From: a virus
IMG/VR virus record: IMGVR_UViG_3300034418_012856
Coordinates: 1-64,000 of that record
Strand: one strand, 5' to 3'
DNA length: 64,000 nt
The translations under genes were made by a program, and so were the position numbers. Below, in pieces: positions 1-64,000 of the stretch. The notes beneath the pieces were generated by a model. That model did no database searches, was not told where the DNA came from, and worked only from the letters and a program-made list of their open reading frames with translations. Position 1 is the first letter of the stretch, and every line of letters begins with the position of its first letter.

Positions 1-1
1 T

Positions 2-442
2 AAGAATTCTATCCAGGATATTATCAGACCTTATGGGGGTGAAGTGACCTGGTGGGGTGATGACTCCACGGGCTCTTTCCAATATACACTTGCTTCAGAC
101 CGGTCTTGGGTTCATAGTGACGATACGACCGATTGGGCTGGTGTTCTTTATCTCACACCAGATGCACCACTTTCTTCCGGTACTGGCCTATTTAAGCATA
201 AGGAAACAGGTTTAAGGCGCTGGAGAAATTCCGAACATCCTGAGGATGTTGTAAACAATGCTCCTGTAAATATAGAGTCCCAAGATATGACCAAATGGGA
301 GATGGTCGATGTAATAGGTAATGTTTATAATAGATTAGTTATTTACAGAGGGGACCTTTTCCACACATCACTCGATTATTTTGGACAGAACAAGGAAGAT
401 GGTAGACTTTTCCAGGTTTTCTTCTTTAATACGGAAAAATAA
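2..442 (+). CDS. DUF6445/2OG-Fe(II) oxygenase-like protein, 5' truncated
   Basis: The frame is open from base 2, so the true start lies upstream of the window; the first internal ATG is at 44. The visible part has an HSD triplet (HxD) in WVHSDDTTDW, then a strand-rich core with YLTPDAPLSSGTGLF, a distal His in RGDLFHTS and an Arg shortly after (GRLFQVFFF). That order (HxD, H, R) fits the double-stranded beta-helix of 2-oxoglutarate/Fe(II) dioxygenases and the phage DUF6445 family. It abuts glycosyltransferases, so the substrate may be a sugar or a surface or virion component. The family call rests on motif memory, and the substrate is unknown. Confidence 0.6.
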   Translation, partial: KNSIQDIIRPYGGEVTWWGDDSTGSFQYTLASDRSWVHSDDTTDWAGVLYLTPDAPLSSGTGLFKHKETGLRRWRNSEHPEDVVNNAPVNIESQDMTKWEMVDVIGNVYNRLVIYRGDLFHTSLDYFGQNKEDGRLFQVFFFNTEK

Positions 443-1726
443 ATGCTAATAGTTAGGAGACCCACTGCTATAATTTTTGGATGGGATGGAAAAGACGGAG
501 CTTATGAGTTTGTTTCCACGGTTTTTTCATCAAATGAAAATAATATGTATTGGGTTGATCTTCTTTCTATAAAAGGTGATATCACATATGATTACCTTTC
601 TGAGTTAGAAAGAAAGCATAGTCCCGATGTTATTATTGTTTTTGGTAAAGACCCAATAAAGATACACCCATTCTTTGATTATAAGACTATATTTCTCCCT
701 AATTTGATATCTAATGATGATTTAGCAAACCTTATTGCACAATCTTACGTAGAGAATCATTCAACCCCATACAGACCGAAGTTTTCTGTTTTTACACCAG
801 CTTACATGACGGGTGAAAGAATTAACAGAACTTATGAGAGCCTTAAAAATCAAACTTTCACAGATTGGGAATGGATAGTGGTTGACGATTCACCTAATGA
901 CCATGATGAACTCTGGGAAATTTTAAACTCCATTTCCTCTGAAGATTTCAGGGTTAAGGCATATCGAGTTAATCCTAATACTGGGGGTAGAGTTGGATTA
1001 GCAAAAAATAGGGCATGCTCCTTGGCAAATGGACAATGGCTGGTAGAATTAGATCATGACGATTACCTATTGAGTCAATGCCTTCAAAAACTTAATGATG
1101 CTGGTGAAAAGTTTCCAGATGCTGGGTTTATTTATAGTGATGTTACCGAAATGAGGGAAAGTGGAGAGTTCATTATGTTTGACGAGAGGGTTGATTGGGA
1201 TTTTTACGGGACTCCTGGTAATAATTTTAATTTTGGGTACTCTGGGCATAGCTGGGTAGATGTTGAAGGTAAAAAATATCTTAGGCATCATTACCCTTCG
1301 ATAAATCCAATTACTATAAGGTTTAACATTTCTATGCCAAACCATGTTAGGGCTTGGCGTAGTGACGTTTATTATAAAATAGGCGGACACAGGGGAACAC
1401 TCCCTTTAGCTGATGATTTTGAGTTAATAATCAGGACTTTCTTGGAAACAAGAATGGTACATATCAAGGAGCTGCTTTATATTCAATATAGTAATCGAAG
1501 GAGTACTATGAATTTCAATTCTTTTGAAATAAACAGAATATCTAGAATTGTCAAAGAAAAGTACAATAAGGCAATACACCAAAGAATCCTAGATTTAGGA
1601 TTTCATGATTGGGAATGGGATGAAGATAAAGAAACAAACCATCATCAGGAAGCTTATATGCAAAATGATCTTAGTGATATGAAATTCTGGGATGAAGAGC
1701 AAGTTTTAAATTACGAATATGAATAA
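443..1726 (+). CDS. Family 2 glycosyltransferase
   Basis: 427 aa. About 110 N-terminal residues of unknown fold are followed by a GT-A domain: FSVFTPAYMTGERINRTYES, then WEWIVVDDSP (nucleotide-binding Asp pair) and the DxD-type metal motif ELDHDDY. It would transfer a sugar from a nucleotide donor in the host cytoplasm. The start codon follows the previous stop directly, and its end overlaps the next glycosyltransferase by 8 bases, so these genes are co-translated. The acceptor (host surface glycan or a virion protein) cannot be read from the sequence. Confidence 0.85.
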   Translation: MLIVRRPTAIIFGWDGKDGAYEFVSTVFSSNENNMYWVDLLSIKGDITYDYLSELERKHSPDVIIVFGKDPIKIHPFFDYKTIFLPNLISNDDLANLIAQSYVENHSTPYRPKFSVFTPAYMTGERINRTYESLKNQTFTDWEWIVVDDSPNDHDELWEILNSISSEDFRVKAYRVNPNTGGRVGLAKNRACSLANGQWLVELDHDDYLLSQCLQKLNDAGEKFPDAGFIYSDVTEMRESGEFIMFDERVDWDFYGTPGNNFNFGYSGHSWVDVEGKKYLRHHYPSINPITIRFNISMPNHVRAWRSDVYYKIGGHRGTLPLADDFELIIRTFLETRMVHIKELLYIQYSNRRSTMNFNSFEINRISRIVKEKYNKAIHQRILDLGFHDWEWDEDKETNHHQEAYMQNDLSDMKFWDEEQVLNYEYE

Positions 1727-2912
1727 CAGGAGAACTAAAATATGCATGAACGCCATGGTAGCGAACGAGTCCAAGGTTATATTAAGGATGCTGGAATCTT
1801 GCTATCTGTATATAGATTATTGGGTTGTACAGGATAATGGATCTACCGACGGAACCCAAGACCTAATTCGTAATTTCTTTGCGGAAAAAGGAATCCCTGG
1901 ATATCTGTATGAGACTGAATGGCATTACCCTGGTTATAATAGGGATCATGCTTTACAGGAATGTCTGAAAGCCGATCATGGATGTGATTGGATCTTAAGG
2001 ATGGATGCTGACGAACAGCTTGTAATTGATGAAGATTTTGATTGGGAAATCTTAAATGATACATCTATTCATAGTTTTAACATCACTGCTCAGGATCCTG
2101 GTGGTATTTATTTTAGAACTTGGATGTGGAATGCTAAACTCCCTTGGTATTTTAGGCATGATAAAAGACACGAGATAATTTTCGTGAAAGATCCTAACGG
2201 GGATGATGAGAATTTCCAGATTGTAAATCTTCCTAAGGGATTTAAGCATATTATTACTAATGACGGTCAAACTTGGGATGCTTCTTTTAAATTTTTAAAG
2301 GATGCTTTGGAGTTAGAAGCAGACCAAGTGTGTACTGGGAAAATCCTAGAAGATGATTACCATTTGTTTTATATAGGTAAAAGTTATAATGATACTTACG
2401 AGGATCATAGATTTCCTTTTGGTAAAAATCATGGTGATGAATATGCTAGGCGTACTATTTACTACTTAGAGCATTATGTATCAAGAAGATTTCCTGGTTA
2501 TCCCGAAGGCGTTAAACCTGATAGGTGGGATGAGATGGTTTATTATGCAATACTTTTAGTTGGGAGAGCACATAAATTTATAGGCAACCGTGATCAGGCA
2601 TACCAAAAAATGAAAGAGGCAGATTGGTATTGTCCATTTAGAAATGAGCATTTAGTGGTAAAAGCAGAGATGTTAAACGAGGATGGAAATTATCAGGAAA
2701 TGTATGATATAACTACTAGACTTATGGGAGATGATAGACTTTGTCCATTTCCAGATTGGCATTTTCTCCTTTGGACCGGGTGTTATAAGGATACTGGTGA
2801 TTATGTTCAGCACCTTCACAATATTGCTATGGAAAAACTAGGTATCATTAAACCACAAAATGATATAGTTGAAGATAAAATAAATCTAACATCCTTTCCA
2901 GGAGAAATTTAA
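1719..2912 (+). CDS. Family 2 glycosyltransferase with C-terminal helical extension
   Basis: 397 aa. The N-terminal part has the GT-A signatures WVVQDNGSTDGTQ and RMDADEQL (DxD). The C-terminal half (residues about 260-380) is helical, with GRAHKFIGNRDQAYQKMKEA, and resembles the TPR-like tails of some glycosyltransferases. It starts at an ATGAATAA overlap with the upstream stop, suggesting termination-reinitiation. It has diverged from its neighbour, so it is not a recent duplicate. Substrate unknown. Confidence 0.85.
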   Translation: MNNRRTKICMNAMVANESKVILRMLESCYLYIDYWVVQDNGSTDGTQDLIRNFFAEKGIPGYLYETEWHYPGYNRDHALQECLKADHGCDWILRMDADEQLVIDEDFDWEILNDTSIHSFNITAQDPGGIYFRTWMWNAKLPWYFRHDKRHEIIFVKDPNGDDENFQIVNLPKGFKHIITNDGQTWDASFKFLKDALELEADQVCTGKILEDDYHLFYIGKSYNDTYEDHRFPFGKNHGDEYARRTIYYLEHYVSRRFPGYPEGVKPDRWDEMVYYAILLVGRAHKFIGNRDQAYQKMKEADWYCPFRNEHLVVKAEMLNEDGNYQEMYDITTRLMGDDRLCPFPDWHFLLWTGCYKDTGDYVQHLHNIAMEKLGIIKPQNDIVEDKINLTSFPGEI

Positions 2913-2923
2913 AAAAAGTAAAA

Positions 2924-3196
2924 ATGGAAGATAGCATAAAAATTACACAGGAAGAATTAGAAAAAATAAATTCATTAAGGAAAGAAATAGCTGAAAACGT
3001 TGAATCTATAGGTAGATTCAATATAAAGAAGCATTTCCTGGTTAAGGATTTAGAATCCATTGACACTGAATTATTCGTACTCCTCCAAAAATCTGAAGAT
3101 CTTGACCGTAAAGAAAAGGAGATAATTGACGAGATTGTTGGTAAATATGGGGAGGGACAATTGAACTTCGAAACAGGAGAATATACTAAAGACTGA
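2924..3196 (+). CDS. Small coiled-coil protein
   Basis: 90 aa, almost entirely charged helix (Lys/Glu with regular Leu/Ile), predicted to be a coiled coil. No recognised family. It lies between two glycosyltransferases, and its stop overlaps the start of the next gene by one base (TGATG), so it belongs to the same operon. It may help its neighbour to oligomerise; this is inference from position only. Confidence 0.7.
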   Translation: MEDSIKITQEELEKINSLRKEIAENVESIGRFNIKKHFLVKDLESIDTELFVLLQKSEDLDRKEKEIIDEIVGKYGEGQLNFETGEYTKD

Positions 3197-4254
3197 TGAA
3201 AGAAATAGAGGCATTACGTAAAACCAAATATGAATTGATTAGGACAATCAATTCTATTCAGAAGACTCTTGATGAAAAATCTGGAGGAAAGCCTCGGATT
3301 CTTTTTGTTGCACCACACCTATCTACTGGTGGTATGCCTCAATATCTATATAAAAAGATAGAGTCTTTTAATGATGATGCTGAAGTTTATTGTATTCAGT
3401 ATAATAATACTTCCGAGGAATATGTAGTCCAGAGGGATAGGATTAGGGATAAGATTGGTGCAAGGTTTTTTTGCTTAGGAAGCAACAAATGGGAAATAAT
3501 AGATTTGATAGAAAAAATCTGTCCTGATGTTATTCACTTTGACGATTTTGTTGAGTTTTTTATTGATGGCGAAATTATAGAAAAAATATTTGAACCGAAT
3601 CGGCCATATTACATAGCAGAAACGTGTCATAGTTCAAATATTTCTACAAGGGATAAGGTCTATTGTCCTGATAAGTTAATAATGGTGAACCAATGGATGT
3701 GTGATAAATTCGAAAAGCTCGGGGTTCCTGTTGATATCCTAGAATATCCTATAGATAATCTCGAGAGACCCGATAGGGAAGAAGCTTTAAATGAACTTGG
3801 TTTAGATCCTTCAGTCAAACACATTATAAACATAGGACTTTTTACTCCTGGAAAAAATCAAGGGGAACTAATCCAATATGCAAAAAAGTTGGTGGATTAC
3901 CCTGTTCAATTCCATTTTATTGGAAATACTGCACCAAATTTCCAGAGTTATTGGGAACCCTTGTTAAAAGATCTCCCAGCTAATTGCAAAATATGGGGAG
4001 AAAGGGATGACACTGATTCTTTTTATAAAGCAGTGGATTTATTTGTTTTTACCTCTAATTGGGAATTAAATCCCATTGTGATTAAGGAATCCCTATCTTG
4101 GAACTTACCTATTCTTATGAGAAGACTCGATCCATATTTGGATTCATATGATAATAATGATTTGGTTCATTACCTTACACCTTCTGGTGTTTTTGAAGAC
4201 CTTGAAGTTAATGTATCAAAAATAAAGGACATACTTAAATTAGATGAAAAATAA
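3196..4254 (+). CDS. GT4/GT1-like glycosyltransferase (GT-B fold)
   Basis: 352 aa. A short N-terminal helix (about 30 aa) is followed by a GT-B N-domain opening ILFVAPHLSTGGMPQYLYKK, the Gly-rich acceptor-side loop typical of group 1 glycosyltransferases. The C-domain has HIINIGLFTPGKNQGELI, KIWGERDDTDSFYKAVDLFVF and NPIVIKESLSW, which matches the conserved E-x7-E region of GT4 enzymes (here ELNPIVIKE). It overlaps the next gene by 11 bases. Donor sugar unknown. Confidence 0.85.
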   Translation: MKEIEALRKTKYELIRTINSIQKTLDEKSGGKPRILFVAPHLSTGGMPQYLYKKIESFNDDAEVYCIQYNNTSEEYVVQRDRIRDKIGARFFCLGSNKWEIIDLIEKICPDVIHFDDFVEFFIDGEIIEKIFEPNRPYYIAETCHSSNISTRDKVYCPDKLIMVNQWMCDKFEKLGVPVDILEYPIDNLERPDREEALNELGLDPSVKHIINIGLFTPGKNQGELIQYAKKLVDYPVQFHFIGNTAPNFQSYWEPLLKDLPANCKIWGERDDTDSFYKAVDLFVFTSNWELNPIVIKESLSWNLPILMRRLDPYLDSYDNNDLVHYLTPSGVFEDLEVNVSKIKDILKLDEK

Positions 4255-5425
4255 AGGTTTAAAGGTTTATGAAAATTTAAGTAAAGCTAAGGAAGTTAGA
4301 TTTAGACATCCTTATACATTTAATTTTCATTTTGATTATGGTCCTAAGGTCGATTGTATAGGTCCTAGTAATACAAAACCGTGTACTATAAAATTTAAGG
4401 ATCTAGATATAGATGCTTATTCTTATACGGGTGAGACTTCTTCTGGGTTATACACTCAACTTTTTAGAAAGTGGTATACTAACTGGGGCTTTGAGGCTTA
4501 TGATGGTGAGCAACTTATTTATAAGGAGGACCTGGAAAACGTAATCAAGAATAATAAGGTTTGTATTTCAATAGATAGCTCCTCTCTGGGTGATACTTTA
4601 GCTTGGATGCCTGTAATAGAAAAATTTAGGGTAAAATATGATTGTGATCTATATACTACTACTTTTTGGAACGAACTTCTTTCTATCTATTATCCAGACA
4701 TTAGGTTCCAATCACCAGGTTATCGAGAGCCAAATACTAAAGCCGTAATTGGAGTTGGGTGGTATGAAGAGACTGATAGAGATACCCATAAAAGGGATCC
4801 AAGATCAATATCACTTCAGCAAGTCGCCGGGGATATTCTTGGTCTTGAAATTGATGGAGATGTCCTCACTGAAAAGGTCCCAGATTTGATCAAAAACTCT
4901 TCCCCAAGTGTAGACGGAAAATATGTATGTCTTGCTATGGAGTCTACCGCAAATGCAAAACATTGGCATTATCCCGACGGGTGGCAAGATATCACAGATT
5001 ATCTCAATTCCCTAGGTTATAAGGTTGTTATTGTCCAAAAACAAGGAACGAATCTTCGGAATGTAGTTGATAAGACTGGTGATATAAGCATTCTCCAAAG
5101 GGCCATAGACATATATCATGCTGACTTTTTTATTGGAATAGGTTCTGGACTTAGCTGGCTTGCATGGTCTTTACATAAGCCTGTAGTGATGATATCTGGA
5201 TTTTCGGATCCTAACTGTGAATTCAAAACTAAAAACTATAGAGTTATTGAAAAAGAGGTGTGTCACGGTTGTTTTAACGACACCTCTCTTAAATTTGATA
5301 AGGGTGATTGGAACTGGTGTCCCAGATTGAAAGATACTGATCGCATGTTCGAATGTACTAAATCTATAACTCCATCTATGGTAAAGGAGCATATTCAAAA
5401 ACTTATTAAGGACAACCTTTCCTAA
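4244..5425 (+). CDS. GT9-family heptosyltransferase of the TibC/BAHT type
   Basis: 393 aa. N-terminal beta part (FNFHFDYGPKVDCIGPSN), then a GT9 core: CISIDSSSLGDTLAWMPVIE, a donor-side loop at AMESTANAKHW, and FIGIGSGLSWLAWSL. The C-terminal region has four Cys at about residues 340, 343, 359 and 371 (CHGC, then NWC and FEC). That CxxC-x15-C-x11-C pattern resembles the iron-finger of the autotransporter heptosyltransferase TibC. Such enzymes use ADP-heptose to modify protein Ser residues. A heptose-7-phosphate kinase homologue is encoded at 31270, which supports a heptose role. The true acceptor is unknown. Confidence 0.8.
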   Translation: MKNKGLKVYENLSKAKEVRFRHPYTFNFHFDYGPKVDCIGPSNTKPCTIKFKDLDIDAYSYTGETSSGLYTQLFRKWYTNWGFEAYDGEQLIYKEDLENVIKNNKVCISIDSSSLGDTLAWMPVIEKFRVKYDCDLYTTTFWNELLSIYYPDIRFQSPGYREPNTKAVIGVGWYEETDRDTHKRDPRSISLQQVAGDILGLEIDGDVLTEKVPDLIKNSSPSVDGKYVCLAMESTANAKHWHYPDGWQDITDYLNSLGYKVVIVQKQGTNLRNVVDKTGDISILQRAIDIYHADFFIGIGSGLSWLAWSLHKPVVMISGFSDPNCEFKTKNYRVIEKEVCHGCFNDTSLKFDKGDWNWCPRLKDTDRMFECTKSITPSMVKEHIQKLIKDNLS

Positions 5426-5434
5426 CCTCTTTTA

Positions 5435-5491
5435 ATCTACAGATATATAAGAAGAAGTAAATAAAACCTTCTTTGAATAATATCTGTAGAT
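5435..5491. repeat. Inverted repeat enclosing a late-promoter box
   Basis: ATCTACAGATAT (5435-5446) and its perfect reverse complement ATATCTGTAGAT (5480-5491) flank a second short stem, AAGAAG/CTTCTT (5452-5457 and 5468-5473). The late-type box GATATATAAG overlaps the left arm and the loop, and the right arm ends one base before the ATG of the next gene. A read-through RNA could fold the start region into a long hairpin; a transcript begun at the box would lack the left arm. Confidence 0.75.
5442..5452 (+). promoter_or_regulatory. Late-type promoter box GATATATAAGA
   Basis: This is one of a family of boxes GATATATA(A/G) found before virion genes in this window. It resembles the T4 late promoter TATAAATA, and a gp55 homologue is encoded at 26534. 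It lies 51 bases before the ATG, the longest spacing among the intergenic boxes, because a hairpin occupies the leader. Confidence 0.65.
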
Positions 5492-5492
5492 A

Positions 5493-8045
5493 ATGGCTTT
5501 TTACCCCGAAAATAGATTTCCTAAAAAAGGATCTCCCGTTTATAATGGAAACGGAGACCAAAGAAATATTTCAGATCCCCGTTTTAGGTATCAGGATGAG
5601 CTGGAAAATACTACAAAAGTTTTCCACCAAAGCACTGATAATTATTTCGGGACTACTGGTGCAGCAATGGCAAGGGCGGAGCAGCTTGGGTGTAACGGAT
5701 ACCACACTGCTTTAGCTGATGATGGAGTTTATTACTATCTTCCATGCTCTGATGCTACCTGGTATGCTGAAAGGATGCAACAGTTTGAGAGTGCACTTAA
5801 CTTTACCTACATAGGAAATTATAGGGTATTAACTTGGGATTCTCCATTTAATTATGTCCAGTCTTTTAACGGGTGGTTAATAGAAACCGCGGGAGCTGTT
5901 CTTAACGATCCTGTTAAGTTGGGAGATCCTTCTGCTGCAATTCCAAATGATATTGCTATAGATTTTAGATATTCTGTTGATGGACAAAGCTGGTCTTTAT
6001 GGGCAAATGTTGGTACAGCATTAACTGGATTTTCTCAAGGATACACATCTAATAATGACTCTACCATATTCTCAATCCCGTTGGATCCATCTAAACCATT
6101 CTACCCAGAATTTAGATTTACCTCGGTTGTAGTAAATCCAGACGGTAGCATAGCATACGAAAGCGAGGAACCGATAGATCCTTCTGTTGTTATACTTGAT
6201 TTTGATCTAGATCTTACCTATGCTACTGGACCTAGTGGTCCCTCAGGGCAAGTGGATACCTTAGTTATAAATAGACCGGTTCCTAGTTGCTCCAATGAGA
6301 AGTCAAACAGACCTGTAGTTTTCGATGATTGTAATTATACATTCGATCCTTATGCAATTAACAAAGCTGTTAATTTATATAAGGATTTAAGCTTGGTTGT
6401 AAACAAGGTATTCGGTTTTGAAACTAATTATTATTCGGTACAACCTCAGGCTAGAGGGAAAGACGTTGTCTTAAAAGAATATACCTTATTTGATGTTGTT
6501 GATGAGCAATGTGTAAAGGTAATGGTTCCTTCGAATCAATTTCCTGACAATCGGGTAAACTATGATCCTTTTGGCATCCAATTCGACGAACCCTTTGAAA
6601 TACACATAGATAAGACATATTTTGAGAGTATATTCGGAAGGGGATCACAGCCAAGAAAAAGGGATATAATATATTTTCCTTTAACTAATAGGATTTATGA
6701 AATCAATTCAACTTACCTTTTTAGGGATTTCATGTACTCTCCAGTTTATTATAAGATCGAGCTTAAGAAATACAGTCAAAAATCTAATACTTACTTCAAG
6801 GATCCTGCTTATAAAGAGGAACTCGATGGCATTGCCCTAACTACTGAAAAATTATTTGGAGCTGAGGTTGAATCTGAGGAGGAGAAAATCTCTAAACCTA
6901 AACAATATTCTGACAGCTCCCAAAGAAGACAGGAAGACCCTACTAGATCTTATATCTATAAGAATCTGCCTATAGTTGGGTACGACCTGAATAATAACTG
7001 GACAATAGTATTTAACAATTATTATGATATGGCGGATGGGTTTGTTACTGATTCCGAGTTTATCTATGAACCAAATAAGTATAGGGAAGCTATCAGATAT
7101 AAAAATAGCCCTTATTTGGATACTGATGGCGAAATCTCTTATACCTGTTGGTTCAGTTTAAAAAACTATGTTAACGAGAATAGCTTGGCTAAGAAGCCAT
7201 TCTCTCCAGCACCTATTGTAAAGGTTTCTGAAGATTCAAACCAAATTGTATATAGTTCTCATCCCTATAAGCATAATCTTTCGCCTTTTAGAAATTTCTC
7301 TGATAATCCAGAAGGGTATGTGGCAATAAGTACTGATTCTAATCACTCTGGAGGATTTAAGGTACTTACTACCCCAGATGAATACAGATTCTCTGTTAGT
7401 AATCCCAACCTCCCTTATGCTAAAAACACCGCTAATTGGAAGATGCAAAAAGCTCAGGCAAGAAACCTGATAGATGGTACCTATTTTGATGTGAATAATG
7501 AACTAAAGGGGTTAAGGATAGATCTTGTACATTCAGGATCTAACGATCCAGCTAATAATAATTATGTACAACAGGGAAGTATAGAGATTATTCTTAACGA
7601 TCTTACGTATGATTCTAGATTACAATTTGTACCCGAGCAAGATGAATGGTATGGTTTGGTCGTAAATATTAGTAATAAGTACAGACAAATGGGTGTTAAC
7701 ATATGGAAGATGTCCTATGATTCAACCAATCCATCACAACAAAGTTCTGATCTTATCAAAGTACACGAGGATTATAGAACCTTGACAAAATCATATACCT
7801 TCGATGCTCCTAAAGATGTCGAGACGAATGTTAATAACCCTTTCTATGGTACTGATAACAATTCATATAAGATTTATACTTCTCCACTCTTGCTTTCTAA
7901 TATCAGATTATTTAAGAATATGATAGATATTGATAAGCAATCTATCGTTCTCAATCAGAATACCGTAAGAGATGAGCAGCTTGCATACATTATTGATAAC
8001 GCTAAACCACAATTAATATTACCGAAGTTCGCTAGAAACAGGTAA
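5493..8045 (+). CDS. Large virion protein: gp14-like neck segment fused to fibre/lectin-like parts
   Basis: 850 aa. Residues 1-90 look like an adhesin or fibre head (GYHTALADDGVYYYLPC). The middle (about 290-440) resembles T4 neck protein gp14: FGFETNYYSVQPQARGKDVV, FGIQFDEPFEIHIDK, then RKRDIIYFPLTNRIYEIN. The C-terminal half (about 540-820) is beta-rich with EISYTCWFSLKNYV and DEWYGLVVNISNKYRQMGV, like a laminin-G/concanavalin fold. It lies just before the terminase genes, as neck genes do in T4. It has its own late-type box. The neck call is by motif similarity and is moderate; the lectin call is weaker. Confidence 0.6.
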   Translation: MAFYPENRFPKKGSPVYNGNGDQRNISDPRFRYQDELENTTKVFHQSTDNYFGTTGAAMARAEQLGCNGYHTALADDGVYYYLPCSDATWYAERMQQFESALNFTYIGNYRVLTWDSPFNYVQSFNGWLIETAGAVLNDPVKLGDPSAAIPNDIAIDFRYSVDGQSWSLWANVGTALTGFSQGYTSNNDSTIFSIPLDPSKPFYPEFRFTSVVVNPDGSIAYESEEPIDPSVVILDFDLDLTYATGPSGPSGQVDTLVINRPVPSCSNEKSNRPVVFDDCNYTFDPYAINKAVNLYKDLSLVVNKVFGFETNYYSVQPQARGKDVVLKEYTLFDVVDEQCVKVMVPSNQFPDNRVNYDPFGIQFDEPFEIHIDKTYFESIFGRGSQPRKRDIIYFPLTNRIYEINSTYLFRDFMYSPVYYKIELKKYSQKSNTYFKDPAYKEELDGIALTTEKLFGAEVESEEEKISKPKQYSDSSQRRQEDPTRSYIYKNLPIVGYDLNNNWTIVFNNYYDMADGFVTDSEFIYEPNKYREAIRYKNSPYLDTDGEISYTCWFSLKNYVNENSLAKKPFSPAPIVKVSEDSNQIVYSSHPYKHNLSPFRNFSDNPEGYVAISTDSNHSGGFKVLTTPDEYRFSVSNPNLPYAKNTANWKMQKAQARNLIDGTYFDVNNELKGLRIDLVHSGSNDPANNNYVQQGSIEIILNDLTYDSRLQFVPEQDEWYGLVVNISNKYRQMGVNIWKMSYDSTNPSQQSSDLIKVHEDYRTLTKSYTFDAPKDVETNVNNPFYGTDNNSYKIYTSPLLLSNIRLFKNMIDIDKQSIVLNQNTVRDEQLAYIIDNAKPQLILPKFARNR

Positions 8046-8058
8046 GTAAAATTATAAT

Positions 8059-8832
8059 ATGCCTAGAAGAAAACCAAAACCAGAAAGGGTTGTTGAGGAG
8101 AAGATTAAAGAAAGCCTTGACTCCATCTTGCAGGATGAGAATTTAGACTTTGATGCTGTACAGCCTGATGAGCTACCAAGGCTGAAAACCACGGAGCTTA
8201 TGAATTTTACGGAAGCAACGCAGACAACAGGTTCTGATGCAAAGGGAGTTCTGGATTCTATTGTTAAATTTTACTTGGATGAGAATTTTATAGATCAAAC
8301 TGATTATATCGAGTATAAGAAAAAGATAGACTCGATGAATCTTGCTTCTATGATGCTACAACTAAAAACTGCTCAGCATGCTATCACTAAACTTTTGGAA
8401 GAAATAGATCTTGGAAATGCAAACCCAAGAATGTTTGAGGTTCTTGCACAACTGCAGTCACAAATCATGCAAATGCCTAAAGATTATCAGAATTATGTCC
8501 AAAAAATGGAGGATGGTTATAAAGCTCTTGGGACCCAATTAGAAGATAAAAGTAATGCTGGTTCTTTCCAATTAGAACCAGGAGAGGATGGAAAAAATGT
8601 ATACAACCCATCTTCTACTGATACCGGTGGAATCAAGGTGAGAGGTACGAAAGGACTTATGGAGGGATTAAGGGATATAATTGGTGCTGAAATCGAGGAT
8701 ATAAAGGTGGATGATGTTGACGAGAACGCTATAGTAAATGCTAAAAAGAAAGCTGAAATAGATGCAAGTAGAAACATCTCTCTCGACGAGGACGATTCTG
8801 ATCTCGAAGTAGAGGACGATTTATTCGATTAA
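8059..8832 (+). CDS. terS: Small terminase subunit (gp16-like)
   Basis: 257 aa, acidic at the C-terminus. The central helical stretch AQHAITKLLEEIDLGNANPR followed by MFEVLAQLQSQIMQMPKDY corresponds to the T4 gp16 oligomerisation core (which has a similar NSPR-MEVFATLMGQM pattern). It sits immediately upstream of the large terminase, as in T4. The role is DNA recognition and regulation of the packaging motor. T4 gp16 is 164 aa, so this one is longer, mainly in charged ends. Confidence 0.75.
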   Translation: MPRRKPKPERVVEEKIKESLDSILQDENLDFDAVQPDELPRLKTTELMNFTEATQTTGSDAKGVLDSIVKFYLDENFIDQTDYIEYKKKIDSMNLASMMLQLKTAQHAITKLLEEIDLGNANPRMFEVLAQLQSQIMQMPKDYQNYVQKMEDGYKALGTQLEDKSNAGSFQLEPGEDGKNVYNPSSTDTGGIKVRGTKGLMEGLRDIIGAEIEDIKVDDVDENAIVNAKKKAEIDASRNISLDEDDSDLEVEDDLFD

Positions 8833-8837
8833 TTGTT

Positions 8838-10634
8838 ATGTCAAACATAGAGGAAAAAGAATCTAATTACTGGAGTACCAAAAGGATAGAAGATCTACTT
8901 TTCAAAGTGGAAGAGGAGGGACTTGATTATAAGTCAGTGGATAATCCCTTCCATGACGGGGATCCCGAGTTAAAGAGAGCAAATATTCTCTACGAATATA
9001 CACAGGACGAGATTTTGGAAATGGAAAGATGTGCAAAAGATGTTGTGTATTTTTCTAAATATTGTAGAGTGATGACCGACGACGGTCTTTTTTATGTAAA
9101 GCTAAGGGATTATCAGGAATCGGTACTAAGGGAATATCAGGCAAATAGATTTAATATCTTCCTTGCTCCAAGACAGGTTGGTAAATCAATAACTTCAGCT
9201 ATAGTCCTCGTTTGGTATCTCCTTTTCAACCATGACAAAAATGCTATGATCCTCGCTAACGTTGGTTCTACTGCAGAAGAACTAATGGATAAAATTAAAG
9301 CAATTGTACGTGGCTTACCGTGGTTTCTAAAACCCGGTATGGTTGTAAATAACGTGATGTCTATGAAGTTTGACAACGGGTGTAGGGCGATAGCAAAAAC
9401 TACCACAAAAACTTCTGCAATTGGTTTTACTATCCATTTCCTTTACATGGACGAGTTTGCTCATATTCATCCAAACTTTATTGAGTCTTTCTTTAGATCT
9501 ACATATCCGACGGTATCGTCATCTAAGGTATCTCGGATAATAATCACATCTACCCCTAATGGGATGAATAAATTTTATGAGATCTACAGGGATGCAGTAA
9601 GTGGAGACAACAGCTTCAACCCAATTAGAGTTGACTGGTGGCAGGTTCCTGGAAGAGATGAAGAGTGGAAAAAGAAAGAAATCTCCAATTTAGGATCGCA
9701 GGAGTTATTTAATCAGGAATATGGTAATCAATTCCTAAGTTCCTCTACCCTTTTATTGGGCTCAAACGAGCTTAAGAAGATAAAAGCTAACGAAGTCGAA
9801 TATGAGTGGAGGGAGATAGATGTATTGGAAGATATAGGACTTCCTTATGATAATTTTAGATGGCATCCAAAGTTTCAGCTAAATGATGATACTCTTAATC
9901 GTAACAGGTTTGTGCTATCTGTCGACCTTGCTGGGGGAGGTAAAGGGGATTTTACCGTATTAAATATTTTTAAAGTAGTTCCTTTACCTAAAAAGGTAAT
10001 AGAGAGTATGGATGATTTCCAGGATGAATCTGACTTTTTTGGTCTTTTACAGGTTGGAATTTATAGGGATAATGAGATAGAAGTGGAGGATTTTAAAAAA
10101 ATTCTAGAATCCGTTGTAGTAAAGCTTCTAAACCCTGAAAATGTAAGGGTATTGCTGGAGATAAATTTCAAGGGTGAACTTCTAATAGATAAGCTTACAA
10201 ATAACGACGAATTTCCTATGGAAATTTTCGTTCATACTAAACATACCGAGTCGGCTAGAATGAGAAAGCCGGGGATAAAGTATAACGAGAAAAACAAGAT
10301 GAAATATTGTGAGATCCTTAGATCTCAAATGAGGTTAAATAGGGTAATCGTAAATGAATCATCTTGGACCGTGCCTGAATTATTCTCTTTTGGTTTAAAC
10401 GGCAGGGGAACGTATTCAAGTCAATCTGGGCATGATGATGTTGCCATGACTATAGTTAACCTATCTGGCATGTTTGAGTCTTCTGATTTTTACGAACTGA
10501 TTGGTGAATTATATGATGATCTCGGCGAGTCAACTTATAGAGATCTTATAGATCTCAAACTTGAGGAAGCGAGTGATAGCGGGGAAGGTACTAAAGAAGG
10601 TGGATTCTACAGTTCTTTCAGTCAATTGCTCTAA
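8838..10634 (+). CDS. terL: Terminase large subunit (gp17-like)
   Basis: 598 aa, close to the 610 aa of T4 gp17. Walker A APRQVGKS lies near residues 109-117 and Walker B FLYMDEF near 201-207, with a coupling motif in IIITSTPNGMNKFYE. The C-terminal RNase H-like nuclease begins VLSVDLAGGGKGDFTVLNIF (first catalytic Asp) and ends with SGHDDVAMTIVNL (last Asp pair). It packages DNA into proheads and cuts the concatemer. A hairpin follows the stop. Confidence 0.95.
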   Translation: MSNIEEKESNYWSTKRIEDLLFKVEEEGLDYKSVDNPFHDGDPELKRANILYEYTQDEILEMERCAKDVVYFSKYCRVMTDDGLFYVKLRDYQESVLREYQANRFNIFLAPRQVGKSITSAIVLVWYLLFNHDKNAMILANVGSTAEELMDKIKAIVRGLPWFLKPGMVVNNVMSMKFDNGCRAIAKTTTKTSAIGFTIHFLYMDEFAHIHPNFIESFFRSTYPTVSSSKVSRIIITSTPNGMNKFYEIYRDAVSGDNSFNPIRVDWWQVPGRDEEWKKKEISNLGSQELFNQEYGNQFLSSSTLLLGSNELKKIKANEVEYEWREIDVLEDIGLPYDNFRWHPKFQLNDDTLNRNRFVLSVDLAGGGKGDFTVLNIFKVVPLPKKVIESMDDFQDESDFFGLLQVGIYRDNEIEVEDFKKILESVVVKLLNPENVRVLLEINFKGELLIDKLTNNDEFPMEIFVHTKHTESARMRKPGIKYNEKNKMKYCEILRSQMRLNRVIVNESSWTVPELFSFGLNGRGTYSSQSGHDDVAMTIVNLSGMFESSDFYELIGELYDDLGESTYRDLIDLKLEEASDSGEGTKEGGFYSSFSQLL

Positions 10635-10650
10635 TAAATTCCGCCATCTT

Positions 10651-10661
10651 GATATATAGTA
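10651..10661 (+). promoter_or_regulatory. Late-type promoter box GATATATAGTA (first of two)
   Basis: This box lies 16 bases after the terminase stop and is followed by a GAGCATT/AATGCTC hairpin and then a second box. A transcript from this copy would carry the hairpin in its leader. Confidence 0.55.
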
Positions 10662-10673
10662 TTACTACTCGGG

Positions 10674-10691
10674 GAGCATTCAAAAATGCTC
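10674..10691 (+). terminator. Hairpin between terminase and tail sheath genes
   Basis: GAGCATT (10674-10680), loop CAAA, AATGCTC (10685-10691): a perfect 7-bp stem, followed by GTTTCGGTTT rather than a clean T-run. It may end terminase transcripts weakly or act as an RNA processing or stability element. Confidence 0.5.
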
Positions 10692-10702
10692 GTTTCGGTT
10701 TA

Positions 10703-10713
10703 GATATATAGTA
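10703..10713 (+). promoter_or_regulatory. Late-type promoter box GATATATAGTA for tail sheath
   Basis: This second box has the usual spacing: 35 bases from its first base to the sheath ATG. AGATAT at the box is repeated in inverse (ATATCT) at 10721-10726, a weak inverted repeat. Confidence 0.65.
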
Positions 10714-10737
10714 GGCAAAAATATCTCTTGTACAATA

Positions 10738-13700
10738 ATGGCAAAGAAAATCAAACTGGATTTATCCCAATTTAAAGCATCAGGAGTCTATACGCTGGAA
10801 TTTGACGCATCAGAAAATGTAATTCTAACGTCACAGACGATCCGACTGGTGGTGGGATTTTCGAATAAAGGACCTTTTAATGCTCCTGTGTATTTACCAG
10901 ATGTAACTACAGCAGTGGCAGTTTTTGGAGAAATAGACAAAACGTTAGAAGCTAAAGGATCTTATTTCCACAGATCAATATTCGCTTGTTTAAATACCGG
11001 ACCGGTGTTTGCACTGAATCTTTTAAGCTTAAATGATAACCTAGATAGCCCAACAGCTGATGTTGTAAATTACTTTGGGTATTCGATTGATACTGAGCAA
11101 TCTAATGGTGTTTTAACCTCTAGATTGTATTCTTCCTTCTATAATAAAGAGAGATTTTGGTTTGCCGATACTAATTACTTCTTAGCCACACTTTCAGCGG
11201 TTGATACAGGTAGATTATTCAACTTGGTTAACCTTGGAAAAGAAGCTATGAGCGTTATAGTAAGGAAATCCACTGATGCTAACCCGCCATTGCAAGGTTT
11301 TGATGTTTTTGCGCTTGATTGGTATGGAGCTGACAATGTTCCGAGCTTTATGCACCCGTATGATTATATCTCTGATTATTTTATAGACGTTATATCAGTT
11401 TCGGGCGATTGGACTGACTATGAGACACTATCTCTGGATCCAAAATGGAGTTCTTTCTTTACAAGAAATGGATTTATAAAGAGTCAAATTAATAACTTCT
11501 TATCACAGCCGGACGTTAATATTTTAACTTCAACTACCGGATGTTTGATTCCGGATTTTGTGGATCTAAACGGAAATAATCAGTACATCCAAACGCTTAT
11601 AAATAATAACACCCCTTCTACAGGACTATTCTGTGCAGTAGATGAGGATGCTATGGATGACCTTTGTAATAATCCGTATAAGATCGATCTTGTAGGGCAC
11701 CATTTAATTGATGAGCTTACAGCTGATAGAGATATAGTTGATGCAAGATTAAATTTCTTAAGTTATGATCAGAACCTTACTGCTGATTACTTATACACGC
11801 AGAATTTAACAACTATTACCGCTGCTACTGGTGGATCACCAGATTCTATTAATGTCGGTACCTTGTTTACTGTAGGTGCTACTTCAACCTACGGAATCGG
11901 AGCTAGTGCTTTTAACGCATATGATGCTTCTCTTAAATATGGAGGATTACACTACATAGTAACAAACAGTGGTGTAACAGGAGCTTCCCTGACAACCGCA
12001 GAAAAGAACGAGCTTGTTAGTTTCGCAACTCCAAGCGCAACATCTTCCCCGTATATTATAGGTACTGTTACTGGATTATCTGGATTAACTGGATCTGTGA
12101 TTAACCAATTCTCTGAAAATGATTTGGTAAAATTGAAGATTTCCGGTGCAATTCAAACCTCTGGTCAGGTACTACTAACGTGGACACACCCGTTGGATAC
12201 TACGTCTTACGCAGCTCAAGGGGTAAGCGTTGTACCATATACTAATTTAGTTGGTGCAACTTCTGGCAATGTATCTGCTGATTATTATCAAATAGCATCT
12301 TCGGATTACCTAGATATAATTAGTGTTGATCCAGCAACAGGTGCTACCGCTGGTACCCCTAATAACGTATTAACTGGACAGCTTTCAACAAACTTCTACC
12401 AAGATCTTTTGTACGGTGAATTGGAAGACGGTGACCAAATTTGGTTGAATGATACAGGAAGTTCTGTTAATTACCTTTCTTACGAATCTACTGTTGATAG
12501 GGATCAGTTTAAGGTCTCTTACGCCAGAACGTTTAGCAATATATCTAGGCAAAGCCCAGATCAGCTTACTGACTATCCTGCATTCGGATCTGTTTATGCA
12601 TCGGACAATATTGGTGCTTCTGTAAGTGCTGGTAAAACAGACATCATATCTTCCGTTGGATCGATTAATCAGTTTGTTAATATAATAACTCAAATTGACC
12701 CAACTAACTTTACGATATCTTCTACACCTTCTTCTCCTATCTCAGTTGGTGATTTGATAGTATCTACTGATCTTGATATCTGTGAAACTGTTGGAAGTAA
12801 TAGACAAAATAGATTGACTAAGGTAACTGCTGTATCTCAGACCGCTACTGCTAATGTAGTACAGGTCACTACAGCTAGACCAGTTTACTATTACGCTGGA
12901 ACTCCTATACAGGTCCAAAAGTTCAAATCAATACCTCAATTTACAAGGTCTTTTGATTTCACTTACCTACAAGGATTTACCATGAGGGATTCTCACAGAC
13001 CGAATGGAACTGATGCTAGGGTTTCTGAATTACTTGATGTAATGTATAATACAAACATTGCAGCAACTCTTGCCGCTAAGGATGTTATCTCTTTCAGATA
13101 CATTGTAGATACATTTAGCGGTCAGATCTTACCTAACTCGAAATACCAGTTAAGTAAGCTTGCAATGATGAGACAAAAGGCTTTGGCACTTATCAATGCT
13201 CCTTCTATGAGTCAGTTTAGGGCATCGACAGATCCTAGATTTACCGATGCACCTACACAAACGAATCCATACCCATCTCTGAAATCTCAATACATTGCAG
13301 AAGGTGGTAACCTTTCCCTGAATCCTTCCTACACATTCAGTTTACCGACGGAAGATCAGGGTGCTAAGTACGCAGCTTTCTATACCCCTTATTTGACATT
13401 AAGGGAAAATAATAGAAATGTAAACGTACCACCAGCAGCATACATTTCCAACAACTTTGTTAGAAAGTTTGCAAACGGCGAACCTTACAGTATTATTGCA
13501 GGTCAGAAAAGAGGGGTTATTTCGGGGCAAAACTTGGTAGGTCTTGAATATGACTTTACTGATGAAGATAGAGGTTGGTTGGAGCCAGTAGGGCTTAACC
13601 CTATTATTAAGAAAAGAGGCCTTGGTGTGGTTGTGTTTGGAAACCAAACCGCATATCAAACAGTTAACTCAGCATTTAATCTTGTACACGTGAGGGACCT

Positions 13701-14013
13701 TCTCATAAGTGTAGAGAATGATGTTGAAGAAATTATGGCTAACTACCTATTCGACTTTAACGAGGATTCAATTAGACTAGAGATTAAGACTTTGGTTGAT
13801 AACTACCTTGATGGTGTAAGAGCTGGTGGAGGTATTTATGCTTATCAGGTAATTATGGATTCTTCAAATAATCCACCATCAATTATCGATCAGAACATTG
13901 GTATAATTGATGTGATTATCGAACCTGCTAGGGGTATCCAGAAGTTCATTAACAGAATCACTGTTACTAGAACAGGTGGTATCGCAGCTGGAGGATTTAT
14001 TCAGTTTGCTTAA
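10738..14013 (+). CDS. gp18: Tail sheath protein (gp18-like), unusually long
   Basis: 1091 aa; T4 gp18 is 659 aa. The N-terminus (SGVYTLEFDASENVILTSQT then RLVVGFSNKGPFNAPVYL) and C-terminus (ISVENDVEEIMANYLFDFNE, LDGVRAGGGIYAYQVIMDSS, INRITVTRTGGIAAGGFIQF) are the conserved sheath parts that join neighbouring subunits. About 400 extra residues in the middle are Thr/Ser/Gly-rich and beta-like (roughly 340-730) and probably form domains on the outer surface of the sheath. It is followed by the tube genes, the usual order. Confidence 0.9.
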   Translation: MAKKIKLDLSQFKASGVYTLEFDASENVILTSQTIRLVVGFSNKGPFNAPVYLPDVTTAVAVFGEIDKTLEAKGSYFHRSIFACLNTGPVFALNLLSLNDNLDSPTADVVNYFGYSIDTEQSNGVLTSRLYSSFYNKERFWFADTNYFLATLSAVDTGRLFNLVNLGKEAMSVIVRKSTDANPPLQGFDVFALDWYGADNVPSFMHPYDYISDYFIDVISVSGDWTDYETLSLDPKWSSFFTRNGFIKSQINNFLSQPDVNILTSTTGCLIPDFVDLNGNNQYIQTLINNNTPSTGLFCAVDEDAMDDLCNNPYKIDLVGHHLIDELTADRDIVDARLNFLSYDQNLTADYLYTQNLTTITAATGGSPDSINVGTLFTVGATSTYGIGASAFNAYDASLKYGGLHYIVTNSGVTGASLTTAEKNELVSFATPSATSSPYIIGTVTGLSGLTGSVINQFSENDLVKLKISGAIQTSGQVLLTWTHPLDTTSYAAQGVSVVPYTNLVGATSGNVSADYYQIASSDYLDIISVDPATGATAGTPNNVLTGQLSTNFYQDLLYGELEDGDQIWLNDTGSSVNYLSYESTVDRDQFKVSYARTFSNISRQSPDQLTDYPAFGSVYASDNIGASVSAGKTDIISSVGSINQFVNIITQIDPTNFTISSTPSSPISVGDLIVSTDLDICETVGSNRQNRLTKVTAVSQTATANVVQVTTARPVYYYAGTPIQVQKFKSIPQFTRSFDFTYLQGFTMRDSHRPNGTDARVSELLDVMYNTNIAATLAAKDVISFRYIVDTFSGQILPNSKYQLSKLAMMRQKALALINAPSMSQFRASTDPRFTDAPTQTNPYPSLKSQYIAEGGNLSLNPSYTFSLPTEDQGAKYAAFYTPYLTLRENNRNVNVPPAAYISNNFVRKFANGEPYSIIAGQKRGVISGQNLVGLEYDFTDEDRGWLEPVGLNPIIKKRGLGVVVFGNQTAYQTVNSAFNLVHVRDLLISVENDVEEIMANYLFDFNEDSIRLEIKTLVDNYLDGVRAGGGIYAYQVIMDSSNNPPSIIDQNIGIIDVIIEPARGIQKFINRITVTRTGGIAAGGFIQFA

Positions 14014-14063
14014 TTTGACAAAATAGAAAATTTGGATAAATATAAAAAAAGGATAAGAACTAA

Positions 14064-14618
14064 ATGGCTGGCTTACCACATTATCAAAACTCAATAAACT
14101 CGGTAAACAAATTTGAGCCGGTTTATCTCAATCAGTTTGAGGTAAATGTGATTCCCCCAGCTGCAGTAGCTGGTGGTCCTGTTTTGCTTGAGCATGTTAT
14201 TTCAGTAGATGGTTTAGAGGTTGATAAGAATCCAAGTTTTGTTTCTCAGAAGTATAAATTCGCCAAAAGAAACTATGCTGGTGGTAAGCCAGATACTACT
14301 ACTCTTGATCTGGGGCTTAAATTTACAGTTAACCTGGATGATGCTAATTCCATGTATGTTTTTAAGACACTTAGACAGTGGACAGACCTTATTTATAATC
14401 CTTTGACTGGAGCTCAAGGTATTAAAGCTGATTATACTGGAACTATAGTAGTCTCTGTTTTCAATAAAAATGGAGATGTATTTAGAAGAATTACACTTAA
14501 GGATTGCTTCCCACTCAAAGCGATAGATCCAATGGAACTAGAATATGTAAACGGGAATACCCTTTATGAAATTAGCATGACTTGGGCGGTTGATTATTGG
14601 GACGATCTTTTCTTATAA
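14064..14618 (+). CDS. gp19: Tail tube protein, first copy (gp19-like)
   Basis: 184 aa, the size of T4 gp19 (163) plus a little. It starts MAGLPHYQNSINSV and has the tube features RNYAGGKPDTTTLDLGLKFT, DDANSMYVFKTLRQWTDLIY and GDVFRRITLKDCFP. It polymerises into the rigid inner tube. It is a clear paralogue of the next gene (shared NPLTGA, SVFNK.GDVFRRITL, DYW.DLFL). Confidence 0.92.
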   Translation: MAGLPHYQNSINSVNKFEPVYLNQFEVNVIPPAAVAGGPVLLEHVISVDGLEVDKNPSFVSQKYKFAKRNYAGGKPDTTTLDLGLKFTVNLDDANSMYVFKTLRQWTDLIYNPLTGAQGIKADYTGTIVVSVFNKNGDVFRRITLKDCFPLKAIDPMELEYVNGNTLYEISMTWAVDYWDDLFL

Positions 14619-14633
14619 AATAAAAAAAAGTAG

Positions 14634-15212
14634 ATGGCAGGTTTACCACATTTTAATAATTCAAAGGCAGCGAGAAATAATTATGAGCCGGTTTTCTTAA
14701 ACCAGTTTGAGGTTATTATTACCCCGCCTAATGGTATTAATCTATCAAATACTACATTCAGAGGCGAGACAATATTAACTCAGCAGGTAAAGAGTATTTC
14801 AGCATTACAAGTTGATATACAACCCTCTGATGCTGTTACACAATATTACAAGTTTGCTGAAAGAAGATATGCTGGAGGCGAGCCATCAACATCGGATGTT
14901 CAGTTCACTATGGATTTTGAAGTGAATCTTGACGATAATAATTCGATGACACTTTATAAGATATTGAGACAATGGTCTGATCTTATTTACAACCCTCTTA
15001 CAGGAGCAATGGGTTTAAAGAGGGATTATGTTGGATCTATGGTAGTCTCGGTTTTTAATAAGCAAGGTGACGTTTTCAGAAGGATAACCTTAAATAATTG
15101 TTTCTTGGTTGAGCCAATTACACCGATGACATTGTCTTACGATACTGGTGATGCACTTTATACAATTTCCACTACTTGGAAGTCAGATTACTGGAACGAC
15201 CTGTTCTTGTAA
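14634..15212 (+). CDS. Tail tube protein, second copy (gp19-like)
   Basis: 192 aa, paralogous to the gene just upstream along its whole length, with an 8-residue-longer loop near residues 35-45 (INLSNTTFRG). Shared signatures are RRYAGGEPSTSDVQFTMDF, LRQWSDLIYNPLTGA and GDVFRRITLNNCF. The copies are far from identical, so the duplication is old and both are kept. One may form the main tube and the other a tube end or a baseplate-proximal ring (as T4 gp48/54 relate to gp19); this is inference. Confidence 0.9.
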   Translation: MAGLPHFNNSKAARNNYEPVFLNQFEVIITPPNGINLSNTTFRGETILTQQVKSISALQVDIQPSDAVTQYYKFAERRYAGGEPSTSDVQFTMDFEVNLDDNNSMTLYKILRQWSDLIYNPLTGAMGLKRDYVGSMVVSVFNKQGDVFRRITLNNCFLVEPITPMTLSYDTGDALYTISTTWKSDYWNDLFL

Positions 15213-15264
15213 TTGGAACTTAATCACTAATTTTTTCTATAATTTTTGATTTTTATACCCTAGT

Positions 15265-15275
15265 GGTATATAGAG
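15265..15275 (+). promoter_or_regulatory. Late-type promoter box GGTATATAGAG with inverted repeat
   Basis: A variant box that forms the right arm of TATACC-CTAGT-GGTATA (15254-15270). The first ATG (15279) would fall at or before the expected transcription start, so the second ATG at 15288 (MSDKN) is the better start for late transcripts. Confidence 0.5.
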
Positions 15276-15278
15276 AAA

Positions 15279-16316
15279 ATGACAAATATGTCTGATAAAA
15301 ATCTATCTCCTGAAGAAATCCTAAGAGAAAAAGAAATCTCCGGCGGAATAGTTTATGATGACCCCAATGGTCTAAATCTTGATACTGAGCTTTCCGGCAA
15401 TGTTTATAGTAAGGAATCTTCCCCGAAAACTAATGATTTACCCTCTGAACCTTTGGTTCAGGAAAGTGAGACTAGACCACTAGATCTTGGCTGGAAGAAT
15501 TTACCTATTGGTATGCTACCATCACAGGGACTTTTCTATCCTGAGAGTTCAAGGATAGCTATTAGACCTGCTGAGGTGAAGGAGATACGTCAATTTTCTA
15601 CTATTGATGAGGATGATATGCTTGACATAGACGATAAGCTAAATTATATTCTTGATTCTTGCTGCCGTATAAAATTTGATGAAAGTGGTGTAGTTTCCTA
15701 TAAGGATCTAAAACAAGAGGATAGATTTTTTATAATCATGGCTATTCGTGATTTAACATTTGTCCAGGGTGAAAATAGAATAATTGTAAACCCTGAAGGT
15801 GGGTGTACGACCAAGGGGTGTAATGGAATGGAAGGTATTGAGCTTAGAACAGGGGTTTTAAGCAACTATGATATAAATGAGGACCTAAAGAAGTTCTATT
15901 CGCATAGCGAGAGATGTTTTGTTTTCCCTATTAGAAGAATAGGGAAAACCATTAAGATGATACCACCATCCATTGGTGTTACAAAAGCAATATCCTCATT
16001 TGTAAGAGATGCTGTTAAAAGAGGAGACGAGGTTGACGAGAGTTTTATAAAAATTGCTCCTTTTTATTTAAGCGAGTGGCGGGGTTTGGATTATTTCAAG
16101 ATCAAGGAAGCCATGGTTTCTTCTTCTGAAGAATGGACTAAGGAGGAGTTTTCAGCTTATTTTGAATTAGCCGAAAGAATAAAAATTGGTACTGATCTTA
16201 AAATAAGAGTTAAATGTGACTCGTGCGGTGATGGGGAGGTCACCGCCCCAATTTACTTTCCCTCCGGGTTCAGATCTCTTTTCGTTATTTCAGATATCTT
16301 TAGAGAATTATTTTGA
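15279..16316 (+). CDS. Putative baseplate-hub or tail-assembly protein with Cys pairs
   Basis: 345 aa (342 if it starts at the second ATG, 15288). An N-terminal variable region precedes LGWKNLPIGMLPSQGLFYPE, which is like the opening of T4-type baseplate hub proteins (gp26/gp51 group), then a helical domain. Cys 176 and 181 (GGCTTKGCNG) and Cys 313 and 316 (KCDSCG) could bind zinc. The stop TTT TGA lies inside an overlapping +1 frame whose sequence becomes protein-like exactly there, so a frameshifted long form is possible. The location between tube and tape-measure-like genes fits a tail chaperone or hub role. The family assignment is tentative. Confidence 0.6.
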   Translation: MTNMSDKNLSPEEILREKEISGGIVYDDPNGLNLDTELSGNVYSKESSPKTNDLPSEPLVQESETRPLDLGWKNLPIGMLPSQGLFYPESSRIAIRPAEVKEIRQFSTIDEDDMLDIDDKLNYILDSCCRIKFDESGVVSYKDLKQEDRFFIIMAIRDLTFVQGENRIIVNPEGGCTTKGCNGMEGIELRTGVLSNYDINEDLKKFYSHSERCFVFPIRRIGKTIKMIPPSIGVTKAISSFVRDAVKRGDEVDESFIKIAPFYLSEWRGLDYFKIKEAMVSSSEEWTKEEFSAYFELAERIKIGTDLKIRVKCDSCGDGEVTAPIYFPSGFRSLFVISDIFRELF

Positions 16317-16491
16317 TCTCAAATTTAGGCTCTGGAAAGAGCATGGACTAGATCCTTCCTGGGTAGAATCTATACCATTCTACGAATATCAAATTTGGAT
16401 TGATAAGTTGAATGATGCTGTAGAAAGGGAGAATAAGAAAAAACTTGAGGAGAGCGGACAAACTGAGGTGTTTAGCTTTGGTAATAAGTGA
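16216..16491 (+). CDS. Overlapping +1-frame ORF, possible frameshift extension of the upstream hub-like gene
   Basis: 91 aa if read from its own ATG. Its first 28 residues overlap the Cys-rich end of the upstream gene and look like off-frame sequence. From LENYFDLKFRLWKEHGL onward it reads like a genuine helical protein, with ESIPFYEYQIWIDKLND and a charged tail. The upstream frame stops at TTT TGA (16311-16316), and a +1 slip on TTT would join the two as ELF-DLKFRLW. Tail-assembly chaperones commonly use frameshifting, though usually -1. Independent initiation at 16216, 16228 or 16231 is the alternative. Confidence 0.55.
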   Translation: MTRAVMGRSPPQFTFPPGSDLFSLFQISLENYFDLKFRLWKEHGLDPSWVESIPFYEYQIWIDKLNDAVERENKKKLEESGQTEVFSFGNK

Positions 16492-16492
16492 T

Positions 16493-16521
16493 TTTCTAAT
16501 TAAGTGATATATAATTAGAAA
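16493..16521. repeat. Perfect 10-bp inverted repeat enclosing a late-promoter box
   Basis: TTTCTAATTA (16493-16502) and TAATTAGAAA (16512-16521) with a 9-base loop. The box GATATATAATT lies in the loop and right arm. The GTG start follows 14 bases later. It has the same arrangement as at 5435 and 40934. Confidence 0.7.
16506..16516 (+). promoter_or_regulatory. Late-type promoter box GATATATAATT
   Basis: 30 bases before the GTG start of the tape-measure-like gene. It overlaps the loop and right arm of a perfect inverted repeat. Confidence 0.65.
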
Positions 16522-16535
16522 TAAAATCTCCGTTA

Positions 16536-17930
16536 GTGGCTGACTCCAATAAACTTCTCAAAGAACTAAGTAGCCTGAGTAGCAACTTTGATTCACTGTA
16601 CCAGGAACTAAAAGCTTCTGCTAAATCTAACGCTGAGTCATCAGAACAGGTTAAAGACTTGGTGACTGAGATGAAGAAGGGCAAATCCCCTTCGGGGGAA
16701 GATTTGAAAGGCATTTTTGAAAGCTTTACAAAATCCTTTTCGAAAACAATTGCAGATCAGAATGATCAAATACTTAAAGGTTTAACTGATAAAATCTCTC
16801 AATCTTTTACAGGTTCGGTTTCAAACTTTCTCGGGAATGTACCACAGCAAATAGCTCAAGTTAAATCTGGTCAGATGCCGGATTTCAAATCTATTTTAGG
16901 TGGTGATTCCATAAAGGGTATAATATCAAATGCAGCTTCAAAAATTCCAGGATTAGCTGACGGCGGTACTGTTGAAAGCAGTGGTATAGCTGTAGTTGGT
17001 GAGAAAGGTCCAGAACTTGTTGAGCTAAAGTCTGGAGACAAGGTTAGAACTAAAGAGGAGCAACTAATGGAGATGCTACTTGACGAAGAAAGGAGAAAAA
17101 ACGAAAAGCTAGGACGTGTAAGAAGGACTGGACCAACCGAGGAAGAGGTTGAAGCTTACAGAAAAGAACTATTGGCTGAAGATCCTGAATTTTATTCAGA
17201 TCCTGCAGAATTACAGGAGGAACTTGATTACTTTAGATCTGAACAAGGATATGATCTTGAAACCAGAGAGACATTTAGCCTTGAGGATCTTAATAAACTC
17301 AGCCGACCAGTTTCATCATCTGAGGTTTCCAGTACTACAGAGACATTTAGCCTTGAGGATCTTAATAAACTCAGCCGACCAGTTTCACCGTCTGAGGTTT
17401 CCAGTACTACAACCACTGTGAGTGATTCCCAGGAATTAAATAAATCTATAAATGTAAATTCTCCAGATAAGGTAGGATCCCCCGAGGAGAAAAATTCTAA
17501 ATTTAAAGACTTGCTAGGTAAAGCTAAAGAGATGGCTACTGAAAAGCTTAAAGAGGCACAAACAAAAGCTACCTCTACTATTTCTAACAGTGTTGCTGAG
17601 TTAAAAGAAAAGAGTCCTATCGTGCAGGCTAAAAATTCCGCTGAAGATATAAAAGCTCAAGTGGAAGAAAAAGTAGCATCAATTAGAGAGTCCCTAGGTA
17701 AGTCTTCAAATACCTCTGAGACACAATCTTCTAACACTCCGAGTACTCAAGTATCCTCAAGGAGAACGAATCTATCTACAGCGTCTAGTTCAGATTCTAA
17801 TGTTGGTTCAATGTCTTCTGAAGATGTCAAAGAAATGAAATCGCTTCTTGCAGCCATATATCAAACCTTAAGAGGTCCGTTGACGATTGCAAACGATTTA
17901 CCTTTTAGACCTAACTCAAACAATTTCTAA
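16536..17930 (+). CDS. Tape-measure-like coiled-coil tail protein
   Basis: 464 aa from a GTG start placed 30 bases after a late-type box; no ATG in the frame fits better. Residues about 140-185 contain GLADGGTVESSG then GIAVVGEKGPELVELKSGDK, the ADGG...VGExGPE motif common near the ends of tape-measure proteins. The rest is charged helix and Ser/Thr-rich linker. Two nearly identical 24-residue units (ETFSLEDLNKLSRPVS...) lie at residues about 245-292. It is short for a tape measure of a T4-like tail, so it may be a second tail protein carrying that motif. Confidence 0.6.
   Translation: MADSNKLLKELSSLSSNFDSLYQELKASAKSNAESSEQVKDLVTEMKKGKSPSGEDLKGIFESFTKSFSKTIADQNDQILKGLTDKISQSFTGSVSNFLGNVPQQIAQVKSGQMPDFKSILGGDSIKGIISNAASKIPGLADGGTVESSGIAVVGEKGPELVELKSGDKVRTKEEQLMEMLLDEERRKNEKLGRVRRTGPTEEEVEAYRKELLAEDPEFYSDPAELQEELDYFRSEQGYDLETRETFSLEDLNKLSRPVSSSEVSSTTETFSLEDLNKLSRPVSPSEVSSTTTTVSDSQELNKSINVNSPDKVGSPEEKNSKFKDLLGKAKEMATEKLKEAQTKATSTISNSVAELKEKSPIVQAKNSAEDIKAQVEEKVASIRESLGKSSNTSETQSSNTPSTQVSSRRTNLSTASSSDSNVGSMSSEDVKEMKSLLAAIYQTLRGPLTIANDLPFRPNSNNF
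16686..16699 (+). other. UUCG-tetraloop hairpin inside a coding region
   Basis: TCCCC-TTCG-GGGGA is a perfect 5-bp GC-rich stem with a UUCG tetraloop, in otherwise AT-rich coding DNA about 150 bases after the GTG start. Such loops are very stable in RNA. The function is unknown. Confidence 0.5.
17268..17411 (+). repeat. 72-bp tandem duplication in the tape-measure-like gene
   Basis: Two adjacent 72-bp copies (17268-17339 and 17340-17411), differing only around TCATCATCT versus TCACCGTCT. The period is a multiple of three, so the frame is kept and 24 residues are duplicated. The near-identity indicates a recent duplication. Confidence 0.9.
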
Positions 17931-17951
17931 CAATTGTTTATAAGTTCATTT

Positions 17952-17980
17952 TTTCCCAACGCAGGGAAATCTTATATTTG
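17952..17980 (+). promoter_or_regulatory. Hairpin and TAnnTTTG-type promoter element before dCMP deaminase
   Basis: TTTCCC (17952-17957) and GGGAAA (17964-17969) form a 6-bp stem; TATATTTG (17973-17980) matches the Bacteroidota -7 consensus TAnnTTTG. No clear -33 TTG was found at the usual spacing. The late-type box is absent here, which suggests host-type (early or middle) transcription of this gene. Confidence 0.4.
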
Positions 17981-18013
17981 TTTCACAACTACTTTTTTTA
18001 AACCGAATCGTCC

Positions 18014-18574
18014 ATGGAAGAAACTTTTATTGGTTCTGAAATATTCTTTTCCCAGGAATATTCAGCACAGGGGAATTACTGGATAGCTAGTCCCTCCCTT
18101 GGTAAAGTAATAACCTCAAAAAACAATTTTGATGAAATAAGCGAAACCTTTTATTCTTTGAAGGATAGGAAGATGGACAGGGTCTATCTAGAAATGGCAA
18201 AGGTGTGGGCAACAAATTCTTACTGTGAGCGAATGAAGGTAGGTAGCTTGATAGTTAAGGATAAGTCAATCATCTCAGATGGGTATAATGGATCTCCGAC
18301 AGGATTTCCAAACATTTGTGAAGATGCTTCTCACGTTACACTTCCCCACGTTTTACATGCGGAAGCTAATGCAATTACTAAATTGGCCAAGAGCACTCAA
18401 AGCTCTGATGGAGCTACACTTTATGTTACTGTGTCTCCGTGTTTTGAATGCTCTAAATTGATCATCCAGAGTGGGATAAAAAGATTAGTGTTCAAGGAGT
18501 TATATAGAAAACTTGAATCTCTCAAGTTTTTGTTTGACGCTGGAATTGAGCTTGTTAGATTAAATAATAAATAA
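18014..18574 (+). CDS. dCMP deaminase
   Basis: 186 aa. Zinc and catalytic motifs are clear: HAEAN (His115, Glu117) and SPCFEC (Cys143, Cys146), with SDGYNGSPTGFPN before them. It converts dCMP to dUMP for dTTP synthesis. The usual family start aligns near residue 53 (MDRVYLEMAKVWA), so this form has an N-terminal extension of about 50 residues; an internal start at 18170 is the alternative. It is followed by a sigma factor gene. Confidence 0.9.
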   Translation: MEETFIGSEIFFSQEYSAQGNYWIASPSLGKVITSKNNFDEISETFYSLKDRKMDRVYLEMAKVWATNSYCERMKVGSLIVKDKSIISDGYNGSPTGFPNICEDASHVTLPHVLHAEANAITKLAKSTQSSDGATLYVTVSPCFECSKLIIQSGIKRLVFKELYRKLESLKFLFDAGIELVRLNNK

Positions 18575-18608
18575 GGGGTTAAAAAGGGAATTTACTAAGG
18601 GGAAATAA

Positions 18609-19226
18609 ATGGCAAAAGAAAAAAATATACAGGTTCTGGCTGAGAGTTTCATCCAGACCAGAGGCGAGAGGGAATTTAAACCTCTCTATGAAAGAGTAAA
18701 GCCAGGTGTCTTAAATCACTGTTTTGGCATTCTTAAGGACTTTGAATTAGCTGAGGATGCATTTTTAAATGCAATGTCGAAAGTTTGGCAAAAGATAGAT
18801 CAATACGATAGCGAAAGAGGTAACTTTTCTACTTGGTGTTATAACATTGCTAGGAACGAATCCCTTCTTTTACTGAAAAGCAGAAAAAGATACATTTCAC
18901 AGACTTCCGAAGAGATGGAATATACCTCAGCAAAGCATGAGGAAAAAAATCCATCCTATGATATTGAGGAAGATCCCCTATGGGATTTCTTATGTGGTGG
19001 TAACGATATTGATGACGTTTATGAACAGGTTATCGATGAGATTAAGGAACTTCCAGACATCTACAGGGATATAATGATTGATCGCGAGATTAATGGGATG
19101 AAATACAAAGATATCGCGGACAAGTACAATATTAAAAAGAGATCCATTGCTACCAGAATACGTAGGGCCAGAACCAAAATTCGTAAGAAAATGGAAGATG
19201 CAATGGGAAAATCTGATTTCAAGTAA
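18609..19226 (+). CDS. ECF-like sigma-70 family factor
   Basis: 205 aa. Region 2 is seen in FELAEDAFLNAMSKVWQKID then GNFSTWCYNIARNESLLL (core-binding and -10 contacts). Region 4 is a helix-turn-helix in MKYKDIADKYNIKKRSIATRI followed by RRARTKIRKKM. This is the layout of extracytoplasmic-function sigma factors. It differs from the gp55 homologue at 26534, so the phage appears to encode two specificity factors. It probably redirects host RNA polymerase to a phage promoter class; which class is unknown. Confidence 0.85.
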   Translation: MAKEKNIQVLAESFIQTRGEREFKPLYERVKPGVLNHCFGILKDFELAEDAFLNAMSKVWQKIDQYDSERGNFSTWCYNIARNESLLLLKSRKRYISQTSEEMEYTSAKHEEKNPSYDIEEDPLWDFLCGGNDIDDVYEQVIDEIKELPDIYRDIMIDREINGMKYKDIADKYNIKKRSIATRIRRARTKIRKKMEDAMGKSDFK

Positions 19227-19687
19227 TGTGGAATATATTAGCAATATTTAGAATTTTCAAGGTTCTTAAGGAACTGAGAATTTATTCGCAGTATAGATCT
19301 ACTGTGAAGGAGGAGAGCATGAATTCTCCCTTTTGGACAAGGCTTAGACTTAGGTACGATTGGCTTAGGAGAATTTACACTGTGATTAATCTACCACCAG
19401 AGGTTACAATGTCTCGAGAGTTTCCTGTGGATGCTAGGCCTGCATATGTTTTTGAAGAACTTAAGGGTGTAAATGATTACCTCACCAAGCTGAATCTCCA
19501 GGAGATAATTACCCCTGTGTTAAAGCCTCTCCCAGAAACAAACGGAGATTCTTATTTAGTAGTATATTATTTCTTTTTCCGTTATCTTTCTTGGATATGG
19601 ATATTTAGGTTTTTGTTAGAAATTACTGGAATTGTATTTTTGATATTGAAGTGGAATTTTTTGATAAGTTATTTTGGATTTGGATAA
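19226..19687 (+). CDS. Membrane protein of unknown function
   Basis: 153 aa. Basic N-terminal helix, soluble middle and a strongly hydrophobic C-terminus (YLVVYYFFFRYLSWIWIF, then LLEITGIVFLILKW) that would form one hairpin or two membrane segments. It starts one base into the sigma factor stop (TAATG) and overlaps the nuclease gene by 14 bases. No family recognised. Confidence 0.7.
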   Translation: MWNILAIFRIFKVLKELRIYSQYRSTVKEESMNSPFWTRLRLRYDWLRRIYTVINLPPEVTMSREFPVDARPAYVFEELKGVNDYLTKLNLQEIITPVLKPLPETNGDSYLVVYYFFFRYLSWIWIFRFLLEITGIVFLILKWNFLISYFGFG

Positions 19688-20486
19688 TATAGGAAAAGTA
19701 AAGGAAGATTACCAGAGAAAGCTAGACATATTCAAGGATCCCAAGTTTATATTTAACGAGTCGGCTCACACGTACCATTTTGAGGGGATCAAATACGATT
19801 CGGTAACCACATTTCTTAAAAGATTTAAAGTCCCTTTCGACAGGGAATATTGGGCAAATAGAAAAGCTCAGGAAAGAGGTGTCGATGTTTCTGTTGTAAA
19901 GGAAGAATGGCAACAAAAGGCAAATGTTGCTAATGTTTTAGGTACAGCGGTCCATAAATGGATAGAGGATTATTGGACTGGATTAAATCCGGAAACACCG
20001 GAAGACCCTGAAGTCAGAAGTAGGGTAGAAAAATTTTTAGCATTGAAGGATGAAAGGTTCCGGGATCTTGTTCCCTTAGAATCTGAGCTTAAGGTTTTTT
20101 CTAAAAAGTGGAGATTAGCTGGAACCGTGGATCAACCCTTTCTTATGTGGGACAAGAAAGAAAATAAGCTTTTGTTCCTCATCGGTGATTGGAAGACCAA
20201 TAAGGAATTTAAGGACGATAAGCATCCAAAGGGTAGATTCAAAAAACTTTTGCATCCTTTCGCGGATCTTTATGAGAATTCTCATAATGAATATTCCATA
20301 CAAATTAGCCTGTATAGGCTAATAATAGAGGAAGAAACTGGATTAGAAACCCATGGAGGTTTCCTTTGCCACATTGGACCTCAAGACAAACCTAAACTAT
20401 ATCCTGTAAAAGACTTACGAGAAAGACTTAAGATATATTTGCAACATAATCGGGAAGAATTCGATGTTTTCGATATCTCCGAGTGA
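19674..20486 (+). CDS. PD-(D/E)XK superfamily nuclease
   Basis: 270 aa. The RecB-like exonuclease pattern is visible: GTAVHKWIEDYW (motif I His/Glu), LESELKVFSKKWRLAGTVD (Glu and Asp) and LIGDWKTNKE (the D-x-K core), then the QISLYRLIIEEETG helix typical of RecB/Cas4-like nucleases. It probably acts as an exonuclease or single-strand nuclease in phage DNA processing. It overlaps the preceding membrane protein gene. Confidence 0.85.
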   Translation: MDLDNIGKVKEDYQRKLDIFKDPKFIFNESAHTYHFEGIKYDSVTTFLKRFKVPFDREYWANRKAQERGVDVSVVKEEWQQKANVANVLGTAVHKWIEDYWTGLNPETPEDPEVRSRVEKFLALKDERFRDLVPLESELKVFSKKWRLAGTVDQPFLMWDKKENKLLFLIGDWKTNKEFKDDKHPKGRFKKLLHPFADLYENSHNEYSIQISLYRLIIEEETGLETHGGFLCHIGPQDKPKLYPVKDLRERLKIYLQHNREEFDVFDISE

Positions 20487-20527
20487 AACATTACTGTTTA
20501 AATAACTAAAAAATAAAAAGAAATCAA

Positions 20528-21049
20528 ATGGCAAAGTCAAAAAAACAAACACAGCCAAAAGTAGTAGAACTAGATGCTGACCAACTTGCAGATTCAGTAG
20601 GTGAAGAAGCTCTTTCCCGTTTAAATGAGGGAAGGATTAAAGCTGCTGAGGAAAACCTAGAAAATGCAAAAAAGAGAGTAGCTACCAAAGTTTATGCAGT
20701 CCAGTTTGAATCAATGTATCACATAGATAGATTTATCAGTTTTATGGAAAATGAGGCAGAATGGAAAGAAAAGGAGTCTCTTGGCGTTATTGAAATTTGT
20801 AAGGTTTTGGATAATCTAAAATCTGATGGCATTAAGAACAATATACTTTACCTACAAGCTTTGCCTTTAGAAGCAAGTCACTATTTTATATCTAAGCAAA
20901 GTGGTAAAGGACTTAAAGAAGCTAAGGAATTTATTTCCCTTTTGAAGCCTTTTGAACAAGGCCTGGAATCTGCAAAAGCTGATGCAAGAGAGATTCAGGA
21001 TTTAGAAAAAGAACTCGCCGCAGCTCAACAGGGGCTTGAATTAGCCTAG
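20528..21049 (+). CDS. Unknown helical protein
   Basis: 173 aa, mostly helical, Lys-rich at the N-terminus and with a C-terminal coiled coil (LEKELAAAQQGLELA). The middle FESMYHIDRFISFMENEAEW looks like a small folded domain. No family recognised. A strong terminator follows, so it ends the operon that begins at the dCMP deaminase gene. Confidence 0.75.
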   Translation: MAKSKKQTQPKVVELDADQLADSVGEEALSRLNEGRIKAAEENLENAKKRVATKVYAVQFESMYHIDRFISFMENEAEWKEKESLGVIEICKVLDNLKSDGIKNNILYLQALPLEASHYFISKQSGKGLKEAKEFISLLKPFEQGLESAKADAREIQDLEKELAAAQQGLELA

Positions 21050-21075
21050 AGCACACTATACAAAACCATTATCTA

Positions 21076-21108
21076 AAATAGGCCTTGAGTGATCTAGGCC
21101 TATTTTTT
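21076..21108 (+). terminator. Rho-independent terminator
   Basis: AAATAGGCCT (21076-21085), a 10-base loop, AGGCCTATTT (21096-21105) and a T-run to 21108. It closes the deaminase-to-unknown operon; a late-type box follows 22 bases later. Confidence 0.9.
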
Positions 21109-21129
21109 AGTGTATATGGATTTAGGTTA

Positions 21130-21140
21130 GATATATAGTA
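21130..21140 (+). promoter_or_regulatory. Late-type promoter box GATATATAGTA
   Basis: 32 bases before the ATG at 21162, directly after a terminator, so it must drive the following membrane and virion-like genes. TTTAG (21121) and CTAAA (21144) form a weak flanking inverted repeat. Confidence 0.7.
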
Positions 21141-21161
21141 AAACTAAAATTGTAAATAATC

Positions 21162-21455
21162 ATGGTACAAAAGATTAAAGACAACTTCCAATTCATAGTA
21201 TTAGGATTCCTAGTATTGGTTTTTTTCAGACAGTGCGGGGTAAACAGAGACATCGACCGTATTGAAAAGGAGCTCAAAGCATCCAACACAGAATTAAATA
21301 CCAAACTTGACTCGATCAACACCCTTACAAAGGCTGAGATCAGACATGAGATGAATCAGGTAATGTTCCAGTTCCTTATTTATGAGGATGATTTTGATAA
21401 GAAGAGAATATCTCTTTCGGAGATAAAAAATAAGATAGAAGCAAGTGAAGAATAA
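21162..21455 (+). CDS. Small membrane-anchored coiled-coil protein
   Basis: 97 aa. One N-terminal membrane segment (FIVLGFLVLVFF, residues 11-22) followed by RQCGVNRDIDRIEKEL and a charged coiled coil. This shape (anchor plus periplasmic coiled coil) would suit an i-spanin or a virion-lysis accessory protein, but no diagnostic motif is seen. It overlaps the next membrane protein gene by 11 bases. Confidence 0.7.
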   Translation: MVQKIKDNFQFIVLGFLVLVFFRQCGVNRDIDRIEKELKASNTELNTKLDSINTLTKAEIRHEMNQVMFQFLIYEDDFDKKRISLSEIKNKIEASEE

Positions 21456-22251
21456 ATCAAAACTGGTAAACGGATTTATCATAAGCACCTTCGTGTCTCT
21501 GTATTTGATGGTGTCTGTGATCTCCACTATCCACGTAATTGAATTTTTCGAGCTTTCTAACCCTTCTTGGTTAGCAATTTCTCTTGCAGTAGCTTTTGAA
21601 GTTGGTGCAGCAGCATCCCTGGCTTCCCTAATTGCAATGGAAAAAATGAATAAGTCACTCGTATGGTTTCTATTTATTTTATTAACTGCAATGCAAGCTA
21701 TGGGTAATACTTATTATGCCTTTGTAAATCTTGGTGACTATACCTCTTGGTCCGAGCTCTTCGGTATAATTGAGGAAGAGGAAATATTCCAAAAAAGAAT
21801 ATTATCTATAGTCTCTGGAGCAATCTTACCAATTGTAGCTTTAGGATTTATTAAGTCACTTGTTGACTACATTAAACCTGAAGATGATAAGATAGAAACC
21901 AAAGAGGATGCCGAAGAGGATTTAGAAGAAATCGATTCGTCAGAAAAAGATGAAGAGGAGGATTTAGAGAATCTCGAAGAATATCAGGACATAAGCGAGC
22001 CGCTTATTTACGACTCACATTGGAATGATATTAGTATTCCTGATAAGGATCTTTCCGTGGATAATTTACCAGAACAGGTTGATGAAGGTGATTTAGTAGA
22101 TGCTGGTCAAAGTGATTCTGAAACCTCAGAAGATGAAAAAAAACCAATATCAGAGGATAAAATTGAGATTGTAAACGTCAACTCAAATAAGAATAATCTT
22201 AGGAGAGTAGAAATGCCTACAGACCCTGATATAAATCCAACTAGGCTTTAA
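21445..22251 (+). CDS. Multi-pass membrane protein with acidic tail
   Basis: 268 aa from a GTG that overlaps the previous gene. Four membrane segments are visible: residues about 8-30, 38-62, 68-90 and 118-137. A long acidic cytoplasmic tail (runs of Glu/Asp, residues 145-240) follows. The late-type promoter and the neighbouring anchored coiled-coil gene make a lysis or membrane-remodelling role possible; it is too large for a classical holin. No family recognised. Confidence 0.7.
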   Translation: MKNKSKLVNGFIISTFVSLYLMVSVISTIHVIEFFELSNPSWLAISLAVAFEVGAAASLASLIAMEKMNKSLVWFLFILLTAMQAMGNTYYAFVNLGDYTSWSELFGIIEEEEIFQKRILSIVSGAILPIVALGFIKSLVDYIKPEDDKIETKEDAEEDLEEIDSSEKDEEEDLENLEEYQDISEPLIYDSHWNDISIPDKDLSVDNLPEQVDEGDLVDAGQSDSETSEDEKKPISEDKIEIVNVNSNKNNLRRVEMPTDPDINPTRL

Positions 22252-22253
22252 TA

Positions 22254-22928
22254 ATGAGCGAAAACACTGGAGATAGCTTTGAAATAATTGGAGGAGGATC
22301 TAGCAACGGCGGAACTGGATCAGGTACTCCTTTTGGGTATGGTAACAGTAACCCGGCTTTAACTACTGGTCAATCTGGACCATGGAATACCGAATATACG
22401 TTAATAGCAAACGACCCAGGATCTTTAAGGAGAGTAAATCTTACTTTTTCAAACTATAACGATCCACACGAGGTTAGGATATTTCAAACCTCTCTTAACG
22501 TCACATACCAGGCTGATATAGAGGAAAAATTAGATTTATCTGAATACTTTCACCCACTCCAGTCTTTTTCAAGCTACCAAAAGCAAACCTTTGTAATTTC
22601 TCCGGACTCCTCGATTAATCTGGACCCAGGTGATTTTGACACAACTTTAGGTGAGGTTAGTTTACTTATGGCAAGAGCACATTATAATGCTGATGCTGTA
22701 GAAGAACAAAGACTACTGTATTGGCATTATAATTCTGGTTTAAGATACATTATGTCAGATATGATGATGCTTACTGGTCAGGTTAAACCTGATGCTTCCT
22801 GGAAAGGATGGCAAACCTTACCAGATTTAGATGTGCAAGTTGGTTACACCGGTGCAGCAACCGGGGGTTTTGTTTTTTCAAATCCAACTGAATATCCGGT
22901 TAAACTAACAATATTAACTGCAAGCTAA
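22254..22928 (+). CDS. Virion-like beta protein, paralogue 1
   Basis: 224 aa with a Gly/Ser-rich N-terminus (GGGSSNGGTGSG) and a beta-rich body. The C-terminal part shares a pattern with the next gene: YWHYNSGLRYIMSDMMMLTG here and IYWTYRGNTYNVGEMMILTG there, then G...FSNPT.Y.VKL.I. A head or tail decoration or fibre-linked role is likely from composition and late promoter; the family is unknown. Confidence 0.7.
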   Translation: MSENTGDSFEIIGGGSSNGGTGSGTPFGYGNSNPALTTGQSGPWNTEYTLIANDPGSLRRVNLTFSNYNDPHEVRIFQTSLNVTYQADIEEKLDLSEYFHPLQSFSSYQKQTFVISPDSSINLDPGDFDTTLGEVSLLMARAHYNADAVEEQRLLYWHYNSGLRYIMSDMMMLTGQVKPDASWKGWQTLPDLDVQVGYTGAATGGFVFSNPTEYPVKLTILTAS

Positions 22929-23473
22929 TGGCAACTAGACCTATTATATGTCCACCACAACCTATAGATGGATTTCTTTTTAGAAAGGATAAATTTGTAT
23001 TGGAGGAGGATTACAACATCACAAACTTCTTTGATTTCAGTGATCTCCAGGATGAGGTTATTTCTTATTCGAGATTAAGAGTGACATTGAAAAGAAATAA
23101 GAGCGTGAAAATTAGCCAGACTGATATAGGTGATGAGAATGGGTTTGTTAAATGGGTAGCTGTTAAGGTTAAATACCCAGCACCTAAAAATCCTATACTC
23201 TACGGTTCACAAACACCAATCATACCTGGAGTACCTACTCCTACTAATGGAACACCACAAGTTAAAAAATACATCTATTGGACATACAGGGGAAATACCT
23301 ACAATGTTGGTGAGATGATGATTTTAACTGGTAGTAAATTGGGATCAACTGATTCCGAAAAAACTGGATGGAATCTTAGCGAAGATTTCTTACCTTATGA
23401 AGATGGAGGTATAACCTTCAGCAACCCACACACCGATATTGACGTAAAGCTTGAAATTATAATAGCTAGATAA
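22928..23473 (+). CDS. Virion-like beta protein, paralogue 2
   Basis: 181 aa. It starts one base into the previous stop (TAATG). Its C-terminal 70 residues match the neighbour (WTYRGNTYNVGEMMILTG, then FSNPHTDIDVKLEIIIA); the N-terminal parts have diverged. The pair probably forms a hetero-oligomer or two related virion components. Confidence 0.7.
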   Translation: MATRPIICPPQPIDGFLFRKDKFVLEEDYNITNFFDFSDLQDEVISYSRLRVTLKRNKSVKISQTDIGDENGFVKWVAVKVKYPAPKNPILYGSQTPIIPGVPTPTNGTPQVKKYIYWTYRGNTYNVGEMMILTGSKLGSTDSEKTGWNLSEDFLPYEDGGITFSNPHTDIDVKLEIIIAR

Positions 23474-23500
23474 TTTTTTCTAAAATTTTGACTTTAGTTG

Positions 23501-23545
23501 GAATATATAATGGAAAAGTTTCAATATCGCAGGTGTGATATATAG
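23501..23545 (+). promoter_or_regulatory. Two late-type boxes, GAATATATAAT and GATATATAGAA
   Basis: The boxes are at 23501-23511 and 23537-23547. The second is 31 bases before the ATG at 23568, the usual spacing. It overlaps an in-frame GTG (23535) that would add 11 residues, so the GTG is not a likely start on late transcripts. Confidence 0.65.
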
Positions 23546-23567
23546 AAAGCAAAAAAACACAAGTAGA

Positions 23568-26303
23568 ATGGACTTACTTAATCAATTAAAAACTCTTAGG
23601 GAAACAACCACTAACCCTGAAGTTAAATCTATTTGCGAATCTCATATTAATAAAATACAAAACGGGGAGAACGTAAATGAATCCGCAGTCCTTGAATCTG
23701 TTGATCAGGTTGTGAAGGAAAGCGAAGGCGAAAGCGCTGTGAATCCTATGGAGATGATCAGACAACAAGAAATTGAAAGATCTAAATCTGCAGCTCAGAG
23801 ATTAATGGAATCTTGGGGAGGCATTGGATCATCAACTTCAAGAAATTCCGGATCCTATGTAGATGCTGAAAAGAAAGAGATCGATAACGAAGTTAATAAC
23901 ATCTCCGAAAGCTTAAAAGAAGTTGCTGAGAAAGACCCAGCAGCAAAGGCTTTTGTTGACTCACAAACAGTAAATAACTTAGGAGTTTATGAGTCTATTC
24001 TTTCTCTTAAGGGCACTGGAATTTACGAGCACCCTAACGTTAAGATCCTTTGTGAAAAATATACACACCTACTGAAAAGCAATAACGTCCCTGAATATCT
24101 AGTTGCTGAATCTTTTGTACAGGAACTTCAGAACTTTAACTGGGACAATAAGATTAAGTCTGCAGTAGAATCTATTAGTGAAAAAGTCCAATCACACCTA
24201 CCTGAAATTGAGGTATCTAAAGCTCTTTACTCGATCGAGAAAAGCGCTGGTGCTGATTTCTACTCACCAGTAACTGAGTCTTTGAATAAGTGGTTAATTT
24301 CAGAGAACAAATCAGTTGCTCTACTTTCTAAGGAGCTATCAAGGTGGTCTTTTAACCCAACGGTTAGAAATCTTGTTAATTCACTTTCTTTGATGGAGTC
24401 ATCAGAAAGTAAATTAAGTATTCCAGTTAATAACGGAAATTCTTCAGTTAAGAAAGTTTACTCTCCGGTACATGTAAGTGGCGGTAAAACCGTGTTTACC
24501 ATTGGTAATAATGTCTTTGAAGGAAACTCTGAAGGAATTAAGAGGCTTAATAGAGCAGAATTTGAAGCTCTTCCAGCATCTTTTAGATCTTTATTAGAAT
24601 CTTTCTATTCTCCTATGGTTAAGATTAACGAAAATGGTCTTAGCTTCTATGTTGGAAACAGCAGCTTTAAGCTTGTTGAAGAAAACGATTCAGTTTCTAT
24701 CTACTCGAAAGAAACAAAGATCAACTTCAGTGACCTTAATCAACTTGCTAAGCAAGTAGCTTTGGAGATTTCTGGTAGCTTAGGAGTTAATGAAGCTAAA
24801 GCGGTTTCAGATCTTATTAATTTATATGAGAATTTCGAAAATATCGTTGAGTTGGATTTTGCTAAGAGATTGGAATCAAAGGTATTTGAAGGTGTATCTG
24901 TAAACCTTATTAAATGGAACTCAAACCTTTACCTTAACAGGATAAACGAGGGAATGAATGAGAATTCTCTATTTAAGGTTAACGGATCACAAGCTACCAA
25001 CATGGTTAAGGATTTGATGAAGTACGACATCTCTGAAGGATTAACAGAATTTTTGGATGGCGAGAACAGAATCAAGTCTATTATGCTTAACGATAGAAAG
25101 CAAATCATTGATAACATTTCTATTGTCGAGAATGAAATCAATAAGATTTCACATGCAATGGCTACAAACCCTCTTTACGAAAACTCAAAAGAAATGCACA
25201 GAGCCAAGCACATGCTTGAGCAAGAGCTTTCTTCATTGAGGAAAAAATGGGCGGCTGTTAACGAGGAGATCGAAAAGATTGAGTCAACTGCAACAGAGGT
25301 AAACGACTTAAACGAGGACGAGAAATTTACTGTAGGCGACTACGTGAAAGTAAAAGAGTCTGGTAATACTGGTAAGGTAATTTCAGTCGATAGCACTTCT
25401 GGATCTTATACAGTTCTTATGGACAACGGAAGAACTGGTGATTTCAGAATGGACGAGATCGTTGATATCGAAGAGGCATTAAAATCTGCTGGTGAAGAAA
25501 ACCAAGAAGCAGACGAGACTCAAGAAGAAATCAAGGAGCAAGAAATGGCAGTAGCTCCTGAAAAACAAACTGAATCTGCAAAAGATAAAACTCCTGCTGC
25601 TACACTTAAGGCTAATACTTCTGCAGCTCCTTCTGCTAAGGATCAAGAAGATGCTGGTAAAAAAGACATCGAAAAGGAAGATCATGCTAATTTAGAGGAA
25701 GCTCCAGAAGGTAGCGAGAAGGAAACCAAATATGACATAAAGTTAAAAGATTCTTTGGTTGACAAAATGGGATACAACGTGAATGAAAATTCTGAAGACG
25801 TTGAGTCTACTGAATCTGAAATGGCTGAGGCTCCTGCTGACGGTAACACTGAGTTATCCGAAAGAGACGTTGAAAACACGGATCAAAACCTAGCAGAAGC
25901 ACCAGGTGGAAGAGATCATGCAGATTACGATGTAAAAGCTGCTCATGCAGAGGAGAATAATCCTGACATGGTTAAAACAGACCCTGAAATGGCTTCAGCT
26001 CCTGGTGATGGCACAGATAAAGAAATGCATCACGAGGTTGGTAAAGAAATGGGATACAATCTTGATGAAGCCAACGACGTTGAAAAGACAGATCAACAAC
26101 TTGCAGTAGCACCAGGTGGTGAGCACAAAGCAGAATATGATGTTGAAGTTGCTAAAGCTGAAAAGGCAGTAGCGGATGTCATGAAGACAAACCAAGAATT
26201 GGCTGAAGCTCCTGCAGCAGGAACTGAAGCTGAAACTGATGTTGAGGTAAACCCAGAAATGGGATATAACATTGACGAAAGCGAAGAGTCAAAAAAAAAC
26301 TAA
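23568..26303 (+). CDS. Large repeat protein with KOW-like domain, probable internal head protein
   Basis: 911 aa from the ATG at 23568. The N-terminal 580 residues are mainly helical with many VNE/INE tripeptides (possible prohead protease sites). Residues about 584-640 form a KOW-like beta barrel (KFTVGDYVKVKESGNTGKV then VLMDNGRTGDF). Residues about 660-905 are acidic and repetitive, with (M/L)(A/E)xAP units (MAVAP, MAEAP, LAEAP, MASAP, LAVAP) alternating with MGYNxxE. The gene ends TCA AAA AAA AAC TAA; the frame -1 to it continues 59 codons with the same AP motif. It may be packaged with DNA. Confidence 0.65.
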   Translation: MDLLNQLKTLRETTTNPEVKSICESHINKIQNGENVNESAVLESVDQVVKESEGESAVNPMEMIRQQEIERSKSAAQRLMESWGGIGSSTSRNSGSYVDAEKKEIDNEVNNISESLKEVAEKDPAAKAFVDSQTVNNLGVYESILSLKGTGIYEHPNVKILCEKYTHLLKSNNVPEYLVAESFVQELQNFNWDNKIKSAVESISEKVQSHLPEIEVSKALYSIEKSAGADFYSPVTESLNKWLISENKSVALLSKELSRWSFNPTVRNLVNSLSLMESSESKLSIPVNNGNSSVKKVYSPVHVSGGKTVFTIGNNVFEGNSEGIKRLNRAEFEALPASFRSLLESFYSPMVKINENGLSFYVGNSSFKLVEENDSVSIYSKETKINFSDLNQLAKQVALEISGSLGVNEAKAVSDLINLYENFENIVELDFAKRLESKVFEGVSVNLIKWNSNLYLNRINEGMNENSLFKVNGSQATNMVKDLMKYDISEGLTEFLDGENRIKSIMLNDRKQIIDNISIVENEINKISHAMATNPLYENSKEMHRAKHMLEQELSSLRKKWAAVNEEIEKIESTATEVNDLNEDEKFTVGDYVKVKESGNTGKVISVDSTSGSYTVLMDNGRTGDFRMDEIVDIEEALKSAGEENQEADETQEEIKEQEMAVAPEKQTESAKDKTPAATLKANTSAAPSAKDQEDAGKKDIEKEDHANLEEAPEGSEKETKYDIKLKDSLVDKMGYNVNENSEDVESTESEMAEAPADGNTELSERDVENTDQNLAEAPGGRDHADYDVKAAHAEENNPDMVKTDPEMASAPGDGTDKEMHHEVGKEMGYNLDEANDVEKTDQQLAVAPGGEHKAEYDVEVAKAEKAVADVMKTNQELAEAPAAGTEAETDVEVNPEMGYNIDESEESKKN

Positions 26304-26479
26304 GAAAAATACTTAGTAAAGTTTGGGCTTTTGCTCCAACGGGAAAGGATCAGTCTGAAACACCAGAGCCTTTCGTCGATGAGATAAAAGATAAAATGAG
26401 CGTCGCCCCAGATGGAAAAGAACCAACTGGAGACACGCTCATTTCTTCTGAAGATGGATCTGAAGAGGATAAGGTCTAG
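26294..26479 (+). CDS. -1 frame extension of the repeat protein (frameshift product)
   Basis: The slippery heptamer A AAA AAC (26294-26300) is in the right phase for -1 slippage and is followed directly by the zero-frame TAA. After the slip the frame reads CTA AGA AAA and stays open to TAG at 26477-26479, adding 59 residues. These include VWAFAPTGKDQ and KMSVAPDGKEPTG, matching the upstream xxAPxxG repeats. ACTAAG/CTTAGT and GTTTGGGC/GCTCCAAC stems lie downstream. A homopolymer-length error in the A9 run would give the same picture. Confidence 0.6.
   Translation, partial: KKLRKILSKVWAFAPTGKDQSETPEPFVDEIKDKMSVAPDGKEPTGDTLISSEDGSEEDKV
26394..26444. repeat. 9-bp inverted repeat near the end of the frameshift extension
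   Basis: AAATGAGCG (26394-26402) and CGCTCATTT (26436-26444), followed by CTTCTG. It may be a terminator-like or mRNA-stability hairpin before the gp55 gene. Confidence 0.5.
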
Positions 26480-26488
26480 GCCGAAACT

Positions 26489-26500
26489 AACCTCGAGGTT
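26489..26500. repeat. 12-bp perfect palindrome AACCTCGAGGTT
   Basis: A self-complementary site 34 bases upstream of the late sigma factor ATG, in the short spacer after the frameshift extension. It could be an operator for gp55 expression; there is no second copy nearby to support this. Confidence 0.4.
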
Positions 26501-26533
26501 TAAACTAAAAATAATATAAGTATTAATAAGGTT

Positions 26534-26893
26534 ATGGCAAAGGCTTATGTAAAAAATAAAGACCTGTTGGCTGCTATTCTAGAGTCAAAGGAAAAAGGTG
26601 AGCTAACACCAGAGACCGTCGAGATGTTTGGTTTAATGGTTCAAGGCATTTCAAAAAAGATGGCTTACCGTGACCCAGACGATAAAGCTGATTGTATGGC
26701 TTTTGCTATGGAAGACCTTTGTAAATATTGGAACAGGTTCAATCCAGAAAAGTCGAATAATCCATTTGCATATTATACACAAATTGCAAAAAATGGGTTT
26801 GCAAAGGGGTGGAAGAAAATACATCCACCAAAGGCACCAAAAACGATTCCATTCTCTTACATAACAGGCGATGACAATACATATAATGTATAA
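26534..26893 (+). CDS. gp55: Late transcription sigma factor (T4 gp55-like)
   Basis: 119 aa. The opening YVKNKDLLAAILESKEKGE and the later MVQGISKKMAYRDPDDKADC, then NPFAYYTQIAKNGFAKGWKK, line up with T4 gp55 (YVNNKELLQAII..., EGLSKRFN..., [20 protein letters not shown]). gp55 replaces region 2 of sigma and recognises the late promoter TATAAATA together with the sliding clamp. Here the protein is shorter (T4 has 185 aa) and lacks most of the C-terminal tail. The recurring GATATATA boxes before virion genes are its likely targets. Confidence 0.85.
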   Translation: MAKAYVKNKDLLAAILESKEKGELTPETVEMFGLMVQGISKKMAYRDPDDKADCMAFAMEDLCKYWNRFNPEKSNNPFAYYTQIAKNGFAKGWKKIHPPKAPKTIPFSYITGDDNTYNV

Positions 26894-26895
26894 TC

Positions 26896-27381
26896 ATGCC
26901 CGATATAAAGAAAATAAAACCCAATGGGGACTATAAGTCTGGCTTATACGTTCCACAAAACCCGGACAAGTACATTGGTGACGTCCATAACATAATCTGC
27001 AGATCTTCTTGGGAATTCAGGTTTTGTCGTTATTGCGATACTAACGACAAAATACTTAAATGGAGTTCTGAACCAATCTCTATTCCTTATTACAATCCTT
27101 TGGATAAAAAAGAACACCAATATAATGTGGACTTTTATATGCAAGTTCTAAAGGACGATGAGCAAACTCAGGACTGGATAATAGAGGTCAAGCCAGAGAA
27201 GCACTTCAAGAAACCTATCCTTGAAGGAAATTCAACACTCAAGAAACTTAAGTCCTACAACCATAAAATGCAGATTTGGATTACCAACCAAGCCAAGTTC
27301 AAAGCAGCACAAAGATGGGCAGATGCTAGAGGATACAAATTTGGTGTGGTTGATGAGAATTTTTTATTTAAAAGCAAGTGA
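26896..27381 (+). CDS. gp4: Head completion nuclease (T4 gp4/gp50-like)
   Basis: 161 aa (T4 gp4: 150). Conserved elements: GLYVPQNPDKYIGD, IICRSSWEFRFCRYCD, WSSEPISIPYYNP, YNVDFYM, WIIEVKPEKHF and WADARGYKFGVV. The DFYM...IEVKP pair is the nuclease D...ExK core. It completes heads before tail joining, probably by trimming DNA. It overlaps the next gene's GTG by 4 bases. Confidence 0.88.
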   Translation: MPDIKKIKPNGDYKSGLYVPQNPDKYIGDVHNIICRSSWEFRFCRYCDTNDKILKWSSEPISIPYYNPLDKKEHQYNVDFYMQVLKDDEQTQDWIIEVKPEKHFKKPILEGNSTLKKLKSYNHKMQIWITNQAKFKAAQRWADARGYKFGVVDENFLFKSK

Positions 27382-27983
27382 AACCTTTTGAAGAGCAAAT
27401 TAAGGACCTAAGAAAGGAATCACAGTCGATTTCTAGCATTTCTAAGGAATCGAATGATTTGTTTAAGAAAAAATATGGACCGAATGGTTCTGGGGGAAGA
27501 CTAGAATTCAATGGAGATTTCATACCAGGTAAATTCTATACCTGCGAATATAAAACGAAAACCAAGATTTCTGATAAAGTTCCCTTTATTGATAGGGAGC
27601 CCGTTTTCATCTTTTTGAAAAAAGAGAAGTTCCAATCTGGATCTATAGCGGTATCTGTAGATCTTGGTGTCATCCCTCCTGATTATAGGGGTAATATTAT
27701 GGTTAAGTTGTGGAACCAGTATTATAATATATTTAAGGATAATGAGTCCTTACCATATACTTCCCAAATTCCCATACAAGGGATCAGTAGGGCATTTGAT
27801 GCTTTATTAAACGGTACTGGGTGGAAAACTTCTCTTACCGGATTTAAGCTCGATTTTATGAATAATATAAAGGTTGTGGACTATACTGATCTTGTCAGGA
27901 TCCCATATCTTTCTGATTTTATGATAGAGGGACAATCCATTAATGGGATATATAGTGATTATAGATCGAAATTAAATCTCTAA
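27378..27983 (+). CDS. Unknown protein, probably head or tail linked
   Basis: 201 aa from a GTG overlapping the gp4-like stop. Basic N-terminal helix, then a beta-rich body with DFIPGKFYTCEYKTKTKI and SVDLGVIPPDYRGNIMVKLW. No family is recognised with confidence. The position between head completion and portal genes, and an internal late-type box near its end, link it to virion assembly. Confidence 0.65.
   Translation: MKPFEEQIKDLRKESQSISSISKESNDLFKKKYGPNGSGGRLEFNGDFIPGKFYTCEYKTKTKISDKVPFIDREPVFIFLKKEKFQSGSIAVSVDLGVIPPDYRGNIMVKLWNQYYNIFKDNESLPYTSQIPIQGISRAFDALLNGTGWKTSLTGFKLDFMNNIKVVDYTDLVRIPYLSDFMIEGQSINGIYSDYRSKLNL
27947..27957 (+). promoter_or_regulatory. Late-type box GATATATAGTG inside the gene before the first portal
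   Basis: It lies within the last codons of the upstream gene, 70 bases before the portal ATG. Two other in-gene boxes (41705 and 45184) show similar spacing of 70-76 bases to the next start. Confidence 0.45.
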
Positions 27984-28016
27984 GATAAAGTACAAAAGAC
28001 AGATCTTATTTTATAA

Positions 28017-29645
28017 ATGGCCGGATTTAACGAAACACCAGAAGGGAACCCGATATTCCAAAGGATTAGAGAGTCTGTAAAGTCTCTCAGCAATTTTGGT
28101 ATGAGGTATGGTGATATGGTCATTAAAAATTCACAGGCCATTGGATCGATAGAAGCTGATTTTATGAAAAAGCAATCTATCGATGATGAGAGCTTGCTTT
28201 ATTCCCTCGGTAGACAAGACACGACCACAAGACAATTTATCAGCTACTATGATAAGGATTACGCAGGAAAGAGAGATTATCTTAGGAAGTTTGCTCTGAA
28301 TCCTGAGATAGAGTACATCTTGGATACTGTCTGTGACGAAGCGATAACTTTTGATTCATACAACTTCTTTGCATATCCAGCATTTTTAAATCTTACCGAT
28401 GTAAAGGATAAGATAAAAAACCGTCTGGACGAGAATTATAAGAATTTGTATGACATGTTCGGCTTCGGCGATGATATCAGCGGGTGGCAATACTTTAGAC
28501 AGCTAATGGTCGATGGCTTTCTTGCCTTTGAAATAGTTTATGATGACAAAGGTAAGAAGATTATTGGATTTAAGGAATTAGATGCAACTACTCTAATGCC
28601 ATCTGTTGAAAAGCAGCCTGATGGTACTTATTTGAGTGTTTGGTATCAATACCCAAAGGATATCAATAAGAGGAGGATGCTATATGACTCCCAGGTGATT
28701 TACATATCATTTGCTAAGGGAAACACAGTTTCTAGGATTAGCTATGTCGAAAGACTTATAAGGCCCTACAACATTCTTAGGATAATCGAGTACACTAGGG
28801 TAATATGGTCGGTTATGAACGCATCGTTCAGAATGAAAATGACTGTACCGATTGGATCGAGATCTCCACAGAAGTCTATGCAAACCTTGGGTGAGCTTAT
28901 GAGTATCTATAAGGAAGATATTAGGTTCAATGATGAGAGTGGGGAGTTAACAGTAGATGGCAGACCTAAGATACAGTTTTATAAGAATTATCTAATGCCT
29001 TCTGGTGTTAATGGAACACCAACGATAGAACCTATTAATAATGCTGGCCCAAACTTAAACGATCCCCAGCCTCTTGCTTATTTCTACGATAAGCTAGTTC
29101 AGGAATCTAAAATTCCTTTTTCTAGGTTCCAAGGTCCTGATGGTGGATCTATAGGAAACTATTCGAATGGTGCAGAAGGATTGGATAAAGAGGAAATAAG
29201 GTTTGGTAAGTTTATTAGTAGGCTTAGATCTATCTTCCAGGATCTTTTGGTTAAGCCACTTTGGATTCAAATGTGTAAGGATTTTCCGGAGTTGGAGAAG
29301 GATTACTTATTTAAGAGTCAACTGGGGTTGGAATATGTTTCTGATAATCCATTCAGGGTTAATCAAGAGATAGAAACCATGCTTAAAAAGAAAGAGCAAA
29401 TTGATGGTATGTATGCTCTTACCGATGATAGCGGTGAGCCTTTCTTTTCATTGGCTTATCTAATTGAGTCTCATTTGGGAATGACTGAAGATGATATAAA
29501 GGCAAATAAGGAAGCTATCAAGAAAAGGAAAGAGGAGGAAAAAAAGAAAGCTGACGAAGAGGCTAAATCTTCGGAGGAAGAACCCGCAGAGGAAGCTCCA
29601 GAAGAATCTCCGGAGGAAACCCCGGAAGAACCCCCACAAGAATAA
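28017..29645 (+). CDS. gp20: Portal vertex protein, copy 1 (gp20-like)
   Basis: 542 aa (T4 gp20: 524). Typical features: FGMRYGDMVIKNSQAIGS, LRKFALNPEIEYILDTVCDE, FLAFEIVYDDKGKKIIGFKE, then YISFAKGNTVSRISYVERLI and RLRSIFQDLLVKPLW. The C-terminus ends in a Glu/Pro-rich tail not present in copy 2. It forms the dodecameric ring through which DNA enters and the prohead is initiated. The next gene is a full-length paralogue. Confidence 0.92.
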   Translation: MAGFNETPEGNPIFQRIRESVKSLSNFGMRYGDMVIKNSQAIGSIEADFMKKQSIDDESLLYSLGRQDTTTRQFISYYDKDYAGKRDYLRKFALNPEIEYILDTVCDEAITFDSYNFFAYPAFLNLTDVKDKIKNRLDENYKNLYDMFGFGDDISGWQYFRQLMVDGFLAFEIVYDDKGKKIIGFKELDATTLMPSVEKQPDGTYLSVWYQYPKDINKRRMLYDSQVIYISFAKGNTVSRISYVERLIRPYNILRIIEYTRVIWSVMNASFRMKMTVPIGSRSPQKSMQTLGELMSIYKEDIRFNDESGELTVDGRPKIQFYKNYLMPSGVNGTPTIEPINNAGPNLNDPQPLAYFYDKLVQESKIPFSRFQGPDGGSIGNYSNGAEGLDKEEIRFGKFISRLRSIFQDLLVKPLWIQMCKDFPELEKDYLFKSQLGLEYVSDNPFRVNQEIETMLKKKEQIDGMYALTDDSGEPFFSLAYLIESHLGMTEDDIKANKEAIKKRKEEEKKKADEEAKSSEEEPAEEAPEESPEETPEEPPQE

Positions 29646-29654
29646 TAATATAGA

Positions 29655-31259
29655 ATGGCAGGTTTTTTAGATTATGTAGCAGAAAGATCCTTCTTGGGTA
29701 ACCTGTATAAGAATTTATCCAAGGTTGGAAGGTTTGGAATGGAATACGAAGATATGGTAATTCGTAATTCCCAAGCTGTTGGTGCTACTGAATCTAACTT
29801 TTTCAACGAACAGGGAAGTGGATTTACTGAAAACAACGCATTTTATTGGACCCTTGGATATCAAGATACGAAGGTTAGAAAATATATTGCCTACTTCGAC
29901 AAGGACTACATGGGTAAAAGAGACTTCCTTAGGAAATTCTCTTTGAATGGCGAAATTGATTTTATCCTGGATACACTTACTGATGATGCTATCAATTACG
30001 ATGACAAAAATTTCTTTAGTTATCCGTCTTTAGCTAACATTGATCTAAAGCCTAATGTGCTTGATAAGGTAAACGAGACATATCAGAATTTGTATATGCT
30101 GTTTGGCTTTCAGCAAAGCATATTAGCTTGGCAATATTTTAAGCAGTTTTTGATTGATGGGTTTTTGGCTTTTGAGATTGTTTATTCTACTGATGGCAAG
30201 AAAATAGTTGGATTTAAAGAATTAGATCCAACCTCCCTTCAACCCGCTACAGAACAGCAGCCAAATGGTGAATTCCAACAGATTTGGATACAATACCCAG
30301 AGGATAATAAAATGACAAGGAAGCTCAGAAGTGAGCAGATCATTTATCTTTCGTATGCTAAAGGAAATACAATTTCTAGGGTAAGCTATGTGGAGAGACT
30401 TATAAGGTCTTATAACATTCTAAGAATCATGGAAAACACCAGGGTTATTTGGAATGTGATGAATGCTTCTTACAGACTTAAGTTTGTAATCCCTGTTGGT
30501 TCACAGTCTCAGCAAAAAGCGATGCAAACCCTTGGACAGCTAATGTCTATCTATAAAGAGGAAATGGAAATTAATGATTCCTCGGGTGAACTAACAGTAA
30601 ACGGTAGACCTAAGGTTCAGTTTTATAAGAATTATCTTTTCCCTGAGAAAGATGGACAATCCCCACAGATTGAAACCCTTGATCCCAATGGACCAGATTT
30701 CAATGTTATGGATAATGTTATTTACTTCTATAACAAGCTTAAACTGGATTCGAAAATACCTTATGCAAGGTTTGCTTTCCGAAATGGTACCCCGGCTAAC
30801 TATCAAATAAGTATAGATCAGCTAGAAAGGGATGAAATTAGGTTTGAGAAATTCTTAACAAGACTAAGATCGATCTTCCAAGAAATATTGGTCAAACCTC
30901 TTTACATACAAATGTGTTTGGACTTCCCAGAATTAGCTAAGGATAGATCATTCAAAGCAAATCTGGGCCTAAGTTATGTAAGAGAAAACCTTTTCGAGGA
31001 GTTTATTCAATTGCAAAACTATACAAAACGCACCCAGTTTATAAATGACCTTGGTGAAATGAAGCAAAAGATTGGCGAGGAAGAGGAATCTTATTTTGAC
31101 AAAGAATTCCTGATTAAAAGGTATCTCGGTTTAACTATGGACGAATATAAGAAGAACGAGAAATATAAGGAAGCTGAAGCTAAGCTTGCTGAGGAAAAAG
31201 CTAAGGAAGCCGGATCTGAGGGCGGAGAGGAAGGCGGAGGCGAGTCATTCACCCTATAA
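29655..31259 (+). CDS. Portal vertex protein, copy 2 (gp20-like)
   Basis: 534 aa, similar to copy 1 throughout: FGMEYEDMVIRNSQAVGATE, LRKFSLNGEIDFILDTLTDD, FLAFEIVYSTDGKKIVGFKE, YLSYAKGNTISRVSYVERLI, RLRSIFQEILVKPLY. It differs in the hinge regions and tail (Gly/Glu-rich). Nothing suggests decay: no internal stop and all core motifs intact. Two portals may form a mixed ring, or one may have become a minor or scaffold-stage subunit. Confidence 0.9.
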   Translation: MAGFLDYVAERSFLGNLYKNLSKVGRFGMEYEDMVIRNSQAVGATESNFFNEQGSGFTENNAFYWTLGYQDTKVRKYIAYFDKDYMGKRDFLRKFSLNGEIDFILDTLTDDAINYDDKNFFSYPSLANIDLKPNVLDKVNETYQNLYMLFGFQQSILAWQYFKQFLIDGFLAFEIVYSTDGKKIVGFKELDPTSLQPATEQQPNGEFQQIWIQYPEDNKMTRKLRSEQIIYLSYAKGNTISRVSYVERLIRSYNILRIMENTRVIWNVMNASYRLKFVIPVGSQSQQKAMQTLGQLMSIYKEEMEINDSSGELTVNGRPKVQFYKNYLFPEKDGQSPQIETLDPNGPDFNVMDNVIYFYNKLKLDSKIPYARFAFRNGTPANYQISIDQLERDEIRFEKFLTRLRSIFQEILVKPLYIQMCLDFPELAKDRSFKANLGLSYVRENLFEEFIQLQNYTKRTQFINDLGEMKQKIGEEEESYFDKEFLIKRYLGLTMDEYKKNEKYKEAEAKLAEEKAKEAGSEGGEEGGGESFTL

Positions 31260-31269
31260 TTTTATATAA

Positions 31270-32277
31270 ATGGATCTAAAGGATCTCCTGTCTTCAAAGA
31301 AAATTCTGGTAGTTGGTGATGTTATATTAGACCATTACATCTATGGTAAGGTTTATCGGGTTTCTCCGGAAGCACCAGTACCTGTAGTGCTAAAATCAAA
31401 TTCAACATATTGTTTGGGTGGATCAGCAAATGTCGCCCAAAACGTTTCTTCTTTCGGGTCTGAATGCTGGCTTCTAGGTGTTTATGGTAATGACCAGGGA
31501 TCTGTAGAGATCGACAATCTTCTCGGTGAGAAGAATATACACTCGCTTATGATAACCGATATCTCTAGACCAACCGTAGAAAAAACCAGGGTTATTGGGA
31601 ATAGTCATCAGATTGTTAGAATAGATTCCGAGACAAGTGACCCGTTGACATCTGATATCCAGGATGAGGTATTGGAATCTTTTAACAACATTATACACCA
31701 GATGGACGGTGTTATTATACAAGACTATGGAAAGGGAATGCTTAGTGGGGAGCTTATAAGTAAGATAACTGATATCTGCACCGAGCTGGAAATCCCTACT
31801 CTGACTGATCCTAAGGATAGAGATTTTTCCAAATATATTGGATCTACCTGGATAAAACCAAATCTTAGTGAGTTTAAGTCATCTCTTAATATTCCACAGC
31901 CTGAAGCAATTGACTTAAAACGTACCACGAAACTCATGGATTCTTTGATGGACTCTTTTGGTTTTAGAGGAGTTTTGCTTACCCTTTCCGAGGATGGTAT
32001 GATGTTAAAGACGAATTCAGATTTTGAACAGGTCGATGGAATCCAAATAGAGGTAACTGACGTTTCTGGAGCGGGTGATACAGTTAGTGCTGTTTTCATG
32101 CTTCTGCTAACAAATAACGTCTCTTATCTCGATTGCTTGAGAATATCAAATCTTGCTGGTTCCCTGGTTTGTCAAGTATCCGGAGCAGTACCGGTAGATT
32201 CCAATAACCTTTATATGACACTTCTTAAAAATTCTTGGGTTATCACAAGCCTTTCTGGAGAGCCCATTTTGATTTAG
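31270..32277 (+). CDS. Heptose-7-phosphate kinase-like PfkB kinase (HldE/RfaE N-domain)
   Basis: 335 aa, the length of the HldE kinase domain alone; the adenylyltransferase half is missing. Signatures: ILVVGDVILDHYIYGKVYR, SPEAPVPVVL, LGGSANVAQNVSSFG, IIQDYGKGML, DPKDRDFSKY and the anion-hole motif DVSGAGDT (about residues 262-269). It would phosphorylate D-glycero-manno-heptose 7-phosphate in the ADP-heptose pathway. It fits the heptosyltransferase at 4244. Other PfkB sugar substrates cannot be excluded. Confidence 0.85.
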   Translation: MDLKDLLSSKKILVVGDVILDHYIYGKVYRVSPEAPVPVVLKSNSTYCLGGSANVAQNVSSFGSECWLLGVYGNDQGSVEIDNLLGEKNIHSLMITDISRPTVEKTRVIGNSHQIVRIDSETSDPLTSDIQDEVLESFNNIIHQMDGVIIQDYGKGMLSGELISKITDICTELEIPTLTDPKDRDFSKYIGSTWIKPNLSEFKSSLNIPQPEAIDLKRTTKLMDSLMDSFGFRGVLLTLSEDGMMLKTNSDFEQVDGIQIEVTDVSGAGDTVSAVFMLLLTNNVSYLDCLRISNLAGSLVCQVSGAVPVDSNNLYMTLLKNSWVITSLSGEPILI

Positions 32278-32305
32278 ATCATTTTTTTAGTACGTTTTGG
32301 TTTCT

Positions 32306-32313
32306 TAGATTTG
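32306..32313 (+). promoter_or_regulatory. TAnnTTTG element before DNA ligase
   Basis: TAGATTTG matches the Bacteroidota -7 consensus 18 bases before the ligase ATG. A similar TTAGTTTTG lies before the Fpg-like gene at 39395. No convincing -33 element is seen at standard spacing, so confidence is limited. Confidence 0.4.
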
Positions 32314-32330
32314 TATTATAATAAAAGCAT

Positions 32331-33677
32331 ATGAAGAAGGAACTGGAGATATTTATGGAGATAGAAAGCCTTTCTGGTAATGGATCTCAGAAGGTAAAGC
32401 AAACACTCATTTCAGAGAATTTGTCTAATGAAATGGAATACCTTTTGGATGTTTGCTTCAATCCATTTATTACAACAAAGCTCCACAAGCTGAATCTTAA
32501 TACACATACTCCTGGAAGAAAATACCAGAGAGACCCTGAGGAGTTTTGGAACACATTTAAAACCTTGGTGGAAGAGCTTAAAGCTGCACCTGCTGCAAAT
32601 GATTCCCTTAGACAAAGGGCTGAGGATCTTCTTGAACACACTTTTGATCCCGACAGCGATGTTGATCTGGGTATAAGGAAGATGCTCATGAAAGTCCTAA
32701 CTAAAAGGATGAATATCGGGCTAGGTGCTAAGTTGATCAATAAAGCAGTTGGGTCTGAGATTATCCCGGATCCGTCTTTAATGCTTGCAACTGATAAGCA
32801 GGAGGAGATTGAAACCTGGGACAAAATCTATTGTGAAGAGAAGTATGACGGTGTTAGGGTTATAGCTATGATGAATCCTGACAGGTCATTCTCTTTTTAT
32901 ACACGTGCATTCAATGAGCTAGACTCTTCCAAATTAAGCAAGATTGCGAAGGACCTTTCCACAATCTCAGATAAGGCTGGTCACACTAATGTATTTTATG
33001 ATGGTGAGCTAACAGATTTCGATAGAAAGTCAGTTTCTGGAAAGGTAACTCAGATTTTAAAAGGAACAGCCCCTGATAATATAGATGACAATTTCCTTTT
33101 TAATGTGTTTGACTTGGAGGACAATGCAACACTTGAAAAAGGCAAGGGCTCTGTACTGTATACAGAGAGAAGAAGGTCTCTTGCAGAGACGTTGAACTTT
33201 CTACCTGAGGATTCCAACATTAGGCTCGGTCAGATGTGGGAGGTAGATTCTATGGAGGATACCCTGATAATCTATAAGGATATCGTTTCTAAAGGTGGTG
33301 AGGGGGTTATTTGCAAGAATGATCATTTGTATGAGTGCAAAAGAAGCAAAAGCTGGATTAAGCTTAAAGAAGTAAATGATTGCGACTTAGAGGTAGTTGG
33401 ATGGTATCCAGGAGAGGGTAAAAGAGAGGGATTCATAGGAGGACTTATTTGTACTGACCAATCAAAAACACTAAACGTAAAAATTGGTGCAGGATTTACC
33501 GATCTCGATCTTGAGACATTGAGTCAAAATCCAGATGATTTGATCGGTAGAATTGCTGCTGTTCAATACAATGTGCCTATCACGGATAAGCATCAAAATC
33601 GAAGCTTATTCCTGCCAAGATTTATTGAGATTAGAACTGATAAGATGTTCCCCGACGACCTCTCTAACTTGTTCTAA
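32331..33677 (+). CDS. ATP-dependent DNA ligase (T4 gp30-like)
   Basis: 448 aa (T4 ligase: 487). Adenylation lysine K171 lies in the motif EKYDGVR; further motifs are FYDGELTDF, EGVICKN (motif IV) and SWIKLKEVNDCDLEVVGW (motif V). The C-terminal OB fold has GFIGGLICTDQSK. It seals nicks during replication and repair. A terminator hairpin follows the stop. Confidence 0.95.
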   Translation: MKKELEIFMEIESLSGNGSQKVKQTLISENLSNEMEYLLDVCFNPFITTKLHKLNLNTHTPGRKYQRDPEEFWNTFKTLVEELKAAPAANDSLRQRAEDLLEHTFDPDSDVDLGIRKMLMKVLTKRMNIGLGAKLINKAVGSEIIPDPSLMLATDKQEEIETWDKIYCEEKYDGVRVIAMMNPDRSFSFYTRAFNELDSSKLSKIAKDLSTISDKAGHTNVFYDGELTDFDRKSVSGKVTQILKGTAPDNIDDNFLFNVFDLEDNATLEKGKGSVLYTERRRSLAETLNFLPEDSNIRLGQMWEVDSMEDTLIIYKDIVSKGGEGVICKNDHLYECKRSKSWIKLKEVNDCDLEVVGWYPGEGKREGFIGGLICTDQSKTLNVKIGAGFTDLDLETLSQNPDDLIGRIAAVQYNVPITDKHQNRSLFLPRFIEIRTDKMFPDDLSNLF

Positions 33678-33691
33678 ATGGGAAACTTAAG

Positions 33692-33726
33692 GCTCTTTTT
33701 TCTGTACAAGAATAAAGAGCTTTTTT
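33692..33726 (+). terminator. Terminator hairpin abutting the clamp-loader start
   Basis: Stem 33692-33703 with 33709-33720 (11 of 12 pairs, one T-T mismatch), loop GTACA, then TTTTTT (33721-33726). The ATG of the clamp-loader gene follows the T-run with no gap, so the element could attenuate read-through from the ligase gene as well as end it. Confidence 0.75.
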
Positions 33727-34674
33727 ATGATAGACCAACTCCTCACAGAGAAGTTAAGACCCAAACAAATCAAGCATATGATCCTTCCAGACAGGATCAG
33801 AAAATTGTTCGACGAAAAGGGGCTTAACCATAATGTTTTATTAGCAGGATCTCCTGGGTGTGGAAAGACAACTTTAGCAAAGATTCTTTCCAACGATCTC
33901 CCACACATTTTTATAAATGTATCTGACGAGAGCTCCGTTGATACCATCAGGACCAAGATAAATGAATTCTGTTCTACCATGAGTATCATGGATGGGAAGT
34001 CATCTAAAAAAGTGGTTGTACTGGATGAGTTTGATGGTGCTTCTGATCAATTCTATAAGGCATTAAGGGGAACAATCGAAAAGTTTGCTTCCAATACTAG
34101 GTTTATTGCAACCTGTAATTGGCTGAATAAAGTACCAGAAGCTATTCAAAGTAGGTTTGAGGTTATCAATTTCGATCCGATAAATCAAGCAGAGGAGGAG
34201 TTTTTACGAAATGAATGGAGAAGTAGGATCAAGCTAATTCTTGGGAAGTTGAGCATCTCTATTGACGATGCATCTCTTGATGAGTTTGAGAAGGAGTACT
34301 TCCCAGATCTTAGATCTTCCCTAAACCGAATCCAATCCTGGGTTATCGAAGGAGTTCAAACAATTGATATTTCTAGGGTAAGGGATTCTGGCTGGTCATA
34401 TGATGATCTCTACAATATGATCTTTTCTTCTAAGGATCCGATTGGTAATTACCAGGTGATAGTTGGTCAATATTCATCTAAGGTCGATGATGTTATGGCT
34501 GCTTTAGGTGAGGAGTTTATACAATGGATCATGAAGAATAAATCTACGTACGCTAAGATTATTCCAGCAGTAGTAGTTGAGGTTGCTCATCACCAGGCAC
34601 AGAGACAACTGGTTATTGATCCAGTAGTGAGTTTGTTGTCTCTGATTTTTAAGATACAAAAACTAGTAGACTGA
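33727..34674 (+). CDS. gp44: Sliding-clamp loader large subunit (gp44-like)
   Basis: 315 aa (T4 gp44: 319). Walker A GSPGCGKTT (residues 41-49), Walker B VVLDEFDGA, sensor 1 FIATCNWLNK and the SRF arginine-finger motif (IQSRFEVINF). An AAA+ ATPase that places the clamp on primed DNA together with gp62 (36955). In T4 the clamp also activates late transcription with gp55. Its stop overlaps the next start by one base. Confidence 0.92.
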   Translation: MIDQLLTEKLRPKQIKHMILPDRIRKLFDEKGLNHNVLLAGSPGCGKTTLAKILSNDLPHIFINVSDESSVDTIRTKINEFCSTMSIMDGKSSKKVVVLDEFDGASDQFYKALRGTIEKFASNTRFIATCNWLNKVPEAIQSRFEVINFDPINQAEEEFLRNEWRSRIKLILGKLSISIDDASLDEFEKEYFPDLRSSLNRIQSWVIEGVQTIDISRVRDSGWSYDDLYNMIFSSKDPIGNYQVIVGQYSSKVDDVMAALGEEFIQWIMKNKSTYAKIIPAVVVEVAHHQAQRQLVIDPVVSLLSLIFKIQKLVD

Positions 34675-34964
34675 TGGATTTATTACCTGAAGAAATAAGA
34701 AAGAACACTTACCTCTATAAATTTTATAAAAGAGGTGAAAGAGCAATGATGTATGAACAAATAGAGCCAAGCACTGGACAAACAGTAGGGTTTGAGATAT
34801 TTAAGAGAAAGATAGACAAACCAAAGGTAGTATTTGGTATCCAATTGAATGAGAGAGAAATCTTTCCAGGAAACGAGGATTTTGGTAAATGGGCATGGTC
34901 CATTACTGATGAGGGAAGAGCTCTAGAAAGATTTAACCTAATTGAGAGTCAAACCGATGAATAA
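34674..34964 (+). CDS. Unknown small protein
   Basis: 96 aa. A compact alpha/beta protein with RGERAMMYEQIEPSTGQTVG then FEIFKRKIDKPKVVFG. No family recognised. It overlaps the clamp-loader stop (TGATG) and the next start (ATGAATAA), so it is translated with them. Confidence 0.75.
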   Translation: MDLLPEEIRKNTYLYKFYKRGERAMMYEQIEPSTGQTVGFEIFKRKIDKPKVVFGIQLNEREIFPGNEDFGKWAWSITDEGRALERFNLIESQTDE

Positions 34965-35301
34965 GCAGGGACTAGTATTTTTCTTAATTATAGCCCTTGC
35001 ACAATCCGGTGCATGGTTCCAGCAGTTTTCCCAAGTGAGATGGGAATGGTTTAAAAACAACAACTGGTTTAATATTGGTATCCTTGGAATTCTCCTTTCT
35101 ATACTTTTTGTGTATGGTGCAAGAATTGGGTACACTGCCTGGGAAAGTGTTTGGAAAGTTCGATTGATACAATTTTCGATTGGAGCATTTGTCGTATCCT
35201 TTTGGAGTTGGATAATACTAGGAGAGGGTGTGAATTTAAAGACTTTTGTTTGTTTGATCCTAGCATTGATGATTATCCTTATTCAGGTTTTTTGGAAATA
35301 G
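34957..35301 (+). CDS. Small multi-pass membrane protein
   Basis: 114 aa from the ATG in the ATGAATAA overlap; an upstream TTG (34942) is less likely. Three or four hydrophobic segments: LVFFLIIALAQSGAWF, IGILGILLSILFVYGARIG, FSIGAFVVSFWSWIILG and FVCLILALMIILIQVF. The size and topology resemble small DMT/SMR-type transporters, but no signature confirms this. Confidence 0.7.
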   Translation: MNKQGLVFFLIIALAQSGAWFQQFSQVRWEWFKNNNWFNIGILGILLSILFVYGARIGYTAWESVWKVRLIQFSIGAFVVSFWSWIILGEGVNLKTFVCLILALMIILIQVFWK

Positions 35302-35304
35302 AAT

Positions 35305-35826
35305 ATGAAAAGGCTTATTATAGTAGGTAAAGGTGGTTCAGGTAAAGATCATCTTAGGAAAAAACTAGAAGACAGAGGATTTAAATATTGTGTATCTCAC
35401 ACAAGCAGGCCACCGCGCCACGGAGAAATTGACGGGAAGGATTATCACTTTATATCCCTGGATACTGCAATCCATGAATTTATTGAAACCAATAGATTCT
35501 ATGAGCATGTTATTTTCAATGGCTGGGTTTACGGTACTTCTCTTGACGAATTTAACTCGAGTAATCTTTTTATTATGACACCCTCTGGTTTGTCTTCTAT
35601 GAAACCCAGAGATAGGGAAGAGTCTTTTGTGGTTTATTTGGATATAGCCGAGGATGTAAGAAGGTCTCGATTATCTAAAAGAAACGATGCTGATAAGCTT
35701 GAAAGAAGGCTTCAAGCAGACTATGATGACTTTAAGAACTTTTTTGATTATGACGAGAGGATTACTGATCCTTTATTTGACAGTGTAGGTGATTGGGGAA
35801 ATTTAAAATTTTATAGCAATGATTAA
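35305..35826 (+). CDS. Guanylate kinase-like protein
   Basis: 173 aa. P-loop VGKGGSGKD (residues 7-15), then the GMP-binding signature SHTSRPPRHGEIDGKDYHF and RLSKRNDADKLERRL (lid). It would phosphorylate GMP/dGMP for DNA synthesis. Slightly shorter than bacterial Gmk (about 205 aa). The P-loop has GSGKDH in place of the usual GxGKS/T, i.e. Asp at the Ser/Thr position; this occurs in some phage deoxynucleotide kinases. It overlaps the RNase H gene by 8 bases. Confidence 0.85.
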   Translation: MKRLIIVGKGGSGKDHLRKKLEDRGFKYCVSHTSRPPRHGEIDGKDYHFISLDTAIHEFIETNRFYEHVIFNGWVYGTSLDEFNSSNLFIMTPSGLSSMKPRDREESFVVYLDIAEDVRRSRLSKRNDADKLERRLQADYDDFKNFFDYDERITDPLFDSVGDWGNLKFYSND

Positions 35827-36955
35827 CGTACTTATTGACGGAAACTACATATTTCATAAAACATTTGGTGTTTTTGGTGGATATGGGAATAAAAACCCTG
35901 GCGATATCTTAGGAACCCAAAATGAGCAGTCAATGTTTATTAGAAAAATATCGACTGACCTAACATCATCCCTCAGATCTATTCCTATTGGGGGAAAGCT
36001 AGTTTTTACTGTTGACAGTAGAAGTTGGAGAAAGGATGTTGAAATTGAAGGTGGAGGTTATAAATCCAACAGGGTGAAGGACGAGGAAGTTGATTGGAGT
36101 GTTTTCTTTAACCTCCTTACTTCTTACGGGGAACACCTTGAAAAAATGGGATTTATATTTTCCAAAGTAAATGGAGCTGAAGGTGATGATTTGCTTTATT
36201 TCTGGGCTGATTACCTAAATACCAAGGGTGAAAATTGTATCATCATTTCGGGGGATAAGGATTTACATCAGCTGGCTAGATGGAAAAAAGATAATTGGAC
36301 CATAGTTTGGAACGCAAATTCTAAAAACAATATTCTCTCTGTGCCCGAAGGCTGGGAGGATAACTGGCTTAATAAAAACACAGAGGCAAGTGTATTTGAT
36401 ATGGGCAGTGTAATGGACCCAGATAAAGATAAGCTTAAGGAATTTATTAAGAAGGTTGAAGTAAATGAAATTAATCCTAGGGATTTCGTTTTCATTAAAA
36501 TGCTTGTTGGTGATAAGGGAGATGCTGTCCCAGGTATATGGGAGGTACAAGCAGGATCAAAAACCCAAAGAGTTACCCCCAAGAAAGCTGAGACTGTTAT
36601 GGAATCCTTGCAATCAACACAATGGGCTAAACTTCCCTTTGCTGAACTTATTGAAGACGACCAATTCCTGGAGTGGACTGCAGGCTATTGTATTAGACTT
36701 CTCAAGGATATAGACAGCAAGGATAATCGGGAAAAAGCTGCTGAGAATCTAAAAAGAAATTATAAACTCATGTGGTTGGACAAGACCGTAATCCCACAGG
36801 AGGTAATTCAAGGAACCGTAGAGGAATTAAAAAGAGGAATATCCTTGCCTAAAAAATCTATTACCCTTGATAGGGTGAAGATTCTTGAGGGAACAAGCTG
36901 GATAAGCTCACAAAATGCTCCTAGCCAATTTGACCCCTTTAAAAACTTTGGATAA
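35819..36955 (+). CDS. rnh: RNase H / 5'-3' flap exonuclease (T4 rnh-like)
   Basis: 378 aa (T4: 305). FEN-family acidic residues are visible in INVLIDGNYIFHKTF (Asp), FTVDSRSWRKD, NGAEGDDLLYFWA (EGDD), IIISGDKDLHQLA and MLVGDKGDAVPGIW (GDKGD). It removes RNA primers and flaps. The C-terminal helical part is longer than in T4. Its stop overlaps the next ATG by one base. Confidence 0.9.
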   Translation: MINVLIDGNYIFHKTFGVFGGYGNKNPGDILGTQNEQSMFIRKISTDLTSSLRSIPIGGKLVFTVDSRSWRKDVEIEGGGYKSNRVKDEEVDWSVFFNLLTSYGEHLEKMGFIFSKVNGAEGDDLLYFWADYLNTKGENCIIISGDKDLHQLARWKKDNWTIVWNANSKNNILSVPEGWEDNWLNKNTEASVFDMGSVMDPDKDKLKEFIKKVEVNEINPRDFVFIKMLVGDKGDAVPGIWEVQAGSKTQRVTPKKAETVMESLQSTQWAKLPFAELIEDDQFLEWTAGYCIRLLKDIDSKDNREKAAENLKRNYKLMWLDKTVIPQEVIQGTVEELKRGISLPKKSITLDRVKILEGTSWISSQNAPSQFDPFKNFG

Positions 36956-37380
36956 TGGAATTATTTGATGTAGTTAAAACAATTTTCAAGAAGGATAAAG
37001 ACTGGGATAAGGTTTCCAGGAACGATAAGGTTAGAAATTTCTTTATGATTAATCGGATAATGTCCATCCAATTTCCTATCCAGGCGGATCAGTTCAACCA
37101 CACAAAGATTTTACCAAGGCCTGTTGTGGATTGGTGGCACGACACGCTGAGCAAGCATTATACCAGAATGCCTGGTTGGATCTTCACCAAAACCAAAAAA
37201 TCCAAAAATAAGACAGCCCCAACCTCCGATATTGAGATCGATAAATCTATCGAGGAGTTTGTAGCAAACAAGTACGAGGTATCATTAAGAGACCTTTCTG
37301 ATCTGAAAAGATTCTATCCGGAAAAATATGAGAATTGGATGAGATCTATAGGGGAACAAGTCACTATGATGAAAAAGTGA
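36955..37380 (+). CDS. gp62: Clamp loader small subunit (gp62-like)
   Basis: 141 aa. The pattern VRNFFMINRIMSIQFPIQAD followed by WWHDTLSKHYTRMPGW and FVANKYEVSLRDLSDLKRFY resembles the small clamp-loader subunit of marine T4-like phages (short N-part with FLINR, then a KxKR/W segment and a C-terminal helical LxxxYxVS). It partners gp44 (33727). The left arm of an inverted repeat lies within its 3' end. Confidence 0.75.
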   Translation: MELFDVVKTIFKKDKDWDKVSRNDKVRNFFMINRIMSIQFPIQADQFNHTKILPRPVVDWWHDTLSKHYTRMPGWIFTKTKKSKNKTAPTSDIEIDKSIEEFVANKYEVSLRDLSDLKRFYPEKYENWMRSIGEQVTMMKK

Positions 37381-37404
37381 TTGTGTGATATATAAGATGT
37401 TCCC
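37352..37404. repeat. Inverted repeat around a late-type box
   Basis: GGGAACA (37352-37358) and TGTTCCC (37398-37404) enclose an inner TCACT/AGTGA stem (37362-37366 and 37376-37380) and the box at 37387. The left arm is inside the gp62-like gene, so only read-through RNA would form the hairpin. Confidence 0.55.
37387..37397 (+). promoter_or_regulatory. Late-type promoter box GATATATAAGA
   Basis: 32 bases before the ATG at 37419. It separates the replication genes upstream from late-expressed unknowns downstream. Confidence 0.65.
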
Positions 37405-37418
37405 TAATTAGATTTTTT

Positions 37419-37958
37419 ATGAGAAATGATTTCAGGAAATTAATAGAAAAGGTATTGTCTAGTTTAGATTGGGATACCATTTTTGAAATACACAAAGTTT
37501 TTAAATTCGGAGTTGGTGAGGGTAGCGAAGTAATTCCTGGACTGAAAAGAAAGATCTATAGCGAGGATCTTACTAAGAATGATGTTAAAAACGAACTCAA
37601 GTCCCTACTTAGATTTGTAATCAATAACGACGTTTCTAAATTTGGATATGGACCGTGGATGATTACCTGGTTTAATCAGGATTGGGATATTATTTTCAAC
37701 AATGAGTCTGAGGAGGATTTTGGTGATGACGAGTTGGATGATATTCAATTCGATTCAAGACTAGAGGTTGTTTATGCTCCACAGCGTATTTGTCTCACTG
37801 TTAATGCCGCTCCTGATGCTAAGGAAGAGATTTCTTCGGAGGAAAGTGTGCTAAATAAAATGCTCAAAAAAGCTCTTAAGTCCGAAAATTATGAACTTGC
37901 TGGAAAAATCCAGGAAATCTTAGATGAAAAGAAATCTAAGGAGAGTTCAGATAAATAG
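37419..37958 (+). CDS. Unknown protein with UVR-like C-terminal motif
   Basis: 179 aa. N-terminal alpha/beta part, acidic middle (EDFGDDELDD), and a C-terminus LNKMLKKALKSENYELAGKI then QEILDEKK, which matches the short helical hairpin UVR motif (UvrB/UvrC/McsA/ClpC). That motif mediates protein contacts. The late-type box suggests a virion or late role. The specific function is unknown. Confidence 0.65.
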   Translation: MRNDFRKLIEKVLSSLDWDTIFEIHKVFKFGVGEGSEVIPGLKRKIYSEDLTKNDVKNELKSLLRFVINNDVSKFGYGPWMITWFNQDWDIIFNNESEEDFGDDELDDIQFDSRLEVVYAPQRICLTVNAAPDAKEEISSEESVLNKMLKKALKSENYELAGKIQEILDEKKSKESSDK

Positions 37959-37975
37959 TATAAATAAATTTATCC

Positions 37976-38458
37976 TTGAGGTACATTAAAACCATAAATG
38001 AATTTTTTGACGTTGGTGTTTTTGGAGACACCTACGGATATGGTGGGGCAAATGGTATATTCAAGGTTCAATATAAGCCTTATAAGGATCTTTCCGTTTC
38101 TGTTGGTCCTGATCCAAATGTAAAGAGGAATGTAAGAGGATCACAATTTCAGGTTGGTGATATTGTTATTGGACAGCCTGTAGATTCTGAGAAGAAAGTT
38201 GCTGGAATGATCGTTAGAGCTGAAAGAGCCCCTGACAACAAATCCTATAAGTATTTCGTTCAGGTTCACACTAAAGGAAAGGACACAGAGGAGGTATTAG
38301 AGCTTATCCCGGATTCGGTTGAATTCGTTGACAATGGCGATAAAGGGCATAAGCAAATTATCTCTCACTTTAAGCTGGATACCATGCCGGGTGGGGTTTA
38401 CAATTCTCCTACTGTTTACAACAACACAAAACTTGGCATCGAGGCTATAGGAAGTTAG
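37976..38458 (+). CDS. Unknown protein with capsid-targeting-like N-terminus
   Basis: 160 aa from a TTG start (MRYIKTINEFFDVG); no ATG is available in frame near the 5' end, and TATAAATA (T4 late consensus) lies about 16 bases before. The N-terminus resembles the short KxxxEF leader seen on several other unknowns here. The body is beta-rich (QVGDIVIGQPVDSEKKVAGM). No family recognised. Confidence 0.6.
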   Translation: MRYIKTINEFFDVGVFGDTYGYGGANGIFKVQYKPYKDLSVSVGPDPNVKRNVRGSQFQVGDIVIGQPVDSEKKVAGMIVRAERAPDNKSYKYFVQVHTKGKDTEEVLELIPDSVEFVDNGDKGHKQIISHFKLDTMPGGVYNSPTVYNNTKLGIEAIGS

Positions 38459-38492
38459 AAACTTTCATTCTTTTTACTGCTAAGATGTATTG

Positions 38493-39371
38493 ATGATTCT
38501 AAGCAGGAACTTAAACAAAATAGGCTACATTAACAGGGAGATACCTCAATCCCTGGAAGGTGTTTCGCAGTTCCTATCTTTGATCCTAGATAACCTAAAA
38601 CTTGATAGTGATAGAGGTATTCCTGTATCGTGCTTTGAGGTTCCTCAGGGATTCCAAGTTTTGGATTTTTCATCTATTGAAGAAGGGTCTGACGAGTCCT
38701 CTAAGGTGTGGGAGATTTTCCAATTCCTTAAAAGTAGTAAGCAAAGGATTTTCTTTTACTTGCCTAATTACTATTTCTTAGGTAGCCAAATACCAGAAGT
38801 GGTTGAAACTACCAGAGGAATGATTTCATCCCTTTGCTCTTTTTTGGAGCAGGTTGGTGTCAGGGAAACCTCGGTTGTTATTAGAATTGGTAGTGCTTAT
38901 GGTGCAAGAAAAGCTACCATGGATAGATTTTGTAGCGAGATTAGATCCTTCGATAAAACAACAATTGCAAAGCTTTCTGTTTGTAATGATGAAAAACCAA
39001 GTCTCTTCTCGGTAACAGACCTTTTAAGTGGAGTCTTCTATCAGGTTGGAATACCTATCGCCTTTAGATTTCTACCGCATCAGTTTAATAATGGTGGACT
39101 TTCGGTTAGGGAAGCTTATTTTCTTGCTGTCTCGACGTGGGATAAAAACCAAGTCCCCGTTTTCTTTCACTCAGAGTCCGAAGAAGTTGATGAGAATGGT
39201 TACTCATTATCACCTTCACCCTCGTTAAAACTGAGACACCGAATACCCACTTTTGGACTTGAGATTGATGTTATCTTGGATTCTTCTGACGGCCTTTCCA
39301 CTTGTGCAAATTACCTAGGTAATTATCTTTCCCTTAAGCCTATGGTAATTAATAAAGTTAGTAAGAAATAA
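38493..39371 (+). CDS. UVDE-fold protein lacking most metal ligands
   Basis: 293 aa, start taken at the ATG three bases after a TTG. The order of segments follows UV damage endonuclease (TIM barrel): SVVIRIGSAYGARKATMDRF, IAKLSVCNDEKPSLFSVTDL, VGIPIAFRFLPHQFNNGGLS, YFLAVSTWDKNQVPVFFHSE and FGLEIDVILDSSDGLS. Compared with UVDE, the metal positions appear changed: the IHxG His is Arg, the SxEND Glu is Cys, and the FDYHHH segment is FRFLPH. It may bind DNA damage without cutting, or have a new activity. Fold recognition is good; loss of catalysis is inference. Confidence 0.7.
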   Translation: MILSRNLNKIGYINREIPQSLEGVSQFLSLILDNLKLDSDRGIPVSCFEVPQGFQVLDFSSIEEGSDESSKVWEIFQFLKSSKQRIFFYLPNYYFLGSQIPEVVETTRGMISSLCSFLEQVGVRETSVVIRIGSAYGARKATMDRFCSEIRSFDKTTIAKLSVCNDEKPSLFSVTDLLSGVFYQVGIPIAFRFLPHQFNNGGLSVREAYFLAVSTWDKNQVPVFFHSESEEVDENGYSLSPSPSLKLRHRIPTFGLEIDVILDSSDGLSTCANYLGNYLSLKPMVINKVSKK

Positions 39372-39394
39372 TTTTTATTAGCGTTTGTTTTCCT

Positions 39395-39402
39395 TAGTTT
39401 TG
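39395..39402 (+). promoter_or_regulatory. TAnnTTTG element before the Fpg-like gene
   Basis: TAGTTTTG lies 15 bases before the ATG at 39417 and resembles the element before the ligase gene (both preceded by CTTAG-type sequence). It is probably a host-type promoter for repair genes. Confidence 0.4.
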
Positions 39403-39416
39403 TGTAAAACAAGAAT

Positions 39417-40196
39417 ATGCCTGAGTTAGCGGAGCTTAAACTTACTTCTGATTTTGTCAATGGAGTTGTAAAGGATAAGGTGTTTACACACATATCTAAA
39501 AATCCAGAGCACAAATGGATTGAGGTTGATTTTGGTGAACCCTTTGCTTTGAGGTCTTTCAGCAGGGGTAAAGAGATTAAACTGGTTCTTGAATCTGCAG
39601 AAACTGACAAGGTCGATAATCTTATGATGACCATGGGCATGGGAGGTCATTTCCAATGGGCTTCTCGAGGGGAGACTATAAAACATACCCACCTTTTCTT
39701 TCACTGTAATGACGGTGGACATTTGGCCTTTGTTGATGTGAGGAGATTTGGTAAATGGAAGTGGGGAGATTGGAATAAAGATAGAGGTCCAGATCCAACC
39801 ACCGAATATTTCCTTTTCTGTAATAACATTTTACAAAATCTGCACAAAAGAGCCTTTGATAAACCCATATATGAGGTGCTAATGAACCAGAGGTACTTCA
39901 ATGGAATTGGAAATTATCTGAGAGCAGAGATTTTAATCAGAATTCCTGATGAGGATCCTTTCCAATCTGCCAGAGAATTTATCAGTAAAAGGAAATGGGA
40001 ACTATTTGAATTGTGTAAGGATATACCAATTCTTGTTTATGAAATAGGAGGGGGGACACTAAAAGATTGGAAGAATCCCTTTGGTGAAGTATCCTCAGTT
40101 CGGGCCTTTATGAAGTGTTACGGAAATCCAGTGATGGAAAAAATAGAAGATCGTGGCGGAAGAATGTTCTGGTACGACCCAAAATGGAAAAATTAA
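39417..40196 (+). CDS. Fpg/Nei-family DNA glycosylase, zincless
   Basis: 259 aa. It begins MPELAELKL: Pro2 and Glu3 are the catalytic residues of Fpg, exposed after Met removal. It has MTMGMGGHFQW, then LAFVDVRRFGKWKW and RYFNGIGNYLRAEILIR (the H2TH GxGNYLrxE signature). The C-terminus keeps the hairpin shape (YGNPVMEKIEDRGGRMFWY) but has no CxxC pairs, so it looks like the zincless finger of NEIL1-type enzymes. It excises oxidised bases. Confidence 0.88.
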   Translation: MPELAELKLTSDFVNGVVKDKVFTHISKNPEHKWIEVDFGEPFALRSFSRGKEIKLVLESAETDKVDNLMMTMGMGGHFQWASRGETIKHTHLFFHCNDGGHLAFVDVRRFGKWKWGDWNKDRGPDPTTEYFLFCNNILQNLHKRAFDKPIYEVLMNQRYFNGIGNYLRAEILIRIPDEDPFQSAREFISKRKWELFELCKDIPILVYEIGGGTLKDWKNPFGEVSSVRAFMKCYGNPVMEKIEDRGGRMFWYDPKWKN

Positions 40197-40200
40197 AAAT

Positions 40201-40908
40201 ATGGTAGATAAAAGAATTTTAGAAAATTGTCTCTTCCTTGACGTTGAAACAGCTACGGGATACAGATCCTTTGAAGATCTGGAGACTGAAAATCCAAGAC
40301 TAGCAGATCTTTGGTCAAAAAGAGCAAAGTACTACAGAACAGTATATGAAGACATGAATGGTCTTTCGGATTCTGAGATCTATAAGGAAAAAGCTACACT
40401 CGAACCTGAATTTTCTAGAGTTGTATGTGTATCCTTTGGTGTACTACAAGAAAGTGGACAAGTGAGAATGACCTCTTTTTATGGAGACGATGAGGAAGAA
40501 ATATTAACCAAGTGTGCTAAGGTCTTTAATAATGCACACGTAAAGAGTATGAAGCTTGCTGGTCATAATATTAAGGGATTTGATATTCCATGCTTGGGTA
40601 AAAGCATGATCTATAAGTTAAGCTCACCAGAATTACCTCCAAATTTGGTTATCTGGGATAAGAAACCTTGGGAAATACCTTACCTAGATACCTCCGAGGT
40701 TTTTTCTTTTGGTAGCTGGTCTCACCAAAAATATCTTTCTCTTGACCTATTAGCATGCTCGCTTGGTATCCAGTCTCCTAAGGATGATATGGATGGATCG
40801 AAAGTGAGTGAATACTTTTGGTCAACCGGAGATTGCGAGAAAATTAAAGAGTACTGTGAGAGAGACGTACAAACGGTAATTGATGTTTTGCTAAAGGTGG
40901 CTAAATAA
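40201..40908 (+). CDS. DEDDy-type 3'-5' exonuclease
   Basis: 236 aa from the ATG at 40201 (MVDKRILENCLFLDVETATG); an upstream ATG at 40153 would run into the glycosylase gene. Exo I LDVET, Exo II LAGHNIKGFDIPCLG and Exo III EYCERDVQTVIDV with Tyr four residues before the final Asp (YCERD) place it with B-family-polymerase-like proofreading exonucleases, standing alone. It probably trims 3' ends in replication or repair. Confidence 0.85.
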   Translation: MVDKRILENCLFLDVETATGYRSFEDLETENPRLADLWSKRAKYYRTVYEDMNGLSDSEIYKEKATLEPEFSRVVCVSFGVLQESGQVRMTSFYGDDEEEILTKCAKVFNNAHVKSMKLAGHNIKGFDIPCLGKSMIYKLSSPELPPNLVIWDKKPWEIPYLDTSEVFSFGSWSHQKYLSLDLLACSLGIQSPKDDMDGSKVSEYFWSTGDCEKIKEYCERDVQTVIDVLLKVAK

Positions 40909-40933
40909 GATTTCCCTTTATTTAAATCCTCCT

Positions 40934-40968
40934 GGGATTGTTTGGATATATAAGATTCAAATAATCCC
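40934..40968. repeat. 11-bp inverted repeat with the late box in its loop
   Basis: GGGATTGTTTG (40934-40944) pairs with CAAATAATCCC (40958-40968), 11 pairs with one G-U in RNA. The 13-base loop is GATATATAAGATT, i.e. the promoter box itself. TTTTTT (40969-40974) and the GTG start follow at once, so read-through RNA would meet a terminator-like hairpin. Confidence 0.75.
40945..40955 (+). promoter_or_regulatory. Late-type promoter box GATATATAAGA
   Basis: 30 bases before the GTG at 40975 and exactly in the loop of the inverted repeat described above. Confidence 0.7.
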
Positions 40969-40974
40969 TTTTTT

Positions 40975-41766
40975 GTGAGCGTAGTTAAAGGCTTTAGTGA
41001 TTTTGTTCTAAACGAAGACAAGGTAGGTTCCTTTTATAACGATGAGCTTAATCCCAAGTTTTGGGATAAGTACAAAACTAAAGACGGAAAGGAAGAATGG
41101 GTATTTGATAGAATAGTAAGGAAAAAACTTCTTAAGATTGCTGAAGACTTCTATGAAAAGTATGAGGATCTTCTGGGAGATCTCCCTATATCAGATATAC
41201 AGCTCACTGGATCCTTAGCTAATTTTAACTACACCGATAAATCGGACCTTGATGTACACGTCTTGGTAGATTTTAATAAGATAAAATCCAAAAGGGATAT
41301 TGTTAAAGCTGCAGTGGATGGAGTAAGGTTCGTTTGGAACCTCAGACATGATGTTATCATTAGAGGCCATGACGTAGAACTTTATCTTCAGGATGTTCAC
41401 GAACCACATACAGCTTCTGGTTTATATTCTCTTATGGATGATAAGTGGATACGTAAACCAAAGTTTGATCCACCAGAAGTTGACGAGCATGATGTTAGGA
41501 AGAAGTTCGATGGATTTGCTTCTGAAATCAACCAAATGGAATCTAAACTTGTTACATCCTCTGCTTTGCCTGACAATGCAAAAGAGATGTACAAGCGTCT
41601 CTTGAGGATCAAGGAGAAGATTCAAAAGATGAGAAAAGATGATCTTGCCAAGGATGGTGAGTTCTCTGTGGGTAACCTAGCCTTTAAAATGCTCAGGAAT
41701 GAGGGATATATAGGTAAAATAATAGATCTTATTTCTAAAGCTTACTCTAGGATCTATTCAGAATAA
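40975..41766 (+). CDS. Nucleotidyltransferase-fold protein with capsid-targeting-like leader
   Basis: 263 aa from a GTG supported by box spacing. Residues 1-16 (MSVVKGFSDFVLNEDK) resemble the T4 capsid-targeting sequence, with LNE as a possible protease site. The enzymatic core shows the Pol-beta/MNT signature ISDIQLTGSLANFNYTDKSD followed by LDVHVLVD (GS then DxD) and a third acidic residue in VELYLQD. It would transfer a nucleotide (or oligonucleotide) to an unknown target. A virion-packaged, injected enzyme is a plausible inference, by analogy with T4 Alt. Confidence 0.7.
   Translation: MSVVKGFSDFVLNEDKVGSFYNDELNPKFWDKYKTKDGKEEWVFDRIVRKKLLKIAEDFYEKYEDLLGDLPISDIQLTGSLANFNYTDKSDLDVHVLVDFNKIKSKRDIVKAAVDGVRFVWNLRHDVIIRGHDVELYLQDVHEPHTASGLYSLMDDKWIRKPKFDPPEVDEHDVRKKFDGFASEINQMESKLVTSSALPDNAKEMYKRLLRIKEKIQKMRKDDLAKDGEFSVGNLAFKMLRNEGYIGKIIDLISKAYSRIYSE
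41705..41715 (+). promoter_or_regulatory. Late-type box GATATATAGGT inside the nucleotidyltransferase gene
   Basis: 76 bases before the ATG of the next gene and in coding sequence. It could add late expression of the 903-aa protein. Confidence 0.4.
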
Positions 41767-41780
41767 TAAAAAGAAAGACA

Positions 41781-44492
41781 ATGTTATTAGTATTCAGAAA
41801 AGGGTTGGAATATGATGGTAGCATGAACGGCGAACCGTCGGACAAAGAAGCCAATATATTTCCACTAATGTCTTTGCCTCTAGATATGGAGGGAGAAGAA
41901 ACGGATTTAAATGATTTCCAGTGGTGGGCATATTCCGATAAATGGAAAGAGTGGCTAGAAGATAATCCTAGAGAATGGCAAGCAGAATCCAAAACGTCAG
42001 ACTTTGATAAAGCTGAAGCTGTTCTTGAAAACATGGTTACCTCTAAGGGTGCTATTTCTGAATATGTCTCAAGTCAAGCTAAAAATATTTGGAACAACGG
42101 TAAAGTATCTTCTTTCAGCGATTATGTAAAGCTTTTGGAAGCTGAAGATGAATCCGGATCTTCCGAATCATTCAAGAAATTTGTAAAGTTAGGGTTTGCT
42201 CTTGAAAAACTTGCTAAAGACGGCAAATTGAAAGACAAACTAAAAATAGAAGATCTTGAGGAAGACAAGGAATATTCCATTGTTATAGATCCTATGAACG
42301 AGGCTGGCGAACCCATACAGGAAGCCAGGCAAGCTATTAGAATTAAAAAGCTGGACGAATCAGCAGGTTTTATCCTTGCTAATTTCGATTATAGTATTCC
42401 GGTAGGTAAAGTTAAGGATACTGAAAACTTTCTTGATAAGGTTTCTGATTTTGCAAAAGATGTTGCTATAGCAGGTGCAGGATTTGCAGGCCTTTATGCT
42501 GTTGCTTACGTCGGCGGCGGTCTGTTATCATCTTGGGTTCTAATGAAGTCAGCTCGTGGAATTTATAGAACCTTCTCAAGGGGTAGAAGAATATATGGTG
42601 CAGTTCAAGCAGCAAGAGGTTCTAGTAGTGCTATTAGAGGTGGATTTGCAACTGTAAAAAACTTTGCAACTAGAGCCTTTGGTAGAAGAGCAGCTCAAGG
42701 AGCTTTAACTAATGCCGCAAGAATAACTTTACCCTCTGGTGCTTTTGTCGAGGGTGGACTTGCTTACTCAACAAGAGCTACTGGTAATGTTCTTCTAAAA
42801 GGAGCAGCAGAGCAATCGGTTAAAGCTGCAGCATCAAGAGCAGTTGCACAAGGTGGTGCCCGTGCAGCAACCGCTATCGGGGCAAGAGCAGCAGCCGGTG
42901 CAGGAGCAGGTGCTCTTGCTGCAGAAGCATCTAATCCTGTAGGATGGATAATGTTAGCAGTTCAAGCTGTAGGTTCTGGAATAAATCAGATTTGGAATTG
43001 GTACAGCGATAAGCAGGCACCTAGATATAGTGAGGTTGAAGATTTTGCTTATGGTACATTTAAGCCTAAAAATATTCCTATCGGAAAATCAATCACTGTT
43101 TGTTGGACAAGCGATGGAGGAGCAGGCTGGGGTGAATACATCTTGGATATAATAACAATGAGCAAGGATGACACAAGGACTACTATGGAGATAGTTAAGA
43201 TTGGTGAACTTGAAGGTAGATCTATTTTCATGGTTTTGCAGATCAATTCGGAAATGTTCCAGAAAGCTTTGCAAGATAACGATCTAATGCTTATGTCATT
43301 TAGCAATAGTGATGTATTTGAAAGGGGATATCTAGATAATGATGATTTGGAGTTCCAAACAATCCTTATACCAGATATTACTGAGCTTACAATCGCTACT
43401 TCATTTGTTGGTTACTCAACCTGGGACGAAATGGAGGAGGCTTATAATAAAGCCCCAGACAATCCAGTATATGTTCCAAAGGATGCTAAGAAAACTTACG
43501 AATTCCATTATGTGGATTCTGAGGGCAGGGATGTAAACGTAACCGGTACACTAGTTAGTGAAAGTGAACTTGAAGGAAGTGTATTGAAAGAGCTTATACC
43601 TGGTGAAGCGGATGTTGTTGAAGAATCTTTTGACGGTGCAAGAGAATTTGAGGATCTCTTAAACGAAAGTAAAGTGGTTTCATTCTCTGATTTTTCTATG
43701 AGAACCTCTAATTTAATAAAAGAGGAAGAAAACGAAGATCCTGCACAAGCAGAAGAAAAACCAGCAGAACAGACAGAAGAAACCCCAACTGAAGATGAAA
43801 ACAAGGAACTTGAAGGATATGAGGCTGAACTTGATGATGTAATCAATTCTGGAGTTGGCTTAAAGAAAACAACATATTCTAGAATTCCAATTGTTTCTTA
43901 TGCGGTAAATACAATCAGTTTTGTAGATCCTAATATCAATGAATCCCCTGGGGAATTTTCATACTTCTTAGTTGGTGATCAAAGTGTAGATCCCAAACCA
44001 AACCAACCTATTTTGGTAGAGTCTGCTTCTGATGATCTAATCGGAGAACCAAGATTCGGTTTGAAAAAATACGTACCACCCACTGAGGAAGATGATGAAG
44101 GTACTATTGTAGAACCAGACGAGGAAGTAATTGATATAGAAGATGTTGATAAAAAGAGAACTAAAATTTCTACAGATCGTGCTGATGTGCAGATAAAAAG
44201 TGGTTCTAGATCACTCTCTATTAAAGATCGTGATATAGAAGGTGGAATAAGTATCCTTGCCGAGTTTGGGACTGATGACCTTAAGAGAAAGCTTAATATC
44301 GAAGACTGGGAAGAAATTTCTAGCGTCAAGGTTAGAGAAAATAGTGATGGTGAGCCAATCAAAGTAGTACTTAAGAATAGGTTTGCAAAAATGGGTGATA
44401 GAAGAAGGGTTCTTAGAAAAGGAGAACAAGGATTCAACACTGCACTGAAATTTGCTAACTCAGTTGAGGATGGTATATCTTTCTCTGGATAA
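41781..44492 (+). CDS. Large virion protein with Gly/Ala-rich hydrophobic segment
   Basis: 903 aa. The N-terminal 120 residues include WWAYSDKWKEWLEDNP and a leader-like VSSFSDYVKLLEAEDES. Residues about 225-400 are Gly/Ala-rich with long amphipathic or membrane-capable stretches (IAGAGFAGLYAVAYVGGGLL, ATAIGARAAAGAGAGALAAE). The C-terminal half is acidic and beta/alpha mixed, with another SFSDFSMRT segment. The composition is like ejected head proteins that insert into membranes. It sits directly before the prohead protease. No family recognised. Confidence 0.6.
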   Translation: MLLVFRKGLEYDGSMNGEPSDKEANIFPLMSLPLDMEGEETDLNDFQWWAYSDKWKEWLEDNPREWQAESKTSDFDKAEAVLENMVTSKGAISEYVSSQAKNIWNNGKVSSFSDYVKLLEAEDESGSSESFKKFVKLGFALEKLAKDGKLKDKLKIEDLEEDKEYSIVIDPMNEAGEPIQEARQAIRIKKLDESAGFILANFDYSIPVGKVKDTENFLDKVSDFAKDVAIAGAGFAGLYAVAYVGGGLLSSWVLMKSARGIYRTFSRGRRIYGAVQAARGSSSAIRGGFATVKNFATRAFGRRAAQGALTNAARITLPSGAFVEGGLAYSTRATGNVLLKGAAEQSVKAAASRAVAQGGARAATAIGARAAAGAGAGALAAEASNPVGWIMLAVQAVGSGINQIWNWYSDKQAPRYSEVEDFAYGTFKPKNIPIGKSITVCWTSDGGAGWGEYILDIITMSKDDTRTTMEIVKIGELEGRSIFMVLQINSEMFQKALQDNDLMLMSFSNSDVFERGYLDNDDLEFQTILIPDITELTIATSFVGYSTWDEMEEAYNKAPDNPVYVPKDAKKTYEFHYVDSEGRDVNVTGTLVSESELEGSVLKELIPGEADVVEESFDGAREFEDLLNESKVVSFSDFSMRTSNLIKEEENEDPAQAEEKPAEQTEETPTEDENKELEGYEAELDDVINSGVGLKKTTYSRIPIVSYAVNTISFVDPNINESPGEFSYFLVGDQSVDPKPNQPILVESASDDLIGEPRFGLKKYVPPTEEDDEGTIVEPDEEVIDIEDVDKKRTKISTDRADVQIKSGSRSLSIKDRDIEGGISILAEFGTDDLKRKLNIEDWEEISSVKVRENSDGEPIKVVLKNRFAKMGDRRRVLRKGEQGFNTALKFANSVEDGISFSG

Positions 44493-44523
44493 AAAAACGT
44501 CAATTTTTCTGAGAAAGAAAATC

Positions 44524-44534
44524 GATATATAAAG
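44524..44534 (+). promoter_or_regulatory. Late-type promoter box GATATATAAAG for head genes
   Basis: 34 bases before the ATG of the protease-scaffold gene. The same 11 bases recur inside that gene at 45184. It drives protease, scaffold and major capsid protein. Confidence 0.7.
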
Positions 44535-44557
44535 TTAAATAATAGTAAAGTCAAGAA

Positions 44558-46564
44558 ATGAACGAGTCTTTATTGAATGAAAACCTCCTTTTTATTCTTG
44601 AAAAACAAGATAATAATCTTGATGTTTCAAAGGATGGTGCTGAAAATGGCTATGTACTGAAAGGTATAGCAGCTCAATTTGGCAAGGAGAACAATAACAA
44701 TAGAATATACGAGGAAGGTGAATACCTGCCTCACCTTGAATATCTAAAGGATAAGATAGGACAGAAGAGATTGGTTGGTGAATTAGATCACCCCGAAAAA
44801 TTCGATGTCTCTCTTAAAAACATTTCTCACGTTGTTGAGGATCTAGTTTATGATAAAGACGGAAGAGTATTAAACATTAAAGTTCGTTTGCTTGACACTC
44901 CAGCAGGACAAATTGCTAAAAAGCTTGTTGATGCTGGTATACCTCTTTCTATTTCATCTAGAGCAGCTGGAAATGTTGGTCCGGATAAGAAAGTCCAGAT
45001 CAAAAAAATCTTTACATATGATCTAGTAGCTGATCCTGGTTTTCAGGACGCACAGCTCGAGAGGGTTTACGAAAGCGCTGGTTTTGATGCTTTTGAATTT
45101 GAAGAAAGATCAAAAAAGTCTGTAGTAAACAACTTAGAGTGTGTAAACGAATCGCTAGGGCTAGAAAATGAATCTAGTGTAAAGATATATAAAGTTGAAA
45201 ATAGCGAAGAATTCGAAAAAATCCTTAATCAAGACAAAAATAAATCCAACATTATGGAGGCCAACAAAGAATATGTTACTGCTGACGAGCTTAACAAGTA
45301 TTCTATCTTTTTGAAAAATAAGATGGATGAGCTGGAAACGCAGATTTCTGAAATGAAACAACAAGAAGCTCAGGTATCTGAGAGTGAAACTGACAGTGTA
45401 GACTGTAAAGCTCTGGAAGAAAGAGTTGCTAAACTTGAAAAGTATTCAGAATATCTTGCTGAAAACCTAGAGAGTGCTATTAAGTACGGTGAGTACCTAG
45501 CAGAAAATCTAGATAGCAGCATTACTTATTCGAAGTATTTAGCTGAAAACCTAGATAAGACTATTTCTTATTCTAAGTATTTGGCTGAAAATGTTGATAA
45601 GGGTATTTCATATTCAGAGTACGTGGCTGAAAATGTTGATAAGGCAATCGATTATTCTAAGTATCTTGCTGAAAAGCTAGATGATGGAATTCAATACACA
45701 GAGTATGTTGCTGAGAATCTTGATAAGAACATCGCTTATTCAGAATATCTAGCAGAGAATGTTGATAAGAACATTGCTTACTCTGAATATTTGGCTGAGA
45801 ATCTTGATAAAGGAATTTCTTATTCTGAATACCTTGCAGAAAACCTTGATAAAGGTATTGCTTATTCTGAGTACATCGCAGAAAAGCTTGATCAAGGTAT
45901 CAACTATACAGAGTACCTTGCAGAAAACCTAAACAAAGGAATTGCTTACTCTGACTATTTGGCTGAAAAGCTAAATGGAAACATAGCTCAAACTGAAGCT
46001 ATTCACGAAAGTGCTAAAACTCAAGTTTCTCCTTCTCTAAATGAGAACGCAAGAGAAACTGCTGAAAGCGCTTCACAAACTGAATTGGTCGAATCAGGAT
46101 TTGCTGGAGATTACGAAAATCTCGGAAGCAAGATTGATTCTCTAATTGAATCGGTCAAGACACAAAAGACTGAGGAAAACATAAACGAGGCTAATACGAA
46201 AGTACAGCCAACTGCTCAAACACAAAAAGCAGATGAGGCAATCAACGAAGCCGAAGAAACTGTGGTAGAATCATCAGGTCACAAATTTATTGATGAAATG
46301 CCAGAAGATTATGCTCCGATTTGGGAGTCACTAAATGAAAGTCAAAAGCAATCAATCATTGCACAATCAGCTTTCTATAATTTAGAGACAAACTATCAGA
46401 TCAAGAATTTCTGGTCAACTCGTCAGCTTGGTGCTAAGCCAGTAGGTTTACAGAAACTTCAAGAAAGCCAAGAAACACCAGAGCCTAAGACGGCTTCAAA
46501 CCCCCAGGGGTACTCAAATGATTACCTTAATTGGGTCGCTAAGTCGCTCGAAGGTAAGTTTTAA
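44558..46564 (+). CDS. gp21: Prohead protease (gp21-like) fused to a repeat scaffold
   Basis: 668 aa; T4 gp21 is 212 aa. Residues 1-190 are the protease: KGIAAQFGKENNNNRIYEE, GELDHPEKFDVSLKNISHV (catalytic His78) and GIPLSISSRAAGNVG (Ser133 or Ser134). From about residue 233 the protein is acidic and helical with 13 tandem 14-residue units YSEYLAENLDKGI(x). The C-terminus (FIDEMPEDYAPIWESLNES, IKNFWSTRQL) may contact capsid subunits. In T4 the scaffold gp22 is a separate gene. An in-gene late-type box at 45184 and ATG at 45254 could make the scaffold alone. Confidence 0.85.
   Translation: MNESLLNENLLFILEKQDNNLDVSKDGAENGYVLKGIAAQFGKENNNNRIYEEGEYLPHLEYLKDKIGQKRLVGELDHPEKFDVSLKNISHVVEDLVYDKDGRVLNIKVRLLDTPAGQIAKKLVDAGIPLSISSRAAGNVGPDKKVQIKKIFTYDLVADPGFQDAQLERVYESAGFDAFEFEERSKKSVVNNLECVNESLGLENESSVKIYKVENSEEFEKILNQDKNKSNIMEANKEYVTADELNKYSIFLKNKMDELETQISEMKQQEAQVSESETDSVDCKALEERVAKLEKYSEYLAENLESAIKYGEYLAENLDSSITYSKYLAENLDKTISYSKYLAENVDKGISYSEYVAENVDKAIDYSKYLAEKLDDGIQYTEYVAENLDKNIAYSEYLAENVDKNIAYSEYLAENLDKGISYSEYLAENLDKGIAYSEYIAEKLDQGINYTEYLAENLNKGIAYSDYLAEKLNGNIAQTEAIHESAKTQVSPSLNENARETAESASQTELVESGFAGDYENLGSKIDSLIESVKTQKTEENINEANTKVQPTAQTQKADEAINEAEETVVESSGHKFIDEMPEDYAPIWESLNESQKQSIIAQSAFYNLETNYQIKNFWSTRQLGAKPVGLQKLQESQETPEPKTASNPQGYSNDYLNWVAKSLEGKF
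45184..45194 (+). promoter_or_regulatory. Internal late-type box GATATATAAAG before the scaffold half
   Basis: Identical to the box before the gene itself (44524). An in-frame ATG (45254-45256, MEANKEYVTADEL) follows 70 bases later and marks the end of the protease part, so a separate 436-residue scaffold could be made. Confidence 0.5.
45440..45985 (+). repeat. 13 tandem 42-bp (14-residue) coding repeats
   Basis: Thirteen in-register units of 14 residues, consensus YSEYLAENLDKGI plus one residue, without insertions. The DNA copies differ at many synonymous positions, so they are old and selected at protein level. Fourteen residues equals two heptads, which suits a continuous coiled coil or helical rod. 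Confidence 0.95.
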
Positions 46565-46587
46565 AATCTAAAAAATATCTAAAAAAG

Positions 46588-48309
46588 ATGAAACTAATCA
46601 ACGAAGCAGAAATCTTCGAAACCTGGTCTCCTATCATCGAGCAGAAGGCTGGAATTCAAGATGCTGAGAAAAAGGGATGGTTGAGCAAGTACTGCCACTA
46701 CCATTCATTAAACGAGTCTGCTGGAGCTTACCAGTCTCTAGCAACTGTAAACGGTATGGGTGCCGTACAACCACCCGCATACCCAGGTGGGTATAACTCA
46801 ACTGGTGCAGCAGTAGGTACGCAAGCTAACTCAGCTTTCTATAACTCTGCTAACCAAGGTTCAGGAGATAAGTTTCCTTCACTTCTTCCTTTGGCAATTC
46901 AGGTTGCTGCGAAGACTGTTGGATTCGATATCGTTCCTGTAATTCCTATGTCAGGTCCTACTGGCGTACTTTCTTACCTAGATTACGTATACTCAGGTGG
47001 TAAAATCAGCCCTAACGCTGCTGGTTCTACTGCTGCAGATGCTCTTGCAACTGCTCCATCGATGATCAAAGTACAGATCACTTCTTACACCGCAGGATAT
47101 CCTGATAGTTTTGCAGTAGGTACTACTTACTACATCACTAAGGCTACTTCAGCTGGTGCTTACATCACCACTGAATTCGTTGGTCTATCAAGAATTGATG
47201 GTTACCCAATCTTCAGAATCACAGGCCTAACCGCAGGTGAAACTGTCTCTGACGTTCTTGATGGTGGTGCAGCTAAAGTTGGTACTACAGTAAACGGTAC
47301 TGAAGCTGGTACTACAACTGCAAGAGCAGAATTGGTTAAAGCTCTTGAGGATCACATCCAAGGATTCTCTGGTGCTGGTTTCAACAACGACCAAGACTGG
47401 CAAGGACCATTCGTAGATGGTACTAAGACTTACAACCCAATGCTAAGAGGTGTTGGTGAGAGCACTTACTACCAATCAATGGGTCTTTCAACGTTCACTA
47501 AGTTCGTTGAAGCTGATACTTTCCAAGTAGCTGCTTCAGTAACTACTGAGCAAATCCAAGACTTGAACAAGCAGTTTGGTATCGACGTTATCTCAATGAT
47601 CGAAAATGCATTGGTTAATGAAGTATCACAAGCTATTAACAAGCACATCCTTTCTAGAGCATTCGCACTTGGTTGGTCTAACCACAGCGAGTTCTTAACT
47701 ACAGAAGGTCAGAACTTGAACCTAAACCTCGTTATCGGTGGTACTGCAGGTTCTTACACTATTCCTTCTTACGTAGGTAAGTCTGACTCGGGTATCGCTA
47801 TTGCTTCTGTTGCAGGCCCTGCATCAGGAACTTACGAGAACTTGTCAACTCTACAGAGAAGACTATTCTCTAGAATCTTAGCTTCTGCTAACGTAGTAGC
47901 TAACAGAGGAAGAAGAGGTCCTGCTAACTTCATCGTTACTAACGCTAACGTTGCAAGTGCATTGCAAGACATCTCTCAGTTCACTTTTGCTCCTTTCTCT
48001 AACACTCTTACTCAAAACAACGGAACACTTTACCCAGTAGGTTCGCTTGCAGGTATGACCGTTTATGTTGATCAGAACATGAAGTTCGGTGATAACAGAG
48101 TACTAGTTGGAAGAAAAGGTGGTGACGACGAACCAGGACTTAAGTTCATGCCTTACATGATGGCTGAGTCTATCCAAACAATCTCTGAAGGTACAATGTC
48201 ACCTAAGATTGCGGTTAAATCTCGTTACGCTCTAGTAGAAGCTGGTTTCCACCCAGAAACTATGTACTTCTGTTTCCACGTGAACGTTCCTGCTGGAGGT
48301 CTATCCTAA
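46588..48309 (+). CDS. gp23: Major capsid protein (gp23-like)
   Basis: 573 aa (T4 gp23: 521). The N-terminus MKLINEAEIFETWSPIIE has an INE|A-like site near the start. HK97-fold landmarks include FPSLLPLAIQVAAKTVGFDI, VPVIPMSGPTGVLSYLDYVY, ANRGRRGPANFIVTNANVAS and GTMSPKIAVKSRYALVEAGF. Codon use shifts to C-ending codons compared with neighbours, as expected for the most abundant protein. It is followed by the strongest terminator in the window. Confidence 0.95.
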   Translation: MKLINEAEIFETWSPIIEQKAGIQDAEKKGWLSKYCHYHSLNESAGAYQSLATVNGMGAVQPPAYPGGYNSTGAAVGTQANSAFYNSANQGSGDKFPSLLPLAIQVAAKTVGFDIVPVIPMSGPTGVLSYLDYVYSGGKISPNAAGSTAADALATAPSMIKVQITSYTAGYPDSFAVGTTYYITKATSAGAYITTEFVGLSRIDGYPIFRITGLTAGETVSDVLDGGAAKVGTTVNGTEAGTTTARAELVKALEDHIQGFSGAGFNNDQDWQGPFVDGTKTYNPMLRGVGESTYYQSMGLSTFTKFVEADTFQVAASVTTEQIQDLNKQFGIDVISMIENALVNEVSQAINKHILSRAFALGWSNHSEFLTTEGQNLNLNLVIGGTAGSYTIPSYVGKSDSGIAIASVAGPASGTYENLSTLQRRLFSRILASANVVANRGRRGPANFIVTNANVASALQDISQFTFAPFSNTLTQNNGTLYPVGSLAGMTVYVDQNMKFGDNRVLVGRKGGDDEPGLKFMPYMMAESIQTISEGTMSPKIAVKSRYALVEAGFHPETMYFCFHVNVPAGGLS

Positions 48310-48334
48310 TCAGTAGTTAGTACACACTAATACT

Positions 48335-48364
48335 AAACCCCAGGTTTTTGCCTGGGGTTTTTTT
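48335..48364 (+). terminator. Strong rho-independent terminator after the major capsid gene
   Basis: AAACCCCAGG (48335-48344), loop TTTTTG, CCTGGGGTTT (48351-48360) and a T-run to 48364: a perfect 10-bp GC-rich stem. A late-type box follows 11 bases later. Confidence 0.95.
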
Positions 48365-48374
48365 ATTGCCAGGG

Positions 48375-48385
48375 GATATATAGTA
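48375..48385 (+). promoter_or_regulatory. Late-type promoter box GATATATAGTA
   Basis: 30 bases before the ATG at 48405 and directly after a terminator, so it is the promoter for the four genes that follow, up to the terminator at 53044. Confidence 0.75.
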
Positions 48386-48404
48386 TAAATGTGGTCGTTG
48401 CATA

Positions 48405-49505
48405 ATGAGTAGAATTAAATCACATAAGCAATTTTTAATAGAGAGAGATCTTTCACAAGAGGTTGATCAGGTTATTCTTGCTGAGATGTTCTTAGAATAT
48501 TACAATATTAATGAGGGTAAGGCTTTGGATACCCTCAAAAATAGTGTATCTAAAGCTCTATTAGGACCTTTCTCAAGATTGTCTGTTATTGATACAATTA
48601 GGAAGGGAAATTTAGATATTCAAAAAGAAATCATAACTAAGCAATATGATGTTGAGGATGAAGTTCTTGATCTAGAAGGTAAAATAGATGACCTAAGGAG
48701 CAAAGGAGCTTCAAGAAATGATATTGCTAGAATACGTACCCAAATCGAGAGGAAGAACAAGGAATTCCGATCTTTCGTTAAGATGAAAAGGGAACAGATG
48801 AATAAAGGAATGAAACTCCTGGAAAAAACCGTTGGTAAAAATCCTAGAAGAAAGGAATATTACGAGGCAGGTTTTATCGATGATAAGTATGACCTTGCTA
48901 AATTTGAATATGAGTTAGCTCAAAAGAAATCCAGTGACCAAGATAGTATTAAAAAGCTTAAATCCGATTTAGATTCAGCTTCAAAGAAAGCCGAATCTTT
49001 TGTCTCTAAAACAAAGGATTCCTCCAAGAGGGAAGCAACTATAAAGGATTCTGATCTTGGAGATCTTGCAAAGATTAGAAAAAATGTTGGATCTAAGGAC
49101 CTTAATGTCGTTGTTTCCTTGAGAGAGAAATCAAGGGAAAAGATAAAGGATTTAAAATCTAGCATGCAAAAGGTACTTTCGGATCTTAAGTCTTTTATGT
49201 CGAAGTCTCCTTCCTACGATGAGGTTCAGAAGTCTGGAAAAATATCTAAGGGAATTAAAGATCTAGAGGAAAGTGCTAACGAGCTAGACTCTTTGGAAAA
49301 TTTAGCATCTATTTATAGCAATGTAATTAGTAATAAGGGAAAGGATCTTTCCAATGAATCTTCTTTGACCTCCCTTTTTTCTAAAATTAATAATGCAATT
49401 AATGACGGAAACGATGCAGGGTCTGGAATAACCAAGGAGGTAATTGATCTTAAATCTGATATAACCCTTAAAAAGGTTGGTAATCTAATAAAAAAATTAG
49501 CCTAA
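48405..49505 (+). CDS. Coiled-coil candidate internal head protein 1
   Basis: 366 aa, Lys-rich, long helices and coiled coil (KIDDLRSKGASRNDIARIRT). N-terminus MSRIKSHKQFLIERDLSQE is like the T4 capsid-targeting sequence with an LIE site. First gene of a late four-gene operon after the major capsid gene. The high Lys content would suit DNA association. No enzyme motif seen. Confidence 0.65.
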   Translation: MSRIKSHKQFLIERDLSQEVDQVILAEMFLEYYNINEGKALDTLKNSVSKALLGPFSRLSVIDTIRKGNLDIQKEIITKQYDVEDEVLDLEGKIDDLRSKGASRNDIARIRTQIERKNKEFRSFVKMKREQMNKGMKLLEKTVGKNPRRKEYYEAGFIDDKYDLAKFEYELAQKKSSDQDSIKKLKSDLDSASKKAESFVSKTKDSSKREATIKDSDLGDLAKIRKNVGSKDLNVVVSLREKSREKIKDLKSSMQKVLSDLKSFMSKSPSYDEVQKSGKISKGIKDLEESANELDSLENLASIYSNVISNKGKDLSNESSLTSLFSKINNAINDGNDAGSGITKEVIDLKSDITLKKVGNLIKKLA

Positions 49506-49506
49506 C

Positions 49507-50400
49507 ATGTTGTTAAGTTTTAAACAGTGGGAATCACAAAACATAAATGAGAAAGACGGTGGTCTAGATAAGATCATGAATTGGCTTAGCTCCAACTTTG
49601 GTGGCACTATTTCTAAGATTGATTCATTACTTTCCGATATTAATTCTATTGAAACCAAGTATTCAAAAGAATGGAATGATATACAAACTGATATAGATGC
49701 TTTGGAGGTTAAAAAAGCACAAACCAAAAGTGATCCTGCTGAAGCTAAAAAATTGGAAAGAATGATAGATAGGAATCAAAAACTCCTTTCAGCTTTAGGT
49801 AAAAAGAGAAAAGCTGATATTGATAAGATTGATTCCAAGGTTGAAAAACTTACCAAAGGAAAGCAAAGACTTATCTCCTACTGGAATTTGAAAAAATCTG
49901 AGCTCGAAGCTGATCTAGCCGAAAAACTTTATAAAATGGCAAAAGACCTTACAGACGAGTCGATAGCTGACGATCTCTATGATAAGTATAAAAAAGCAGC
50001 CTTAGATGCTAAAAAGAAAGACGAAAGATTTAGAGAGAAGTTTGGAAAGCTTGACCTTGCAAAACCTTCTACCCTAAAGTCTGATGTGGAGGCTAGAGCT
50101 ATTTCTGGTGCTAATTTTTCAATGGATCCTATATTTTCTATGAATGCACCTCAATTTACTAAATTTGTACAGGATCTGGAAAAAAGTCAAGTTGGTGCAT
50201 TAATAAAAGCTATGCAATCTGAAAGAAATGAGAGGTATGCTACTCTAGATACTGAAAGGGATAGATTGGAAGCTCAAGCTAAAAAGAAAGGTTTATCTGC
50301 AGAGAGCGTTAAAAAAGATATGTCAGATTTAAGAGAAACCCTTATGAGACAGATAAGAGACCTAAGAACCAAAATAACAATTGCAAGAAGATATGCCTAA
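49507..50400 (+). CDS. Coiled-coil candidate internal head protein 2
   Basis: 297 aa, Lys-rich coiled coil (KGKQRLISYWNLKKSELEAD), beginning MLLSFKQWESQNINEKDGG with an INE site. Similar in style to the preceding gene, from which it is separated by one base. It overlaps the next start through ATGCCTAA. Confidence 0.65.
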   Translation: MLLSFKQWESQNINEKDGGLDKIMNWLSSNFGGTISKIDSLLSDINSIETKYSKEWNDIQTDIDALEVKKAQTKSDPAEAKKLERMIDRNQKLLSALGKKRKADIDKIDSKVEKLTKGKQRLISYWNLKKSELEADLAEKLYKMAKDLTDESIADDLYDKYKKAALDAKKKDERFREKFGKLDLAKPSTLKSDVEARAISGANFSMDPIFSMNAPQFTKFVQDLEKSQVGALIKAMQSERNERYATLDTERDRLEAQAKKKGLSAESVKKDMSDLRETLMRQIRDLRTKITIARRYA

Positions 50401-50662
50401 ACACATTAAGAAGCTTGACGAATTCCCAATTTTTGAGGGGGTTAATGAGGATCTGGTTAAGGCCAAAGCAGATGTTAATGCTAAGCAAGCTGAGATAGCT
50501 GAGGAAATAGCTAAACAGAAGGAAACCACAGACCTTAAGGAAAAAGCAGCAAGCATAAGAAACCAATCAAGATTGGTGGGTCAAATGCCAGCACTTTTAA
50601 ATGCTTTAGCTAATGCAATGGATGCAAAAGCTGATTCAGGAGATACAACAAATATTTACTAA
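50393..50662 (+). CDS. Small candidate internal head protein
   Basis: 89 aa from the ATG in the ATGCCTAA overlap; an earlier in-frame ATG at 50381 is less likely. N-terminus MPKHIKKLDEFPIFEGVNED has the KxxxEF leader and a VNE site. The remainder is an Ala/Lys helix. It resembles T4 internal proteins in size and design. Confidence 0.6.
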   Translation: MPKHIKKLDEFPIFEGVNEDLVKAKADVNAKQAEIAEEIAKQKETTDLKEKAASIRNQSRLVGQMPALLNALANAMDAKADSGDTTNIY

Positions 50663-50665
50663 AAG

Positions 50666-53050
50666 ATGTCAAACAATTATCTTAGAAATAACCCGGTAGC
50701 TAACCAATTGTCCATAGATGCTTTTAAGCTCTATGAGAATAAAGATGTTGACGATGCTTTAAGAATATCAATCGACACGCTTTTAGCAGCATGTAAGAAG
50801 ATTATATTCGATTTTGCTTCGGATCGAAATAGGACCTACGAGTCTTTTGCAAAAAAGATAGAATCCATTGGCGATACTTCTACTGTTAAGGGCTTGATTG
50901 CAAATATCAAGGATGTTTGTGAGGATACTGAATTACATGATTCTGTTCTTGCACCACTCAAAAAAGCTTACCTTGACTCTATCGATATGATAGGTGATGC
51001 AGTAAAGAGAATGATAGAGCTAGATCCTTCTCTTGAATCAAAAGCTATCCAAAATTTTAAATCTGCTGGTAAAAAACTTGTTGAGAGTGTAAAAAGAACA
51101 GCGGACGAGTATCAGGAAAAGCTAAACGAGTCTAGTGAAATAGGGGTACCTGGTAGAGTTCATCGGTTAAAGAAAATATTGATTAACCACATTGTTGATT
51201 CTAAAGGAAAGGATGCAAAATCTGGATATGGGAGAGATTGGCAAAGGTTGTTTACGACACTTGCACAAAAACTTTCTTCAATAAATAGCGATAAAGCTAC
51301 TTTCTCTGATAACGATAGAAAAAACCTTGCAGAGCTTGAAAAAAAAGCTGATAATCTATCCCAGGAGTATGCTCAGTATAAAGTAAGAGCCGTAGAATCC
51401 TTGATGGGTAAACTGATGAAGGATGAAGATTTGGAATCTAAATTTGGCGACTTCTTTGAGATTATGACCAATGCTTTGGATAAAGTAACGAAAGCAAATA
51501 CCGAGGAAGGACTTATAGAGGTCAAAGTAAGGGAGGATTTGGATGACAAGGAAACGAAAATGAATGATAGAGTGTTTCCACTAAAAATCGGTGACAAGGA
51601 TAATGACACTAAGTTAAAGGGGTCAGGTCTTATTTCTTCTATCCAAAAAGCCCTTATCGATGCTTTTGTACCTATTAAGAATTTAATGGATCCTAGAGGT
51701 GGTGCTAATGGTAAGTATGAATCCGCTACAGAAGTTGCTGTGAAATCAATACAATCTACATTAGGAAATAAGGATGTGAATGGTAAGCTGGATAAACCTT
51801 TGCTTGATATAATTTTAAAGTTAGATCAGGTATCTAAAGAAAACAAAGAGGCCATTAAGGATTCTATTAGTCAACTAAGGGGATCTTATTCTTCGGTTAG
51901 AGAATCTAGTAATGCATTATCAGCTGCTGACTTTATGAGATTAATGGAGGCTATGACTTACATAGATCCAAACGAGATTGAGGTAAATATCAAAAATTAT
52001 AGTCAGGAATTGGACGAGGATAACGATTCTGTATCAGAACCTACGACTTCCGATTACTCATTAGCAGAATCTCTAGCTAAACTTTTAAGGACCAAAGACT
52101 ATAATAAGAATGCTGAAGCCGAAGATTTCCTGAAGGAAGACGGAACTCTGAAGGGATCTTGTCCCCATGATTATGTTGATTGTTGGACAAAGGCTGTTTC
52201 TGGAGATAAACCAGTTTCTTTTTTTGTAATGGTTGACGATAATGATAATTGCTCGCTTTTCCCAACAAAGAGGATTTCTGGTAGTGTAAACAAGCCTTGT
52301 AATTGGAAAAGATATAAAGCCATTACTGGTGATGATATTGATGATGTCCACAAATTTGGAAATTGGTACACTTCATATTGGAAAAATTTCGGCGGTGTTG
52401 GTTCAGATATAAAGGCTAAAGTTTTGGACGAAGTAATGTCGTCCAATTGTAAATTGGCAAAAGAGGAAGGATTGAACGATGTTGCTTCTATCTACGAAGA
52501 ATTGGAAAGTGCATTTATACCCAACAAGGAAGAAGTTTCAGGGGGGTATATTAGGCCAAATTCTATGAGATCTTTGGTATCAAGCATCAAAGGTATGATT
52601 GGAAATGATGGTATATCTAATCTTAGTCCTGGGGAACTCAGATCCCTTTATAATACTGTAATTGTTTGTTCACCCTTGATTACTTATAATAGAGAAAAAG
52701 ATGAATGGGTCCCTGCAATAAAAATGCTATGTAACTCTCTGGATATTACTGAGGATGACCTTGTTTCTGAAATTAGGAAGAATTCTTCTCTTGGAAAAAG
52801 AGGTAAAATGTCAACTGAGAAGGTAGCTTTATTCGACACTAATTCTGGTGATAATGAAATTCTTAAGTCTACTATTATCGGGAGCACAGAGGATGCTGAG
52901 AAAGTTAATAATATGAAGCAAAGTCTTGGTAAGATTAAACCAATTCTAAAGAGCCTTTCTAAACACTGTAAAAGAATAGGTGTGAATGTAATTGATGACA
53001 TTACTCCTGATATCTCAGACTCCATGGTCGTTATTACTAAGGAGGGATAA
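50666..53050 (+). CDS. Large late protein of unknown function
   Basis: 794 aa, helical in the first 450 residues, with a mixed alpha/beta segment at about 490-580 (SCPHDYVDCWTKAVSGDKPV, FFVMVDDNDNCSLFP), then helical again. Last gene of the operon and followed by a terminator. It may be an ejected protein or enzyme carried in the head; no active-site pattern was identified. Confidence 0.65.
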   Translation: MSNNYLRNNPVANQLSIDAFKLYENKDVDDALRISIDTLLAACKKIIFDFASDRNRTYESFAKKIESIGDTSTVKGLIANIKDVCEDTELHDSVLAPLKKAYLDSIDMIGDAVKRMIELDPSLESKAIQNFKSAGKKLVESVKRTADEYQEKLNESSEIGVPGRVHRLKKILINHIVDSKGKDAKSGYGRDWQRLFTTLAQKLSSINSDKATFSDNDRKNLAELEKKADNLSQEYAQYKVRAVESLMGKLMKDEDLESKFGDFFEIMTNALDKVTKANTEEGLIEVKVREDLDDKETKMNDRVFPLKIGDKDNDTKLKGSGLISSIQKALIDAFVPIKNLMDPRGGANGKYESATEVAVKSIQSTLGNKDVNGKLDKPLLDIILKLDQVSKENKEAIKDSISQLRGSYSSVRESSNALSAADFMRLMEAMTYIDPNEIEVNIKNYSQELDEDNDSVSEPTTSDYSLAESLAKLLRTKDYNKNAEAEDFLKEDGTLKGSCPHDYVDCWTKAVSGDKPVSFFVMVDDNDNCSLFPTKRISGSVNKPCNWKRYKAITGDDIDDVHKFGNWYTSYWKNFGGVGSDIKAKVLDEVMSSNCKLAKEEGLNDVASIYEELESAFIPNKEEVSGGYIRPNSMRSLVSSIKGMIGNDGISNLSPGELRSLYNTVIVCSPLITYNREKDEWVPAIKMLCNSLDITEDDLVSEIRKNSSLGKRGKMSTEKVALFDTNSGDNEILKSTIIGSTEDAEKVNNMKQSLGKIKPILKSLSKHCKRIGVNVIDDITPDISDSMVVITKEG

Positions 53051-53075
53051 TCTAGAAACTTATCCCTTCCTTTTT
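53044..53075 (+). terminator. Rho-independent terminator
   Basis: GGGATAA (53044-53050, includes the stop codon) pairs with TTATCCC (53060-53066), extended by AAGGA/TTCCTT with a bulge, followed by TTTTT (53071-53075). Confidence 0.85.
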
Positions 53076-53102
53076 CCTATAATTCACTGAAATATAACTT
53101 GG

Positions 53103-54038
53103 GTGGATCAAAGTGCTAAATTTTATTTTTTGACCTTTTGTAGTCTGGGTGCTCCCCACGACTCTGGACGTGATTTGAGTAGCAATATTTCCAATCTTAA
53201 ATCATTACTTTCCTCTTATTTTGATGAAATAATTGTTTATAGCCCTTCATCCCTAAAGGAATGTGAGGGAAGTGAGGATTTCTGTAATGTGCTTGAAGGT
53301 GTGTTTCCTCTAAATCCTGGGATAAATGCTAACGGATGTGGTGATTTTAAGTCATTTATTATAAATAAGACCTTGTCTGAGATGTCCGATGGAGATATTC
53401 TTTTCTACCATGATTGTAACTTTGAAAAATATCCTCAGTACTGGCAGACTGATTGGGGATTTCTAAGAGATTCGGTAGAGCTTTTGCTGCGTGAAAATAA
53501 TTCAGATATATTCATTCCTTTTGAAAGCGAAGCCTTTGGTAAAATCCCGAAGGTTAGAATGCATGGAAAGAGATATACAACCGATGCAATTATAAAAGAT
53601 CCAGTCGAATCTGATATAGTCTCTAGATGTTGGGAGATAGCTTCTAACCGAATGATGATACGGAATAGTCAATTTTCAAGAGATTTCTTTGCTGAATACA
53701 AGGAATTGTGTGGGAGAAAAGATTTGCTTATGAAGTACCCAAACCCTAACCCGTATCCACAATTTACACACAGCTGTCCAGAACAGCACGTTCTAAATTG
53801 CCTTATTTATAAGTACATCTTAGATGGAAAGTTAGATCCAAGATTTCCAAGATTTTCTTTCCCGAACAGAAAATTTGTCTTAAATTCTGATGTTGAAGTA
53901 AGAGTTAACTCTGAATTGTCGAAATATATGCAAACCAAGTCGATAAAAGAGTTTGAAAGAAGAAAAGCATTTAATGGGATCAAAGATCAAGATATTCGAG
54001 GGACCAAGGAATTCAGGCAAGACCTTTTTAGCACGTAA
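53103..54038 (+). CDS. Glycosyltransferase-like protein
   Basis: 311 aa from a GTG start. It has a GT-A style nucleotide-sugar motif in MSDGDILFYHDCNFEKYPQY, preceded by a strand-helix region (FDEIIVYSPSSL) typical of sugar transferases, and a late HSCPEQHVLNCLIYKYI segment. Family not fixed. It lies after a terminator with no late-type box and begins a second sugar-related group (53103-57782). Confidence 0.55.
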   Translation: MDQSAKFYFLTFCSLGAPHDSGRDLSSNISNLKSLLSSYFDEIIVYSPSSLKECEGSEDFCNVLEGVFPLNPGINANGCGDFKSFIINKTLSEMSDGDILFYHDCNFEKYPQYWQTDWGFLRDSVELLLRENNSDIFIPFESEAFGKIPKVRMHGKRYTTDAIIKDPVESDIVSRCWEIASNRMMIRNSQFSRDFFAEYKELCGRKDLLMKYPNPNPYPQFTHSCPEQHVLNCLIYKYILDGKLDPRFPRFSFPNRKFVLNSDVEVRVNSELSKYMQTKSIKEFERRKAFNGIKDQDIRGTKEFRQDLFST

Positions 54039-54522
54039 ATATTCTGAGGTACACAACATTCCGATATTTAAGTTTGATTTTGTTGGTTGGTTCAACAGGC
54101 TTTCCTTGGATGACCAATCTCACGAGACACATAGCTTTGCTCTAGGTAAAGAGCTAATGTTATTGCAATTGTGTCGGGACGGGTTACTACCTCCTTTTAT
54201 ATTAGATCGTGGATTTCTAACAGTTCTTACTTGGGGAATACTTTCTGGTCGTATTACCGAAGATGAAGCAATAAATCAATTAAAGATGATTGCTGAAGAG
54301 GGATTGCTTAAAGATTGTGAAATCTATTTTGTTACCGGTGATAATCCGAACAAAGAAGATAGAAACAAGGATAACTGGGATTTTCGGGATGGAGATTCAA
54401 AGGAACAAGAGATCATGGAAAATCTGAGGGATTATGTTATGAATCAGCCATATAATGTTTATGTCCATCGGATATTCAACAGCTTTAATAATAAAACAGT
54501 AAACGACTTAAGACATATCTAA
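53974..54522 (+). CDS. P-loop NMP-kinase-like protein
   Basis: 182 aa from the ATG at 53974 (MGSKIKIFEGPRNSGKTFLA), overlapping the previous gene by 65 bases; an ATG at 53953 is the alternative. Walker A GPRNSGKT is clear, followed by an acidic ILDRGFLTVLTWG segment like the DR(Y/F) motif of thymidylate kinases. A nucleotide or sugar kinase role is likely; substrate unknown. Confidence 0.7.
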   Translation: MGSKIKIFEGPRNSGKTFLARKYSEVHNIPIFKFDFVGWFNRLSLDDQSHETHSFALGKELMLLQLCRDGLLPPFILDRGFLTVLTWGILSGRITEDEAINQLKMIAEEGLLKDCEIYFVTGDNPNKEDRNKDNWDFRDGDSKEQEIMENLRDYVMNQPYNVYVHRIFNSFNNKTVNDLRHI

Positions 54523-55923
54523 ATGTGCGGGATAGTAATCACAAAAACACCAGGTGAAGAAATACTGGATACCATAAAACATCGTGGTATTGAAAAAACC
54601 GTTGTTGAAAAAAACGGGCTTAGTATTTGTCACCACAGGCTTCCAATCCAGACAGTTGATGGTGATGATTGGAATCAACCAATAGAGATAGCAGATGGCA
54701 TCTATTTGCTTTTTAACGGGGAGATTTTTAATTATGACCGTGAAAGATTCGATTCCGACGTAGAATATCTCACTAATATTTTTGGTAGGTATCGAGGTGG
54801 GAGCTTTGAAATGTTTTGTTCTTTGTTTATACCAGAAATCCAAACTTGGGATGGATTTTGGGCTATTACAATATATGATGCAAACACTAATGATGTTATT
54901 GCTTTTACGGACCCTCTGGGACGTAAATGTCTTTATTATAATTCCCTTGGTGATATTGCTTCAGAGATAAAACCTCTTGTGTATGAAAATTCCCAGATAG
55001 ATGAGACTTTTATCAGCACGGTAAGAAAATGGGGATATAACACAGATGAAAGGACACCATATAGTGATATTAAAAGAATACTCCCAAATAACATATACAG
55101 TTTTAATTTAGATGCACCTGAATTTAAGAATGTGTATAGCACCTATTATAAAGGCTTCGATTTCCCAATCCAGGAATTAGTTGGTAAAAGTTACGAAGAG
55201 CATATGGAGTGGCTTTGGTCTAAAATGTTCGAATCTGTGAGAAACCGATTGGTTTCTAAGGATTATCCTATTTCTCTTCTTATTTCCGGGGGACTGGACT
55301 CATCTATTATTGCATCAGTTTTGAATGAAATTGGAGTTGATGTTAGATGGTTTAGCATTGAAAATGGTGAAAAAGAGTTTGTAGATATTCTCTCTGAAAG
55401 ACTTGGTAAGGAGGTTTCCTTTTTGGACTATAACATGGATGAATCTATGAATGAGGAGATTTACAAAAAATGGAACGAATCTCCAATAGACCTTGGATCT
55501 GTTATACCCCAGTATCATTTGTTTGATGCTGTTAAGAGGTTTGGGGGTTATAGGATAGTTCTTTCTGGCGATGGTGCGGATGAGCTTTTTGGTGGATATA
55601 AAAGAATCCACGAATATGATTCACAAAAGTCGGATGTATTTGATGAGCTAACTTACTATCATTTACCAAGATTGGATAAGATGTCTATGGCTCACACTTT
55701 GGAACTTAGGAGTCCTTTTTTGAATTTGGATCTTGTAAGATTTGCTTTGCATTTGCCTAAAGAATGGAGAACTGATAAGAAAATACTTAAGGACACTTTT
55801 TCACCACTGCTTCCTGAAGAAATAGTTAACAGAAAAAAAGCTCCTCTTAAAAACCCTAAGATCAAGCAGGATAAAATTGCTTACCGTTATAAGGCAGTGG
55901 ATCTTTTCTTAAGGAATAGATAA
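54523..55923 (+). CDS. asnB: Asparagine synthetase-like glutamine amidotransferase
   Basis: 466 aa, shorter than E. coli AsnB (554). Cys2 (MCGIV) is the glutaminase nucleophile, with HHRLPIQ and LFNGEIFNYD lining the site. The synthetase PPi-loop is ISGGLDSSIIAS, then LSGDGADELFGGYKRI and DKMSMAHTLELRSPFLN. Such enzymes amidate aspartate or, in sugar clusters, uronic acids of surface polysaccharide; the sugar-gene neighbours make the second role possible. Confidence 0.92.
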   Translation: MCGIVITKTPGEEILDTIKHRGIEKTVVEKNGLSICHHRLPIQTVDGDDWNQPIEIADGIYLLFNGEIFNYDRERFDSDVEYLTNIFGRYRGGSFEMFCSLFIPEIQTWDGFWAITIYDANTNDVIAFTDPLGRKCLYYNSLGDIASEIKPLVYENSQIDETFISTVRKWGYNTDERTPYSDIKRILPNNIYSFNLDAPEFKNVYSTYYKGFDFPIQELVGKSYEEHMEWLWSKMFESVRNRLVSKDYPISLLISGGLDSSIIASVLNEIGVDVRWFSIENGEKEFVDILSERLGKEVSFLDYNMDESMNEEIYKKWNESPIDLGSVIPQYHLFDAVKRFGGYRIVLSGDGADELFGGYKRIHEYDSQKSDVFDELTYYHLPRLDKMSMAHTLELRSPFLNLDLVRFALHLPKEWRTDKKILKDTFSPLLPEEIVNRKKAPLKNPKIKQDKIAYRYKAVDLFLRNR

Positions 55924-55933
55924 ACTAGTCCAA

Positions 55934-55961
55934 GGAGCGATATATAAAGAAAAAAAGCTCC
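55934..55961. repeat. Short inverted repeat around a late-type box
   Basis: GGAGC (55934-55938) and GCTCC (55957-55961) flank the box GATATATAAAG; the ATG follows three bases after the right arm. Only five base pairs, but in the same arrangement as the longer examples. Confidence 0.5.
55939..55949 (+). promoter_or_regulatory. Late-type promoter box GATATATAAAG
   Basis: 25 bases before the ATG at 55964. Identical to the box of the protease gene. Confidence 0.65.
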
Positions 55962-55963
55962 GA

Positions 55964-56644
55964 ATGGCAAATAATATTAAGTCCTTTGAGGATTTCAAAT
56001 CAGAATCAGTAAATGAGAATTGGTTCAGTGACGGATTGAGTGGATTACTCGGTTATGCTGGTAATGCTTTCTCTGATGTTCTTAAAGGTAAAGCCTCTGC
56101 ATACCTTTTAAGCTTTTTTGGAATTGGTGAACAATCTATATTCAGCAAGCTTGTACAAAACTTTGTTGAACAAATACCAGTTGCTGATTTAACTAAAATT
56201 ATTTTTGCTGGAAAGGCTAATTCAGCCTACCTTGCACCCAAGATGGCGGATGCAACAATTGAATTCCTGACAGAAAAAGGATTGGATGGTATTGCTCAGG
56301 ATCTTGGTATTGAGCAGGACGGGTGGATTTATAGAACAATCTCTGAAATGCTTGCAAACCAGGCTAGAAGGGAGGACTTTAGAAATTCTTTAGAATCATT
56401 CTACTTACAGGCTTTCAATGGATTTGAGGGTGCTGCTGATAAGGATGATTTCATGAAGTCCCTTTCATCTACAGAAGAAAGAACTCTAAAGAGTGGAATT
56501 GATAGAGTGATAGATGTTAGAGACAAAGAGGTAGATATGAATAAACCAGCAGGTGATCTAGTATCTGATTTTCTATCTGGTTTAGCCGGAAATGGACAAT
56601 CCTTACAATCTTTGGGATTAAGCTCAGGAGGAACTATACAATAA
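55964..56644 (+). CDS. Candidate internal head protein 4
   Basis: 226 aa. N-terminus MANNIKSFEDFKSESVNENW has the SFxxF leader and VNE site. Residues 25-75 are hydrophobic and Gly-rich (LSGLLGYAGNAFSDVLKG, AYLLSFFGIG) and could insert in a membrane. The C-terminal half is helical. Its own late-type promoter. Confidence 0.6.
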   Translation: MANNIKSFEDFKSESVNENWFSDGLSGLLGYAGNAFSDVLKGKASAYLLSFFGIGEQSIFSKLVQNFVEQIPVADLTKIIFAGKANSAYLAPKMADATIEFLTEKGLDGIAQDLGIEQDGWIYRTISEMLANQARREDFRNSLESFYLQAFNGFEGAADKDDFMKSLSSTEERTLKSGIDRVIDVRDKEVDMNKPAGDLVSDFLSGLAGNGQSLQSLGLSSGGTIQ

Positions 56645-56656
56645 AAACTTTAGATC

Positions 56657-57022
56657 ATGAATATAAATGACGTTTCAAAGAGGGAAGTTTTAGACTTCGA
56701 TCAATTTAAGAAAAAGGTGCACGACGAGACATTTAAGCCTTTTGCTGCCGAAAATCAGGAAGGTGGTGAGGGTAAAACTGGTTTGCACAAAATAAAGAGA
56801 GAACCTGCTTATGATTGGGTAGGTTATGCAGATGCAGTATTTAGTCCAGAGAAAGCTGGTATCGAGGTACCTGGATACAATGCTGATGGTGATAGGGAAT
56901 ATACTATAGCAAATGCTGGACCCTCTATAGTTAATGCACCTAATTCATCTATTTCAGGGTTAGGAGAATCCGAAAAAGCTGTAAATGAATCTTTCTCAAT
57001 AAAGAGATTGGGAGATTTCTAA
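56657..57022 (+). CDS. Candidate internal head protein 5
   Basis: 121 aa. Leader-like MNINDVSKREVLDFDQFKKK, then a low-complexity loop region (GGEGKTGLHK, NAGPSIVNAPNSSISG) ending NESFSIKRLGDF. Co-transcribed with the preceding gene and followed by a strong terminator. Confidence 0.6.
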   Translation: MNINDVSKREVLDFDQFKKKVHDETFKPFAAENQEGGEGKTGLHKIKREPAYDWVGYADAVFSPEKAGIEVPGYNADGDREYTIANAGPSIVNAPNSSISGLGESEKAVNESFSIKRLGDF

Positions 57023-57047
57023 TAATTATCAAATTAACTAATTCTTT

Positions 57048-57079
57048 AAGACAGGTTTCTAACGAAACTTGTCTTTTTT
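57048..57079 (+). terminator. Rho-independent terminator
   Basis: AAGACAGGTTTC (57048-57059), loop TAAC, GAAACTTGTCTT (57064-57075) with one G-U pair, T-run to 57079. Confidence 0.92.
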
Positions 57080-57113
57080 GTGTACTATAAAAAGAAAAGA
57101 TTAGAATAGCATA

Positions 57114-57782
57114 ATGAATATCAAACTAGTCCATATACTCACAGAACCCGAAACAAGAAGGGAGCAAGCATCGATAGATTCTTTATCTCCCCTAGGTGAA
57201 ATGGGATTGACTTACTATCAGCAGGTAAATGAGAGATACAAAGGTGAAGCTTGGAGGGAAGTTCCTGCTCTATCACAATCTCCTGCAACTAATCACGGTC
57301 CTGGTCATTACGGTGCCTTCCAGTCTTTCAAAAAAGCAATGCTTGAGAATTTTACCGACGATCTTGATGCTTTGGTTCTTTGTGAATGTGATTGTGTGTT
57401 GGAAACTTCCCATGAGGATTTTATGAAAACCCTTGAGAGGGGTATTGAATTTTGCAATGAAAACGATCTTAAATACCTTTCATTGGGATCTAGGTTTGTA
57501 AAGGGGGTTTTACAGTCCCCAGAGACTGGCAGTGACCCAAAATTCCCTGAATTTTATATTACAAACAAGGTAATATTGGCACATTGTGTTGTTCTCCCTG
57601 CTTTGTCTAGGGATGTCATTTTAGATTGTATCGATAAATTTAGCTGGGATAGCCCAGATATTTGGTTTAATGAGGTACTTTGGAGAAGTGGGCTAAACCA
57701 ATTCGCAATTGTAAAGGAAAGACTTGCAAGACAACACGAAGGTGTTTCCCTTATTGATAATGTTTGGAAAGAATCTCAATAA
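57114..57782 (+). CDS. GT25-like glycosyltransferase
   Basis: 222 aa. The shape follows GT25 (LPS-type) enzymes: IKLVHILTEPETRREQASID, then GPGHYGAFQSFKKAMLE and a metal-site region ALVLCECDCVLE where family members usually have EDD. IYLSLGS-like and NEVLWRSGLNQ segments follow. It ends next to the convergent minus-strand gene. Acceptor unknown. Confidence 0.65.
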   Translation: MNIKLVHILTEPETRREQASIDSLSPLGEMGLTYYQQVNERYKGEAWREVPALSQSPATNHGPGHYGAFQSFKKAMLENFTDDLDALVLCECDCVLETSHEDFMKTLERGIEFCNENDLKYLSLGSRFVKGVLQSPETGSDPKFPEFYITNKVILAHCVVLPALSRDVILDCIDKFSWDSPDIWFNEVLWRSGLNQFAIVKERLARQHEGVSLIDNVWKESQ

Positions 57783-58511
57783 CTATCTCTTTTCTTTTTG
57801 TTCTTTAGAAACTTCTCTTATAAATAATTCCTTAGCTATCTTAAGAATAACTGAATCCTCATTAAAGTCTTCGTAGATCTCCATAATATTGATATCCGGA
57901 TCTACGTCTTTTTTTATTTCCAACGATTCAATTGCCTCGTGTGCGATGAATTCGTAAGACATTGAAAAATAAGGGTTTCTTAGAGGTATTTTTTTGAGCA
58001 TTGTTGCATCTGATCCCTTGTTGGTTCTTCCGCATTGCCACCAATATACAAAAACGTTGTCGGTGGACATGTTTCTAAATATTAGGATCCCACAATCTCT
58101 ATTTTCTTTTGTGGTGAATCTTTCCAAACTAAAAGCCCTAATCCTGTTCTCTAAATTTTTCCAAAGGCTCATTCCCATGTCCGCGTATTTATAGAGAATG
58201 TTTAGCGAATTATCAATTATAGACAGAATCTCTTCCACCTCATCATCGCTAAAATCGCATCCTCGGAAATAAGTTATAAGATCGTGGATATTTGAAGGTA
58301 GTTCTTCTGATACCTCCTTGAATTCGTTTTCGATCCAAACCTTAACGGAGGTCAATTCTTTGATCATGGAGAAAATTCTCTTGATCGGATAATATATGTC
58401 TTCGTCTTCTATGTCTTTATTGACCGTAGATAGGAAGTCTAATAAAATGTATTGTTTGTATTCTTGATCGATTGGATATTCGATGAACCATGTGGGTTTA
58501 ATGTCTTTCAT
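57783..58511 (-). CDS. Unknown protein, only minus-strand gene
   Basis: 242 aa. Helical N-terminal half (YPIKRIFSMIKELTSVKVWI), then a beta-rich part with CGILIFRNMSTDNVFVYWWQ and FIAHEAIESLEI. No family recognised. It converges with the GT25-like gene (stop codons adjacent) and diverges from the gene at 58626. A late-type box on the minus strand lies 35 bases before its ATG, so the inversion took its promoter along. Confidence 0.7.
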   Translation of the reverse strand: MKDIKPTWFIEYPIDQEYKQYILLDFLSTVNKDIEDEDIYYPIKRIFSMIKELTSVKVWIENEFKEVSEELPSNIHDLITYFRGCDFSDDEVEEILSIIDNSLNILYKYADMGMSLWKNLENRIRAFSLERFTTKENRDCGILIFRNMSTDNVFVYWWQCGRTNKGSDATMLKKIPLRNPYFSMSYEFIAHEAIESLEIKKDVDPDINIMEIYEDFNEDSVILKIAKELFIREVSKEQKEKR

Positions 58512-58535
58512 GGTGGGAAGAATTATGTTTGTTAC

Positions 58536-58546
58536 TCTATATATTA
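58536..58546 (-). promoter_or_regulatory. Late-type box AATATATAGAG on the minus strand
   Basis: It reads on the minus strand toward the ATG at 58511, with the usual 35-base spacing. Together with the + strand box at 58594 it makes a divergent late promoter pair. Confidence 0.55.
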
Positions 58547-58593
58547 ACCCCCCGCCATTCTTCTAGACTTTTAAAGAACACGTTTTGAATCTT

Positions 58594-58604
58594 GATATAT
58601 AATA
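58594..58604 (+). promoter_or_regulatory. Late-type promoter box GATATATAATA
   Basis: 32 bases before the ATG at 58626. Confidence 0.65.
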
Positions 58605-58625
58605 CATAAAAAAAGTGGTTTCCCA

Positions 58626-59063
58626 ATGCCAAGAATAGACGATTATATTTCTTTTAGTTCTAATAAGAAAAACAATATTTCCAACGAGTTTTCATTTTCA
58701 GCTGAACTCGGGTTACTTGATGTCCAGGTAGTTAATAGGCCACCTGAAATTAGTGATGTTGATTCTCTTGAGTGTGAGATTGAATACAAAGCTGGAATAG
58801 AGAGGAAAAAAGGGGGAATCCAAGATATTAGCTTTTTTGTAGAAAGTATTGAACTCGAAATTAAGGTTGATGATTACCCTAACGAACAAAAAGAATTTGA
58901 GTTTGATATTGTCCCCGATGCAACTATCCCTATTCCTTCCGTGGTAATTCAGAAGGGAACAAGGTTAGTTCCAACAGATCCAACTTTTCTAAGGATTGAT
59001 ATGAGAAAATCAATGAATCCGAAGGACTTTAAAGTGCAAATCCTTTTTGGAACAAATGAATAA
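58626..59063 (+). CDS. Unknown late beta-rich protein
   Basis: 145 aa, strand-rich with a regular pattern (SLECEIEYKAGIERKKGGIQ, FFVESIELEIKVDDYP). No family recognised. The late-type promoter suggests a virion component. It overlaps the next start through ATGAATAA. Confidence 0.65.
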   Translation: MPRIDDYISFSSNKKNNISNEFSFSAELGLLDVQVVNRPPEISDVDSLECEIEYKAGIERKKGGIQDISFFVESIELEIKVDDYPNEQKEFEFDIVPDATIPIPSVVIQKGTRLVPTDPTFLRIDMRKSMNPKDFKVQILFGTNE

Positions 59064-59967
59064 AGCCTTAAGTTTTAAACTATTTGGTAAACTCCACGAG
59101 TCTAAGTCCGTATCCAAAAGTGACATTGGTTTGATAGGACCTAACCTTAATGGAGAGATCAAATTAAAATTAGAGAATCCTGGACTAGTCCTAAAAAGGG
59201 TCGAGGAGGGAGATGACTATGTTTTCAGCATTGGAGAAAAGTCCTGCTCTATTCCAAAAAAGTACGTGGGTCTTAGTACCCAACCTGGTTTTGAAGTTGT
59301 TACTTTTGATACCAATATGAATTGGTTTAAGGATGAGAAAAACAGAAATGCCTTTGACGATATAGTGGAAGAATTCGTTTCGTCGAAATTTTCAAAAATG
59401 GGAAAATCTTTTAATAAGATTGAGGAGGATGCAAACGTTATCTTAGACATGCTAGGAATAGAAGATGATATTAAATCATGTAATCATTCTTCTGATTTAT
59501 CTTTGGATGCAGAGATCTCGAACGGTATGGAAATAGAGCTGGTTAAAGAAAATCACGATGACCTCTTTAAGAAGATATTCATTTATAGAGATTCTGATGC
59601 AATACATCCATTCCTTGCAATTAAAAGGAACGGGAATAGGTTCAGCTGTGAATACCGTACACCACGGGGAATGTTTGAGTGTAAACACGATTCAATTGCT
59701 GAAATGCTAGAGAATCCCGTTGATAAATATCTTCTTACTGTATGCACTGGAAGTGAAACAGAGGGTTCGCAAAGGGAACTAGTCGATCATCTAATGAAGC
59801 TTTTTAAATATCATTCTTGGTCTAATCCGGACCAAAAAAATCCTAAAAGTATCCAGGAGAGAAAAGAGATAAAAAGGGTAATGAGTATTTTAAAAAATTC
59901 AATACCCGACGATCACATCGAGGAAATGTACTCTGATGCTAGATCAAAATTTCTATCGAAAGGATAA
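59056..59967 (+). CDS. Candidate internal head protein 6
   Basis: 303 aa from the ATG in the ATGAATAA overlap (a TTG at 59047 is less likely). Leader MNKALSFKLFGKLHESKSVS has an LHE site. The body is mixed alpha/beta (FSIGEKSCSIPKKYVGLSTQ, RDSDAIHPFLAIKRNGNRFS). No family recognised. Confidence 0.6.
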   Translation: MNKALSFKLFGKLHESKSVSKSDIGLIGPNLNGEIKLKLENPGLVLKRVEEGDDYVFSIGEKSCSIPKKYVGLSTQPGFEVVTFDTNMNWFKDEKNRNAFDDIVEEFVSSKFSKMGKSFNKIEEDANVILDMLGIEDDIKSCNHSSDLSLDAEISNGMEIELVKENHDDLFKKIFIYRDSDAIHPFLAIKRNGNRFSCEYRTPRGMFECKHDSIAEMLENPVDKYLLTVCTGSETEGSQRELVDHLMKLFKYHSWSNPDQKNPKSIQERKEIKRVMSILKNSIPDDHIEEMYSDARSKFLSKG

Positions 59968-59984
59968 AAAGCGGAACACTTTAC

Positions 59985-60022
59985 AACATTCACCATATAA
60001 TTCTTAAATCCAGCAATGCTGT
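59985..60022. repeat. Nested imperfect palindrome in the spacer before 60087
   Basis: ATTCACC and GGTGAAT enclose CAGC-AAT-GCTG in a 119-base spacer with no gene. It could be an operator, a cruciform or an RNA hairpin. No late-type box and no clear -7 element were found in this spacer. Confidence 0.5.
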
Positions 60023-60086
60023 CCGGTGAATTGTTATTTTGCATATCTCTTCGAGTTCCAATTAAACTCTTAACATTTGAAGAAAA

Positions 60087-60761
60087 ATGGGATGGCTGAG
60101 TCGAATATTCAAGAAAAAGAAAATGGATCTTAAGGAAAAAACTTTAACAGAATTAAAGGAAGAATTATCCCAGGTTGACTTCCAGTGGATTAAAGGGGAT
60201 AAGATGGGTAACGTTGAGAAGTTCAACGGGGTTACTCAGGACGAAGCTACTGGAATGACTTTTGTACAGTTTATTGGTGGTGGAAGGATTAACATTGAGC
60301 TTTTGGAGGAGTATTTAGAAACATTCCCTGCTTCTAAGGTTGATTATAATAATACCTCTGGCAATATTGATTTGACTCAACCGGATGTTCAGATGCAAAA
60401 GCAACAGGTTATTCAGGAGCCCACCGTTTCTAAGCCTGTTAGAAATACTGTTTCTGCCATTGAGCTTGAAGAATCACCGATATATAAACTATTGAAACAG
60501 CAGAATGAAAATTGGGTGAATGTGAACATTACTCTTAAGTTAAATCTGCCTTCAAAAAATTTATACAATGTTTTAATTAGCTCCTTTGATGGTGCTAATG
60601 AGGAGATAATTAATTATGTGACCGAAGGAGTTGATATTGATGATATTAGAGGTGCTTTGGCAGAATCGATTACTTCTTATTATGGTGGAACTCAAAAATC
60701 AACTAGCCAAAGGATAAAGAAAAAGCAAGAAACCAAAACGGCGGAAGAAGATGACGAATAA
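60087..60761 (+). CDS. Unknown protein with basic N-terminus
   Basis: 224 aa. It opens MGWLSRIFKKKKMDLKEKTL (a possible membrane-peripheral basic helix), then a small alpha/beta domain and a second domain at about 135-205 (NWVNVNITLKLNLPSKNLYN). Charged C-terminus. It overlaps the Nudix gene by 11 bases. No family recognised. Confidence 0.65.
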   Translation: MGWLSRIFKKKKMDLKEKTLTELKEELSQVDFQWIKGDKMGNVEKFNGVTQDEATGMTFVQFIGGGRINIELLEEYLETFPASKVDYNNTSGNIDLTQPDVQMQKQQVIQEPTVSKPVRNTVSAIELEESPIYKLLKQQNENWVNVNITLKLNLPSKNLYNVLISSFDGANEEIINYVTEGVDIDDIRGALAESITSYYGGTQKSTSQRIKKKQETKTAEEDDE

Positions 60762-61326
60762 AATACTTTTTGAAACTAAGGGATTAAACCTTGTTGAGAG
60801 AGACGGTAGGGTTGGAGTAGTTCCAACTTTTATGAATGTTGTAGTAATGCCATTCGTTTCTGATGAACAAGGACTTCCTCTTGCTATTGGTGTCCTAAAG
60901 GAATCAAATCCCTTTAGAGAAGGTGGAATGACAGTTTCACTTATAACTGGCACAAGTGATGATGAGGATCCAGATCTTTTGACCACAGCAAAGAGAGAAT
61001 TGCTAGAAGAGAGTGGATTTGATGCACCAGAAAATGATAGGTGGTATTATTTGGGGTCAGTTACCTCCTCAAAGTTTGTAGACCATGAGCAGCCCTGCTT
61101 TGCTGTTGACGTAACAGGATTGCAAAAGGGAGAGGCTTTGACAGATGGAACAAAGGAGGAGCAAGAAATGGAATTTAAATTTATTCCAGCTAACGATGTT
61201 GTTAAAGCTAAAGATATCTTCATTCCTGGGCTTTTCCTTAAATTGTTCAAGTATGTTTTGGGAATTGACATACAAGGTTCCTCTCAAACTCCCGATGATG
61301 AAGTTTTTAAATTTTCTGCAGAATGA
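60751..61326 (+). CDS. Nudix hydrolase
   Basis: 191 aa. The Nudix core is AKRELLEESGF (the REUxEExGU part), preceded by a Gly at the expected distance (LITGTSDDEDPDL). It hydrolyses nucleoside diphosphate derivatives; substrates may include ADP-ribose or sugar nucleotides, the latter of interest given the heptose genes. It overlaps the next gene by four bases. Confidence 0.85.
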   Translation: MTNKILFETKGLNLVERDGRVGVVPTFMNVVVMPFVSDEQGLPLAIGVLKESNPFREGGMTVSLITGTSDDEDPDLLTTAKRELLEESGFDAPENDRWYYLGSVTSSKFVDHEQPCFAVDVTGLQKGEALTDGTKEEQEMEFKFIPANDVVKAKDIFIPGLFLKLFKYVLGIDIQGSSQTPDDEVFKFSAE

Positions 61327-61661
61327 GTCAATCAAGAAGACAAAGAAGACAAATGGCTAAACAGTTTGGCCTTTTAGGTAAAAAGGAATCTTTTTCTGAT
61401 ATGAGAGAAAGGATCAGGAGAGCACAACAGATGGGTAAACAAATACATCTGAAAAACCTTGAAAATAATCGCAATAACCAAATCGAGGCTGATTTGGATA
61501 AAGAAAGGAAGTCCCAAGATTCTTTAATCAAAGAGGTTGTTAATAGAGAAGATCGGGAGGAATCCGATATTCAATTAAATCCCGGGTCCTTTGACTTTTT
61601 AAATGATGTTAAAGATGGTCCGCAGGCTGCTAGTGAAAATGTGAGTGAGGATAATGCCTAA
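61323..61661 (+). CDS. Unknown small charged protein
   Basis: 112 aa, Gln/Arg-rich N-terminus (MSQSRRQRRQMAKQFGLLG) and acidic C-terminus. Predicted helical. No family recognised; it could bind nucleic acid through the basic end. It overlaps the next gene by 8 bases (ATGCCTAA). Confidence 0.7.
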   Translation: MSQSRRQRRQMAKQFGLLGKKESFSDMRERIRRAQQMGKQIHLKNLENNRNNQIEADLDKERKSQDSLIKEVVNREDREESDIQLNPGSFDFLNDVKDGPQAASENVSEDNA

Positions 61662-61989
61662 AGAAATTCCAAATACAACATTTTTACTTACCTCTCGGTC
61701 TTTAAAAGAGGCCAAAAGAAAATATTGCTCCGGTAAAACTTATTACATAGTTGATATAGGTAAAATAATTAGGGAGCTCGGATATGACATGGATGAATTA
61801 ACACCAGAGTCAGAATTCGTCATCAATTACGCTGTTCAGAAGAAAATTACACAAGGAATATATAGTACAAGATGCAATGACATCTTGGTGGTTTACAAAA
61901 ACATCTCACAGAGATTCGCAGAAAATTTAGAACATTTTCTAGCTGAGGACATGGAGGAGGAGTTTGAGTTTACCATCACGGTTGAATAA
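61654..61989 (+). CDS. Unknown small protein
   Basis: 111 aa from the ATG in the ATGCCTAA overlap (a GTG at 61645 would add three residues). Alpha/beta pattern with LTSRSLKEAKRKYCSGKTYY and DILVVYKNISQRFAENLEHF. The strand-helix layout hints at a small nucleotide- or kinase-like fold, but no motif confirms it. Confidence 0.7.
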   Translation: MPKEIPNTTFLLTSRSLKEAKRKYCSGKTYYIVDIGKIIRELGYDMDELTPESEFVINYAVQKKITQGIYSTRCNDILVVYKNISQRFAENLEHFLAEDMEEEFEFTITVE

Positions 61990-62008
61990 AAAAATCTTGA
62001 CTATATAA

Positions 62009-63958
62009 ATGTCAACTTCCAATAACAGGAACTCACAAACTGGATCTGTCTCTCAAACCGAAGGGTTTTCTAATAGGGTGTTAGGATTTGATTATGGAGC
62101 AACTAATGCTGCCAATAGTTCAATCTACGGATCAAAAGAAGCTCAGAGAGATGCTGCCTCATCACAGTTAACTGGCAGGATGTCCAATCTGGGATCTGTG
62201 AATCCCAACAAGGGTCCAACTGCAAGGACTCTTTTTTATAACGGGGGTTTCTATAGCTCAGATAATGCCAAATACGGGCAGTTTCTGCTTTATTCGTTTG
62301 GTAATAACCAAAATGACTTCATTCAGGAATACTACAAATCAGAAAACCGGGATTTCAACTCCAGGATTTCTTCTGTTTTAAGTGTTACTGGGAGAGGCGG
62401 TAGCAAGAACCCGTCTGCTGGCCAATTGGTAAATATTACCCAGACTACCCTTAACCAAATAGACTCAAACCCTGAAACAAGTGAGGAAAGGGAAAGCTTA
62501 AGTACAAGGGGTAATAAGTCTTTGATTGTTGGTGGCGCTTCCGCTCCTTATTATTGGAAGGATTTCCTTTATTGTAAATATTACGGATCAATCCCTAATA
62601 ATTATATGATTACCCTTAGAAGATTCCCAGCTCCGATGAGGGATAATCTTTCTATTCCAGATCAGCTCTTAGCAAGTGATCTTTATGGCAAGCAGGGAGC
62701 AGGAAGACCTGTTGCCCAAGCGGTAACGTGGTGGGGCGGTGACACAAACAATTCATTAAAAGACGTTATTGGATTTCAAGCCGGACTAAAATGGGATCCA
62801 AAAACACAGGATGATGTTAAGTACCAAAAAGGATTTGATCAAGGATTTTTCAAAAGTGTTCTTGGTCGAGCTTTTGCTGGTGCAGCTGCTGGTGCTGGAG
62901 CAGGTGACCTTTTAGCCAGAGCTGGTGATGTTGCCAACTTAGCTGTTGCAGCTACCGACGGAGGTAGAGATGAGGTCACTATACCTAAGATTAACTTTGC
63001 GTTGCGTGATAAGATGCTGACCGAGGGAGGTCCACTATCGGATTTTATATTTGTTTCTGTAGATACCGTCGATAAAACCTGGGTTAGAGATAGAGGTTTA
63101 ACTTTCTCAGAAGAACCCTTCCAGCTTGATTTTCATTATGAGCTTACCTCAGTTGGTGAGGTAAACACTAAAGCTGCAATGATCGATATATTAGGTAATT
63201 TGCTTGCTATTGGTACCAATTATGGAAATTTTTTAACCCCAGATATTAGATACGATAATACCTTCCCTGCTATCGGATTTCCTGGTGGTGAGGAGGGTCT
63301 CAAAGCATTTTATTCAGATCCTATTGGCTGGACAAAAACTGCAATTAAATTTTTGGCCAATCCTGATGCTGAAACCATGAACGATCCACAGGCTCAGGCT
63401 TTTAAAGAGTCTGCTGCCACTGTTGAAAAATCAATAGCTGAGCTACAAAGTGTGATTAAGCAGCTTGATAGCAACGATTTAGCTGAGCTCATTGAAAAAG
63501 ATGCAGCTATCGGTAATATTCTTGCTTTCGCATTGGCTGATGACTTTATACAAAATATACAGTTGCCTGTTGCTATCCAAACCGGAGCACCTACTGGAGA
63601 ATGGCACTTAGTAGTTGGCAATCCCATGAACCCAATAGCTATGATTGGTAATGTTATTTGTGAAGGTGTAGATATCCAATTTAGTGAAGTTTTAGGCCCT
63701 GATGATTTTCCAACAGAACTTGTTGCTACTTTTACATTAAGACACGGTAGGAATAGAGAAAGAGGTGAGATTGAAAGCATGTTCAATAGAGGTGATGGAA
63801 GGCTTTATCAGAGCACAATTCCGACATATGCTAGTAATCAATCTAGCTTTAACCAAGGTCTCTCCGATGGATCTACTGTTAGTACTTTCAGAGGAGGAAC
63901 AATTACTACAGATTCACCAAACGATATTTCAACTAGGAACGGAGGAACCCCTCAGTAA
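62009..63958 (+). CDS. Large tail/baseplate-like structural protein
   Basis: 649 aa. The N-terminal 90 residues are Ser/Asn-rich and flexible. The middle has PYYWKDFLYCKYYGSIPNNY and MITLRRFPAPMRDN, then a short Gly/Ala-rich segment (FAGAAAGAGAGDLLARAG). The C-terminal part (about 545-600) has VAIQTGAPTGEWHLVVGNPM and ICEGVDIQFSEVLGPDDFPT, the beta pattern of tube/baseplate-type domains. It is complete in the window. Function by composition only. Confidence 0.6.
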   Translation: MSTSNNRNSQTGSVSQTEGFSNRVLGFDYGATNAANSSIYGSKEAQRDAASSQLTGRMSNLGSVNPNKGPTARTLFYNGGFYSSDNAKYGQFLLYSFGNNQNDFIQEYYKSENRDFNSRISSVLSVTGRGGSKNPSAGQLVNITQTTLNQIDSNPETSEERESLSTRGNKSLIVGGASAPYYWKDFLYCKYYGSIPNNYMITLRRFPAPMRDNLSIPDQLLASDLYGKQGAGRPVAQAVTWWGGDTNNSLKDVIGFQAGLKWDPKTQDDVKYQKGFDQGFFKSVLGRAFAGAAAGAGAGDLLARAGDVANLAVAATDGGRDEVTIPKINFALRDKMLTEGGPLSDFIFVSVDTVDKTWVRDRGLTFSEEPFQLDFHYELTSVGEVNTKAAMIDILGNLLAIGTNYGNFLTPDIRYDNTFPAIGFPGGEEGLKAFYSDPIGWTKTAIKFLANPDAETMNDPQAQAFKESAATVEKSIAELQSVIKQLDSNDLAELIEKDAAIGNILAFALADDFIQNIQLPVAIQTGAPTGEWHLVVGNPMNPIAMIGNVICEGVDIQFSEVLGPDDFPTELVATFTLRHGRNRERGEIESMFNRGDGRLYQSTIPTYASNQSSFNQGLSDGSTVSTFRGGTITTDSPNDISTRNGGTPQ

Positions 63959-64000
63959 AAAACAATATTTAGCATATGTTGCAGATTGATATACTTAATA
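63959..64000. other. End of window, no feature seen
   Basis: The last 42 bases after the structural gene stop contain a short AT-rich stretch ending GATTGATATACTTAATA; the sequence is cut before any box or start could be judged. Confidence 0.6.

What the first reader, a model, noticed from the sequence alone, without database searches (positions are those of the whole stretch)
16301..16491. Possible +1 frameshift at UUU UGA in the hub/chaperone-like gene
The zero frame ends TTA TTT TGA. The +1 frame becomes protein-like at this very point (DLKFRLWKEHGLDPSW...) while its upstream part overlapping the first gene looks like noise. A +1 slip on UUU before UGA would fuse the two. The place between tube and tape-measure-like genes is where tail-assembly chaperones use frameshifting in other phages, though normally -1.
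Basis: partly seen in the sequence, partly recalled or inferred. Interest (0 to 1): 0.6.

Follow-up and report, generated by a model that had tools for sequence, protein, structure and literature searches.

The report
Hidden +1 frameshift in tail-chaperone gene

Summary
A programmed frameshift into the +1 frame is strongly supported, but not at UUU UGA (16311-16316). The zero-frame gene (15279-16316, 345 aa) is T4 gp26-like. The +1 ORF is the C-terminal part of a gp51-like protein, and its conservation starts well before UUU UGA (GSDLFSLFQISLENYF). In 85 unique homologous regions (166 loci) the one invariant slippery element is zero-frame UUU_C, nearly always UUU CCC (window 16257-16262), 19 codons before the stop. 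The codon before the stop is UUU in only 9 of 76. A +1-frame stop lies directly upstream of the slip site in 23 of 85, and 26 of 85 have no ATG/GTG/TTG in the +1 frame before the conserved motif. In the overlap, wobble substitutions fall from 18.5 to 3.3 per site. The fused 403-aa product is colinear with the -1-fused cyanophage gp26/gp51 and, through it, with single-ORF T4 gp51. Published work already names T4 gp26/gp51 as the short and long tail-assembly chaperones. So this is a new variant: +1 at UUU_C in SD-less (Bacteroidota-type) giant myophages, Lak included, against -1 at U_UUU_UUN in cyanophages and two paralogous genes in T4. A frozen GGAGGUC 16 nt upstream is unexplained. No expression data exist.

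The parts
15279..16316 (+). Zero-frame gene, T4 gp26-like short tail-assembly chaperone (TAC-N), 345 aa, stop TGA 16314-16316
   Evidence: phrog_150 baseplate hub E 8e-4, phrog_36717 E 2e-22; Foldseek to T4-like baseplate hub assembly proteins E down to 5e-8; hhalign to cyanophage gp26/51
16257..16260 (+). Inferred +1 slip site UUU_C: peptidyl-tRNAPhe moves from UUU to UUC
   Evidence: TTTC in frame in 85/85 unique regions; TTT has 0 changes on the tree of 76
16260..16262 (+). A-site codon CCC, inferred slow codon (11% of Pro codons); the only in-frame TTT CCC among about 20,441 window codons
   Evidence: CCC 79/85, CCT 2, CAA/CGC/CGA 1 each; the one CTT counted is L231, which has TTT CCC at the standard place
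16235..16241 (+). Shine-Dalgarno-like GGAGGTC, 16 nt between GAGGT and the slip codon; frozen at wobble positions; role unproven
   Evidence: GAGGT at exactly 16 nt in 76/85; GAG and GTC are the two most frozen of 34 conserved codon columns
16225..16246 (+). Possible hairpin GCGGTGA ... TCACCGC around the GGAGG; present in a subset only
   Evidence: stem of 6 bp or more in 46 of the loci scored; RNAalifold finds no consensus structure
16261..16488 (+). +1-frame C-terminal extension (TAC-C, gp51-like), 76 aa; long form = 327 + 76 = 403 aa; stop TGA 16489-16491
   Evidence: phrog_634 E 3e-4; extension vs cyanophage extension hhalign Prob 96, E 2e-9
16261..16316 (+). Dual-coded overlap (zero-frame tail of the short form and +1-frame start of the extension)
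   Evidence: Substitution pattern by codon position
16536..17930 (+). Downstream tape-measure-like gene, the expected client of the chaperones
   Evidence: phrog_8892 tail length tape measure E 7e-6
14064..15212 (+). Upstream pair of related tail-tube genes (14064-14618 and 14634-15212)
   Evidence: phrog_45 tail tube E 3e-8 for the second; the first is similar by eye

Best explanation
[quoted passage not shown] Most ribosomes read the zero frame to the TGA at 16314-16316 and make the short chaperone (gp26-like, TAC-N). A fraction slip +1 at UUU_C (16257-16260): peptidyl-tRNAPhe on UUU re-pairs with UUC while the CCC codon waits to be decoded, and translation continues with CCU CCG GGU UCA ... 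in the +1 frame, adding a 76-aa helical extension (TAC-C, gp51-like) to give a 403-aa long chaperone. Both forms would bind the tape-measure protein during tail or hub assembly. Shown here: overlap, frames, conservation, invariant slip site, homology of the fused product to T4 gp51 (through cyanophages). Inferred: that the slip happens, its direction and exact codon, its rate, and the chaperone role (by homology with T4 gp26/gp51).
For: (2) No usable start: 26/85 unique regions have no ATG/GTG/TTG in the +1 frame before SLFQ, only 13/85 have an ATG, and 23/85 have a +1 stop with one codon before TTC, so entry must be at or after that codon. (3) UUU_C is invariant, 85/85; it is the only codon in the allowed stretch that re-pairs perfectly in +1 in all sequences; Lak-A1/B5 also have TTT CAA there, with the +1 frame open for 150 codons when TAG is read as Q. 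(4) Zero-frame changes per site at codon positions 1/2/3: upstream 7.1/4.9/17.0, overlap 5.8/1.5/4.8; the downstream +1 frame is a normal 6.8/2.7/17.2. (5) W-type fused vs cyanophage -1-fused: hhalign 272 columns across the junction, Prob 97.6, E 3e-12; cyanophage fused vs single-ORF T4-type gp51: 240 columns end to end, Prob 99.5, E 1e-22. (6) Gene order tube - this gene - tape measure. (7) Independent -1 solution at the same gene in cyanophages, Vibrio, Rhizobium and Pseudomonas phages.
Against: No protein or ribosome data. No direct hhalign match of the W-type fusion to T4 gp51 alone (Prob 10); the link runs through cyanophages. The GGAGGUC at 16 nt is far from the 3-nt spacing that drives +1 shifting in prfB, so it does not fit simply. 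PTm1 and MA9V-1 do not show UUU_C at the same place. No natural in-frame fusion was found within the W-type group itself.
Confidence: 0.85

Rival explanations
1. Programmed +1 frameshift exactly at UUU UGA (16311-16316), prfB-like.
For: UUU UGA / CUU UGA at the zero-frame end in most close relatives resembles the prfB slip.
Against: +1 frame is conserved 15 or more codons before it; wider relatives end CTT TAA or TTA TAA; UUA cannot re-pair in +1; TTT precedes the stop in only 9/76.
Confidence: 0.04
2. Separate small gp51-like gene initiated at its own start (GTG 16216, GTG 16228 or ATG 16231).
For: These codons exist in the window, and a GGAGGTC sits nearby.
Against: Starts absent in 26/85 unique regions; ATG in only 13/85; in 23/85 a +1 stop separates any upstream start from the conserved part. 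T4 gp51 and the cyanophage product are long fused proteins.
Confidence: 0.05
3. -2 tandem slip at UCU CUU UUC (16274-16282), homologous to the cyanophage U_UUU_UUC site.
For: Perfect -2 re-pairing in the window and close relatives; -2 is known for phage Mu (PMC5009743).
Against: The site is not conserved: CTC, CTG, TTA, TTG, ATG, TTC replace CTT in the wider group, and the +1 frame is already constrained upstream of it (NTC and GCT/TCT wobble frozen).
Confidence: 0.05
4. +1 slip one codon later, tRNAPro from CCC to CCN.
For: CCC in 79/85; the peptide would be the same, so conservation hardly separates it.
Against: CAA, CGC, CGA and CCT replace CCC in relatives that keep UUU_C.
Confidence: 0.1

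Closest known systems
T4 gp26 / gp51 (identified as T4-like tail-assembly chaperones by Vladimirov, Gautam & Davidson, Virology 2022, doi 10.1016/j.virol.2021.11.003; read only as cited in PMC10885494 and PMC12846349)
   Same: Short form = gp26-like, long form = gp51-like; homologous across the junction via cyanophages
   Different: T4 uses two separate paralogous genes; here one gene with a frame change
Cyanophage (Kyanoviridae) gp26-gp51, also Vibrio ValKK3, Rhizobium RHph_I1_9, Pseudomonas pf16
   Same: Same gene, overlapping frames without a start codon, same fused product
   Different: -1 frame at U_UUU_UUN just before the gp26 stop (62/62 unique), not +1 at UUU_C
Lambda gpG/gpGT and P2-type tail-assembly chaperone frameshifts
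   Same: Gene position, short and long form by a frameshift near the 3' end
   Different: No detected sequence relation; -1 at GGGAAAG in lambda
Bacterial prfB (RF2) +1 frameshift
   Same: +1 shift by a P-site tRNA onto a U-starting codon; SD-like element upstream
   Different: prfB slips at CUU UGA with the SD 3 nt away; here a sense codon (CCC) follows and the spacing is 16 nt

Membership tests
Frameshifted tail-assembly chaperone genes (TAC-N/TAC-NC) | Gene between tail-tube and tape-measure genes | tested here: met
   phrog tail tube at 14634-15212, tape-measure phrogs at 16536-17930
Frameshifted tail-assembly chaperone genes (TAC-N/TAC-NC) | Second frame overlaps the 3' end and lacks its own conserved start | tested here: met
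Frameshifted tail-assembly chaperone genes (TAC-N/TAC-NC) | Conserved slippery sequence | tested here: met
   UUU_C 85/85
Frameshifted tail-assembly chaperone genes (TAC-N/TAC-NC) | Both short and long proteins are made, in an unequal ratio | not testable with these tools
   No proteomics or ribosome profiling of these uncultured phages
Frameshifted tail-assembly chaperone genes (TAC-N/TAC-NC) | Binding to the tape-measure protein | not testable with these tools
   Needs experiment
T4 gp26/gp51 family (PF12322, phrog_150, phrog_634) | Zero-frame protein homologous to gp26 | tested here: met
   Weak by single-sequence HMM (PF12322 E 0.07, phrog_150 E 8e-4); supported by Foldseek and profile comparison to cyanophages
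T4 gp26/gp51 family (PF12322, phrog_150, phrog_634) | Extension homologous to the gp51 C-terminus | tested here: met
   phrog_634 E 3e-4; hhalign E 2e-9 to cyanophage extension; direct to T4 gp51 not significant
Canonical -1 heptamer frameshift (X_XXY_YYZ) | Second ORF in the -1 frame after a heptamer | tested here: not met
   W-type is +1; -1 holds for cyanophage type only
prfB-type +1 frameshift at a stop codon | Slip at NUU UGA with SD 3 nt upstream | tested here: not met
   UUU UGA not conserved; SD-like element 16 nt upstream of a different codon

The most novel reading that the evidence does not exclude
A new class of +1 recoding signal: in phages of hosts whose ribosomes hardly use Shine-Dalgarno pairing, a frozen GGAGGUC placed 16 nt before UUU_C (with or without its hairpin) acts on the elongating ribosome to drive a +1 slip at a sense codon, and the same T4-type chaperone gene has switched between +1, -1 and gene duplication in evolution.
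Probability: 0.3. Interest if true: 0.65.

Novelty: new variant of a known kind. Interest (0 to 1): 0.48.

Why it matters
It corrects the annotation of a tail gene in many marine and gut phages (database entries give gp51 as a very short protein from a false start, or miss it), gives a precise slip site to test, and shows that one essential protein pair is produced by three different routes (+1, -1, duplicated genes). It also offers a natural test of whether Shine-Dalgarno-like sequences act during elongation in Bacteroidota-type hosts, which barely use them for initiation.

Tried and rejected
Slip at UUU UGA (conservation starts upstream). -2 at CUUUUC (not conserved in L181-L266). Independent start codons. 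Reading both groups as one frame direction: cyanophages are -1, W-type +1. Conserved RNA structure by RNAalifold (none). PDB homologues by sequence and fold (none). Foldseek with the extension alone (no significant match). Vladimirov et al. 2022 is not held, so its list of frameshifted T4-like groups could not be read. tRNA scan of the window: none.

Full report
WHAT IS THERE. The window is part of an 83.8-kb virus record from a T4-like myophage: T4-type terminase, tail sheath, two tail-tube-like genes, then ORF 15279-16316, then a tape-measure-like ORF 16536-17930. Of 63 ORFs of 90 aa or more, 59 have no Shine-Dalgarno sequence at all before the first ATG. Together with relatives infecting Prevotella, Tenacibaculum, Chryseobacterium and Flavobacterium this points to a Bacteroidota-type host; that is an inference.

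WHAT THE TWO FRAMES ENCODE. The zero-frame product is a gp26-like baseplate-hub protein (phrog_150 E 8e-4). Its AlphaFold model (mean pLDDT 78, pTM 0.76) matches predicted T4-like baseplate hub assembly proteins (Foldseek E 5e-8 and weaker, and 1e-16 to 2e-25 for PAU/PTm1-type proteins). The +1 product matches phrog_634, 'baseplate hub assembly catalyst' (gp51), from residue 23 (SDLFSLFQ...), that is before UUU UGA.

WHERE THE SLIP MUST BE. Homologous regions were collected from 166 loci (named phages), 85 of them unique around the site. (a) In 23 of 85 a +1-frame stop (TTA ACG TTT CCC read +1 as TAA CGT TTC) leaves one codon before TTC, so entry into +1 cannot be earlier. (b) In 26 of 85 there is no ATG, GTG or TTG in the +1 frame before the conserved SLFQ motif. 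(c) Wobble changes of the zero frame are about 17-18 per site upstream and collapse from the fourth codon after TTT (NTC, 1; GCT/TCT, 1) to the end of the overlap: 3.3 per site, 0 of 100,000 permutations as low. First-position changes (silent in +1) then exceed third-position ones, ratio 1.8 against 0.40 upstream. So +1 is translated from about GSDLF on, and entry lies within TTT CCC NNN GGN. (d) In that stretch TTT C is invariant, 85 of 85, with no change of TTT on the tree of 76, while CCC is 79 of 85 and is replaced by CCT, CAA, CGC or CGA. (The one CTT in the tally is L231, where the script picked a later TTTC; it has TTT CCC at the standard place.) UUU_C is the only codon there that re-pairs perfectly in +1 in all sequences. 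Lak megaphages also have TTT CAA there, with a 150-codon open +1 frame reaching the gp51-like motif (TAG read as Q in Lak-B5).

WHAT THE FUSION IS. Fusing at UUU_C gives 327 + 76 = 403 aa. The profile of such fusions aligns with cyanophage gp26-gp51 fused by -1 over 272 columns across the junction (Prob 97.6, E 3e-12), and the cyanophage fusion aligns with single-ORF T4-type gp51 over 240 columns, end to end (Prob 99.5, E 1e-22). T4 gp26 and gp51 are themselves homologous (Prob 97), and T4-type gp51 is one continuous ORF in about 1,330 phage records. The W-type fusion does not match T4 gp51 directly, so that link is indirect. The extension is modelled as three helices (mean pLDDT 76.5).

THE -1 COUSINS. 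In 62 of 62 unique Kyanoviridae-like, Vibrio, Rhizobium and Pseudomonas regions, gp26 ends NNT TTT TTN followed by 0-3 codons and a stop, gp51 lies in the -1 frame, no start codon precedes the slip, and a GAGGG or GGAGG lies 9-10 nt upstream in 38. One further record, S-SCSM1, does not fit and is listed separately. The loci were drawn by searching with a cyanophage extension, and the heptamer was used to locate the site, so 62 of 62 describes the located regions. Annotated gp51 starts in these phages usually fall after the conserved start of the extension.

UNEXPLAINED. GGAGGTC is frozen at exactly 16 nt before TTT in 76 of 85 (GAGGT); its two codons GAG GTC are the most frozen of 34 conserved columns (0 and 1 wobble changes against a mean of 16). 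Bacteroidia keep SD-dependent +1 shifting in prfB (PMC8710568), but with 3-nt spacing. A hairpin around it exists in a subset only; no consensus structure was found.

KNOWN AND NEW. Frameshifted tail-assembly chaperones with -1, -2 or +1 are known (PMC5009743). T4-like TAC genes, with separate short and long genes in T4, were published by Vladimirov et al. 2022; I know this paper only through PRFect (PMC10885494), the phage Adele paper (PMC12846349) and my own recollection of its abstract, which says that frameshifting appears conserved in several T4-like groups. The group studied here may be among them. New here, as far as the open library shows: the +1 variant at UUU_C in this group and its contrast with the -1 site and the T4 duplication.

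Noticed in passing
window 17267-17411: Two 72-bp tandem copies (97% alike) inside the tape-measure-like gene, encoding ETFSLEDLNKLSRPVS... repeats.
   Followed up: no
window 14064-14618 and 14634-15212: Two adjacent related tail-tube-like genes.
   Followed up: no
window, 63 ORFs: Almost no gene has a Shine-Dalgarno sequence (59 none, 4 weak, 0 strong), as in Bacteroidota.
   Followed up: partly
L098 (S-SCSM1) near 1281-1300: One cyanophage record has the extension in the +1/-2 frame at TCT TTT TTC instead of -1; real switch or sequencing error.
   Followed up: partly
L088 (MA9V-1) near 1540-1560; L084 (PTm1) near 1450-1520: Chryseobacterium and Tenacibaculum phages have the +1 extension, but UUU_C lies at another place (MA9V-1 TTT CTA) or is unclear (PTm1).
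   Followed up: partly
L089 2236-2692, L090 2287-2737: Lak megaphages: +1 frame open from TTT CAA through a longer linker to the gp51-like domain; unannotated.
   Followed up: partly
window 18014-18574, 18609-19226, 19674-20486: Deoxycytidylate deaminase-like, sigma-70-like (possibly late sigma) and PD-(D/E)XK nuclease genes follow the tail genes.
   Followed up: no
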